Shown here in pieces: positions 1-37,603 of a stretch of 37,603 nucleotides of DNA; the first letter of the stretch is position 1; each line of letters opens with the position of its first letter. Origin of the DNA: a virus; IMG/VR virus record IMGVR_UViG_3300044712_002247, positions 1-37,603 of that record; one strand, 5' to 3'. The notes below the pieces were generated by a model. That model was not told the origin of the DNA. It was given only the letters and a program-made list of their open reading frames with translations, and searched no databases. Position numbers and translations under genes: made by a program.

Positions 1-127
1 CAAATCACCTCATTTTTTCTTAGCTGCTTGTCTGCCTTCGCTCAAAGCAATAGCAATTGCTTGTTTTCTTGATTTGACTTTAGGTCCACTTTTGGAGCCG
101 CTTCTAAGTTTTCCCTCTTTGTACTCG
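1..127. repeat. Terminal direct repeat, left copy (127 bp)
   Basis: The first 127 bases recur without a mismatch as the last 127 bases. The join is biologically continuous: the coding region of the small protein at 10..171 is interrupted at the right edge, and the Shine-Dalgarno site of the gene starting at 37477 lies inside the repeat. The length of 127 equals a k-mer size commonly used by short-read assemblers, so it is probably assembly overlap on a circular or permuted genome rather than a true short terminal repeat. Confidence 0.97.
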
Positions 128-171
128 CCCATGACTTTTTTAATTTTACCAATTCTTATGCTCTTTCTCAT
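10..171 (-). CDS. Small basic protein, DUF6496-like (53 aa)
   Basis: This 53-residue basic protein has the pattern KVMGEYKEGKLRSGSKSGP followed by KVKSRKQAIAIALSE, which resembles a small family of unknown function (DUF6496) common in phages and bacteria. ATG at 171 is preferred because AAAGG lies 6 nt upstream; the in-frame ATG at 177 directly abuts that site. It follows the RusA-like gene by 15 bp on the same strand, and its stop codon overlaps the GAGGTG ribosome site of the next gene (37477 on the circle). Its role is unknown; position and charge suggest a DNA- or virion-associated accessory protein, which is inference. Confidence 0.75.
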   Translation of the reverse strand: MRKSIRIGKIKKVMGEYKEGKLRSGSKSGPKVKSRKQAIAIALSEGRQAAKKK

Positions 172-186
172 TTTCATCCTTTATTG

Positions 187-615
187 TTAAATATTTTCTT
201 CATCATAAGGTTCATATTTTGATATTTTTATAGATGTATGAGGGAATTCTGAATATTCCTTCCTAAGATAGATCTCATAGATTTGAGCATCATCTTCATA
301 TATATGTCCCGTCATGCAATCCAGAATGAACTTTGTCAGATTGTCTATATCTGGTTTTTTAGCATGTTTGATCTCACCTTCTTTTATGAGAAGTCTTTTG
401 ATCTTGGAAGTAGATTTTGGAATTTTTAGATAGTACAGTATCTCAACTCTTAATGCCTGTGTAATAGGTTCATGACAATACTGAGAACGTATCTGCGACC
501 TAATTCGATCTTTTTCTAATTTCTGTCGATCATACATTATAACAAAATTAGAAACTCTATGTTGTCCTGGTCGTTTCCATGCTACAGGCTCGCCTTCAAT
601 ATCAATATATATCAT
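187..615 (-). CDS. rusA: RusA-family Holliday junction resolvase
   Basis: The 142-residue protein has the RusA signature: KKPDIDNLTKFILDCMTG (residues 86-103) followed by IYEDDAQI. D89, D91 and D108/D109 match the catalytic acidic residues that bind metal in RusA. RusA enzymes are dimeric and cut Holliday junctions; phages use them to resolve recombination or replication intermediates and to debranch DNA before packaging. ATG at 615 has GAGG 7 nt upstream; a TTG one codon earlier is the alternative. It heads a leftward operon running across the circle junction to the large terminase, which fits a pre-packaging role. It diverges from the recombination operon at 738. Confidence 0.92.
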   Translation of the reverse strand: MIYIDIEGEPVAWKRPGQHRVSNFVIMYDRQKLEKDRIRSQIRSQYCHEPITQALRVEILYYLKIPKSTSKIKRLLIKEGEIKHAKKPDIDNLTKFILDCMTGHIYEDDAQIYEIYLRKEYSEFPHTSIKISKYEPYDEENI

Positions 616-686
616 CAATGCACCTCGTGTTTCACCTAATACGTCTGCATATGTTTTATTTCAATAGAAAAAATATGTTCTTGTTG

Positions 687-716
687 TTGACGAATAACAT
701 GATTAACTAAGATAAT
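687..716 (+). promoter_or_regulatory. Candidate sigma-70-type promoter for the recombination/replication operon
   Basis: TTGACG at 687-692 (5 of 6 consensus) is followed after 18 nt by GATAAT at 711-716 (5 of 6). It lies in the 122 bp gap between the divergent RusA-like and exonuclease genes, about 20 nt before the AAGGAGG site of the gene at 738. This is the best promoter-like match noticed in the window. Confidence 0.6.
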
Positions 717-737
717 CTACTGCACAAGGAGGTTGCC

Positions 738-1343
738 ATGGAAAATCAAGATATTAAAGAAGGTTATACAAGGGTATCTGAGATATTGTCTCAGTGGGAT
801 AAGTACTCAAATATTGAATCTTCTGTGTTAGAAAGAAAAAAAGACCTTGGTACTTGTGTGCATAATGCCATCGCTGGATTTTTCAACGGCATTCCATCTG
901 TTCTCACTGATGATGAAGGCGGTAAATACTTTTCTTCATTTATACTTTGGTATTCAGAGAAAAAACCCGTCATGATTGATGTTGAGATGAGGATGTATGA
1001 TGAAGATAAAATGATAACTGGATGTATAGATGCTATTTTAACATTACCGAAAGAAGATCAAATAATTTTGGTAGATTGGAAAACAAGCTACAATCCAGAT
1101 AAATTAAACTGGCCATTGCAAGCTAGTTTCTATATGAGCCTTTTAGAAAAACATGGCTTCAAAGATGTTTCAAAAGCCATTTTTGTGAAGCTAGACAAAT
1201 TCGGGAACATGCCGAAAGAATACGAGTTCCAACAGACCGAATATCTTAAAGATGTATGCTCACATGCTATTGAGACATACAATTATCAAAAACCATGGCT
1301 CGAGAAAAGGAAAAATTCAATAACAGAGGAGTATATGGAATGA
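738..1343 (+). CDS. PD-(D/E)XK exonuclease (RecB/Cas4-like phage nuclease)
   Basis: This 201-residue protein has the core of the RecB-like nuclease fold: G38-T-C-V-H42, E83, G95-C-I-D98, then VDWKTS with D113 and K115, and a following Q...Y segment (LQASFYMSLL). These are the metal-binding and catalytic positions of the family. Phage members resect double-stranded ends and work with a RecT/Bet annealing protein, which is encoded 600 bp downstream. The ATG follows a strong AAGGAGG site. Its TGA overlaps the start of the next gene as ATGA, so translation is probably coupled. The nuclease family is clear; 5'-to-3' exonuclease activity is inferred from context. Confidence 0.88.
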   Translation: MENQDIKEGYTRVSEILSQWDKYSNIESSVLERKKDLGTCVHNAIAGFFNGIPSVLTDDEGGKYFSSFILWYSEKKPVMIDVEMRMYDEDKMITGCIDAILTLPKEDQIILVDWKTSYNPDKLNWPLQASFYMSLLEKHGFKDVSKAIFVKLDKFGNMPKEYEFQQTEYLKDVCSHAIETYNYQKPWLEKRKNSITEEYME

Positions 1344-1600
1344 CTATGAAAGTGCTCTTAATATCGTCTGAAAGAGGAAGAAATTTATTCTGCCCCAATT
1401 GTGAACTCAGTGCCATTTTGATGGAGTTCAAATCTAAAGGCAGGAAGCATCTTATATATTTTTCTCTTACAGATATTCTCACACTCATTAGGTATGGATG
1501 GGAAGTTCACTACAAGGGAACTAGAAACAAAATGATTGATGCCCTTGGAGCTATTTACGACGACAAAGAAAAGAAGAAATCAAAAGATCAAGATGAATAA
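1340..1600 (+). CDS. Hypothetical protein with one Cys-x2-Cys (86 aa)
   Basis: The start is the ATG inside the ATGA overlap with the exonuclease stop; AGAGGAG lies 8 nt upstream. The product MTMKVLLISSERGRNLFCPNC... has one CPNC pair near residue 18 and a Lys/Asp-rich tail (EKKKSKDQDE). No family was recognised. Its place between the exonuclease and annealing protein makes a recombination accessory role possible, but nothing in the sequence proves it. Confidence 0.7.
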   Translation: MTMKVLLISSERGRNLFCPNCELSAILMEFKSKGRKHLIYFSLTDILTLIRYGWEVHYKGTRNKMIDALGAIYDDKEKKKSKDQDE

Positions 1601-1604
1601 ACAA

Positions 1605-1629
1605 GGGAGAGCGATTGGGTCACTCTCCC
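1605..1629 (+). other. Stem-loop between recombination genes
   Basis: GGGAGAG (1605-1611) pairs perfectly with CTCTCCC (1623-1629) around an 11-nt loop, followed by ATTTTAT. It starts 5 nt after the 1340..1600 gene and ends 35 nt before the next ATG. It could be a weak intrinsic terminator or an mRNA processing or stability element; the T-tract is short, so partial read-through would be expected. Confidence 0.55.
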
Positions 1630-1664
1630 ATTTTATCATCGAAAACAGCAAAGAAAGGAGATCA

Positions 1665-1880
1665 ATGCTGATGACACACAATATAAGTTCACAAAAAGAT
1701 TATGTCCATATAGACGAACTGGTAGCAGATAGTTTATGTGAATATGACGCTCCATCAGAGCAAGATATTTTTAAAATGTACGCTTTGTTTTTATTGAAGG
1801 AATCCTACGAAAAAATATCTGACGATATGTCTGGAGTAGATCCCCAGTATTACAGAACACTCTACAAAGTGTACTCTTAG
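1665..1880 (+). CDS. Hypothetical acidic protein (71 aa)
   Basis: ATG at 1665 is chosen because AAAGGAG sits 4 nt upstream (10 nt from a second in-frame ATG at 1671). The frame stays open upstream but lies under the preceding gene and hairpin. The product is acidic and apparently helical, with DELVADSLCEYDAPSEQDIF followed by a Tyr-rich C-terminus. No family was recognised. It lies directly before the RecT/Bet gene on the same strand and is probably co-transcribed with it. Confidence 0.65.
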   Translation: MLMTHNISSQKDYVHIDELVADSLCEYDAPSEQDIFKMYALFLLKESYEKISDDMSGVDPQYYRTLYKVYS

Positions 1881-1948
1881 AATACTTGTATTAAAATATT
1901 TATTTTTATAAACGGTGATTATTTCACAATCCTTGATGGAGGAACAAA

Positions 1949-2779
1949 ATGAGCGCAGTATCAAAAATCGAAGTGGCAGACTTTAAAATGCCAGCTCAAA
2001 GAATGAAGTTTAGCAACGAAGAAATGGCTTTGCTAAAGAAAACAGTATTACCTAAGAACTGTTCACCAGAAGAAGCAGAAATGTTCGCTATGGTATGTAT
2101 ACAGTCCGATCTTAACCCATTCGTTAAAGAAATCTATTTAATGGATGTAGGCGGCAAGAACGTATATGTAATTTCAATTGGCGGTCTTCGAAAGATAGCT
2201 AGAAAGACTGGAAGATTTTCTCCTGGAAAAGAGCACCAATGTCTTAGAGACAAAGAAGGCAAGCTGATTGGTGTCAGAGCATTTATGTTATATAAAAGCC
2301 CATTAGGCTGGAGAGAGCTTTCTGAAACAGCTATGTTATCTGAATATGCAGGAAGAGGCGGTAACTGGAAAATCATGCCAGAAACCATGCTCGATAAATG
2401 TGCTCAGGCAAAATTGATCAGGCGCTGTTTGCTTGAAGATGTTGATGTAAACATCGACCAGATATATTTCCCTGAAGAGCTTGACCATGCCAGAAAAGCT
2501 GCAAAAGAAGAAGAGGGGATTAATGAAGTAGGGCAAGTCATTGTCGATGAAGTTCCAGAAGCCAAAGAACTTCTCGATGACAACGAGCTTATGGAATTAG
2601 CTGGAGAAACCATCCAAGCTTTGGGTGTTCCAGAAGACCAAAAGTATTCCATGTTCTTGTGCTTGAAAGATTGGCAAAATAAGGTAGCAAAGCCAATCAT
2701 GGATGTTGTCTTAGCCAAAAGACAGAATCCTCAAGAGTTCTTGCAGATCTTCAACAGATGGAAGGCAAAGAATATTTAG
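1949..2779 (+). CDS. bet: RecT/Bet-family single-strand annealing protein
   Basis: The 276-residue product has the Bet/RecT core: a segment with SDLNPFVKEIYLMDVGGKN, then VISIGGLRKIARKTGRF and a later SEYAGRGGNWKIMPETMLDK. These match the conserved core of phage Bet-type recombination proteins. Such proteins form rings or filaments on single-stranded DNA and anneal complementary strands produced by the partner exonuclease, here the gene at 738. The C-terminal third is acidic (EEEGINEVGQ..DEVPEAKELLDDNE), as is common where these proteins contact SSB or other partners. ATG at 1949 has GGAGG 7 nt upstream. Confidence 0.93.
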   Translation: MSAVSKIEVADFKMPAQRMKFSNEEMALLKKTVLPKNCSPEEAEMFAMVCIQSDLNPFVKEIYLMDVGGKNVYVISIGGLRKIARKTGRFSPGKEHQCLRDKEGKLIGVRAFMLYKSPLGWRELSETAMLSEYAGRGGNWKIMPETMLDKCAQAKLIRRCLLEDVDVNIDQIYFPEELDHARKAAKEEEGINEVGQVIVDEVPEAKELLDDNELMELAGETIQALGVPEDQKYSMFLCLKDWQNKVAKPIMDVVLAKRQNPQEFLQIFNRWKAKNI

Positions 2780-2791
2780 TGATCACAAAAC

Positions 2792-2815
2792 GGGCGGGAG
2801 ACTTACATCCCGCCC
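2792..2815 (+). other. GC-rich stem-loop downstream of the annealing-protein gene
   Basis: GGGCGGGA (2792-2799) pairs perfectly with TCCCGCCC (2808-2815) around an 8-nt loop, 12 nt after the bet stop. It stands out in an AT-rich genome. There is no T-run after it, so it is not a standard intrinsic terminator; it could protect the 3' end of the mRNA. It begins a 282 bp gene-free stretch (2780-3061). Confidence 0.6.
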
Positions 2816-2824
2816 CGGGTGGTA

Positions 2825-2849
2825 TGTGTTAACAGGAGTAGATAACACA
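2825..2849 (+). other. Inverted repeat with an SD-like loop in the 2780-3061 gap
   Basis: TGTGTTA (2825-2831) and TAACACA (2843-2849) are perfect inverted repeats. The 11-nt loop holds AGGAG, and an ATG follows at 2854, but that frame is only two codons long. It may be an operator dyad or an RNA hairpin. The rest of the gap is A-rich and contains one 75-80 bp leader repeat; no protein gene was found in it. Confidence 0.4.
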
Positions 2850-2952
2850 CAGCATGAACTAGCAAAAAAAAGCCAAACTACAGCCCGAAAAAACAAAAAG
2901 TTCATACGATCGAATGGTATGAAAATCCTCGATAAAACCCAACGAAATTCAT

Positions 2953-3029
2953 AAATTTTTCAGAAATCTCTGGAGATCAAAGAGATGCTATGAGTAGAGT
3001 AGAAAGGAAAGGGCAGTATGTCGCTGCCC
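2953..3029 (+). repeat. Leader repeat, copy A, before the first winged-helix gene
   Basis: This stretch aligns with 3396..3474: AAATTTT, AGAAAT, TCTGGAG, TCAA, TGAGTAG, GAAAG and GGGCAG...CTGCCC occur in the same order and spacing. It ends in a stem-loop, AAAGGGCAG (3008-3016) with CTGCCCTTT (3024-3032) around a 7-nt loop. The copy lies about 30 nt upstream of the ATG at 3062. It is probably a duplicated 5' leader or regulatory RNA. Confidence 0.7.
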
Positions 3030-3061
3030 TTTATTGAATACATTTATCAACTGGAGGATAA

Positions 3062-3394
3062 ATGCGACACGATCATACATCAAATCACGAATTCGAATCA
3101 ACACACAAAGCATCTTTGCCACAAAAATCATATTTTCTTGTTAATAGAAATTTTTTTGAAGACAACACAATATCTATAAATTGCAGATATTTACTTATAT
3201 ATATTCTTTTAAAAACAGAAACTGACGGAATTTCAATACAAGAAATCATCTGCGAATTAGATAAAGAATTTAGCCCAAAAGAAATATATCATCTTATTGA
3301 AGAAGCTGAAAAAGCTGGATATATGAAAAAAACAAAACTCACTTGCGACTACTATATTACATGCAAGAAAAATTTAGGGATTTCAGACGAGTGA
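3062..3394 (+). CDS. Small winged-helix protein, probably replication-associated (110 aa)
   Basis: Residues about 27-90 read as a winged-helix domain: a helix (CRYLLIYILLKTE), a helix-turn-helix (SIQEIICELDKEFSPKEIYHLIEEAEKAG) and a wing (YMKKTKL..YYITC). The ATG follows TGGAGG by 5 nt. It is the first of two successive winged-helix genes, each preceded by a copy of the same leader repeat, which suggests duplication of a leader-plus-gene module. It could be a DNA-binding regulator or a minor replication-origin protein; the sequence does not decide between them. Confidence 0.7.
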   Translation: MRHDHTSNHEFESTHKASLPQKSYFLVNRNFFEDNTISINCRYLLIYILLKTETDGISIQEIICELDKEFSPKEIYHLIEEAEKAGYMKKTKLTCDYYITCKKNLGISDE

Positions 3395-3395
3395 C

Positions 3396-3474
3396 AAATT
3401 TTAGAAATTTCTGGAGTTCAAGTACCACTTTGAGTAGTTTGTGAAAGAAAGAAGGGCAGATAGTCAGTCTGCCC
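3396..3474 (+). repeat. Leader repeat, copy B, before the replication initiator gene
   Basis: Second copy of the element at 2953..3029, starting 2 nt after the preceding stop. It ends in GGGCAGA (3454-3460) paired with TCTGCCC (3468-3474) around a 7-nt loop. Stem and flanks are conserved while the loop differs (TATGTCG in A, TAGTCAG in B), and the outer AAA/TTT pairs of copy A are absent. This pattern suggests selection on structure. Confidence 0.7.
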
Positions 3475-3508
3475 AAAAATGATCCTAAACCCGACATCTA
3501 GGAACACT

Positions 3509-4435
3509 ATGAACGTCGATACTTATACACGGTTACCATCTTTAGTTACAAGAGATAAAAAACTTACCCCATCACAAAAGATGCTACTTTGTATAATCCA
3601 TGGTTTAACTAATAAATTTGGATTTTGCTGGGCCAGCAATAGATATTTATCAGAGCAAACTAATTTATCGGTTAGAATGATCCAATATAATATTGCAAAA
3701 TTGAAAAAAGAAAAATATATAATAGTCGAAATACAAAATGGACGAGAAAGGAAAATATGGACCGCGGCAACATGGGCATATCGAGATAAGTACATAGAAG
3801 TTGATGGGCCAGAAATCATAAATTGCAAATCAAGTAAAGAGCTAGATCAACTGGTTCCCATGGATGGAACGCGTTGCATGGATGGTACGCATGCCATTGC
3901 ACCCTATATTATAGATATAAATAATACACAAAGACACAAAGAGGAAGCTCCCAGGGGAGACTTCCCATCTAAACCAATAAATAAATCAGGCTGCCAAAAA
4001 TGCACATGGCACAATCCACCAGAATCTCAACATCAAAAACAAGTTTATGCAAAAAAAGAACCACCAAAACCCAAAAAACCTGAAATATCACCCAAACCTA
4101 AAGAAAAAAAACAGCAGCAAGTAAGAATCTTGCTACCTGATGGAACGATTCAGCTAGAAAAACTTCCAGACAATGGGTTCATCCCAACTCCAGGTTCAGA
4201 CAAGATGGTTAAAGAATTGCAAGAAGAAGTTCTCTGTGATGCTTTCCAATGTGGCACTTCAAAATTTAGGATTCATAGAGGAGATTGGTATAGGTTTTAT
4301 GGGTTTTCTCCAGCAACAATTAGGCAAGCAGCGTATAATATTTGCAAAAGATCGAGGAACGGTGAGAAAATAAGCAATTACACAGCGTGCTTGTTAGCAG
4401 AATGTGCTAGAATTCGAAAAGCAAATAGGGGATAG
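3509..4435 (+). CDS. Replication initiator-like protein with HTH_36-type winged helix
   Basis: The product is 308 residues from ATG 3509, which has AGGA 5 nt upstream; an ATG at 3479 lies against the leader hairpin without a ribosome site. An N-terminal winged helix (LTPSQKMLLCIIHGL, then YLSEQTNLSVRMIQYNIAKL and KEKYIIVEIQNGRERKIW) matches the helix-turn-helix of phage replication initiators. A Pro/Lys-rich linker (KKEPPKPKKPEISPKPKEKK) joins it to a C-terminal helical domain that may contact the helicase. With DnaB 280 bp downstream, it probably plays the role of lambda O: origin recognition and helicase recruitment. The function is inferred from fold and neighbourhood. Confidence 0.78.
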   Translation: MNVDTYTRLPSLVTRDKKLTPSQKMLLCIIHGLTNKFGFCWASNRYLSEQTNLSVRMIQYNIAKLKKEKYIIVEIQNGRERKIWTAATWAYRDKYIEVDGPEIINCKSSKELDQLVPMDGTRCMDGTHAIAPYIIDINNTQRHKEEAPRGDFPSKPINKSGCQKCTWHNPPESQHQKQVYAKKEPPKPKKPEISPKPKEKKQQQVRILLPDGTIQLEKLPDNGFIPTPGSDKMVKELQEEVLCDAFQCGTSKFRIHRGDWYRFYGFSPATIRQAAYNICKRSRNGEKISNYTACLLAECARIRKANRG

Positions 4436-4437
4436 AT

Positions 4438-4716
4438 ATGGCAAAGAAAAAAAATTTTGGTGAAAATGTAAATGAATTAACTATGAAAATAAATAATCAA
4501 ATTGGAGAGCATTTAAATTGTAATAATAACGATAAGCTTTCAAGAGAAGATGCTTTTTATTTGATTACTGCAGCTTTGTCTAACATATTTTGTGGTTATT
4601 TGATCCTTGGTTTTAAAAATTCTGAAGATGGAAATGAGGCGGCGGCTAGATATGGACACGCTCGTTTAGATGAATCTTTTTCAAATCTATTGGAAAGCAA
4701 AAAAACACAGAAATAA
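4438..4716 (+). CDS. Hypothetical protein between initiator and helicase (92 aa)
   Basis: The ATG at 4438 lies 2 nt after the initiator stop and follows an AGGGGA site; the gene ends 2 nt before the DnaB start, so the three genes are tightly coupled. The product has a basic N-terminus (MAKKKNF) and a hydrophobic stretch (YLITAALSNIFCGYLILGF) that may be an amphipathic or membrane-contacting helix. No family was recognised. A helicase-loader role is possible by position only. Confidence 0.7.
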   Translation: MAKKKNFGENVNELTMKINNQIGEHLNCNNNDKLSREDAFYLITAALSNIFCGYLILGFKNSEDGNEAAARYGHARLDESFSNLLESKKTQK

Positions 4717-4718
4717 AT

Positions 4719-6041
4719 ATGGCAGACTTCTTTAGCAAAGACTCAGAAAGTATCTTGCTTTCTGCCATGACATATAGCGAAGAAGTCTTAGGATTCTGCT
4801 GTGAATCACTGAAGCCAGAAGATTTCTACTTCAGCGAAAACTGCATAATCTTCAAAGAGCTAGAGTCTTTCTACAAAGAGCACATCTCTCCAGATCTTCA
4901 TAAGCTCATCACGTCTTTGAAAGGAAAAGAAAAGCTAGCTCTTGCTGGGGGAATACCTGGGGTTACTGAAAGTGTTGGAAAATTCTTAAATGTCACAACT
5001 TCTGATGATGCTGAGTTTTACATCAAGAATCTCAAAGACCTTGCTACTTTAAGACAAATCCAAGCATTCAATGACATTTTGTCTAGGAAGCTCCAAGTCT
5101 GCAACGAAAAGCAAGCTGAAGATCTTATAGAGTTTTGCCAAAAAGAAAGTGATAGCTTCTTTAGCGCAAAGTTTGGAGAGATGGCACAGCCAATAGGAGA
5201 AGTTGCTAAGCAAGTAGAAAAAGAGATCATGGATGACTATGAGTCTTTAAAATCTTGTGGGTCTATAACCTCAAAGATGGGTATTCCATCTGGCTACAAA
5301 AAGCTTGATGAACTGCTAGGTGGTCTTAGAAATTCGCACTTGATAGTTTTATGTGCTAGAACGGGAATAGGCAAGACTGCTTTTGCTGTAAATCTTATGA
5401 AAAATTGCGCCATGAATGGCAAGTCTGTTGTTTTCTTTTCTTTAGAGATGAAGGCAAGTGAGATTGTTCGAAGGCTGATAAGCTGCATGTCAGAAACTCC
5501 TCTTTCAATCAACTTGGATTCAGTAGGAAAAATTGAGATCAAAGCAATACACAAGGCTGTAGAGAAAATATCAAACATGACCATCATCTGCGAAGACAAA
5601 GCAGGGATGAAGATCAATGAGATTGTCTCTAAGGCAAGAAGATACAAAGACAAGTACAAGACTGATATCATCTTCATCGATTACTTGCAGTTCATAAGAG
5701 GAATCAAGGCAGACCATAGGCATCTTGAGATTGCGGAATATACCAGACTGCTTAAAACGCTCGCCAAAGAGATTGATGTGCCAATAGTGGTATTAGCCCA
5801 GCTTGCTAGAAGAACTGAAGACAGAACGAACAACAGGATCTTTCTGTCGGATTTAAGAGAAAGTGGGTCAATAGAGCAAGATAGTGACGCAGTGATTGCT
5901 ATATCAAGACGAGATTACTATGACCCATATGACAAACCTGGAATGGCGCAGATAGATATCTTGAAAAATAGACATGGTCCATGTGGCGGACTTGAGCTTG
6001 AGTTTAAAGCAGGTATCGGTAAGTTTATAGAACCTGTGTAA
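4719..6041 (+). CDS. dnaB: Replicative DNA helicase, DnaB family
   Basis: The 440-residue product has the DnaB layout: an N-terminal helical domain (to about residue 140), a linker, and a RecA-like ATPase domain. Visible motifs are Walker A, ARTGIGKT (213-220); FFSLEMKASEIVRR; Walker B, IIFIDYLQF; the H3 segment VLAQLARRTEDR; and the arginine-finger region SDLRESGSIEQDSDAVI. It is slightly shorter than typical bacterial DnaB (about 455-470). As a hexameric 5'-to-3' helicase it would unwind phage DNA and recruit host primase and polymerase; no phage primase or polymerase was found. It follows the initiator operon with 2 bp spacing. Confidence 0.96.
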   Translation: MADFFSKDSESILLSAMTYSEEVLGFCCESLKPEDFYFSENCIIFKELESFYKEHISPDLHKLITSLKGKEKLALAGGIPGVTESVGKFLNVTTSDDAEFYIKNLKDLATLRQIQAFNDILSRKLQVCNEKQAEDLIEFCQKESDSFFSAKFGEMAQPIGEVAKQVEKEIMDDYESLKSCGSITSKMGIPSGYKKLDELLGGLRNSHLIVLCARTGIGKTAFAVNLMKNCAMNGKSVVFFSLEMKASEIVRRLISCMSETPLSINLDSVGKIEIKAIHKAVEKISNMTIICEDKAGMKINEIVSKARRYKDKYKTDIIFIDYLQFIRGIKADHRHLEIAEYTRLLKTLAKEIDVPIVVLAQLARRTEDRTNNRIFLSDLRESGSIEQDSDAVIAISRRDYYDPYDKPGMAQIDILKNRHGPCGGLELEFKAGIGKFIEPV

Positions 6042-6157
6042 ATTCGAACGGAAACGGCCATAGGATCGACTATCTAGTCAAAAGAATACAAGTACATGCT
6101 TTTGAGTTAAAAATCGATTATAGGTCATTTAAACATCATTCTGTGAGATTTTATAAT

Positions 6158-6364
6158 ATGGCGTCAAGTTGCAACATAGTCAGGGTTGGAGAACTCGAAC
6201 TAGAAAAAGTAAGTGAAAAGAAATATATCGCACATAACCACGCTGCCAAAATTCACTTAAAAGTCGGAAATAAAGATGGAGTCTATAGAACTGACGAGTC
6301 CGGAACGCCTTTTATGACAGAAACTGAGTATAAGTATTTTTTGAATAAATTAAACTCTAGATAA
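6158..6364 (+). CDS. Hypothetical protein closing the replication operon (68 aa)
   Basis: ATG at 6158 was chosen; an in-frame GTG at 6143 would add five residues, and neither has a clear ribosome site. The product has alternating charged and beta-prone segments (VRVGELELEKVSEKKYIA, KIHLKVGNKDGVYR) and ends in EYKYFLNKLNSR. No family was recognised. It is the last gene before the strong terminator at 6422. The 100 bp gap before it (6042-6157) holds no clear feature. Confidence 0.55.
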   Translation: MASSCNIVRVGELELEKVSEKKYIAHNHAAKIHLKVGNKDGVYRTDESGTPFMTETEYKYFLNKLNSR

Positions 6365-6421
6365 AATACTTTAGGTTTGATATGTAGTAGAATCGCACAT
6401 AAAATACCTTTCCTGCATTTG

Positions 6422-6455
6422 GGGCTGGGCCACTCACCAGCCCTTTCTTTTTTTC
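6422..6455 (+). terminator. Intrinsic terminator of the replication operon
   Basis: GGGCTGG (6422-6428) pairs perfectly with CCAGCCC (6437-6443) around an 8-nt loop and is followed by TTTCTTTTTTTC. It separates the rightward replication operon from the leftward genes ending at 6459. Only the plus strand has the T-tract, so it acts mainly on rightward transcripts. Confidence 0.9.
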
Positions 6456-6458
6456 AAT

Positions 6459-6698
6459 CTATTCTGGTTCAGTGTCTGACTTAAGATGCTGGTCATTTAT
6501 GCAATAAACAGCTTCTTTAAAACAGTCCATGAAATCCTCAAGATCTTCTGACATAGACATCTCAAAAAGCAGCTCTACATTTTCAGCCAAAGCTTTGAAT
6601 ACTGTGCTGTATATCTTCTTATTCTGGGTTACAGCATTGACAGAAAAATCATCTATGATTTCTTTGATTCTACTAGCTAGCTCTTTAGCATCATCCAT
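6459..6698 (-). CDS. Hypothetical acidic protein (79 aa)
   Basis: The start ATG at 6698 has GTGGAG 6-7 nt upstream. The product is acidic and predicted helical by eye (ELASRIKEIIDDF, VFKALAENVELLFEMSMSED, LEDFMDCFKEAVYC). No family was recognised. It is the last gene of a three-gene leftward island (6459-7150) between two rightward blocks, and lies 3 bp from the upstream gene. Confidence 0.65.
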   Translation of the reverse strand: MDDAKELASRIKEIIDDFSVNAVTQNKKIYSTVFKALAENVELLFEMSMSEDLEDFMDCFKEAVYCINDQHLKSDTEPE

Positions 6699-6701
6699 GT
6701 G

Positions 6702-6908
6702 TCACTCCACATTGTTGCATAAAGCTAATGGATATACTCGCTCTCTGTCTACACATGCCACTGGATACTTGGTAATCTTTTGAGATTGCGTTTCCCCGCT
6801 TTGTGTGTAGATCATCTTGATGCTTTCAGCTAGCTTTTCCCTTTGTCTTTTGTTAAGACTCTGATCAAGGATTAAATCGAATTCACTAAACTCCTGTTCG
6901 TCAAACAT
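6702..6908 (-). CDS. Hypothetical protein (68 aa)
   Basis: The start is uncertain: ATG at 6908 has GAGGAG about 11 nt upstream, while a GTG at 6920 directly abuts that site. The gene overlaps the end of the preceding gene (to 6872) by about 37 bp. The product starts MFDEQEFSEFDLILDQSLNK and has a helical middle (KRQREKLAESIKMIY). No family was recognised. Confidence 0.55.
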   Translation of the reverse strand: MFDEQEFSEFDLILDQSLNKRQREKLAESIKMIYTQSGETQSQKITKYPVACVDRERVYPLALCNNVE

Positions 6909-7150
6909 ACCTCTTCCCACTCCTCAAGGGTGTCTTGTCTTATAGAAAAATCCCTTAAATTTTCTTCTACATAGTCAACATCGACCCCAAGTGTATCGGC
7001 AATTTCCCAAATTTTGTCCATAACTTCGTTGTCAATCATCTTATCTTTTTGCCCAAGGATCTCACATACTCTCGTAGCTCTATAGTTTTTAGGAGTGTAC
7101 TTAATGATATCTCCACGCTCATACATGAAAAAGGTTAACTTGTTTTCCAT
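6872..7150 (-). CDS. Hypothetical protein heading the 7150-6459 leftward island (92 aa)
   Basis: ATG at 7150 is supported by AAAGGAGA 6 nt upstream; the longer open frame to 7183 lacks a ribosome site. The product begins MENKLTFFMYERGDIIKYTP and continues with a helical segment (EVMDKIWEIADTLGVDVDYVEENL) that could be part of a small HTH-like fold, though no known family was recognised. The divergent 160 bp region upstream (7151-7310) separates it from the terminase small subunit and should contain leftward and rightward promoters. Confidence 0.65.
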   Translation of the reverse strand: MENKLTFFMYERGDIIKYTPKNYRATRVCEILGQKDKMIDNEVMDKIWEIADTLGVDVDYVEENLRDFSIRQDTLEEWEEVCLTNRSLVNSI

Positions 7151-7249
7151 ACTTATTCTCCTTTCCTTACATACTCGTCCCAATCCGAGCTTGTTTTCGA
7201 ATAACTACATGATCTACTTATTCGACTTAATAATCAAGCTCTATATGCA

Positions 7250-7278
7250 TTGACTCTTATCACAAAATATAGTATTGA
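7250..7278 (+). promoter_or_regulatory. Weak promoter candidate upstream of the terminase small subunit
   Basis: TTGACT (7250-7255), 17 nt spacer, TATTGA (7273-7278, only 3 of 6 to the -10 consensus). The same TTGAC-N17-TATTGA arrangement occurs at 13804-13832 upstream of the scaffold gene, which gives slight extra weight. The surrounding 7151-7310 gap has no gene. Confidence 0.25.
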
Positions 7279-7310
7279 CAAAATATATTCACCAAACATG
7301 AGGAAAAATC

Positions 7311-7742
7311 ATGGTTGCAGATACTCGAGAGTCAATAGCTAAAAGAAAATCTAAAAAGAAAGCTTTTAAGGAAATGGACAACTACAGAATAAGATCTTGG
7401 AAGTCTCATACTGCCATTGACCCTGAAAAAATATTCAAACTAGCTCTCATAGAGTGCACGCTAGAAGAAATAGCCTTCGTTGAGAATACTTCAATCAGCA
7501 CTCTCGAAAAACATTTTAAAGACACAATAGGGTATGGAAGGGCTTATGGGCGAATGTCCTTAAGACGAAAACAATACGAAGTTGCTATGGACGGGTCTGT
7601 TCCTATGCTGCAATGGCTAGGAAAACATCGTCTGAAGCAAAAAGATGATCAAAATGACTTTGTGAGCTTAACAGATACAGTCAGACTGCTTAAAGGCTTA
7701 GAAGAGGTAAATAAACCAGCTCAAGACGAAAAAGAAGAATAG
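7311..7742 (+). CDS. terS: Terminase small subunit-like DNA-packaging protein
   Basis: The 143-residue product has a basic N-terminus, a helix-turn-helix (CTLEEIAFVENTSISTLEKH, about residues 50-69) and the segment GSVPMLQWLGKHRLKQKD (about residues 96-113), resembling the WLGKxxLxQxD motif of many phage small terminases. Small terminases form rings that bind the packaging site and pass DNA to the large subunit. The ATG follows ATGAGGA by 6 nt. Unusually, the gene is isolated between two leftward islands, about 9.5 kb by the short way round the circle from the large terminase, and on the opposite strand. Its 3' end overlaps the convergent gene at 7721 by 22 bp. Confidence 0.8.
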   Translation: MVADTRESIAKRKSKKKAFKEMDNYRIRSWKSHTAIDPEKIFKLALIECTLEEIAFVENTSISTLEKHFKDTIGYGRAYGRMSLRRKQYEVAMDGSVPMLQWLGKHRLKQKDDQNDFVSLTDTVRLLKGLEEVNKPAQDEKEE

Positions 7743-7981
7743 TCTTCATCAAGATGCATGGCAATGATAGATGTCAGGAGTTGTATAGCTTCTGATTTCT
7801 CTTCTTCTGTTGCATATGAACATATGAACTGACCAATGAGATTGCCAAACAACAAAATGATGGCCTTATCTTTGTATTTGAAAGTGTAGTTTTTGTCGTA
7901 GTCGTTTAGGATCTCGCTGGTCTTTTTAATAAGATCTAAAGTGTCTTCTAGTAAGATCTTTGATTCTTCTTTATTTAGCAT
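7721..7981 (-). CDS. Hypothetical protein (86 aa)
   Basis: The product is mostly helical by eye (EESKILLEDTLDLIKKTSEI, then IILLFGNLIGQFICSYATEE) and ends in an Asp/Ser-rich tail. Its size and pattern resemble the next upstream gene (7971..8258), so the two may be distant paralogues. It overlaps that gene by 11 bp and the terminase small subunit 3' end by 22 bp on the other strand. No family was recognised. Confidence 0.65.
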   Translation of the reverse strand: MLNKEESKILLEDTLDLIKKTSEILNDYDKNYTFKYKDKAIILLFGNLIGQFICSYATEEEKSEAIQLLTSIIAMHLDEDYSSFSS

Positions 7982-8258
7982 AATCTGGGAAGTCTTCTTT
8001 AAATCTTTTAAAGATATTTCTTAGTGTTTTGTTTGCTTGTTTGATGTGACCATCGTAGGTTTTCCCATCACCTTTGCAATATTCATAAAGAAAGGATGCT
8101 AAAACAGTTTCTAAAGACAAGATAACTGATATGATAGCATCACTTTCTCTATATTCGTTATTTTGTAAGTATTTCAAGCAGCAAAGACTTATTGAGTCCA
8201 TCAGATCAATCATGATTTCTTCGGATGAGATGTCGTCAAAAAAGTCTTCGTTCTTCAT
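7971..8258 (-). CDS. Hypothetical helical protein (95 aa)
   Basis: The product has an acidic N-terminus (MKNEDFFDDISSEEIMIDLM), a hydrophobic helical centre (ESDAIISVILSLETVLASFL) and a basic C-terminus (KTLRNIFKRFKEDF). Start and the upstream stop overlap by 4 bp, implying coupled translation with the membrane protein at 8255..8473. No family was recognised. Confidence 0.65.
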   Translation of the reverse strand: MKNEDFFDDISSEEIMIDLMDSISLCCLKYLQNNEYRESDAIISVILSLETVLASFLYEYCKGDGKTYDGHIKQANKTLRNIFKRFKEDFPDYAK

Positions 8259-8473
8259 CTAACAATCTTTCCAGATTCTCTTAAATTCTCTATGCATACA
8301 AAAACATATGTAGCGAATAAAAATGCCAGAGCAGGTTCATCAGTATAGAGGCATGATACGCAGTATCCAGAGTTTGCAATGATCCAATAGTAGTAGCTAG
8401 ATACTTTGTCTTTCATATGAAGCAGCGCGCCATAAAGAGCGATTGCAGATAACAACCATAAAAATAGATCCAT
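8255..8473 (-). CDS. Small predicted membrane protein (72 aa)
   Basis: Three hydrophobic stretches are visible: LFLWLLSAIALYGALL (residues 3-18), YYYWIIANSGYCVSCL and ALAFLFATYVFVCIENL. The ATG at 8473 has AAGGGA 6 nt upstream. It lies in a leftward set of small accessory genes (7721-9164) between the terminase small subunit and portal. Such membrane proteins in phages are sometimes superinfection or host-alteration proteins; nothing here proves that. Confidence 0.65.
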   Translation of the reverse strand: MDLFLWLLSAIALYGALLHMKDKVSSYYYWIIANSGYCVSCLYTDEPALAFLFATYVFVCIENLRESGKIVR

Positions 8474-8488
8474 ATAATTCCCTTTTGT

Positions 8489-9022
8489 TTAAAAACCTAA
8501 AATATGTTTACAAAGATTATTTATTTCTTCTGATCTTAAAGATTCTGGCAGGATTATCTCGCATTGACCAGCAAGCCAATGAGTGAAGATGTTGTAAATA
8601 ATGTATTGAAACTCTTTATCTGCTATCTGAGATCCATCAATGCTTGTTGTTTTATTGGTAGGCCTGATGAGATAGATCTTGTCATATGTTTTTAAGTAGC
8701 TTTCTGCAAAATCGACAATATCCGAATTCACTTCCTTTTGATCATTTGCTAAAAGATATATTATATGGTCAATGATGCTTTTATTGCAGATTATGAAGTC
8801 AGGCTCATGTAGCTCTGCTTCAAGTTCCATCTGTATCTGCTTGCAGCAAATCCATAACGTACTATTTGCGTTCTGCTTTTCATAGATAGGAAGAGGGCAT
8901 TGCGATGATGCTCCGTTGACTAAGACAGATGTATAGTTATTCCCTGCACATCTTGCATGCAAAGCGTCACACAAATATCTTTTCCCACTTCCATGAGCAC
9001 CTACGATTGCTATCTTTTTCAT
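8489..9022 (-). CDS. P-loop NTPase, nucleotide-kinase-like, with atypical Walker A
   Basis: The 177-residue product starts with a beta strand and P-loop (KKIAIVGAHGSGKRYL, residues 2-17), followed by a kinase-like pattern: FIICNKSIIDHIIYLLAND, KIYLIRPTN (a Walker-B-like strand) and an Arg/Lys-bearing lid region. It most resembles the AAA_28/NadR-type kinase fold. The residue after the P-loop lysine is Arg15 rather than Ser/Thr, which normally binds magnesium, so catalysis may be altered or lost. It could be a small-molecule kinase used in nucleotide or host metabolism. It lies 15 bp upstream of the membrane protein gene in the same leftward set. Confidence 0.7.
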   Translation of the reverse strand: MKKIAIVGAHGSGKRYLCDALHARCAGNNYTSVLVNGASSQCPLPIYEKQNANSTLWICCKQIQMELEAELHEPDFIICNKSIIDHIIYLLANDQKEVNSDIVDFAESYLKTYDKIYLIRPTNKTTSIDGSQIADKEFQYIIYNIFTHWLAGQCEIILPESLRSEEINNLCKHILGF

Positions 9023-9023
9023 A

Positions 9024-9164
9024 CTAGCTACCGCCGATCTTTTTTTTATTTGACTGGGAGGACTTTCTATAGATAGATTTAGATTGAATTTTTTGATTTA
9101 AGAAATCTTTTAATATAGAAGGCTTCGTTTTTTTAGAAAGAATCTTAGTGGCTTTTCCTTTCAT
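9024..9164 (-). CDS. Possible small basic protein (46 aa)
   Basis: An open frame of 46 codons with ATG at 9164 ends 1 nt before the P-loop gene start at 9022. The product is rich in Lys and Ser (MKGKATKILSKKTKPS..., ending KKKIGGS). There is no strong ribosome site. It heads the leftward set and keeps the tight spacing of its neighbours, so it may be real, but it is too short to be sure. Confidence 0.4.
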   Translation of the reverse strand: MKGKATKILSKKTKPSILKDFLNQKIQSKSIYRKSSQSNKKKIGGS

Positions 9165-9198
9165 CGATTTCTCATCAAGCAATTCCAAAAAGTACTTA

Positions 9199-9268
9199 GA
9201 ACGAATGTTTCATTAATATCGCAGCGGTATGTTCGTTCATAGATTCTTACCAGTTAGCAAAGTAAGAA
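9199..9268. other. Two successive perfect inverted repeats upstream of the portal gene
   Basis: GAACGAA (9199-9205) and TTCGTTC (9232-9238) form one perfect 7-bp dyad with a 26-nt gap; TTCTTAC (9244-9250) and GTAAGAA (9262-9268) form a second with an 11-nt gap. They fill the 186 bp divergent region (9165-9350) where portal and accessory-gene transcription should start. They could be operators or leader hairpins. No clear -35/-10 pair was seen here. Confidence 0.45.
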
Positions 9269-9350
9269 ATTGATGACAAGACAAATATCTTAGATGTCAA
9301 AAAATACCTCAATCCTTATCGTAAAGAAAATAGTTAAATAAACGGTATAT

Positions 9351-11369
9351 ATGACACTCTTTCCGCAGTTATCAGATACTTACTATGTAGACAATGATCA
9401 CAATATATTGAAGATGATGGACAATACGTACGCTAAGTACATCACCATCAACCAGTCTTTTTGGTCAGAAGCAGATATTGATAACAGATTTGTAGCTGGA
9501 GATCAGACTCTTTGGAATGATATATACGGCAACCTTCCTGCCTTTAGAAAGCGGCAGTTCAACTTCAATAGGATGCGCCGTGTCATAAACATGATCACTG
9601 GGTATCAAAGGCAGCACAGAAAGTCTACGATGTGCATCCCCGTTGAAAATAGAGGCCAGCAGACTGCAGATCAATTTACAAAGCTGCTTTATCACGTCAA
9701 CTCACATGGCAACGTACTAGAGACAATATCTGATGCTTTTGAAGGTGCATGTATCTCTGGGATGAATCTTCTTTCTACATGGATGGATTATAGAAGGGAT
9801 CCTGTTAACGGAGATATTGTAGTAGACAACGTAAGCTACAATGGCTATCTCATCGATCCATACTTTCAGAAGATGGACTTATCAGACTGTAACTCAATCT
9901 GGACGAGAAAATACCTTTCTAGAAATCAAATCTCAGCTCTCCTTCCAGGAAGAGAAGATGAAATAAAAGGGATAGCTGGGTGGGGTAACAGAGATGGTAA
10001 GTTTCAGTTCTTGCCAGAAAGCTATGCTTATGGACAACAGGATCTGATTATCTATGATGAGTTTTGGTATCTGACCACTCGAAAGCAAAAGATGCTGGTA
10101 GACGTGGAGACAGGCGAGACAATAGAGTGGAAAGGCAAAGATGAAGACCTAGAAGAATTCATGAGGCTTTACCCTCAAACAGTCATTCTTAACCAAGAAA
10201 TTCCTACAACAAATCTAGCTGTCGTCGTCCAAGGCAAGGTCATGTATCATGGGCCAAATCCTCTTGGCATTGATCGCTATCCATTTATTCCTGTCTTTGC
10301 TTATTACATGCCTCAGATTCCATATTTCCCCTGGAGAGTACAAGGCGTTGCTAGAGGATTAAGAGATGCTCAGTATCTTTATAACAGGAGGAAGATAATT
10401 GAGCTTGATATCCTCGAAAGCCAGGTAACTTCAGGGTTTAAATACAAAGAAAACGCACTTGTAAATCCAAAAGACGTCTTCTTACAAGGGCAAGGTCGCG
10501 GTGTAGCCATTAAAGCAGAAGCCCAGATGAGCGATGTTGAGCAGATAATGGCTCCTCAGATACCACCATCCATGATCCAGCTTTCAGAGCTTTTGGGTCA
10601 GGAAATAAACCAAATTTCAGGCGTCAACGAAGAGCTATTAGGTTCTGCTGTAGATGACAAAGCTGGCATCCTTTCTATGCTTCGTCAAGGAGCAGGGCTT
10701 ACAACACTACAAGTTCTTTTTGATCACCTAGACCAAGCTCAGAAAATTCTTGGCGATCTTCATATAGAGATGATACAGGCAAACTGGACACCAGGAAAAG
10801 TTCAAAGAATCTTAGGGGAAGAGCCATCACAAGAGTTTTATAACAGAGCCTTTGGAAAATATGATTCTGTTGTAGAAGAAGCTCCATTGACAGCAACTCA
10901 AAAACAATTAGCCCTTCAGCAAGCTCTTTATTTAAGAGAAGTGGGAATACCAATACCAACATCATATCTCATCAAGAACATGCAGATTCCAGATAAAGAC
11001 GAGCTGATGGAAGACATCATGAAGATAGAAGAGCAGCAAACTCAACAACAACAGCAGATGGCTCAGTTACAGATGCAGCAGCTCCAAGTCGATACCGAAA
11101 CAAAGCTTAGCTATGCAGAGTCACAAAAAGCCTTAGCTGCAGAACGTCTCAACAAGACAAGACTAGATGCCGCTTTGAGCGCAGAGCGTATACAAAGAGC
11201 CAACGAAGATAAGACTGCCAGTGCTCTTAATTTGATCAAAGCTGCTAAAGAGTTGCAAGGTATGAGCCTTGATCATTTTGAAAAAGCTATCAATATAGCA
11301 AAGCAATTAGGTGAAGATACTGAATCTACAGAAGGCCAAGAACAGCAATCTTCTGTTTCAGAAAGTTAA
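9351..11369 (+). CDS. Portal protein, P22-type
   Basis: The 672-residue product matches the P22-type portal pattern: NRMRRVINMITGYQRQHRKS (about 79-98), GYLIDPYFQKMDLSDCNSIW (about 163-182), FWYL..ETGETIEWKGKD, and DAQYLYNRRKIIELDILESQ. The length is close to P22 gp1 (725). Portals form dodecameric rings at one capsid vertex through which DNA is pumped by terminase and later leaves. The C-terminal part has a Gln-rich run (QQTQQQQQMAQLQMQQLQ) and a long coiled-coil-like helix, like the portal barrel. The ATG lacks a strong ribosome site, and the start is taken from the protein pattern. It heads the 9351-12722 block. Confidence 0.93.
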   Translation: MTLFPQLSDTYYVDNDHNILKMMDNTYAKYITINQSFWSEADIDNRFVAGDQTLWNDIYGNLPAFRKRQFNFNRMRRVINMITGYQRQHRKSTMCIPVENRGQQTADQFTKLLYHVNSHGNVLETISDAFEGACISGMNLLSTWMDYRRDPVNGDIVVDNVSYNGYLIDPYFQKMDLSDCNSIWTRKYLSRNQISALLPGREDEIKGIAGWGNRDGKFQFLPESYAYGQQDLIIYDEFWYLTTRKQKMLVDVETGETIEWKGKDEDLEEFMRLYPQTVILNQEIPTTNLAVVVQGKVMYHGPNPLGIDRYPFIPVFAYYMPQIPYFPWRVQGVARGLRDAQYLYNRRKIIELDILESQVTSGFKYKENALVNPKDVFLQGQGRGVAIKAEAQMSDVEQIMAPQIPPSMIQLSELLGQEINQISGVNEELLGSAVDDKAGILSMLRQGAGLTTLQVLFDHLDQAQKILGDLHIEMIQANWTPGKVQRILGEEPSQEFYNRAFGKYDSVVEEAPLTATQKQLALQQALYLREVGIPIPTSYLIKNMQIPDKDELMEDIMKIEEQQTQQQQQMAQLQMQQLQVDTETKLSYAESQKALAAERLNKTRLDAALSAERIQRANEDKTASALNLIKAAKELQGMSLDHFEKAINIAKQLGEDTESTEGQEQQSSVSES

Positions 11370-11443
11370 AAAATGTTATTGAATAAAAACTCCCAACGTG
11401 CAAACTTGGGTTTAAATATTAAATTTGCTTAGGAGGCAAAAAA

Positions 11444-11641
11444 ATGTCTAAAAGTTCAAGTATGAAAGACTGGGGGAAAGACAAAACTTCATTCTCTAAT
11501 CTTCCTCAAGAAGTCCATCATGTCGAATATCCAAAAGATTCACAATATTCTACAGATCTCGATGATACAATGACCGGAATCGATGAAGTCAAGATGCATG
11601 GTCAAGGCAAAGTCAAAAAATTCGTATCCAATCAAAAATAA
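11444..11641 (+). CDS. Small hypothetical protein after portal (65 aa)
   Basis: The ATG has AGGAGG 8 nt upstream. The product (MSKSSSMKDWGKDKTSFSNL...) is polar and ends in a basic tail, KKFVSNQK. It opens a run of four very small basic genes, each with a tight junction (TAATG overlap to the next). They lie between portal and scaffold, where phages often carry minor packaging or capsid-cementing proteins. No family was recognised. Confidence 0.6.
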   Translation: MSKSSSMKDWGKDKTSFSNLPQEVHHVEYPKDSQYSTDLDDTMTGIDEVKMHGQGKVKKFVSNQK

Positions 11642-11772
11642 TGACAATGATTCGGCCTTCTGGTAAAGCCAGAAAAATAGCAGACAAAATCATGCGTAGT
11701 AGGGGCAATAAAGTTGAAGCGGTCAAAAAGCCCAAAAAGACTGTTTTAACAGGTCCCTACTTGCAACATTAG
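11641..11772 (+). CDS. Tiny basic protein (43 aa)
   Basis: The ATG overlaps the preceding stop (TAATG), which argues for coupled translation. The product starts MTMIRPSGKARKIADKIMRS and is followed by a Lys/Pro segment (AVKKPKKTVLTG). It is strongly basic, so it could bind DNA, but no family was recognised. Confidence 0.5.
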   Translation: MTMIRPSGKARKIADKIMRSRGNKVEAVKKPKKTVLTGPYLQH

Positions 11773-11791
11773 ACTAATTTTAAGGAGAGTC

Positions 11792-11977
11792 ATGAAAAAA
11801 ATCGGTCATGCAGATGCTGCAGAAGATAAAAAAATGTTTAGTAAGATGCTTAAAAAAGCTATGAGTCCTAAAAAAGTGGAAACTCACTTGAAAAAGGACA
11901 TCAAAGAGCAGAAAAAAGGCATCAAAGACGACAAAAAGCTCATGAAGTCAATGCACAGAGGCAAAAGAGGGTATTGA
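11792..11977 (+). CDS. Lys-rich small protein (61 aa)
   Basis: The ATG follows AAGGAGA by 6 nt. About a third of the residues are lysine (KKMFSKMLKKAMSPKKVETH, then KKDIKEQKKGIKDDKKLMKS), and the sequence looks like one long charged helix. It lies 19 bp after the preceding tiny gene. A DNA-binding or internal-capsid role is possible by charge; no family was recognised. Confidence 0.6.
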   Translation: MKKIGHADAAEDKKMFSKMLKKAMSPKKVETHLKKDIKEQKKGIKDDKKLMKSMHRGKRGY

Positions 11978-11978
11978 T

Positions 11979-12107
11979 GTGGAGCCGGCTGATTCTAAAG
12001 AGATAAAAGAACCAAGAATTTCTCTAGAAATAGCAAAGAAAATAGCTACAGCCGCTAAGAAAAATGAGGTGTTAAAGAAAAAGTTACGACAGGCCCGTAA
12101 TAAGTAG
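11979..12107 (+). CDS. Tiny charged protein with GTG start (42 aa)
   Basis: GTG at 11979 is 7 nt after AGAGGG and follows the preceding stop directly. The product (V/M)EPADSKEIKEPRISLEIAK continues as a basic helix (KIATAAKKNEVLKKKLRQAR). The gene's end is part of the stem at 12091-12120. It is small, but its ribosome site and spacing match its neighbours. No family was recognised. Confidence 0.5.
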   Translation: MEPADSKEIKEPRISLEIAKKIATAAKKNEVLKKKLRQARNK

Positions 12108-12124
12108 CCTTTTTGGGCCTTTTG
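12091..12124 (+). terminator. Possible terminator after the small basic genes
   Basis: AGGCCC (12091-12096) pairs with GGGCCT (12115-12120), followed by TTT. The loop is 18 nt and contains the stop codon. The next 20 nt repeat CCTTTTG-like blocks. The pairing is perfect but the T-tract is short, so termination would be partial. The 81 bp gap to 12189 holds nothing else clear. Confidence 0.4.
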
Positions 12125-12188
12125 AACCTTTTGGACCCTTGCTCATACATACTTTTAAAATTTATGATTCTATGCAAAGGAGAGTGCT

Positions 12189-12722
12189 GTGGTCATAATA
12201 AAGAAAGACGATTCTAAAGAGCCGTCAGATAAATACGATTATAATAGATTTGGATCTCATGCAAAGCGTGTAGGTCAAGCGTCTATAGATCTATTGAGTA
12301 AAGAGATGCCAACACAAACTGTTGGCGACACCATAGAAGCCTTTGGTCAGCAGTACGCTGATGAGATAGAGAAAACTGTAGAGCAGAACAGGGGTAAGTA
12401 CAAAGACCCATTCTATATCCTAGTGTTCACCAAGAAAGAATTTCTTATAGTCAACTCACTTAGAAACTGGTTTGTTGCAAGGCAAACAGCTCCTTTTGCA
12501 TTTGAGATGATGCAGCAATATCCTGAGCATACCAAGACTCTTTATATAGTAGATGCCTCTAAGGGAAGAATTAAGCTTCTTTGGTCATTGCCTGGATTCC
12601 ATGACTGTATAACAGTAGCCAAGAATCCACATCTATATGCGCCAGAACTTGTAAGATGGATAGAGCTTTGTTTCAATAATAAGCTTGACAAAGACGCCTA
12701 CACATTTGATGAGGCTATTTAG
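12189..12722 (+). CDS. Conserved hypothetical phage protein between portal and scaffold
   Basis: GTG at 12189 has AAGGAGA 6 nt upstream. The 177-residue product has a central beta-rich part (DPFYILVFTKKEFLIVNSLR, then NWFVARQTAPF) and a later LYIVDASKGRIKLLWSLP, followed by FHDCITVAKNP. This layout, with the YxxVxxKKE and RNxFxxRxTxP segments, resembles an uncharacterised family found next to portal or capsid genes in many short-tailed phages. A capsid-assembly or packaging role is inferred from position. Its stop overlaps that of the convergent gene at 12719. Confidence 0.72.
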   Translation: MVIIKKDDSKEPSDKYDYNRFGSHAKRVGQASIDLLSKEMPTQTVGDTIEAFGQQYADEIEKTVEQNRGKYKDPFYILVFTKKEFLIVNSLRNWFVARQTAPFAFEMMQQYPEHTKTLYIVDASKGRIKLLWSLPGFHDCITVAKNPHLYAPELVRWIELCFNNKLDKDAYTFDEAI

Positions 12723-13045
12723 AAATATTGGTTGAATTCTTTCATGTACTGCTCTAGATCTAACTTATAGTCAGATTCTTCAGCTATATCAATCACACTA
12801 TAGTAGTGTAGTTTAATAAGTTTTATTAGACTAGCTGCTACTATATCTTTGTTATCTTTTTTAATGAAAGAGTTAGAAACTTCTTCTTTTAAGATAGGCC
12901 TAGAAACAATAAGTAATGCAATATAGATTATATCTGGTGGTATATCTTTTTGAAGGCTGTTTATTTTTCCTAAAGCTTCGTTTAAAATATTTACAGCTGC
13001 ATCCAATTTGTCTTTAATAATGGGAATTTCTTCTTCATAAAACAT
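12719..13045 (-). CDS. Hypothetical helical protein (108 aa)
   Basis: The product is helical by eye: an N-terminal amphipathic helix (KDKLDAAVNILNEALGKIN), a hydrophobic segment (DIIYIALLIVSRPIL) and an acidic C-terminus. It is the last gene of a leftward island (12719-13672) placed between the packaging block and the scaffold gene. Its stop overlaps the convergent gene's stop by 4 bp, leaving no room for a terminator. No family was recognised. Confidence 0.62.
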   Translation of the reverse strand: MFYEEEIPIIKDKLDAAVNILNEALGKINSLQKDIPPDIIYIALLIVSRPILKEEVSNSFIKKDNKDIVAASLIKLIKLHYYSVIDIAEESDYKLDLEQYMKEFNQYF

Positions 13046-13061
13046 ACTTTACTCAATTTTT

Positions 13062-13409
13062 TCAGTATCCATAATCAGGGCCAAGCTCTTGACGTATGAG
13101 CATCTCTCTCTTCTCTTTTTCTCTTTGAACAAATTCGGAAGATTTTTTGCCTTTTGATCTATTGAAATATGGGCAGATTTTCCTTTTATGAAACTTTAGA
13201 TCTTTCTTATAGCTAAACCATTCTCCACATCCACTGCATATGTAAGCTATGATCTTATTATTTTTTCTTATAGTTATCTCTTTTCTTTGGATTATGCAGT
13301 ATTCACATCCATCAGGACCTTGCAATCTAATACCAGGAGCTCTGTCATCAGACACAGCTAATGAGCATAAAAAAATGGGCAATACCATGAACGAAAAGAT
13401 GTTTTTCAT
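13062..13409 (-). CDS. Signal-peptide protein with a classical C2HC zinc finger (115 aa)
   Basis: The first 20 residues (MKNIFSFMVLPIFLCSLAVS) look like a secretion signal or membrane anchor. A Cys pair follows (C35-x2-C38). Residues 58-79 fit the classical zinc-finger rule exactly: C58-x2-C61-x3-F65-x5-L71-x2-H74-x4-C79. The C-terminus is basic and helical (VQREKEKREMLIRQELG). The combination of an export signal with a nucleic-acid-type finger is odd. It may be an exported protein acting on the host, or the signal may be a misread hydrophobic helix. Its ATG overlaps the upstream stop (ATGA). Confidence 0.65.
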   Translation of the reverse strand: MKNIFSFMVLPIFLCSLAVSDDRAPGIRLQGPDGCEYCIIQRKEITIRKNNKIIAYICSGCGEWFSYKKDLKFHKRKICPYFNRSKGKKSSEFVQREKEKREMLIRQELGPDYGY

Positions 13410-13672
13410 TTTCTATCCCAATTTTCGTTTGTTTTGTTAGACAAGACATAAAGGGTCTTGGAGATTTGAATGATCTTCGATAGCCTAATTTTCATAGAAT
13501 CAACTGGAGGCAAGTTTCTTTTGTCTCTAATCAATAAACCACTACTGCTTGTATATGTGGCACAAAATGTCCATGTTGTCCTATCTGCAGGTACATATAC
13601 TTTTTCATCAAATGCTTTTTCTTCTGTTTCTATGAATCTCAGATGAGTTGCCTGGGTGTCTACGAAAATCAT
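13406..13672 (-). CDS. Hypothetical protein (88 aa)
   Basis: ATG at 13672 is chosen because GGAGAG lies 4-6 nt upstream; an upstream TTG at 13684 is less likely. The product starts MIFVDTQATHLRFIETEEKA and has beta-prone stretches (EKVYVPADRTTWTFCATYTS). No family was recognised. It heads the leftward island 13672-12719 and overlaps the next gene by 4 bp. Confidence 0.6.
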   Translation of the reverse strand: MIFVDTQATHLRFIETEEKAFDEKVYVPADRTTWTFCATYTSSSGLLIRDKRNLPPVDSMKIRLSKIIQISKTLYVLSNKTNENWDRK

Positions 13673-13777
13673 ATTACTCTCCAAAAATATCTATATCATG
13701 TGTAACAAAGGCACCCAATATCTTCAAGTGTGTACGACCATTACATAAAGACTTTACAAACTGTCACTCATAGTGCC

Positions 13778-13805
13778 TTGACAAAAAATATATCAAATTT
13801 ATCTT
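13778..13805 (+). promoter_or_regulatory. Candidate promoter for the scaffold-capsid block
   Basis: A perfect TTGACA (13778-13783) is followed after 16 nt by TATCTT (13800-13805, 4 of 6). A second perfect TTGACA lies at 13804-13809 with a poor TATTGA 17 nt later. Both lie in the 259 bp gap (13673-13931) upstream of the scaffold gene, where a late promoter is expected. Confidence 0.45.
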
Positions 13806-13840
13806 GACAAATCCTAGGTATTTGGATATTGAAAGATTAC

Positions 13841-13885
13841 TTGAAGAAAAAATTTCGCTTTACAGGCGTAACCTGTGTTCTTCAA
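13841..13885 (+). other. Two-tier stem-loop in the scaffold gene leader
   Basis: TTGAAGAA (13841-13848) pairs perfectly with TTCTTCAA (13878-13885). Inside it, ACAGG (13862-13866) pairs with CCTGT (13872-13876) around a 5-nt loop. The structure ends 46 nt before the scaffold ATG and lies downstream of the candidate promoters, so it would be in the mRNA leader. It may stabilise the late mRNA or control translation. Confidence 0.55.
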
Positions 13886-13931
13886 ATAACTTATAGGTGT
13901 AAAGCCGGCTCACTCCCGGAAGGAATGCAAA

Positions 13932-14651
13932 ATGTCTGAAGAAGAAAACCCGAGCGTAGAACAGGCCGTCGCTCAAGCCACTGAATCAGAAATTCAGCAG
14001 GACGACTCTCAAGCAGAAGTCCAGCAAATTCAAGATCAGAAGCGCGAATCTGACCAAGATTATAACTGGAGAGAAGCTAGGAGGAAAATGGACATACTCG
14101 AACAAAAGAATAGGGAGCTACAAGAAAGAGTAAACAATCTATCAAGTCCAAAGTCTTCAGTAGAAGATGACGATCTATCAAAACTCGCAGATGACGATAT
14201 TGTCACAGCAAAGCAAGCAAGAAATCTTGCTCAAAAGATGGCGAGACAAACAGCAGAAGAAGTCATCAGAAGCAGAGAAGCTGCGACATTAGATGAAAGA
14301 CTATCTCTTAAATTCCCAGACTTTAATCAGGTATGTACAAAAGAGAACATTGAAATATTTAAACAAAACGAGCCTGAACTCGCAATGTCTCTTGCTGCTT
14401 TAGCAAACGATCCATATGCGCAAGCTACAGCTGCCTATAAGCTTTTGAAAAAACATGGTTTAGGGACTTCGGAAAATATGTCTAAAAATAAACAAAAAGC
14501 TGAAGAAAACTCCAAAAAGCCTGTTTCAGTCCAGTCGGTGACGAAGCAAAACTCTGCTATAGGCAACGCTCATGCTTTCGAAAATGGATTGACTCCTGAG
14601 CTAAGAAAACAACTCTGGAAAGAGATGCAAGAAGCTGCCAAGAGATATTAG
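13932..14651 (+). CDS. Probable capsid scaffolding protein
   Basis: The 239-residue product lies directly upstream of the capsid gene, as scaffolds do. It is Gln/Glu-rich at the N-terminus, has a coiled-coil segment (MDILEQKNRELQERVNNLSS, about residues 53-72), a helical middle (AKQARNLAQKMARQTAEEVI), and a basic C-terminal helix (TPELRKQLWKEMQEAAKRY) that could bind capsid subunits. Low complexity, helix content and position fit N4/P22-like scaffolds. The ATG has AAGGA 8 nt upstream. It ends 29 bp before the capsid ATG. The function is inferred from position and composition rather than a specific motif. Confidence 0.75.
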   Translation: MSEEENPSVEQAVAQATESEIQQDDSQAEVQQIQDQKRESDQDYNWREARRKMDILEQKNRELQERVNNLSSPKSSVEDDDLSKLADDDIVTAKQARNLAQKMARQTAEEVIRSREAATLDERLSLKFPDFNQVCTKENIEIFKQNEPELAMSLAALANDPYAQATAAYKLLKKHGLGTSENMSKNKQKAEENSKKPVSVQSVTKQNSAIGNAHAFENGLTPELRKQLWKEMQEAAKRY

Positions 14652-14680
14652 AGAAGGCCTAATATAGGATAATTTTTAAA

Positions 14681-17494
14681 ATGAGTATAACGACAACTTC
14701 GGTAAAGTAAGTGCCGAAGTAAAACTTTCTCTAATTGACTTGGAAATCCTTAAAAATGGACAACAAGGGAATTGTATGGATACATGCTGTAAGTGCAAAA
14801 AAGAAGTCGAAAAATCAGTAACTCAGATACTTAACAAAGTTGAATATAAACTCTGTCAAGAATGTGCTGAGGAAATGATAAAGATATTACTCCCACAGAA
14901 AGAAGCTTTGGTCAACAAGCTCTTCGATGAAATGAATGGGATCATTGGCAAGTTTGTAGCTGAAGAGGCATTGAAATTCATACAGCCTGGAGTCGAAGAA
15001 TAATTGAAGGTAAGATGTGATACATTCATGTGGACCTTGTTGTAGGTTTAGAAAAAGTTATATGTCATGTATCGGAAACGAAGTAACGGGATTGTTATTG
15101 ATCTTTAATCCTCCGTTTTCTGCAGATGAAAGGGAAGATAATTTTTCTGATCTTGTCCAACAAGTAAATTTCTGTCCCATATGTGGATTCTCATTTCAGC
15201 CTGAAATTAAAGGATAACAAGGGCGAACCTCAAAAAGAGGACGCTGAACGACTAAATGAGAAAGCTCCTTAATGGAGATGCGATAGTCTGAACAGTAGCT
15301 ATATATAAAACTACTGAGGGTGAGTCGAAGAACTTGCCCCGCCAACTGGTTCATTTTTGGAATAAGTTGGTCATTAAAGTAACAGCATGTCTTCCAGCGC
15401 CGGTAAAATAATGTGCCGGCTTTAAACTTTGGGTAATTACTTGGAAAGTCTAAACATAAATTCATTTGTATGTTATGCCTATATGGGCACAACAAAGGAT
15501 GATTTATGCAAGATAACCAGAAGCAAACGCTTTGGGCATATATTGCCGGTATTATGGATGCGGATGGATGCTTTATGATTATGAAACACAATAGAAAAAC
15601 AAAAAATAAAGAAACTGATAGAGCATTAGCATTTCCAAAAAATTTAGAAAAATGGTCATGCACGCATTTACCTGCTATTAAAATAGCTATGATTGAATCA
15701 GAGGCTATATTTTGTATAATGAATGAAGCAGGATACGGAAAATATAATTTCGAAGGCGCTCGAAAAAGCAGACCAAACTCGAAAAGGATTTATCATTGGT
15801 ACGAAAGAAATAAAATAAAAGTTAAAGATTTCATTTTAAATGTAATGCCATACTTAAGAGTAAAAAAGAAAAGAGCGGAACATTTACTTGAATATTGTGA
15901 ACACGTAATCAATTATAAAAATCCTTGCTATAGAGGTTGTTCTGTTGAAGAGCTAGAGTACCGAGAGGACATGTATCTTAAGATGCGTGAGCTTAATGGT
16001 ACTAAAGTAGCTGCAACGACTAACTCCTGAAGACACGAGAGTGTAAGTGATAGTCTAAACTCATAGGAAACTATGAGAGGATGGGTTGAAGTACCTGTCC
16101 CGCCTAGAAATAGGTCATGAAAGTAATAGAAATGACAACAGTCGTTCTCATTTAAGCTTTTGTCAGTACCAGTTCCGTACATGATCCATAAGATCCCTGC
16201 GGAATTGAAAGCTATGCCACGTAATGGCGGTACTACGCTTAGAATGAGACGATATAACCCATTAGCTACAGCTCCTGTACCTCTTGGGAATACCGGTGTA
16301 ACACCTGCTCCACAAAACTTGACGGCTGTCAACATCGATGCGCAGATGAATTTTTATGGAACGTATGTTCTTTTGAACGAGCAAGTAACTCTTCAAAACC
16401 AAGATCCAGTTCTTAACGAAGCTGCTCAACGTCTTGGCGTATCTTTGCGTCAAACAGAAGACCAGCTTATGAGAGATATGTTGGCATCAACAGCTGCTTT
16501 CATCAACTGCGTAGGTGGAACAGATGGTGACAACCCAACAGAGATCACACGAGCAGACGTCGACACTGTCGTCAGAACATTGAGAGGAAACAACGCCTAC
16601 TCATATCTGACTGGCGTTGAAGGCGAAAACCGATTTGGAACAGCTCCAGTACGTGATGCTTACTTTGGCCTTGGACACACTGATCTTATCGGACAGTTGG
16701 ACGGAGTCAATGGATTCATCCAAAAATGGAACTATCCAAACCAACAATCTACCCTCGATGCAGAATGGGGAACAGTTGCAAACTTGCGCTTCCTTCTTTC
16801 TTCTATTGGGTCGATTACACCAAATGCGTCTTTGCTTGGTGCGAACGTTTACAACATCTTCTGCTGCGGCCGCGAAAGCTTTGCTGCTATTGAGCAAGAT
16901 GGATACTCAGCTCAGTTCATTTACAGACCGCCGATCTATGATGGGCCTCTCGCTCTGAACTGCTCTGTAGGTTATAAGTTCGCTGAGGTACCACGTATCC
17001 TCAACGATCAGTGGATTAAATATAGAGTCCACTCTAAATCTTCTCTAATTGACTTGGAAATCCTTGAGGCTGCATAGCAAAGGACAACAAGGGGGAAGTA
17101 TGCTAGACAAATGTTTAAAATGTAACAGAGAGGAATCTAACAAAGATAATTCATCTAAGTTAGAACCGTATGGCGAATATTATTTGTGCAGAAAATGTTA
17201 TAGGCCACTCTTTAAAGCTTATTTTAAATACATTGAATTTGGGCAGAAATTTTACAAAGAAATAATGTCTAGAGTACACCCTGAACGACTAAATGAGAAG
17301 AGTGATGAAGAAAAATGCCCTGTACAGTCAAGCACAGGGACTTTTAAGTTTGAGGGACCATAAATCAATATGGCCTCAAGTACTTTATCACATGCGATAG
17401 TCTGAACACAACGAATAAATGAAGGTTGTGAGGATGGATCGAAGAATCTGTCCCGCCTAGGAAACTAGGTCATGAAAGTAACAGATGTGTCTAA
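14681..17494 (+). CDS. Major capsid protein, N4-gp56 family, split by three group I introns
   Basis: Spliced coding sequence: 14681-14703, 15390-15404, 16135-17016 and 17488-17494, together 927 nt or 308 codons plus stop. The product starts MSITTTSVLPAPVQQSFSFK and continues KLLSVPVPYMIHKIPAELKA, then MPRNGGTTLRMRRYNPLATA, GTYVLLNEQVTLQNQDPVL and NIFCCGRESFAAIEQDGYS, ending ILNDQWIV. This is the N4-gp56-type capsid (HK97 fold) that forms the shell. All three introns lie after the second base of a codon (V8, V13, I307). The exon joins rest on P1 pairing at each 5' site and on the only intron ends that keep the frame. Without splicing of the first intron, translation stops after nine codons. 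The C-terminal two residues are the least certain. Confidence 0.9.
14776..15003 (+). CDS. Intron A protein 1: small two-CxxC zinc-ribbon-like protein (75 aa)
   Basis: ATG at 14776 has AAGGGA 5 nt upstream. The product has CCKC near residues 4-7 and LCQEC about 25 residues later, a four-cysteine pattern typical of a zinc ribbon or knuckle, followed by a helical region (EEMIKILLPQKEALVNKLFD). It matches the protein of intron C in start context (GACAACAAGGG before both) and in the CxKC...YxLCxxC layout, so the two are probably paralogues. It does not look like a known homing endonuclease. A role in intron mobility, splicing or transcription is open. Confidence 0.7.
   Translation: MDTCCKCKKEVEKSVTQILNKVEYKLCQECAEEMIKILLPQKEALVNKLFDEMNGIIGKFVAEEALKFIQPGVEE
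15017..15217 (+). CDS. Intron A protein 2: small Cys-rich protein (66 aa)
   Basis: GTG at 15017 follows GAAGG by 6-7 nt and is 13 nt after the preceding stop. The product begins (V/M)IHSCGPCCRFRKSYMSC and ends with FCPICGFSFQPEIKG, giving CxxCC and CPICG pairs likely to bind one zinc ion. It ends just before the 3' half of the intron core. It is not obviously related to intron A protein 1. No family was recognised. Confidence 0.65.
   Translation: MIHSCGPCCRFRKSYMSCIGNEVTGLLLIFNPPFSADEREDNFSDLVQQVNFCPICGFSFQPEIKG
15390..15404 (+). other. 15-nt microexon of the capsid gene
   Basis: Between intron A and intron B only TCTTCCAGCGCCGGT remains. Joined in phase to the flanking exons, it encodes LPAP plus the first two bases of V13 and supplies the last base of V8. 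The resulting VLPAPVQQSFSFK keeps the frame open. Its 3' end GCCGGT is also the 5' strand of P1 of intron B. It is very short for an exon between two self-splicing introns. Confidence 0.82.
15405..16134 (+). ncRNA. Group I intron B in the capsid gene (730 nt)
   Basis: The exon end GCCGGT pairs with the guide GCCGGC (15415-15420), again with U opposite G at the splice site. The core TAATTACTTGGAAAGTCT parallels that of introns A and C. P7 strands GACTA (about 16017) and TAGTC (about 16052), the TCATAG-GAAA-CTATGA hairpin and the CCTA-GAAA-TAGG hairpin with GNRA loops are visible. The end at G16134 (...AAGTAATAGAAATG) is set by the capsid frame. It encodes a LAGLIDADG endonuclease. Confidence 0.88.
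15506..16030 (+). CDS. LAGLIDADG homing endonuclease in intron B
   Basis: The 174-residue product has one LAGLIDADG motif near its N-terminus (AYIAGIMDADGCF, residues 11-23; catalytic Asp20). Single-motif enzymes of this size act as homodimers that cut an intronless allele so that repair copies the intron. A second conserved helix is visible (VMPYLRVKKKRAEHLLEYCE). The ATG has AAAGGAT 5-6 nt upstream. Its 3' end runs into the intron core, with the last codons overlapping the P7 strand GACTA. Expected target: the capsid exon 2-exon 3 junction, although sites A or C are possible because all three introns are related. Confidence 0.92.
   Translation: MQDNQKQTLWAYIAGIMDADGCFMIMKHNRKTKNKETDRALAFPKNLEKWSCTHLPAIKIAMIESEAIFCIMNEAGYGKYNFEGARKSRPNSKRIYHWYERNKIKVKDFILNVMPYLRVKKKRAEHLLEYCEHVINYKNPCYRGCSVEELEYREDMYLKMRELNGTKVAATTNS
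16135..17016 (+). CDS. Main exon of the major capsid gene
   Basis: This 882-nt exon encodes residues 13 to 307 of the capsid protein, starting with the last base of V13 (reading QQSFSFKLLSVPVP) and ending inside the codon of I307 (AT). The nearest start-like codon, TTG at 16160, has no ribosome site and would cut away the conserved N-terminus. Reading past 17016 in the same frame adds KYRVHSKSSLIDLEILEAA before a stop at 17077, but that part is the P1 loop, guide and core of intron C. Confidence 0.9.
17017..17487 (+). ncRNA. Group I intron C in the capsid gene (471 nt)
   Basis: The exon end AGTGGAT pairs perfectly with the guide GTCCACT (17027-17033), with U opposite G at the cut. The core TAATTGACTTGGAAATCCTT is identical to that of intron A. 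P7 strands GACTA (about 17286) and TAGTC (about 17398), the ACAAC..GTTGT hairpin and the CCTAG-GAAA-CTAGG hairpin precede the end at G17487. The region between the P7 strands is enlarged and contains the end of the intron ORF. The 3' exon then adds only GTC TAA. Confidence 0.88.
17100..17363 (+). CDS. Intron C protein: two-CxxC zinc-ribbon-like protein (87 aa)
   Basis: ATG at 17100 follows GGGGGA by 4 nt. The product has CLKC near residue 5 and YLCRKC about 25 residues later, then a helical, aromatic-rich segment (LFKAYFKYIEFGQKFYKEIM). The layout matches intron A protein 1, in the same intron loop, so they are probably paralogues. The C-terminal part is encoded across the P7 strand GACTA and the enlarged P8 region, so it may be a neutral read-through. 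No endonuclease motif is seen. Confidence 0.68.
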   Translation: MLDKCLKCNREESNKDNSSKLEPYGEYYLCRKCYRPLFKAYFKYIEFGQKFYKEIMSRVHPERLNEKSDEEKCPVQSSTGTFKFEGP

Positions 17495-17531
17495 ATTTAC
17501 GCTGCACGTTGGCATAAGGAGGTAAATTAAT

Positions 17532-18509
17532 ATGAGTACACCTATTCATGCTATGCTAACCGGGACGTTTGTCTCTAACGGATCAGCGAGAGCTATTTCG
17601 CTACCTTCCGGGTATGATGTCTTTGAATTGGTCAACATCACCGATATTGGCGATGCTGGTGCAACCACCCAAGTTATGAGAGCTAAAGGTTATTCTTCTC
17701 TCCCAGCTGGGTCTGCATATTTAAACTTGAAAACCAACGGTGCTGCAACATTGGCAATTGAGTCGATGATTACAACTGGTGGTTTTACTTTTGTAACTGA
17801 TAGTGGATTACAAACCCCAGGGGCTGCGGTTGCTGTAACAGCAATTACAAATGCTTCTCCTGCTGTTGTTTCGTCTGCATCTCCTGCTGTTGTAGGCGAT
17901 GTCATTAGATTGACTGGAACAACAGGGATGCTTCAAGTTGGCGGATGGGATTTCACAGTCTCTGCTGTCAACCCAGGCGTGACGCAATCCATCAACAACT
18001 TGCCAGCTGCTGGTTTCTTGGCTGCTGCAACAGATGGTGCGATTCGTGTAATTCCATTTAACCCACGTTTTTATCCTGCTAACCGTCGTATCACCTGCAT
18101 GACTCTTGGTGCTTCGACTGTCATCGGCTTGAACGTAACGCATCTTTTTACCGTAGGACAAAAAGTACGTATTTTGATGCCAGCAGGGTGGGGATGCCCA
18201 CAAATCAACGGGTTGCTTGGAACTATCACAGCAACAGGAACCGCTGTCAGCACGAACGTCAACACAATCACAGTTGATATTGATTCTTCAGCCTTTACTG
18301 CATTTGCGTTCCCAACGAGCGCAGTTGCTGCACTAGGAACTGGAGTACCAGAAGTTATCCCAGTTGGGGAAGCTGCACAAGCTCCTTATCAAAACCTCCT
18401 TGATGATGCTACACAGAATATCTCTGCAACTGGCGTTATCATTGGTACTGGCGTACAAACTACTGGGAAACTTTATCAGTGGATTGCTCGCAAAGGACAG
18501 TCGATTTAG
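17532..18509 (+). CDS. Structural protein downstream of capsid (325 aa)
   Basis: The ATG follows AAGGAGGT by 7-8 nt. The product is rich in Ala, Thr and Val with few charges, typical of phage virion beta-structure. It begins MSTPIHAMLTGTFVSNGSAR. A segment near residues 204-232 (HLFTVGQKVRILMPAGWG...INGLLGTITA) resembles the short E1-FCCH-like module seen in many phage structural proteins. Its place directly after the capsid gene, with a strong terminator behind it, suggests a highly expressed decoration or head protein; that is inference. Confidence 0.75.
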   Translation: MSTPIHAMLTGTFVSNGSARAISLPSGYDVFELVNITDIGDAGATTQVMRAKGYSSLPAGSAYLNLKTNGAATLAIESMITTGGFTFVTDSGLQTPGAAVAVTAITNASPAVVSSASPAVVGDVIRLTGTTGMLQVGGWDFTVSAVNPGVTQSINNLPAAGFLAAATDGAIRVIPFNPRFYPANRRITCMTLGASTVIGLNVTHLFTVGQKVRILMPAGWGCPQINGLLGTITATGTAVSTNVNTITVDIDSSAFTAFAFPTSAVAALGTGVPEVIPVGEAAQAPYQNLLDDATQNISATGVIIGTGVQTTGKLYQWIARKGQSI

Positions 18510-18556
18510 TAATTAAGTTATTAAGTCACATGTCTTTCGTTTATTTTGACTAGTTT

Positions 18557-18594
18557 GGCCCTCTTCAGAAATGAAGGGGGCTATTTTTTTCTTT
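18557..18594 (+). terminator. Intrinsic terminator after the capsid transcription unit
   Basis: GCCCTCTTCA (18558-18567) pairs with TGAAGGGGGC (18572-18581), 10 bp with one G-T pair, closed by a GAAA tetraloop and followed by TATTTTTTTC. It is the strongest terminator in the window and would end the capsid and post-capsid transcript. Confidence 0.93.
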
Positions 18595-18650
18595 AAATAT
18601 TAGACAATATATGATTTATTTCAGACATAGGGATAAAAGAGAGGATACCT

Positions 18651-19154
18651 ATGTCAAGAACAAAAAATAGTATTGATAAAAAAGTTGAGAGCAAGGCAGA
18701 GATTTTAGCTCCCACAGAAGAAGAAAAAAACATCTATGCTCCTAAATCAAAGAAGCAGTTGTTGGAAGAGAAACTAAGGCCTTTCATTGAAGAAGAAACG
18801 AAATTAGTAAAAGGAAGATTCAGAAATTACGAAACTCCAGGTGGATACGCCAATATTTATTGCGGAAAGTATCCAGGAGTTCCTCATTTTAAAAGGATGT
18901 TACTAGATGGCGAAGTCTATGAAATTCCTTTGTATGTAGCAAGATTCTTAAATGGTGTTGATGTAACAGCAAAAGCATGTGATGAAAGAATTAATACATG
19001 CTCATATGTAGTCCATTCACATAATTTTAAAAAAGATAGCGAGATGGTTAGAAGCTTCCAAGATGAAAACGGAAATCTTATTACGCCTGAAACAAGTAAA
19101 AAATTTGTTAAAAGATACGGCTTTGAATCTCTTGAATTTGATAAGGCGGTATAG
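18651..19154 (+). CDS. Hypothetical virion-region protein (167 aa)
   Basis: The ATG has AGAGAGG 7 nt upstream. The N-terminal 45 residues are highly charged and helical (VESKAEILAPTEEEKNIY, KKQLLEEKLRPFIEEETK). The rest is more globular (NYETPGGYANIYCGKYPGVP, then LDGEVYEIPLYVARFLNGVD). The latter pattern resembles small proteins encoded between capsid and adaptor genes in related short-tailed phages. It may be a head-completion protein; the function is not proven. Confidence 0.65.
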   Translation: MSRTKNSIDKKVESKAEILAPTEEEKNIYAPKSKKQLLEEKLRPFIEEETKLVKGRFRNYETPGGYANIYCGKYPGVPHFKRMLLDGEVYEIPLYVARFLNGVDVTAKACDERINTCSYVVHSHNFKKDSEMVRSFQDENGNLITPETSKKFVKRYGFESLEFDKAV

Positions 19155-19163
19155 CACTAATTT

Positions 19164-19322
19164 ATGACATTACAGAGCGGGGCAAGTGAATTAAAAAAAA
19201 TATCCTCTGAAATTCCTGTCTTAGACAGTCAAAATTTCTCAATAAATTTTTATAATACTCTCCTTGACTCATTTGCCTCGCCATTTTTTGGTCAATATAT
19301 TACCAGAACCTTAAGGATTTAA
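19164..19322 (+). CDS. Possible small protein before the adaptor gene (52 aa)
   Basis: An ATG at 19164 opens a 52-codon frame ending 1 nt before the adaptor ATG. The product (MTLQSGASELKKISSEIPVL..., ending FFGQYITRTLRI) is protein-like in composition and fills an otherwise empty 169 bp gap. No ribosome site is visible, so it may be translated by coupling or not at all. Confidence 0.4.
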   Translation: MTLQSGASELKKISSEIPVLDSQNFSINFYNTLLDSFASPFFGQYITRTLRI

Positions 19323-19323
19323 A

Positions 19324-20388
19324 ATGCCAGCTCCTAATACCTTGCAGGACATCATAAATAAAGTAAGAAGAATAACAGGACGTCCGAGCGCAGCAGAAAT
19401 CACAAACGATCAAATAATAAATTATATAAACACATTCTATATCTATGATATGCCAGAGCATCTTCATCTGCAGAGTCTTAGATATAACTACCAGTTTATA
19501 ACGAATCCAAACCAGCAAGTTTATGATTTCCCAAAAGAACTTTACTTAACAAATATGCCGCCAGTATTTATTGCTGGTTATCAGTCATATATGACCCAGT
19601 CTAGAGAGAATTTCTTTAGAATTAATCCAAAGCTCATGATGAATCAGGCGTCTGTTGCAACTGGAAATGGTACTCCTGGTCCATATACTTTTACTCTCAC
19701 ACAAACTCCAATTACTAGAGGTTTCAAGCCAAATCCTCCAGGAGCTTACTCGACTTCTGTTATAGGAACAAACTCAGACATAGCTCCTAAAGACATAAAC
19801 TGGAACGTATTGATTTCGTCAAATATATCCAATACATCTTGTACTTCAGTTGTTGATGATGGAAAGGGAAATTTATTCGATATCAATGCTGCAAGTTCAG
19901 ATCCAGCAACAGCTATAGGAACCATAGATTACTTTACCGGTGCAGTAACAGTAACATTTACATCCAATATTCCAAATGGAACCCCAATTAATGCTCAATA
20001 TGTTCCATATGTAGCCAGTCGCCCTCAGAGCGTTGTTTTCTATCAAGACCAGTTTATACTATATCCGATACCAGATCAGGCCTACACGGTCAGTTTTGAG
20101 GCCTACAAATATCCGACTGCCTTCCTATCTGGAGTTGCAGACTTAGCTACCTCTCCTCAACTTGCTGAATGGTGGCAATTATTGGCTTATGGAGCTGCAG
20201 ACAAAATATTCGCAGACAATGGTGATATAGAAAACTTGCAAAAATTCAGACCATTGCTTGATGAGCAAATGAAGTTAGTGACTAGAAGAACCATAGTACA
20301 ACAAACATCAGAAAGATCGGCGACTATTTATACAGAACAAAGCCAGCTTTCTCAGTTTCCTTTTGGGAATATGTTTGGAGGTTTCTAA
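19324..20388 (+). CDS. Head-tail adaptor/connector-like protein (354 aa)
   Basis: The N-terminal LQDIINKVRRITGRPSAAEI, followed by ITNDQIINYINTFYIYDMPE, matches the helical start of phage adaptor proteins that dock below the portal. A beta-rich insert (about residues 115-225) follows. The C-terminal part (SPQLAEWWQLLAYGAADKIF, then LRKFRP-like helices and RRTIVQQTSER) again fits the adaptor family. AAGGA lies 6 nt before the ATG. It is probably the ring that joins portal to tail. The insert may be a separate surface domain. Confidence 0.75.
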   Translation: MPAPNTLQDIINKVRRITGRPSAAEITNDQIINYINTFYIYDMPEHLHLQSLRYNYQFITNPNQQVYDFPKELYLTNMPPVFIAGYQSYMTQSRENFFRINPKLMMNQASVATGNGTPGPYTFTLTQTPITRGFKPNPPGAYSTSVIGTNSDIAPKDINWNVLISSNISNTSCTSVVDDGKGNLFDINAASSDPATAIGTIDYFTGAVTVTFTSNIPNGTPINAQYVPYVASRPQSVVFYQDQFILYPIPDQAYTVSFEAYKYPTAFLSGVADLATSPQLAEWWQLLAYGAADKIFADNGDIENLQKFRPLLDEQMKLVTRRTIVQQTSERSATIYTEQSQLSQFPFGNMFGGF

Positions 20389-20394
20389 ACATAA

Positions 20395-20601
20395 GTGGAG
20401 TACGAGAAGAAGTTTTGGATTAAATCAAGGGTTCCAACTGGTTTAAGTAAGTGGCCAAAAGCTAAAAAGAGACATATTATTCCAGTAGAATCACATCAGC
20501 AAATAAAGCAACTTCTAGATGAAGGTAAAACTTTTCAAGATGTTGCTTTAATGATGGGGTGCTCTGCAGCAACAATTAGAAAGCTGAAAGAAACTCTTTA
20601 G
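20395..20601 (+). CDS. Small HTH protein (68 aa)
   Basis: GTG at 20395 lies 6 nt after the adaptor stop, so translation is probably coupled. The product ends with a helix-turn-helix of the resolvase/Myb type (KTFQDVALMMGCSAATIRKL, residues about 45-64). Its N-terminus is basic (KFWIKSRVPTGLSKWPKAKK). A DNA-binding protein in the tail-gene block is unusual; it may be a late-gene regulator. Confidence 0.65.
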   Translation: MEYEKKFWIKSRVPTGLSKWPKAKKRHIIPVESHQQIKQLLDEGKTFQDVALMMGCSAATIRKLKETL

Positions 20602-20651
20602 AAGAAATCCATGTTCGCATATTTTAAAGAAAAAACTTAAGTAGGTAATTT

Positions 20652-21266
20652 ATGGTTTATCTTCCTGGGATTCCAAATGCTACAGACATACCTTCAAACT
20701 CTCAGCCACAAATAAAAGAAAACTTTACTCAACTCAATACTCAATTTAGTGTAGAACACGTAGCTTTTAATGCTGCATCTGGTAATGGACAGCATCTTGG
20801 AATTACTCTTCCTCCAAATCCTGCTGGTTTAGCATTTCCTGCTGGGACAAACTGGCAAATTAGGCATGATTCAACAGGAGTAGCTCCAAATAACAAAGAA
20901 AGTATAGATGTTATAGCTCCTGGACCAAAATATTTCCCAATTCCTTTAAGGCATACTTATACAGCAATAGTTATACCAGCAAATACTGCTAACATAAATT
21001 TGTTGGATTTAGCAACAGCAAATTTGGGTGCAAATGCTTCTGGAACACTTCATCTTTATGATGCCACATCTCCTGGAAGATCTATATTTACAACTTTTGT
21101 GTGGTTAAGTGGTACTGCATATCTACCAGGAACATCTGGTCAGCTCGTTTCGTCTAACTCGTGGCAATATTTTGCAATGGCTGGAACTGTATTGAGATTG
21201 CACACAAATGGTTCAAACCCTGCAGGATCTGGAACTTTAATTATTACAGAATCTAGGACTACATAA
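20652..21266 (+). CDS. Virion structural protein (204 aa)
   Basis: The start MVYLPGIPNATDIPSNSQPQ followed by IKENFTQLNTQFSVEHVAFN is like the N-terminus of many phage virion proteins that carry the pattern DIxxNFxxLxxxFxVDH. The rest is beta-rich with low charge and ends in SGTLIITESRT. It overlaps the next gene as TAATG. It probably belongs to the tail or fibre-attachment complex. A TAGGT site lies 6 nt upstream of the ATG. Confidence 0.7.
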   Translation: MVYLPGIPNATDIPSNSQPQIKENFTQLNTQFSVEHVAFNAASGNGQHLGITLPPNPAGLAFPAGTNWQIRHDSTGVAPNNKESIDVIAPGPKYFPIPLRHTYTAIVIPANTANINLLDLATANLGANASGTLHLYDATSPGRSIFTTFVWLSGTAYLPGTSGQLVSSNSWQYFAMAGTVLRLHTNGSNPAGSGTLIITESRTT

Positions 21267-23590
21267 TGTCATATCAACCTCATTATATTGCGTCTTTTGA
21301 GAATGATTCTGGATTTTCAAATTATTATGAGCCATTTCTTCTTCCAGAAAAAGCATTTCCTAAACTTGAAGACGCTGTTTGTTGGAGAGGTAAAGTAAAA
21401 AGAAATCCTGGATATCAATTTTTAGGTAGATTACGAAGATCATTCACTACGGCTTCATTGGGAAATAGTGGAGCTTCTCCTTGGACTTTTAATATTTACA
21501 CAACTCTTGTAGCTCCAATTGGTCCAATAACTGGAGAGCCAAATGCTCAAATAGAAACAGACGCAATAGCAGCTCCAGATCCATTAACCAATCGTTTGAC
21601 GATAGCAATAGGCGTTATAACTTTTGTTGATCAAGGTGACGGCACTTTATTGAGCGCAACTCCAGGAAACTCCGGGACAATTAATTATGTAACTGGATCT
21701 GTGACTCTTACTCATACAGCTGGAGCAGGTGTAGCAACAACGATCTCTTTTGCTTATTTCCCTGGAATGCCAGTTATGGGATTAAGACTTCGTGAGTTAC
21801 CAGCCATTAACTCAGAAGACATGATCGCCTTTGACCAAAAATATGCATATATATTTAACCAGGTGAATAATGAATTCCAAGAACTTCTTATAGGGACTAC
21901 TTGGAGTGGGTCTAATTCTGAATTTTTCTGGTCTACTAATTATTATAAAAACGCGAATGGCTCACTTTTCTGGGCTACAAACTCCAATATGACTGGAGCA
22001 ACGCAAGATCCTATAAGGTACTATGATGGAGTTGCTTGGACTACATTTGCTCCTCTTATCACTGCTGCTGATACATTGTATCAATCAGAAATAATACTTC
22101 CTTACAAGGGCAGGTTATTATTCTTAAATACATGGGAAGGTACGACTGTAGGAGGAATTGGAGCTGCTACTAATTTTCCTCAAAGAGTTAGATGGAGCTG
22201 GTTTGGTGATCCATTAAACGTAGGCGCATTTAGAAGTGATCAGGTTGGTAAGGGTGGATATCTCGATGCTCCAACACCTAATGAAGTAATCATTAGTGCA
22301 GAATTTGTAAAAGATACTCTAATAGTAAAGTTTGAAAGATCTAGCTGGAAGCTTGTTTATACAGGGAACGAAGTCCTGCCATTTGTATTCCAACAGATCA
22401 ATAAAGAACTTGGTAGTGAGAGTAAATTTTCATTAGTCCCATTTGATGAAGGAGTCTTTTCTATATCAAATTATGGTGCTACAACTGACGATTCTGTCAA
22501 TGTTGAAAGGATTGATGTTCAGATACCAAATACTGTGTTTAAATTTGGGAATAGTAATGAAGGCACTATTAGGGTCCATGGAGCTAGAAATTACTATGAT
22601 GAGTTAACTTACTGGACATTTGTAAACCCCAAAAATGATTCAGATTACATTTATCCAAATAATGTTTTAGTATTAAATTACAGAAATCATAGCTATGCGA
22701 TCTTTAGAGATAGCTTCACTTGTTATGGAACATTCCAATACAGAACTTCCAAAAACTGGTCTCAGTTAAATGATTTTAACTGGGCACAGTGGAATAGTCC
22801 TTGGAATACAGCATATCTACAGAGTCTTTTTCCTGATTTAGTTGCTGGTACGCAACATGGTTTTGTTGAAGTTTTAAGTTCTTTAACTGGTCCAACAGGA
22901 AACAATGAATCTTTGTTTTTAAAGAGCGTTAGTGCTGCATGGGTATTTACAATTCCAGATCATAATCTAGAAGACAACGATATCATAAAAATTACTGGGA
23001 TAGTCAATAACGGACTGGCGGGTCCGTCTGCGTTAAATGGCTACACATTTTTAGTATCAAGATTGACTAAAGATACAGTTTCTTTGCAGGTATATGCAGG
23101 TGGAATATTCCAAGATGTTGCCACATTTTTCTCTACGTCTGGAACGACATATCTAGGTGGCGGTGTAATAACAAAGATTAATGGATTCGATATAGTCAGC
23201 AAAGTCTTCGTCCCATTTTACGAAGCTGGTGGACAATGTAGACTTGGATATTTAGATTTCCTTCTTGATTATACAGATAATGGAGAATTTAAAAGTGATG
23301 TGTACATAAACGAAGACACATCTTTATCTATGACTGATTCTTCAGTAAACACCTGTCTTACTGGAACGAATACAGTGTTGACTAAACCAGAAAACTTAAC
23401 CCTCATACCATTTCAACAAAATCAAAATAAGATTTGGCATAGACAGTTTGTCCAGATTGTATCACAGAATTTCCAGATAGAGATGAGTTTGTCTCCAGAA
23501 CAAAACGCAGATCTCTCTATTTCTTGTGAGGATTTTGTGTTACATGCTTTGGCAATTTATCTATCTAAAAATGCAAGGCTTGTACAATGA
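21266..23590 (+). CDS. Large tail structural protein (774 aa)
   Basis: The N-terminal FENDSGFSNYYEPFLLPEKA, followed by FPKLEDAVCWRGKVKRNPGY, resembles the start of large tail-hub or stabilisation proteins of short-tailed phages (compare P22 gp10). A long beta-rich body follows, with several Trp and Phe repeats (TTWSGSNSEFFWSTNYYKNA). Residues about 564-605 (DHNLEDNDIIKITGIVNNGL) resemble an E1-FCCH-like module. It is the largest gene in the window, and is probably the central tail tube or hub. The start overlaps the upstream stop (TAATG), and the end overlaps the next gene (ATGA). Confidence 0.72.
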   Translation: MSYQPHYIASFENDSGFSNYYEPFLLPEKAFPKLEDAVCWRGKVKRNPGYQFLGRLRRSFTTASLGNSGASPWTFNIYTTLVAPIGPITGEPNAQIETDAIAAPDPLTNRLTIAIGVITFVDQGDGTLLSATPGNSGTINYVTGSVTLTHTAGAGVATTISFAYFPGMPVMGLRLRELPAINSEDMIAFDQKYAYIFNQVNNEFQELLIGTTWSGSNSEFFWSTNYYKNANGSLFWATNSNMTGATQDPIRYYDGVAWTTFAPLITAADTLYQSEIILPYKGRLLFLNTWEGTTVGGIGAATNFPQRVRWSWFGDPLNVGAFRSDQVGKGGYLDAPTPNEVIISAEFVKDTLIVKFERSSWKLVYTGNEVLPFVFQQINKELGSESKFSLVPFDEGVFSISNYGATTDDSVNVERIDVQIPNTVFKFGNSNEGTIRVHGARNYYDELTYWTFVNPKNDSDYIYPNNVLVLNYRNHSYAIFRDSFTCYGTFQYRTSKNWSQLNDFNWAQWNSPWNTAYLQSLFPDLVAGTQHGFVEVLSSLTGPTGNNESLFLKSVSAAWVFTIPDHNLEDNDIIKITGIVNNGLAGPSALNGYTFLVSRLTKDTVSLQVYAGGIFQDVATFFSTSGTTYLGGGVITKINGFDIVSKVFVPFYEAGGQCRLGYLDFLLDYTDNGEFKSDVYINEDTSLSMTDSSVNTCLTGTNTVLTKPENLTLIPFQQNQNKIWHRQFVQIVSQNFQIEMSLSPEQNADLSISCEDFVLHALAIYLSKNARLVQ

Positions 23591-24078
23591 CATTTGGACC
23601 AACTGATTCTCAAGCGGCCTTTCTTTCTAACTACGAGGTCTTCCCAACTGACAACGATAATCATCTTCAGATAAAGCTATCATCATTACATTCAGATATA
23701 GCTAACTGCATAAACATACGAGAGATAGGTCTATATCAGGATGATCAAGAGCTTTTAACTGGTCAGCAATTTAGTATTCCTGGAAATAACCAGAAAAAAA
23801 ACTTCGCCTTTAGAAAAATCTTTTATTTTGGCGCTATAGCTTCAGGGGCTACTTTATCCACAAACCATAACATCACTGGATTTACTCAATTTACTAATAT
23901 CTATGGCACGATCATCACTGATGCAGTTGACTATAGGCCTATACCTTATGTTTCTGTTGCCGTAATAACAGATCAGGTAGCGGTTCGAATTACTGCAACA
24001 CAATATGTAATAGCTAATGGAGCTACTGCTCCTGCGATTACTTCTGGGATTTTGGTATTGGAATATCTTAAAAGCTAA
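23587..24078 (+). CDS. Tail structural protein (163 aa)
   Basis: The ATG overlaps the preceding stop (ATGA). The pattern IREIGLYQDDQELLTGQQFS, then IPGNNQKKNFAFRKIFYFGA and TLSTNHNITGFTQFTNIYGT, is familiar from small virion proteins beside tail hubs in short-tailed phages. The content is beta-rich. Function: tail or fibre-adaptor component, inferred from pattern and operon position. Confidence 0.68.
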   Translation: MTFGPTDSQAAFLSNYEVFPTDNDNHLQIKLSSLHSDIANCINIREIGLYQDDQELLTGQQFSIPGNNQKKNFAFRKIFYFGAIASGATLSTNHNITGFTQFTNIYGTIITDAVDYRPIPYVSVAVITDQVAVRITATQYVIANGATAPAITSGILVLEYLKS

Positions 24079-24143
24079 AAAATTCTAATCAAAATAATTT
24101 CTTAGATGTTACAGTAAAAAAAATTCTAGAAATAGAGGTCAAT

Positions 24144-24779
24144 ATGAGTTGGATGATACCTGCAGCAATGCTAGGTGCAGCTGGAATATCAGCTTTTGCT
24201 GGAAGGAAAAGTTCTCAATGGGGCGGTTCTCAAGGAAAGTATAAGAAAATAGAAACTCTTTCCAACAGACAAAAATCTGCTCTACATGACATTTTAAACC
24301 ACCCAGAAAGAAGATTTGATTTTGCTTCACAACAGCCATTGTATACATCTGGCGTTCAATACTTACAAAATATTCTTGGTCAAAATCCAGAAGCAATGAA
24401 GCAATTTGAAGCTCCAGCAATGAGACAATTTAATGAGCAAATTGTTCCTCAGCTATCAGAAAGATTTTCAGGACTTGGGGCTGGGAGTTCATCAGCTTTT
24501 AATCAAACAATGGGCCAGGCAGCAACAGGTCTTTCAGAAAGGCTAGCTGCTTTAAGAGCGAATCTTGGAATGCAAGCTCTTCCAATGGCTTCTATGTATG
24601 CTCAAATGCCATTTGAAGAACAATTTAAAACTCTTTCTTTAGGAATGGGAACTCCAGCATTTGGTTACTATGGACAACCAGGATCACAAGGATTTGGCCA
24701 AGGTTTAGCTGGTAGTTTGGCTCAAGGTGGATCTAATGCGCTAAGTATGCTAGCTATGATGAAAATGTTCGGGGGATAA
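24144..24779 (+). CDS. Internal virion (ejection-type) protein (211 aa)
   Basis: The product starts with a hydrophobic segment (MIPAAMLGAAGISAFAG), then FEAPAMRQFNEQIVPQLSER, FSGLGAGSSSAFNQTMGQAA and TGLSERLAALRANLGMQALP. The FxAPxxRxFNExIVPxxxERF and SSSAF pattern is seen in ejection-cluster proteins of short-tailed phages. The Gly-rich C-terminus resembles P22 gp7-like proteins. Such proteins are packed in the capsid and cross the cell envelope on infection. It is the first of three consecutive ejection-type genes. Confidence 0.7.
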   Translation: MSWMIPAAMLGAAGISAFAGRKSSQWGGSQGKYKKIETLSNRQKSALHDILNHPERRFDFASQQPLYTSGVQYLQNILGQNPEAMKQFEAPAMRQFNEQIVPQLSERFSGLGAGSSSAFNQTMGQAATGLSERLAALRANLGMQALPMASMYAQMPFEEQFKTLSLGMGTPAFGYYGQPGSQGFGQGLAGSLAQGGSNALSMLAMMKMFGG

Positions 24780-24780
24780 A

Positions 24781-26064
24781 ATGGTACAATATTTCGGCAT
24801 GATGCCTCGCACTCCATCGATAATGGAAGCTATAGGTCAAGGTTTAGCATCTGGTATCCAATCTGGCACTCAGATGGGTCTTTCTGCTAAAATGCAGCAG
24901 ATGTTTGAAGATCAAGCTATGGCCAAACAACAATCTTATAATGCTAAGCAGAATTTATCCCTATTCGGTAATGAATATGGAGGAGTTGATCCAAGAATAG
25001 CAGCTTCAGTTCATCAACAGCAGTTAGAGTATGGAAACCTCCAAGCATTAAATGATGCTTTTAAAGAGTTGCAAGGTGAACCAAGAGATATAGGATTTAG
25101 AGGACCTCAAATGGCACGCACTCTGCCGGCCGGAGAGGCGCCAATGCTTCCATATGAGGATATGCCCGCTGAAGAGCCAATAGCTCAACCTGAGTCATTT
25201 AAAGCGCCTTCTGATCAAATTCCTAAACAAGTGGCTAAAGAACCTCTATCTTATGAGCAAAAAGTAGATAATTTGAACAAATGGTATTCAGCTAATTCTG
25301 CTAGGCTTGGTCCTAAAGGCCAGAAAATGCTTCAAGCAACATATAATAGGCAGCTTGACCAACTGGCTAAAGAAGAGTCTATTGCAGAAGCAAAAAAGTC
25401 TAGGCAGTTGAAAGAAAGAACTACTAAATTTTCTCTAGAAGCTCCAGCTAGAGAGACAATTAAAAAAATTGATGATGAATATAATGCTACATTAAAGAAA
25501 AGGCCTATATTCAAAATCATGGAATCTAAAGCACCTGAGGTACAACCACTTTCTGTTTTGAGAAGATATTTTACAGAACGGTTTGACCTTCCTATAGGTG
25601 CTTTGTTAAATCCAACAGAGCAATCATTAGAAAAAATTTCAAATATGCTGTTGCGTGGAATTGGTTCTGATTTTAAAGGTAGAATATTGCAGAGTGAGGT
25701 CGATACATATTTAAAATCTAATCCAGGGTTATTCAATACACCAGAAGGAATGCAGAAATTAGCAAAAATTTCTATGGCTCTTGATGATATTGCCGAGAAA
25801 CGATGGGACCTAAAAAATAAAATTGTAAAACAATATAAAAAGGCTGGAGAAATTCTTCCAGAAGATCTTGATACACAGATTCTTGAGAAATCATCGGAAT
25901 TTGCAAGCGATGCATATAAAAAAGTTGAAGATATAATGAATGTCAAGGGCCTAGAAAAGAATATGGAAGAACTCATACCTGTTGTAGGACCTGATGGAAA
26001 AAATTATAAATTGCCAATGAAATTTTTAGAAAAAGCAGAATCTGAAGGTTATAAGAGACGATGA
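24781..26064 (+). CDS. Internal virion protein 2 (427 aa)
   Basis: The product begins MVQYFGMMPRTPSIMEAIGQ, has a long helical region with many Gln, Lys and Glu, and a central GALLNPTEQSLEKISNMLLRG segment. Its helix-rich, low-cysteine make-up and position between two other ejection-type genes suggest an internal core protein. It starts 1 nt after the previous stop and overlaps the next gene (ATGA). Confidence 0.65.
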   Translation: MVQYFGMMPRTPSIMEAIGQGLASGIQSGTQMGLSAKMQQMFEDQAMAKQQSYNAKQNLSLFGNEYGGVDPRIAASVHQQQLEYGNLQALNDAFKELQGEPRDIGFRGPQMARTLPAGEAPMLPYEDMPAEEPIAQPESFKAPSDQIPKQVAKEPLSYEQKVDNLNKWYSANSARLGPKGQKMLQATYNRQLDQLAKEESIAEAKKSRQLKERTTKFSLEAPARETIKKIDDEYNATLKKRPIFKIMESKAPEVQPLSVLRRYFTERFDLPIGALLNPTEQSLEKISNMLLRGIGSDFKGRILQSEVDTYLKSNPGLFNTPEGMQKLAKISMALDDIAEKRWDLKNKIVKQYKKAGEILPEDLDTQILEKSSEFASDAYKKVEDIMNVKGLEKNMEELIPVVGPDGKNYKLPMKFLEKAESEGYKRR

Positions 26065-27503
26065 ACGAAGATTTTAGAAAATATCTAATACCAGATAATA
26101 CAGATTCTACAGCACCTTCTCAATCAGAAGATTTCAAAAAATATCTAGTTCCTGAAAGAACAAAAAAAGAAGGCGCATTAAGAAATGTTGGAAGAACTAT
26201 AAAATCAGTAGTTTCTCCAATTGCTGGAAGTTTTGGTGACATCCAAGATTTGTTACTTTCTTTAACTTCAAAGGCATACGGAGTGGATCCAGAGAATGTA
26301 AAGAAATATCTACAAGGATTAGCTTCTGATGATGAACAAATGGCCTACCTTTCTCCTACAACATCAGAGGTAAAAGAAACAATAGAAACAGCAGCTCCAT
26401 CTCTTAAGCCAGAAACTCCAGGAGAAAAAACATACGAAGAAACATTAGAACTAGCATCAACTTTAGCGAATCCAGTTTTTGGGAAAGTAGGATTAGGAAG
26501 AGCTGCTTTGGGAACAGCTGCTGGAATGGCAGCTAAAAAGGGTGCTGAATTAATTGGCACTGGAGAAACAGGACAAGAATTGGCTAAGAATATTTCTTCG
26601 ATTATACCTCTTGTTGTCTCAGGGAAATTAAGACCAACTTCTTCAGAATCAAAAAAACTTTATGAAGCAGGTAAAAGAGTAGGATTAAGTGATAAAGAGC
26701 TTACTCCTTTACTAGTATCCGAAAAAAAGCTAGGAACTTTAGGTAAATTTGCTAAACAATCACCTAAAATAACAGAAAGAATGCAAAATGTCGAATCAAC
26801 TTTGGGTGATTTTTATAAATCTATAAAATCTGATGCAAGAACTTACCAACCTTATACTCCAAAACAAACAGAAAACCTTCTATCAAAAATGGAAGATATA
26901 TCGCATTCTTGGAAGCAAACATTAAAAGCAGCACCAGATAAAGAAGCTGCTATAAAATATCTTGATGAATCTATAGATAATCTAAAAAAATCAGGAGCTT
27001 CTCCAGAATCGCTAATCAACTTTTATCAAGATATAAATGCTGCGGTAAACTGGAGATCTATAAAAGGAGGAAAAAAAGAGCTTTCTGAAGTTAAAAATGC
27101 AGTTTTAAATTCTTTGAAAGAATCCTCACCGAATCTTGCAAAAGATTTTGAATCAGCAAATAAAATGTGGTCAAAGTTAGAAAACTTCCGATCTAAAGTA
27201 GGGTGGGGTAATCTAGAAAATTATATTTCTTTAGGTGAATTTGCTCCATTGCTCTATGGAATTGCATCATTTGATATGCCAGGACTTATGAAAATATCTG
27301 CTGGCATAGTAGGAGCCAAATCAGCTAGAAGAATTGCCACTGAATTACTTACTAATCCATCATGGCAAAGTATTTCTAGAAATTCGATGAAGGCAGTAGA
27401 AAAGAACAGCCCAAGGATAGCATCCTTGGCTTATAGGCAATTAAAATCTAAGGTTAAATCTGAATTTCCAGAAGATTATAAAGAGATAAAATGGCCTAAA
27501 TAG
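26061..27503 (+). CDS. Internal virion protein 3 (480 aa)
   Basis: The N-terminus contains two copies of a short motif, EDFRKYLIP (residues 3-11) and EDFKKYLVP (about 23-31). A glycine/alanine-rich hydrophobic region (GLGRAALGTAAGMAAKKGAE) suggests membrane insertion, followed by a long helical part. The C-terminus is basic (RQLKSKVKSEFPEDYKEIK). With the two preceding genes it probably forms an ejection complex. Its stop forms the palindrome TAGCTA with the stop of the convergent gene at 27504. Confidence 0.65.
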   Translation: MNEDFRKYLIPDNTDSTAPSQSEDFKKYLVPERTKKEGALRNVGRTIKSVVSPIAGSFGDIQDLLLSLTSKAYGVDPENVKKYLQGLASDDEQMAYLSPTTSEVKETIETAAPSLKPETPGEKTYEETLELASTLANPVFGKVGLGRAALGTAAGMAAKKGAELIGTGETGQELAKNISSIIPLVVSGKLRPTSSESKKLYEAGKRVGLSDKELTPLLVSEKKLGTLGKFAKQSPKITERMQNVESTLGDFYKSIKSDARTYQPYTPKQTENLLSKMEDISHSWKQTLKAAPDKEAAIKYLDESIDNLKKSGASPESLINFYQDINAAVNWRSIKGGKKELSEVKNAVLNSLKESSPNLAKDFESANKMWSKLENFRSKVGWGNLENYISLGEFAPLLYGIASFDMPGLMKISAGIVGAKSARRIATELLTNPSWQSISRNSMKAVEKNSPRIASLAYRQLKSKVKSEFPEDYKEIKWPK

Positions 27504-27602
27504 CTAAATTTCATCTACTGGATCAATAGGATAATTCCGTTGGCCGCCGAATGCTAAACACATTCCGAAAAATATCGCGATGTAAAGAGCCATAATATTC
27601 AT
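27504..27602 (-). CDS. Tiny membrane peptide (32 aa)
   Basis: The ATG at 27602 has TAGGAG 7 nt upstream. The product MNIMALYIAIFFGMCLAFGG is one transmembrane helix with a short acidic tail (PIDPVDEI). It is the last of a leftward run of small membrane genes behind the integrase, a typical place for holin-like or antiholin-like proteins, though this is unproven. Confidence 0.55.
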   Translation of the reverse strand: MNIMALYIAIFFGMCLAFGGQRNYPIDPVDEI

Positions 27603-27656
27603 AAAAATCTCCTATCATTTTCATTGTTAAAGATTGTTATCAGCTCTTCAATTTTC

Positions 27657-27743
27657 CTAATCTATTTCTTCTGCTGGGTGAAATATGCAACACCAAAGAA
27701 CAAGAACGCATGGAGTTATAAGTATATAATCAATTATTGACAT
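27657..27743 (-). CDS. Possible tiny membrane peptide (28 aa)
   Basis: The product MSIIDYILITPCVLVLWCCI has one hydrophobic helix and ends in HPAEEID, like the peptide at 27504..27602. The ribosome site is weak, so expression is uncertain. It is kept because it matches its neighbours in hydrophobic helix plus acidic tail. Confidence 0.35.
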   Translation of the reverse strand: MSIIDYILITPCVLVLWCCIFHPAEEID

Positions 27744-27761
27744 ATATCAACCCATAAATAA

Positions 27762-27902
27762 CTAAACTTCGTCAGAAACATCATACCAAAATAGATAATT
27801 AAATATAGGTAAAATAATCATTCCAATTGCGGCGATAGCAATGATTGGCAAAATTATATCGATTATAGCTGTTTCAAATAAAAATGACAACAGACTATAC
27901 AT
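27762..27902 (-). CDS. Small membrane protein (46 aa)
   Basis: The ATG at 27902 has GTGGAG 5 nt upstream. A long hydrophobic stretch (IIDIILPIIAIAAIGMIILP) is followed by FNYLFWYDVSDEV with an acidic end. It is probably a single-pass or hairpin membrane protein. No family was recognised; a holin-like role is possible from size and context. Confidence 0.55.
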   Translation of the reverse strand: MYSLLSFLFETAIIDIILPIIAIAAIGMIILPIFNYLFWYDVSDEV

Positions 27903-27911
27903 GTTCTCCAC

Positions 27912-27986
27912 CTACTTGAATAATGCAAGGCCAATAAAATAAACAAATATCAATATTCCTATAACATATAACATGTTTTCCATCAT
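27912..27986 (-). CDS. Tiny membrane peptide overlapping the coiled-coil gene (24 aa)
   Basis: The ATG at 27986 overlaps the stop of the gene at 27983..28231 (ATGA); a second ATG is at 27983. The product MMENMLYVIGILIFVYFIGL is a single hydrophobic helix. The overlap suggests coupled translation. Confidence 0.45.
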   Translation of the reverse strand: MMENMLYVIGILIFVYFIGLALFK

Positions 27987-28231
27987 TTGGTTTTTTGCGC
28001 CTCAATTAATCTGTTATGAAAATCTTTCATCTCAAATTTGATGGCATCGATATTTCTATCCATGGCGTCAAGTCTTCTGTCCATAGCCTCAAGTCTTCTA
28101 TCTGTATCTTTAAGTTTCTTATCTGTCGATTCTGAATATATCTTAATCATTTCTGCGGTATCTTGTTTAAACCATCTCAATATAATAAGTATGCTAGTGA
28201 ACATACCTAGGATTCCAAATATTTTACCCAT
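27983..28231 (-). CDS. Membrane-anchored coiled-coil protein (82 aa)
   Basis: The ATG at 28231 has AAGGAGA 7 nt upstream. A transmembrane helix (IFGILGMFTSILIILRWF, residues 4-21) is followed by a heptad coiled coil with a repeated RRLEAMDRRLDAMDRNIDAI. This topology resembles inner-membrane spanins or tail-anchored helper proteins. It lies with similar genes and tiny membrane peptides downstream of the integrase, and could be part of a lysis module. It overlaps the upstream gene by 8 bp. Confidence 0.65.
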   Translation of the reverse strand: MGKIFGILGMFTSILIILRWFKQDTAEMIKIYSESTDKKLKDTDRRLEAMDRRLDAMDRNIDAIKFEMKDFHNRLIEAQKTK

Positions 28232-28466
28232 TTTTTTTCTCCTTAATTTTTTCTTCTAAGTAACATAGTCTTGCATGGTAATCTTTTGAATCTGCATATA
28301 TTTTTTCTCGAAAAACTTTCGTTTCTTCTTTTAATTTTTCGATATTTGATATATCAATTTCATGTTTCCATATTTTTTTATCTAAATTTAGATACACAAA
28401 GAAAATTGTCGCAAATATTACAACAAAGAATAATTGCAAAACTGATGCAGTAATTTCGATTTCCAT
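28224..28466 (-). CDS. Membrane-anchored coiled-coil protein (80 aa)
   Basis: The ATG at 28466 has AGAGGAG 5 nt upstream; the open frame extends further without a ribosome site. Residues about 9-27 are hydrophobic (LQLFFVVIFATIFFVYLNL), followed by a charged coiled coil (ISNIEKLKEETKVFREKIYA). The same architecture as the next gene (27983..28231) suggests that the two act together or are diverged paralogues. Confidence 0.65.
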   Translation of the reverse strand: MEIEITASVLQLFFVVIFATIFFVYLNLDKKIWKHEIDISNIEKLKEETKVFREKIYADSKDYHARLCYLEEKIKEKKNG

Positions 28467-28488
28467 ATTTACTCCTCTCAACCATGAT

Positions 28489-29487
28489 TTATAGACCTAC
28501 CATAGCCGCTGCTGTTTCTTGATAGTTAACAGATCTCCTAGCGTATCCCATCATAACATCATATGACCTATGACCAGTTTGCTTCATTATCAAATCAGGA
28601 GGAACCTTATTCTTCACTGCTTGAGTCACAAATCCAGCTCTTAAGCTATGACCAGAATACTGCTCAGCGCCTTTATCCTTGATATACTTATTTTGCTTAA
28701 TGATCAAAGCTACAGTATATGGGTCAAGAGGCTGGTTAAACATTATATTGTTGTATGATATTTTGGGGAAAAGAACACCAGATTTGATCTCAGAGAGCTC
28801 AAGCCAATCATTCATTGCTCTGATAGGACAAGTCAGTCCATTTGAACCATATGGTATGATTTTCTCCATACCTTGACCTTCCTGGTCTTCCTTCGATTTC
28901 CTAAGTAGCACTAAGATTCCGTCTCTGCTAAATGTGAGGTCTTCATATTTTATTGCCACAAGCTCAGACTCTCTAAATGCACCAGTAAATCCAAGCAGTA
29001 GAAGAGCTCGATTCCTGTATCCGCACATATTATAGAATCCATATTTGTCTACCAGTTGGATAGAGTTGATCATCCCTTTTAGATCTTCTATAAGAATGGG
29101 AGTCTTTTGTGTTGGTCTTCGATAAACGCTTTTCCTAATACCTGTAAGAACTTTTTTGACTTTTGGCTTATTCATATCTATGTGGAACCCAAGCTCTCTA
29201 TAATGGCTCAAAATTCCAAACATGAATGTCTTTGTTCCAGTGATCTTATATCCAAGCTTTGTCCTGTGTACTATAAAAAGTACGATGAGGGCCTCTTTTT
29301 CTAAAGTTGATATAGGATCTATGCCAACTTCTTTGGTCCATTGCAAAAATGTGTTCCATCCACGCTCATAAGATTCTTTTGTATTCTCTGAGAAAAAATT
29401 ATCAGCATATTCATTTGCATTTTCTATCAGTTGTTTGAGCAAAGCTGAATCATATTTTTCTATTGTGATTAGATCTTGTTCCGCCAT
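28489..29487 (-). CDS. int: Tyrosine recombinase (phage integrase)
   Basis: The 332-residue product has an N-terminal SAM-like domain (TKESYERGWNTFLQWTKEVG) and the catalytic set of the family: R172 (AFRESEL), K in RKSKEDQ near 197-199, H280-x-x-R283 (GHSLRAG), H306 (QTGHRS) and nucleophile Y315 (MMGYARRS). Such enzymes insert phage DNA at an att site. It is encoded leftward, with a 244 bp gap upstream that probably holds the attachment site and promoter. No excisionase or repressor was recognised nearby. Confidence 0.95.
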   Translation of the reverse strand: MAEQDLITIEKYDSALLKQLIENANEYADNFFSENTKESYERGWNTFLQWTKEVGIDPISTLEKEALIVLFIVHRTKLGYKITGTKTFMFGILSHYRELGFHIDMNKPKVKKVLTGIRKSVYRRPTQKTPILIEDLKGMINSIQLVDKYGFYNMCGYRNRALLLLGFTGAFRESELVAIKYEDLTFSRDGILVLLRKSKEDQEGQGMEKIIPYGSNGLTCPIRAMNDWLELSEIKSGVLFPKISYNNIMFNQPLDPYTVALIIKQNKYIKDKGAEQYSGHSLRAGFVTQAVKNKVPPDLIMKQTGHRSYDVMMGYARRSVNYQETAAAMVGL

Positions 29488-29731
29488 ATGACTTCTCGAA
29501 GCTTATTCATGTTAATTAAAATTTTCTCTCACATACGATAGATATTCTATAGGGAAACTTGGTAAATTTCAATACTTATCGAGGTTTACTAGAATGTAGA
29601 AAATTCGAAAGAAGACATATCTATTCATAAAGTTTGGACATATAAAAATTTAAATGTCTTGGCAAACATTTTTTTTGACACATGTCTATCTTCATGTTAA
29701 GGTGAGATTAAAAGACAACCTCGAGGTTAAT
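29488..29731. other. Gap upstream of the integrase; possible attP/regulatory region
   Basis: No convincing gene lies in these 244 bp between the divergent integrase and fibre genes. TGGTAAA (about 29562) and TTTACTA (about 29587) form an imperfect inverted repeat with an 18-nt gap, which could belong to an att core. A perfect TTGACA is at 29675-29680 with a poor -10 (TAAGGT) 17 nt later. The attP assignment is inferred from position beside int only. Confidence 0.35.
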
Positions 29732-30559
29732 ATGGTTCAAAAAATCAAACAACAGGCTGAGTCTCTTTCTGGACTTCCACAGCCTTTAGTTTCTCAAGCC
29801 GCAAGTCCTGTTATTGCATCACGCGATCCAACAACTAGCGATACTGGATATTCATTAGGCCAACAATGGGCCAATAAAGTGTCTGGTAATTTCTTTGCTT
29901 TGGCATCAAATGCTGGCGGAGTTGCTACTTGGACAACACTAGGATCTGTTTCTAGCACATTCACAACAATCACGGCAGGAACATTTGCTACATCAACAGC
30001 AGCAACAGCAATTACTCTTTCCAGCGGAAACGTGTTTACTGGTACAGGATCTAATGCTGCAGTAGGCTTCACATTCACGCCAAAAGGCGCTGGTGGCATG
30101 ACTCTGACGACAGGGACACTTACTCTTTCGTCTGGCAACCTAGTTCTCACTTCTGGAGATGCCACATTGACAGCAGGAAATCTTACTTTGACATCAGGGA
30201 ACGTAGTTTTAACTTCAGGATCATTAACTTTGACTTTAGGTGATGCTACATTGACAAATGGCAACCTGATCTTAAGCACAGCTGGAAAAGGGATTAGTAT
30301 AAAATCTGGAGCTAATGCTCGGATAGGACAAACGACACTTGTTTTAGGAACTAAGGCAGTAGCGAATACATCTGTAACAGCTAACACAAGAGTATTTGTT
30401 TCAAGATCAAGCAAAGGTGCTTCAACTGCAGTTGGCGCTCTAGAGGCAGTTATAAACGCAGGCGTAGGCTTCACAGTCAACTCACTTGTTCCAGCCAGTG
30501 GAGCAGTAGAAACGAACGATGTATCTGTAATCGATTGGATGCTCGTTGAATCTGCATAA
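29732..30559 (+). CDS. Fibre or virion surface protein with heptad repeats (275 aa)
   Basis: ATG at 29732 is chosen because CGAGG lies 5 nt upstream. Residues about 45-70 (YSLGQQWANKVSGNFFALAS...VATWTTLG) form a module that recurs in the protein at 34076. Residues 128-183 are eight 7-residue repeats of the type G-N-L-x-L-T-S, predicted to form a beta-solenoid, as in fibre shafts. The C-terminal part (TSVTANTRVFVSRSSKGAS, FTVNSLVPASG) resembles a virion-surface domain. It opens the fibre block. Confidence 0.72.
   Translation: MVQKIKQQAESLSGLPQPLVSQAASPVIASRDPTTSDTGYSLGQQWANKVSGNFFALASNAGGVATWTTLGSVSSTFTTITAGTFATSTAATAITLSSGNVFTGTGSNAAVGFTFTPKGAGGMTLTTGTLTLSSGNLVLTSGDATLTAGNLTLTSGNVVLTSGSLTLTLGDATLTNGNLILSTAGKGISIKSGANARIGQTTLVLGTKAVANTSVTANTRVFVSRSSKGASTAVGALEAVINAGVGFTVNSLVPASGAVETNDVSVIDWMLVESA
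30113..30280 (+). repeat. Eight 21-bp in-frame repeats in the fibre gene
   Basis: The 168 bp encode eight successive heptads: GTLTLSS, GNLVLTS, GDATLTA, GNLTLTS, GNVVLTS, GSLTLTL, GDATLTN, GNLILST. The DNA units vary but keep codon register. Such short repeats allow length changes by slippage and build a repetitive shaft. Confidence 0.85.
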
Positions 30560-30579
30560 AACTTATAAGGAATTAAACT

Positions 30580-30927
30580 ATGGCCTACGGGACAAGAGTA
30601 AATTTTGAAGAATTGAGGTCATTAGCTTTCGGTGGCATAGGTGTTAACTATGCCGCTTGTGGCTCAGCAACAACACACAGAGCTAGAATTATCACTTTTT
30701 TCAACCAGACAGATAAAGAAGTCTTCATATCTTTAGATGGAGTTACGACACAAATCTCTCTTCCATCTGGTGTAGGACACGTTCTTGATCTTACTGCCAA
30801 TAAAGTTCGAGATGATGGTCTATTCATAAAAGACGGGACTATCTTCTATGTCAAACAAGGCAGTGCAGGAGCTCCAGCATCTGGAAAAGTAACAATTCAA
30901 GTTCTTTATGGCGATGGAGGCATTTAA
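30580..30927 (+). CDS. Conserved virion-associated protein (115 aa)
   Basis: The pattern RARIITFFNQTDKEVFISLDGV, followed by ISLPSGVGHVLDLTANKVRD, then GTIFYVKQGSAGAPASGKVT and IQVLYGDG, matches a family of small proteins commonly found beside fibre genes in short-tailed phages. They are beta-rich and probably part of the fibre or tail-tip complex. AAGGAA lies 6-8 nt upstream. It overlaps the next gene as TAATG. Confidence 0.7.
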   Translation: MAYGTRVNFEELRSLAFGGIGVNYAACGSATTHRARIITFFNQTDKEVFISLDGVTTQISLPSGVGHVLDLTANKVRDDGLFIKDGTIFYVKQGSAGAPASGKVTIQVLYGDGGI

Positions 30928-31448
30928 TGTCTCAGATAACAAAAATCTTTGATGGAACGATCAAACCAGATATTGAGACTCTTACTGGAGATACAGGTGG
31001 TGCGGTATCAGCAGATGCAGCATTTAATATAAATCTGTTAACTGGTGATGGCCTTACATCAACCGGAAACCCAGCTACAAATACCATAACTTTCACTTTA
31101 GACAGTTTTGTCACTGGAACTGGTCAAACTGTAGGTGCTGTGACAGCTGATTTGATTACGTTTTCTATGGGAGCAGTCGCTGGAATGAGAATCCTTGAAG
31201 CAAAAATAGAAGGGTTCGAAGCAACTGGTCCAAATGGCTGCGCATACAATTTAATTTGCGGAGCAAGGACTTCTGGCGCAGCTGCAACTGTGGTAGGTAT
31301 TCAGGATAAGTACATAGCCGAAGATGCTGCTGTAGTAGGTGCAGATGGTAATTTCGTAGCATCAGCCAATAATATTGTAGTTCAAGTAACTGGAGTTGCT
31401 GGCCTCACAATTAACTGGAAAGCAACATTAACTTATGTAGGTATATAA
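30927..31448 (+). CDS. Fibre-associated protein (173 aa)
   Basis: The N-terminus MSQITKIFDGTIKPDIETLT, then GGAVSADAAFNINLLTGDG, is like the repeating beta elements of fibre proteins. The C-terminal half (EAKIEGFEATGPNGCAYNLI, CGARTSGAAATVVGIQDK, GLTINWKATLTYVG) forms a separate beta domain seen in other phage virion proteins. The start overlaps the preceding gene by one base (TAATG). Confidence 0.66.
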   Translation: MSQITKIFDGTIKPDIETLTGDTGGAVSADAAFNINLLTGDGLTSTGNPATNTITFTLDSFVTGTGQTVGAVTADLITFSMGAVAGMRILEAKIEGFEATGPNGCAYNLICGARTSGAAATVVGIQDKYIAEDAAVVGADGNFVASANNIVVQVTGVAGLTINWKATLTYVGI

Positions 31449-31449
31449 T

Positions 31450-33048
31450 ATGCCAGGCTTTGACAACTCTGTTGTTTATTTTGAAAAGGGAATTGATCCT
31501 AGGGGTGTAAGCCCTGTAGTCAATCAAATGACCACAGGTAAATTGCTTATAGGGTCGTCTGTCTCCCCTTATGTAATATGCAATACTCTTACACAAGGAA
31601 ATGGTCTTACGATCACAAATGGAGATGGCAGCATTACATTAGAGGCTACTTTTGCTTCTGTAGCAGAAACAAAAGCTGGCACATCTGCTGTGAAGGTACT
31701 AAACCCAGCGGATCTTTATGGATACATGACAGATCTTAATTTAACTGGATTTGTTTCGTGGACAGGAGCTGGAAACTATTTTGATGATACGACATTAGGC
31801 TCTTTTTCAGTTTTGCGAGGCGGTACAGGATATATCAAAGGTAAACTGGTATCATGGGCTGGCCCTCAGACTGTTGCAGGCTTAACAGCCGGCAATACTT
31901 ACTATATATATATCGATAGCACTGGAACCATTGGTAGCACTGCTACAAGGACAGATCAGCTTTTCATTGATAATATTGTCTTGTTCGAATGCTTAAGAGA
32001 TAGTACTCCAGTCACAAATAACCAGGTGACAGTAAAAGAAAACCACCCTTATGACTATCCAGCAACTGTTTCTAACTATGAGCACGATAACATTGGTACG
32101 TTGATAGAGAATAACAACAATGGTGCCAACATTACTCTTAATGGAACGCAAAAGATACAGATTAATGGAGCAGATGTTTTATCAGATCATGGCCTTGAGA
32201 CTGCTATCCCAGATAGTGGAGGAGTTGGTGTAACATGGATTAAGATGTACACAAATGCTGGTGGGAAATGGGCTAGATTTAGTTCTTCAGATACATTTAC
32301 TGGAAATTACAACAATGCCGGTACACCTACGGCTTTAGGAGCAAATAAATTTGGAGTTTATACTCTTTATGTTTCTAAAGACACATTAACAACAACCACG
32401 CCAACGTATTTTGCCGTTCTTGATACTTCTCAATATAATAGCCAAGGTCTAGCATCAACTGCCATTTCTAATGGCACTGTAGCATTAGCCAGCAATGAAT
32501 TAAGAGCTCTTGAGATATGCCAACTTGGATATATCATATATAGCCAAGCATCAAACTCTATTGTTCAAGTAATAATATCAAAAGCAACATTGAGGGCGAC
32601 TGTTTCAACAACTGGGACTAACCAGGCATCTTTAGTAAATACAATAACAACAAATTTCAATGGTTGGCTGTCATCATCAGATACTAACGTACAATCTGCT
32701 TTGGATACTCTTGATGACTCTCAAAGGCTAACTATAGTAACTGGAGCAACAGCTAACTTAGTAGTAAATCAAGGTGCAATTGCAAATAGAGCGACTTTAG
32801 TAACACTTACACTTCCAACAACTATCAAAGTTGGCGATACAATAGAAGTAGTTGGTATGGGTGCTGGTAAATGGACTATTGCTCAAAATGCTAACCAATC
32901 GATTCATTTCCAAGACATAACGACAACAATTGGAGTTGGCGGATCTCTTTCCGCTTCGCTTCAGTATGATTGCGTTAAATTGATTTGTACAGTTGCTAAC
33001 TTAGAATTTGTAGTCGTTTCTAGTTGCGGAAACTTAACATACGTATAA
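31450..33048 (+). CDS. Large fibre or tail-spike-like protein (532 aa)
   Basis: The N-terminal VNQMTTGKLLIGSSVSPYV segment is a fibre-like motif shared by many virion proteins (xTTGxLLIGSS). A long Thr/Asn-rich beta region follows (FDDTTLGSFSVLRGGTGYIK, YYIYIDSTGTIG). Residues about 400-450 contain SSSDTNVQSALDTLDDS, a trimerising pattern common in fibres. It is the longest fibre gene and could carry receptor binding or capsule degradation; no catalytic residues were recognised. It starts 1 nt after the previous stop. Confidence 0.7.
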   Translation: MPGFDNSVVYFEKGIDPRGVSPVVNQMTTGKLLIGSSVSPYVICNTLTQGNGLTITNGDGSITLEATFASVAETKAGTSAVKVLNPADLYGYMTDLNLTGFVSWTGAGNYFDDTTLGSFSVLRGGTGYIKGKLVSWAGPQTVAGLTAGNTYYIYIDSTGTIGSTATRTDQLFIDNIVLFECLRDSTPVTNNQVTVKENHPYDYPATVSNYEHDNIGTLIENNNNGANITLNGTQKIQINGADVLSDHGLETAIPDSGGVGVTWIKMYTNAGGKWARFSSSDTFTGNYNNAGTPTALGANKFGVYTLYVSKDTLTTTTPTYFAVLDTSQYNSQGLASTAISNGTVALASNELRALEICQLGYIIYSQASNSIVQVIISKATLRATVSTTGTNQASLVNTITTNFNGWLSSSDTNVQSALDTLDDSQRLTIVTGATANLVVNQGAIANRATLVTLTLPTTIKVGDTIEVVGMGAGKWTIAQNANQSIHFQDITTTIGVGGSLSASLQYDCVKLICTVANLEFVVVSSCGNLTYV

Positions 33049-33056
33049 GGTGATAT

Positions 33057-33350
33057 ATGAAAATTAGTGTAGATGATCAGGAATTATTCAGACTTTCAGA
33101 AACACAAAAAAAAGTCATCAAGAATGATATCCATGAAGACATCTTTGATTCTGATATGAAAAGAAGATTGAACTGGGTTCTTATGCATAAATATGAAAGA
33201 TGCATGGAGAGACTTAAATCTGAATGGATGCCAAAAATCAAATCAAAACATGCAATGATACCATCGGATGATGATGCATTGGCTGAGTTGATTTTTTCTG
33301 ATCCAGAATATAAAAGCCGAAAAGCTAGAGATTTAGAATCTGTAAAATAA
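33057..33350 (+). CDS. Conserved hypothetical protein between fibre genes (97 aa)
   Basis: The ATG has AAGGTG 5-6 nt upstream. The product is charged and helical: MKISVDDQELFRLSETQKKV, IKNDIHEDIFDSDMKRRLNW, VLMHKYERCMERLKSEWMPK. It resembles a small family often placed beside fibre genes in short-tailed phages. It may help fibre folding or attachment; the role is not established. Confidence 0.68.
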   Translation: MKISVDDQELFRLSETQKKVIKNDIHEDIFDSDMKRRLNWVLMHKYERCMERLKSEWMPKIKSKHAMIPSDDDALAELIFSDPEYKSRKARDLESVK

Positions 33351-33361
33351 TTTAGGTGATT

Positions 33362-34060
33362 ATGCCAACAAAAAACTCATGGAATAATGCTGTCATTGAT
33401 GCCAACGTGACCTTTAATGGCGGGACTGTCTCTATTGGTACAGATGCAACTTCTGGAGCAATTAATATCGGTACTGGATCTGCCGCTAGGACAACTACCA
33501 TTGGCAATACAACTGGGGCATCAAAATTAGATCTGAAATATGGCACCGCAGATTTTTCTCTGGCTTCTGCATCTGGGAATACAATGGTAGCCTTGGATAC
33601 TGGAGAAATAACAAAGCCTCTTCAGCCAGCATTTCTTGCTTATTTAGCATCTACTGTGACTAATGTAACCGGAAATGGAACTTCATATACTTTAGGTACC
33701 GGAACCGCATTAACAGAAATTTTTGATCAAGGATCTAATTTTAATACCAATGGTACATTTACTGCTCCAGTTACGGGAAGATATTTTTTAACGTCAGCTG
33801 CAAGGGTTATTGGAGTAACTGCAGCAACTGCACTGAATGTGGTTATAAATACTTCAAATAGAAGATATGAAACTGCTACACCACAAAGGTCTCCTTCTAG
33901 TGCGGATTTGTTAGATAAATTTTCTACATTAGCCGATATGGATGCCGGAGATACTTTTACAACACTTATTACTTCTTTTGGGGAAGCTTCTGCAACTGAT
34001 GATGTATATGGGACGGCAACAGATCCTTGGTCATTTATGTGTGGTAGTTTAATTTGCTAA
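33362..34060 (+). CDS. Fibre protein with C1q-like tip domain (232 aa)
   Basis: ATG at 33362 (AGGTG upstream) is favoured over a GTG at 33356. The N-terminal shaft part (NTTGASKLDLKYGTADFSLA) leads to a C-terminal domain of about 140 residues (LAYLASTVTNVTGNGTSYTL, FDQGSNFNTNGTFTAPVTG, RYFLTSAARV) that fits the C1q/TNF-like jelly roll used as a receptor-binding tip. It is the first of two tandem C1q-like fibre genes. Confidence 0.72.
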   Translation: MPTKNSWNNAVIDANVTFNGGTVSIGTDATSGAINIGTGSAARTTTIGNTTGASKLDLKYGTADFSLASASGNTMVALDTGEITKPLQPAFLAYLASTVTNVTGNGTSYTLGTGTALTEIFDQGSNFNTNGTFTAPVTGRYFLTSAARVIGVTAATALNVVINTSNRRYETATPQRSPSSADLLDKFSTLADMDAGDTFTTLITSFGEASATDDVYGTATDPWSFMCGSLIC

Positions 34061-34075
34061 ATTTTGGATTTATAA

Positions 34076-35152
34076 ATGAGCACACAATTTACATCAAATA
34101 ATCCAACTTCTTACTTTGGTATCCAGCCAACGACTCCTGGTCAGAATTGGTATCGTAGACGTGATCCAAACTCAACAGATTACAAAGGATATGCTATAGG
34201 AGATCGCTGGATCAATTTAGCATCATCTTCAATCTGGGCATTAGTTGGAAATTCAGCTCATGTAGCTACTTGGGTTCCTCTTGGAGGAGGAAGTACTGCT
34301 ATAGCGACTCTCACTCCAGATGCTGGAGTAGCTGTCACTCCTACAGCAGGAAATATTGATATTGGTGGAGATGCAGCGCAAGGTGTATCAACTTCCAATG
34401 GGGGATTGTCTACTTTGGTTGTTTCTGTACAGGATGCGACGACAGCCCTTAAAGGAGTAGTAAATCTCGCTACAAACGCCGAAGCAATAGCTGGTACCGA
34501 TACAGCAAAGGCAATAACATCTGATGATCTGAAGGCGAAATTAGGCACTCAGGTGGCACATAGTTTATTAGTTGCAGAAGGAACTGCTTCGGCACTCACT
34601 TCTTTGCCAACAGGAACTGCAGGCCAAGTTTTGTTGTCCGGAGGAGCAGTATCTGATCCAGCATATTCAGCTTTTATAACTTCCACAGCTGCTGGTGTAG
34701 TTGCTATGCCATCTCAAAGTGGAGTAAGTGCATATCTAGGAGCTTCATTACTAAATGCAACTGGTGACGGTACTACACTGACAATACCATTTGATACTTT
34801 AGACTATGATTTTCAAAATGAATTTAATACTGGTACAGGGATATTTACAGCTAAAAATGCTGGTATATATTTAATAAACTGCAACGTTTTAATGCAAAAT
34901 ATTGATGTAGCGCACACTTTGGGTAACACGGCAATAATTAAAAATTCTGATATCTGGTGGCAAGTTCAATTTAATCCTGGAGTAAGTAAAGAGTCAGGAA
35001 ATCAATTTTCTACAACAGGGAACGTAATAGTACAGCTTGCTGCCTCTGATACTATTAAAGTTGTTATTGCAGTTGGCAATGGGGCAAAAACAGTAACAAT
35101 TGGATCTGCCGCTGGAGCGCATACTACACTACAAATATCAAAGGTTGCATAG
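34076..35152 (+). CDS. Fibre protein with C1q-like tip domain (358 aa)
   Basis: The N-terminal module (YAIGDRWINLASSSIWALVG followed by NSAHVATWVPLG) repeats one in the protein at 29732. A TAKAITSDDLKAKLGTQ shaft motif follows. The last 140 residues (AYLGASLLNATGDGTTLTIP, FNTGTGIFTAKNAGIYLINC, then VIAVGNGAKTVTIG) form a second C1q-like domain, distinct from that at 33362. Host adhesion is likely. The ATG is 15 nt after the previous stop with no strong ribosome site. Confidence 0.74.
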   Translation: MSTQFTSNNPTSYFGIQPTTPGQNWYRRRDPNSTDYKGYAIGDRWINLASSSIWALVGNSAHVATWVPLGGGSTAIATLTPDAGVAVTPTAGNIDIGGDAAQGVSTSNGGLSTLVVSVQDATTALKGVVNLATNAEAIAGTDTAKAITSDDLKAKLGTQVAHSLLVAEGTASALTSLPTGTAGQVLLSGGAVSDPAYSAFITSTAAGVVAMPSQSGVSAYLGASLLNATGDGTTLTIPFDTLDYDFQNEFNTGTGIFTAKNAGIYLINCNVLMQNIDVAHTLGNTAIIKNSDIWWQVQFNPGVSKESGNQFSTTGNVIVQLAASDTIKVVIAVGNGAKTVTIGSAAGAHTTLQISKVA

Positions 35153-35153
35153 A

Positions 35154-35375
35154 ATGAAACAACTTATTTCAGACATTTTGGCTAGTATACCTATGTGGAC
35201 TAGAATGTTAATTTTGTTCATTGGATTAACAGTGATTGCAATAGCCTCATGGCTTGGATTTGTCAAATATCCAGAAGACAACAAAATAGAAGAAGCCGTT
35301 GAAGAAGCCATCAAAGATGAAACGGGACTTGATATAGACATCACACCAGAAAGCCTAGAGGAATCAAAAAAATGA
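35154..35375 (+). CDS. Small membrane protein (73 aa)
   Basis: ATG at 35154 is 1 nt after the fibre stop. A transmembrane helix (MLILFIGLTVIAIASWLGFV) is followed by an acidic tail (EEAVEEAIKDETGLDIDITP). This VEExIxxxTGxDIDxxP pattern is common in short proteins at the end of fibre or lysis blocks in short-tailed phages. It may be a holin-like or inner-membrane spanin-like component. It overlaps the next gene by 4 bp. Confidence 0.65.
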   Translation: MKQLISDILASIPMWTRMLILFIGLTVIAIASWLGFVKYPEDNKIEEAVEEAIKDETGLDIDITPESLEESKK

Positions 35376-35539
35376 AAAGCATCACATCTAAAATAATGTT
35401 TATGGTTATTTTAATATCATGCGTTGGTTGCACATATACAATAACCATGGTACATACACAAGGTGAAGCTACAGACGTAGTCGATGAGACTTCGTCAGCT
35501 GATGGAAAAGTTGATGCATCAATACCTTTGATAAAATAA
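35372..35539 (+). CDS. Small lipoprotein, outer-membrane spanin candidate (55 aa)
   Basis: The ATG overlaps the previous stop (ATGA). The N-terminus has a lipobox (VILISC, with C17 as the likely lipidated residue; C20 follows), then a short tail with TMVHTQGEATDVVDETSSAD. The tail resembles small phage lipoproteins encoded beside lysis genes. With the membrane proteins on either side it may form a spanin-like pair; this is inferred from lipobox and order only. Confidence 0.65.
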   Translation: MKSITSKIMFMVILISCVGCTYTITMVHTQGEATDVVDETSSADGKVDASIPLIK

Positions 35540-35549
35540 AGGAGTTCTT

Positions 35550-35714
35550 ATGTCTAAAGCAGGACTTATCGTAGGCAGCACATGCTTGATTGTGATGGCA
35601 GTCTATTTCTTATGTGTATACATGTATACTAAAGAAGAACCAAAGCCACTCACACATGAGCAGGTACTTCAGTCTTACCAAGTAGACTTTGGCATAAAGA
35701 AAGTTGGTGGATAG
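35550..35714 (+). CDS. Small membrane protein (54 aa)
   Basis: The ATG follows AAAGGAG by 5 nt. A transmembrane helix (LIVGSTCLIVMAVYFLCVYM) is followed by a soluble tail (KPLTHEQVLQSYQVDFGIKK). Its stop abuts the large terminase stop on the other strand (TAGCTA). It may belong to the same membrane or lysis set as the two genes before it. Confidence 0.62.
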   Translation: MSKAGLIVGSTCLIVMAVYFLCVYMYTKEEPKPLTHEQVLQSYQVDFGIKKVGG

Positions 35715-37052
35715 CTAGAATCTGTATCTAGTATCATAACTATCATCGAATGGCGCTGGAAGAGATTGTCCTGCGCCCATTGCTTCACTGTAGATTTTGT
35801 CTATATCTGAGGCAGAAAGACCTTGAGTTTCTCTGCCCATAAAGTGTGAAACGATACAATACCTTAAGGCGTCTAGGCTGTGATCTGAAGTCTTTAATGG
35901 CTTATCTTCTCCAGTCTTTTGGCACTTAGGATCCCATACATAACTTTGTATCTCTTTGATCATTGGCTCACATTTGCTGCATATCTTCAACGTACCATTA
36001 TCTAAAAATTTGCTGACTATCCTAATGCCATCTATGACTTCGTTTTGAGCTTCATAGATATTAGATATTCCAGACTTTTGCAATTCCAGCTTAAAACTGA
36101 CAGCTGAAGGATCGATGTATATAGCCTTGACATTGCGTCCTGTAATGAATCTAGCAAAGTCTGCAGCGTATTCTGTGTCAGTCTTTTGACGTTGAGCTAT
36201 TTTTGAGTCGTAGTAGTAAACCTCTTCAACCCACATGTTAGGAAATTTAGATCTATTGATTCCTATAAGCACGAACGAGCAAGGGTTTGTCGTTCCATAG
36301 TCGATTCCGACTATATAGTATGTAGCAACTCCTGGGGAATTATCTATAACATGTATCTTAGGATCGAAGAAATCATAGATAGCACCTTGAGCTTGCACCC
36401 ATAGGCCTTCTATGAATCTTTGATGCCATACTCCCTTATATTGCCTTTTGAGATACTCCTTTTCATCATTAGTAAGTTCTGGGTTGTCGTTTAATGTGAA
36501 CTGCCAGCTTTTTACGTCTGGGTTATCTGTAAGAAAATCTCTTTTCAACCAATGGAATGGGCTATCTGGGTTTGTTGTAGCAAAGATCTTTCCACCATTC
36601 ATTGCACATCTTGAGATAAGCATCTTAAATACTGTCTCAGGGATTATTGTAGCTTCGTCTACATATGCTCCAGAAAATGTTGATCCTCTAATCTTGTTTT
36701 CGGCTCTTTCGTCATCTGCACCAACGATATGAATAGTCTTTCCCCATATATCCATTTCTCGTTTACCAGAGTAATATCTAGCATCAGCGCTGATCATTCG
36801 AGCAAGAAGAGGTAAAATATTTCTTTTAAAACTGTCAAGAGTTCTTGTTATGATACAATACTCGCCAGTCTCTTCTATGTAGTTCCCAAATTCATCTTTT
36901 TTAGGGATGAGTTCTTTTAGAAATCTATACAGAGAAATATACGTCTTACCAGACCTCACAGCGCCTTCCCAGATATTTATCCTGGCATCGCTATTGACTA
37001 AAGAATCGATTTGTTTCTTAGAGAATTGTGACATACTAAAAAGGAGCTTCAT
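35715..37052 (-). CDS. terL: Terminase large subunit, PBSX-type
   Basis: The 445-residue product has an ATPase domain with Walker A GAVRSGKT (30-37), Walker B AYVDEA (D132, E133) and the coupling motif ATTNPD (159-163), then an RNase-H-like nuclease domain with D251 (GIDYGTT), D314 (IYIDPSA) and D390/D394 (SDHSLDALRY). This is a full-length phage packaging motor of the PBSX-type terminase family. It pumps DNA through the portal and cuts the concatemer. The start is uncertain: ATG 37052 and ATG 37034 both lack a clear ribosome site. It is the last gene of the leftward operon that begins with the RusA-like gene across the circle junction. Confidence 0.96.
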   Translation of the reverse strand: MKLLFSMSQFSKKQIDSLVNSDARINIWEGAVRSGKTYISLYRFLKELIPKKDEFGNYIEETGEYCIITRTLDSFKRNILPLLARMISADARYYSGKREMDIWGKTIHIVGADDERAENKIRGSTFSGAYVDEATIIPETVFKMLISRCAMNGGKIFATTNPDSPFHWLKRDFLTDNPDVKSWQFTLNDNPELTNDEKEYLKRQYKGVWHQRFIEGLWVQAQGAIYDFFDPKIHVIDNSPGVATYYIVGIDYGTTNPCSFVLIGINRSKFPNMWVEEVYYYDSKIAQRQKTDTEYAADFARFITGRNVKAIYIDPSAVSFKLELQKSGISNIYEAQNEVIDGIRIVSKFLDNGTLKICSKCEPMIKEIQSYVWDPKCQKTGEDKPLKTSDHSLDALRYCIVSHFMGRETQGLSASDIDKIYSEAMGAGQSLPAPFDDSYDTRYRF

Positions 37053-37230
37053 CTTTTTGGTTCATGGACATTCTAAAACATTGAATAATAGATTCAAGGT
37101 TTTTATTTAATATCTTAAGCTGTCCTTCAACATCCTTCATGACTTCTAAGGACTCTTTAATTTTCTTAATGTCCCAAGCCATGAATTTAAGTGATTGCTC
37201 TGTGGACGGAAGCTGCTTTTCATCTGGCAT
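37036..37230 (-). CDS. Small coiled-coil-like protein (64 aa)
   Basis: The product MPDEKQLPSTEQSLKFMAWD continues with a charged helix (KKIKESLEVMKDVEGQLKIL) that looks like a coiled coil. Its stop overlaps the start region of the large terminase. No family was recognised. It lies 7 bp from the upstream basic-protein gene. Confidence 0.62.
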   Translation of the reverse strand: MPDEKQLPSTEQSLKFMAWDIKKIKESLEVMKDVEGQLKILNKNLESIIQCFRMSMNQKDEAPF

Positions 37231-37237
37231 AACTTAC

Positions 37238-37477
37238 CTATTTTTTACGTTTGGTTTTTAATTTCTTCTCTTCTTGTTCAGCTATTTGCTTTCTTAGTGC
37301 GGCAAAATTAAAGGCAATTTTTGCCTCTCTAGCACTATCTTTAGCCATTTCTGGCTTATGAGCTTTTTTTTCTTCTTTCTCTTTTTTTAGAGCGTACTGA
37401 CCTTCTTTCTTTGCTAAAGTAGAATATCTCTTTTGTCTAGTAACAACGCCTTTTATATCTTTTTTTTTAAAAACCAC
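37238..37477 (-). CDS. Small basic Lys-rich protein (79 aa)
   Basis: GTG at 37477 has GAGGTG upstream (inside the terminal repeat). The product is highly charged (KEGQYALKKEKEEKKAHKPE, ending EEKKLKTKRKK) and helical. It follows the DUF6496-like gene across the circle junction. A nucleic-acid or packaging accessory role is possible from charge and neighbourhood; no family was recognised. Confidence 0.65.
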   Translation of the reverse strand: MVFKKKDIKGVVTRQKRYSTLAKKEGQYALKKEKEEKKAHKPEMAKDSAREAKIAFNFAALRKQIAEQEEKKLKTKRKK

Positions 37478-37603
37478 AAATCACCTCATTTTTTCTTAGC
37501 TGCTTGTCTGCCTTCGCTCAAAGCAATAGCAATTGCTTGTTTTCTTGATTTGACTTTAGGTCCACTTTTGGAGCCGCTTCTAAGTTTTCCCTCTTTGTAC
37601 TCG
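37477..37603. repeat. Terminal direct repeat, right copy (127 bp)
   Basis: Exact copy of positions 1-127; see the left copy for interpretation. Removing it gives a 37,476 bp circle. Confidence 0.97.
37486..37603 (-). CDS. Partial copy of the DUF6496-like gene at the window edge
   Basis: These bases repeat the 3' part of the gene at 10..171. The start lies beyond the edge of this copy and is complete only at the left end of the window. It is not a second gene. Confidence 0.85.
   Translation of the reverse strand, partial: EYKEGKLRSGSKSGPKVKSRKQAIAIALSEGRQAAKKK

Follow-up and report, generated by a model that had tools for sequence, protein, structure and literature searches.

Candidate leftward antisense units, placed like lambda oop, opposite the start codons of W1 and the replication initiator gene rep in a temperate phage with presumed chlamydial hosts

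Introduction

Plasmid rep genes are controlled by antisense RNAs of the CopA/RNAI type, which are encoded in cis. In phage lambda, the oop RNA is transcribed leftward from the pO promoter to the tO hairpin; it begins 11 nt before the O gene and extends over the 3' end of cII (PMC5869508).

Here, we describe an early region with a comparable layout in a 37.6-kb virus record of IMG/VR (IMGVR_UViG_3300044712_002247), positions 1–37,603 of which are referred to as the window. The record represents a temperate phage encoding an integrase, a P22-type portal, RecT, an O-like replication initiator and DnaB. Its early region is arranged in the order recT, repeat copy A, W1 (3062–3394), repeat copy B, rep (3509–4435), a small ORF and dnaB. 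No whole-region DNA match was found in phages. Since relatives of the portal (54–76% identity) sit on contigs of Chlamydiota metagenome-assembled genomes (Simkaniaceae, Parachlamydia and Chlamydiia), we infer that the hosts are amoeba-type or environmental chlamydiae. L070, a phage contig whose portal is 76% identical, is binned as a Methanomicrobiales archaeon, which is probably a case of misbinning.

Results

Copies A (2953–3032) and B (3396–3474), both given on the plus strand and delimited by alignment and shuffles, each consist of 55-nt linear blocks followed by a hairpin. In agreement with the preliminary description, which had reported perfect hairpins with different loops, the GC hairpin of A (3008–3032) has a 9-bp stem and that of B (3454–3474) a 7-bp stem, each with a 7-nt loop. 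Both can be read on the minus strand as leftward intrinsic terminators, with the tails TTTCCTTTCT in A and TTCTTTCTTTC in B; on the plus strand, hairpin A is borderline terminator-like and hairpin B is not terminator-like. A pattern scan of positions 2760–3760 returned three terminator-like sites on the minus strand, at 2815–2792, 3032–3008 and 3474–3454, compared with 0.4 expected for all sites. The site at 2792–2815 is an 8-bp GC hairpin directly after recT, terminator-like on the minus strand only and not closely followed by a gene start.

The placement of these terminators was compared, by one criterion, among nine distinct related phages with a rep gene, the expectation being taken from the terminator density of each record itself. 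A minus-strand terminator at most 170 nt upstream of rep was present in eight of the nine phages vs. 0.39 expected, and in the ninth, L080, an A-run and a hairpin that falls below the G+C threshold could be recognized by eye. Terminator scores of the d'Aubenton-Carafa type were weak for both copies in the window (−10.9 for A and −5.7 for B); in the relatives, five scores were between 25 and 44, with −0.4 in L004 and −6.4 in L079.

Conservation of the rep leader sequence was seen in a group of five relatives. When A and B were compared pairwise with the leaders of the relatives, z values of −1.0 to 1.4 were obtained, the exception being L067 with A (z 3.5); nor were A and B singled out by a profile built from the five leaders. 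As the leaders of the window show no clear similarity to those of the relatives, it is position and orientation that have been kept, not sequence. Where the leader is longer, in five relatives, rep is preceded by a 12-bp stem in which three base pairs are altered on both sides.

Other features were also recorded in these phages. An element of the form GATCGTT...CGATTCTGTGCG lies upstream of rep in L039 (3362–3457), L053 (4738–4826), L032 (2964–3052), L067 (3773–3861) and L070 (3159–3263), and beyond rep in L079 (3818–3889, minus) and L004 (4565–4608, minus, on the other strand). There is a second copy in L032 (18933–18969), and the window holds a weak match at 6041–6076 on the minus strand (E 0.027). 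A further minus-strand terminator-like hairpin was observed in the early region of L039 (2160–2191), L032 (1903–1934) and L067 (2566–2597), with the common plus-strand loop CTGTTGTGAG. Finally, a minus-strand terminator occurs soon after the portal gene in L039 (12090–12119), L032 (12362–12391) and L070 (12170–12194), with strong facing promoters in two of the three.

Promoters were scanned with an approximate E. coli sigma70 matrix, which may not suit the presumed chlamydial hosts. A leftward promoter is predicted to face each hairpin, TTGATT-18-TATGAT (3072–3101, minus) facing A and TTGTAA-18-TATAAG (3522–3551, minus) facing B, the latter having the weakest support when judged alone. In nine of ten cases, the minus strand opposite the starts of rep and W1 carried two promoter-like elements separated by a spacer of 18 nt, and the predicted transcription start lay between −2 and +12 of the start codon in all ten. 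With this matrix, the rep/W1 promoters scored 7.7–13.0 vs. a mean of 4.5 (sd 2.3) at 199 control gene starts, the narrow promoter window of −5 to +15 having been picked after the pattern was seen. In the wide window employed first (−40 to +45), local ranks were 0.015–0.33 and B was unremarkable, 0.276 of the local windows scoring as well.

Because the N-terminus of rep is conserved at the protein level, the starts were also recoded synonymously. The observed score was in approximately the top 12% in nine of the ten cases (P at or below about 0.12), the rep start codons of related phages being not fully independent of each other; for six more independent loci, Fisher's method gave 1.8e-4, with controls that were themselves somewhat inflated (21% at P ≤ 0.11). 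In silico, a leftward sigma70-type promoter is hence predicted at the start of the O-like initiator gene, although B is weak on its own.

A blind scan for units, defined as a promoter followed by a terminator within 40–200 nt, detected five of them in the window, all but one pointing leftward. The starts of three fall at 1672, 3064 and 3514, which correspond to the beginnings of ORF 1667, W1 and rep. The first of these is a third predicted leftward unit (1605–1672, minus), which starts at ORF 1667–1880 with TGGACA-17-TATATT and has its terminator at 1629–1605. In 14 sequences, 7 of 31 gene-opposed units started at −12 to +15 of a gene start, where random shifts predicted 0.64 (P < 1/3000), and all seven belong to rep, W1 or ORF 1667. 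As a positive control, the identical scan was applied to the right 21.5 kb of lambda (27000–48502), where the O gene starts at 38686. Exactly one unit was returned, with its terminator at 38624–38607 and its start at 38,675, the same position as the published 5' end of oop RNA (PMC5869508).

We consider it probable that A and B contain the 3' terminators of short leftward antisense units which, for W1 as for rep, span the start codon and the ribosome-binding site (RBS) and are placed like lambda oop. A cis-regulatory RNA, one of the options in the preliminary description, is the class best supported by our results, but on the opposite strand to the one assumed, given the leftward terminator architecture and the facing promoters at the start codons. 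It is less likely, to a degree that we would call unlikely, that the hairpins are only insulating terminators which halt stray leftward transcription into the rightward early operon, with no dedicated antisense promoter or RNA of importance. Such insulation would account for the conserved placement of the minus-strand terminators, for which the evidence is stronger than for the promoters, for the presence of four minus-strand terminators between 1606 and 3474 of the window and for the weakness of promoter B alone; however, facing promoters at start codons are enriched well over the controls, and the scan that finds them finds oop and nothing else in the right 21.5 kb of lambda.

The antisense units would yield an RNA A of approximately 65 nt (3000–3064, minus) and an RNA B of approximately 70 nt (3445–3514, minus), each predicted to form two stem-loops and complementary to a translation start region (RBS plus start codon), that of W1 in the case of RNA A and that of rep in the case of RNA B. 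The predicted start-to-terminator RNAs fold with z values of −5.4 (A) and −3.8 (B), and with −5.5 and −3.5 in L004 and L079, respectively; the 5' stem alone reaches −5.1 in A and −3.4 in B. In the sense direction, a stem-loop in the W1 mRNA (3041–3064, plus; z −4.2) has the Shine-Dalgarno sequence (CUGGAGG) in and beside its loop and the AUG in its 3' stem.

The likeness of A and B to each other extends beyond the hairpins. As had been described, AGAAAT, TCTGGAG, TGAGTAG, GAAAG and GGGCAG are common to both copies, and the duplication is borne out by a local alignment score of 66, whereas 5000 dinucleotide shuffles averaged 23.3 and never exceeded 46. The left flank alone gave z 8.5, a score reached by 0 of 5000 shuffles, and the hairpins z 5.0. 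Similarity ends leftward at 2953/3396, the sequence further left giving z −0.4, and it ends to the right of the hairpin, with z −0.2 for the stretch from hairpin to start codon. No third copy was found within the window.

A search for further copies elsewhere had two outcomes. The linear blocks had no copy: their exact pattern matched nothing in IMG/VR, a 17-base half-pattern gave 20 IMG/VR matches, all inside long reading frames and none reaching the full element, and a sequence model gave weak matches only in 232 Chlamydiota genomes (best E 3.7e-4, in one genome). In contrast, the position and orientation of the hairpin were conserved, as shown above. No match to the region was obtained in Rfam at gathering scores, and three weak matches (E 0.85–3.4) were judged to be due to chance. 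Leader peptides were considered for A and B and discarded, as by eye the frames differ relative to the hairpin.

Seen from the antisense promoter, the linear blocks lie beyond the terminator and are therefore outside the antisense model. They may be the remnant of a duplication or of a recombination linker, and two sequences alone cannot tell constraint from recent duplication. The fact that similarity spans the left flank and the hairpin, and not the body of the antisense RNA, would fit sense leader elements or operators, in which blocks and hairpin would function as part of the rightward mRNA or as DNA bound by a protein and control W1 and rep jointly, and so would the borderline terminator-like character of hairpin A on the plus strand. 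We nevertheless hold this to be improbable, since the blocks are without relatives in the IMG/VR patterns and the 232 Chlamydiota genomes searched, the two copies fold differently upstream of the hairpin and neither A nor B contains a conspicuous plus-strand promoter. More improbable still is a functionless scar or recombination linker left by insertion of W1 between recT and rep, which would be in line with the abrupt ends of the repeat on both sides and with the relatives examined, where no W1-like gene was found between the recombination gene and rep, but which is at odds with conserved blocks and perfect, loop-divergent hairpins suggestive of constraint and leaves unexplained the minus-strand features common to other phages.

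A winged-helix gene had been described after each copy, and this could be confirmed for only one of them. The rep product (3509–4435, plus) is, by domain match, a lambda-O-like replication initiator with an HTH_36/replication-initiator N-terminus, for which a start at 3509 is more likely than one at 3479. W1 (3062–3394, plus; 110 aa) had no match in Pfam or NCBIfam at cut-off, only a weak one to a PHROG of unknown function (E 0.0027), and its single-sequence AlphaFold model has a pLDDT of 54. It was also considered as a rep paralogue, an idea that was rejected as W1 could not be aligned with rep and shows no detectable similarity to it.

A repeat search revealed two tandem 18-bp iteron-like repeats inside rep (3859–3894, plus), which are a candidate origin. 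They begin 350 nt into the gene, compared with 348 nt for the iterons of lambda O, and direct repeats beginning about 286–366 nt into rep are also present in L079, L004, L067 and L032; the same search found none inside rep of L053 and L039. Because the tandem repeats are located in rep itself, a placement also seen in lambda O and in several of the relatives, and because A and B occur singly at a distance of 443 nt, these copies are unlikely to be the origin iterons for which they had been taken as one option.

Discussion

Based on these features, we infer the production, exact start sites and action of the antisense RNAs as follows. Transcription of the minus strand would start at the first codons of W1 (~3064) and rep (~3514), run left over the start codon and RBS and stop at hairpin A or B; the products would be antisense RNAs of approximately 65 and 70 nt with two stem-loops each. 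By pairing with the leader of the mRNA, these RNAs could reduce the expression of W1 and rep, either blocking the ribosome or forming a duplex exposed to RNase III, and/or the convergent promoters could interfere with rightward transcription. By analogy, the lambda precedent would favour transcriptional interference as much as pairing.

In a wider sense, we put forward tentatively, as a proposal more open to doubt than the antisense units themselves, that temperate phages of environmental chlamydiae control several early genes, including the initiator gene, by serial start-codon antisense RNAs, which have arisen or been kept independently of oop, and that a start-codon promoter with an upstream terminator constitutes a general control module of replication regions. 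Should these RNAs be real, the oop arrangement, described here from lambdoid phages, would have a counterpart in phages with relatives in a distant bacterial phylum, and its retention by position and orientation despite leader change would indicate selection on the arrangement itself. A role in replication control would then become testable by comparison, and the phages of obligate intracellular chlamydiae would become more accessible to studies of their gene regulation.

Compared with lambda pO-oop-tO, the locus resembles it in a leftward promoter, here predicted, where the O-like initiator gene begins, in a short RNA with two stem-loops, likewise predicted, in the placement of a putative, in A and B low-scoring, intrinsic terminator a short way before that gene, and in iteron-like repeats about 350 bp inside it. 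It differs in that two, possibly three, predicted units stand in series, and in that the predicted RNAs have their 5' ends inside the first codons and span both the RBS and the start codon of the gene that follows. Further, the predicted RNAs do not reach the preceding gene, RNA B ending ~50 nt to the right of the W1 stop and RNA A ~220 nt to the right of recT. Because an antisense overlap of the kind that oop has with cII was looked for and not found, A and B are not classed as oop, even if by analogy their working would be oop-like.

The CopA/RNAI type provides a second comparison. Unlike those plasmid systems, the predicted units lie in a phage early operon and have their terminator upstream of the gene; in common with them, a short structured RNA encoded in cis would oppose the leader of a replication-initiator mRNA, and RNA B, by its predicted coordinates only, is complementary to the initiator leader including the RBS.
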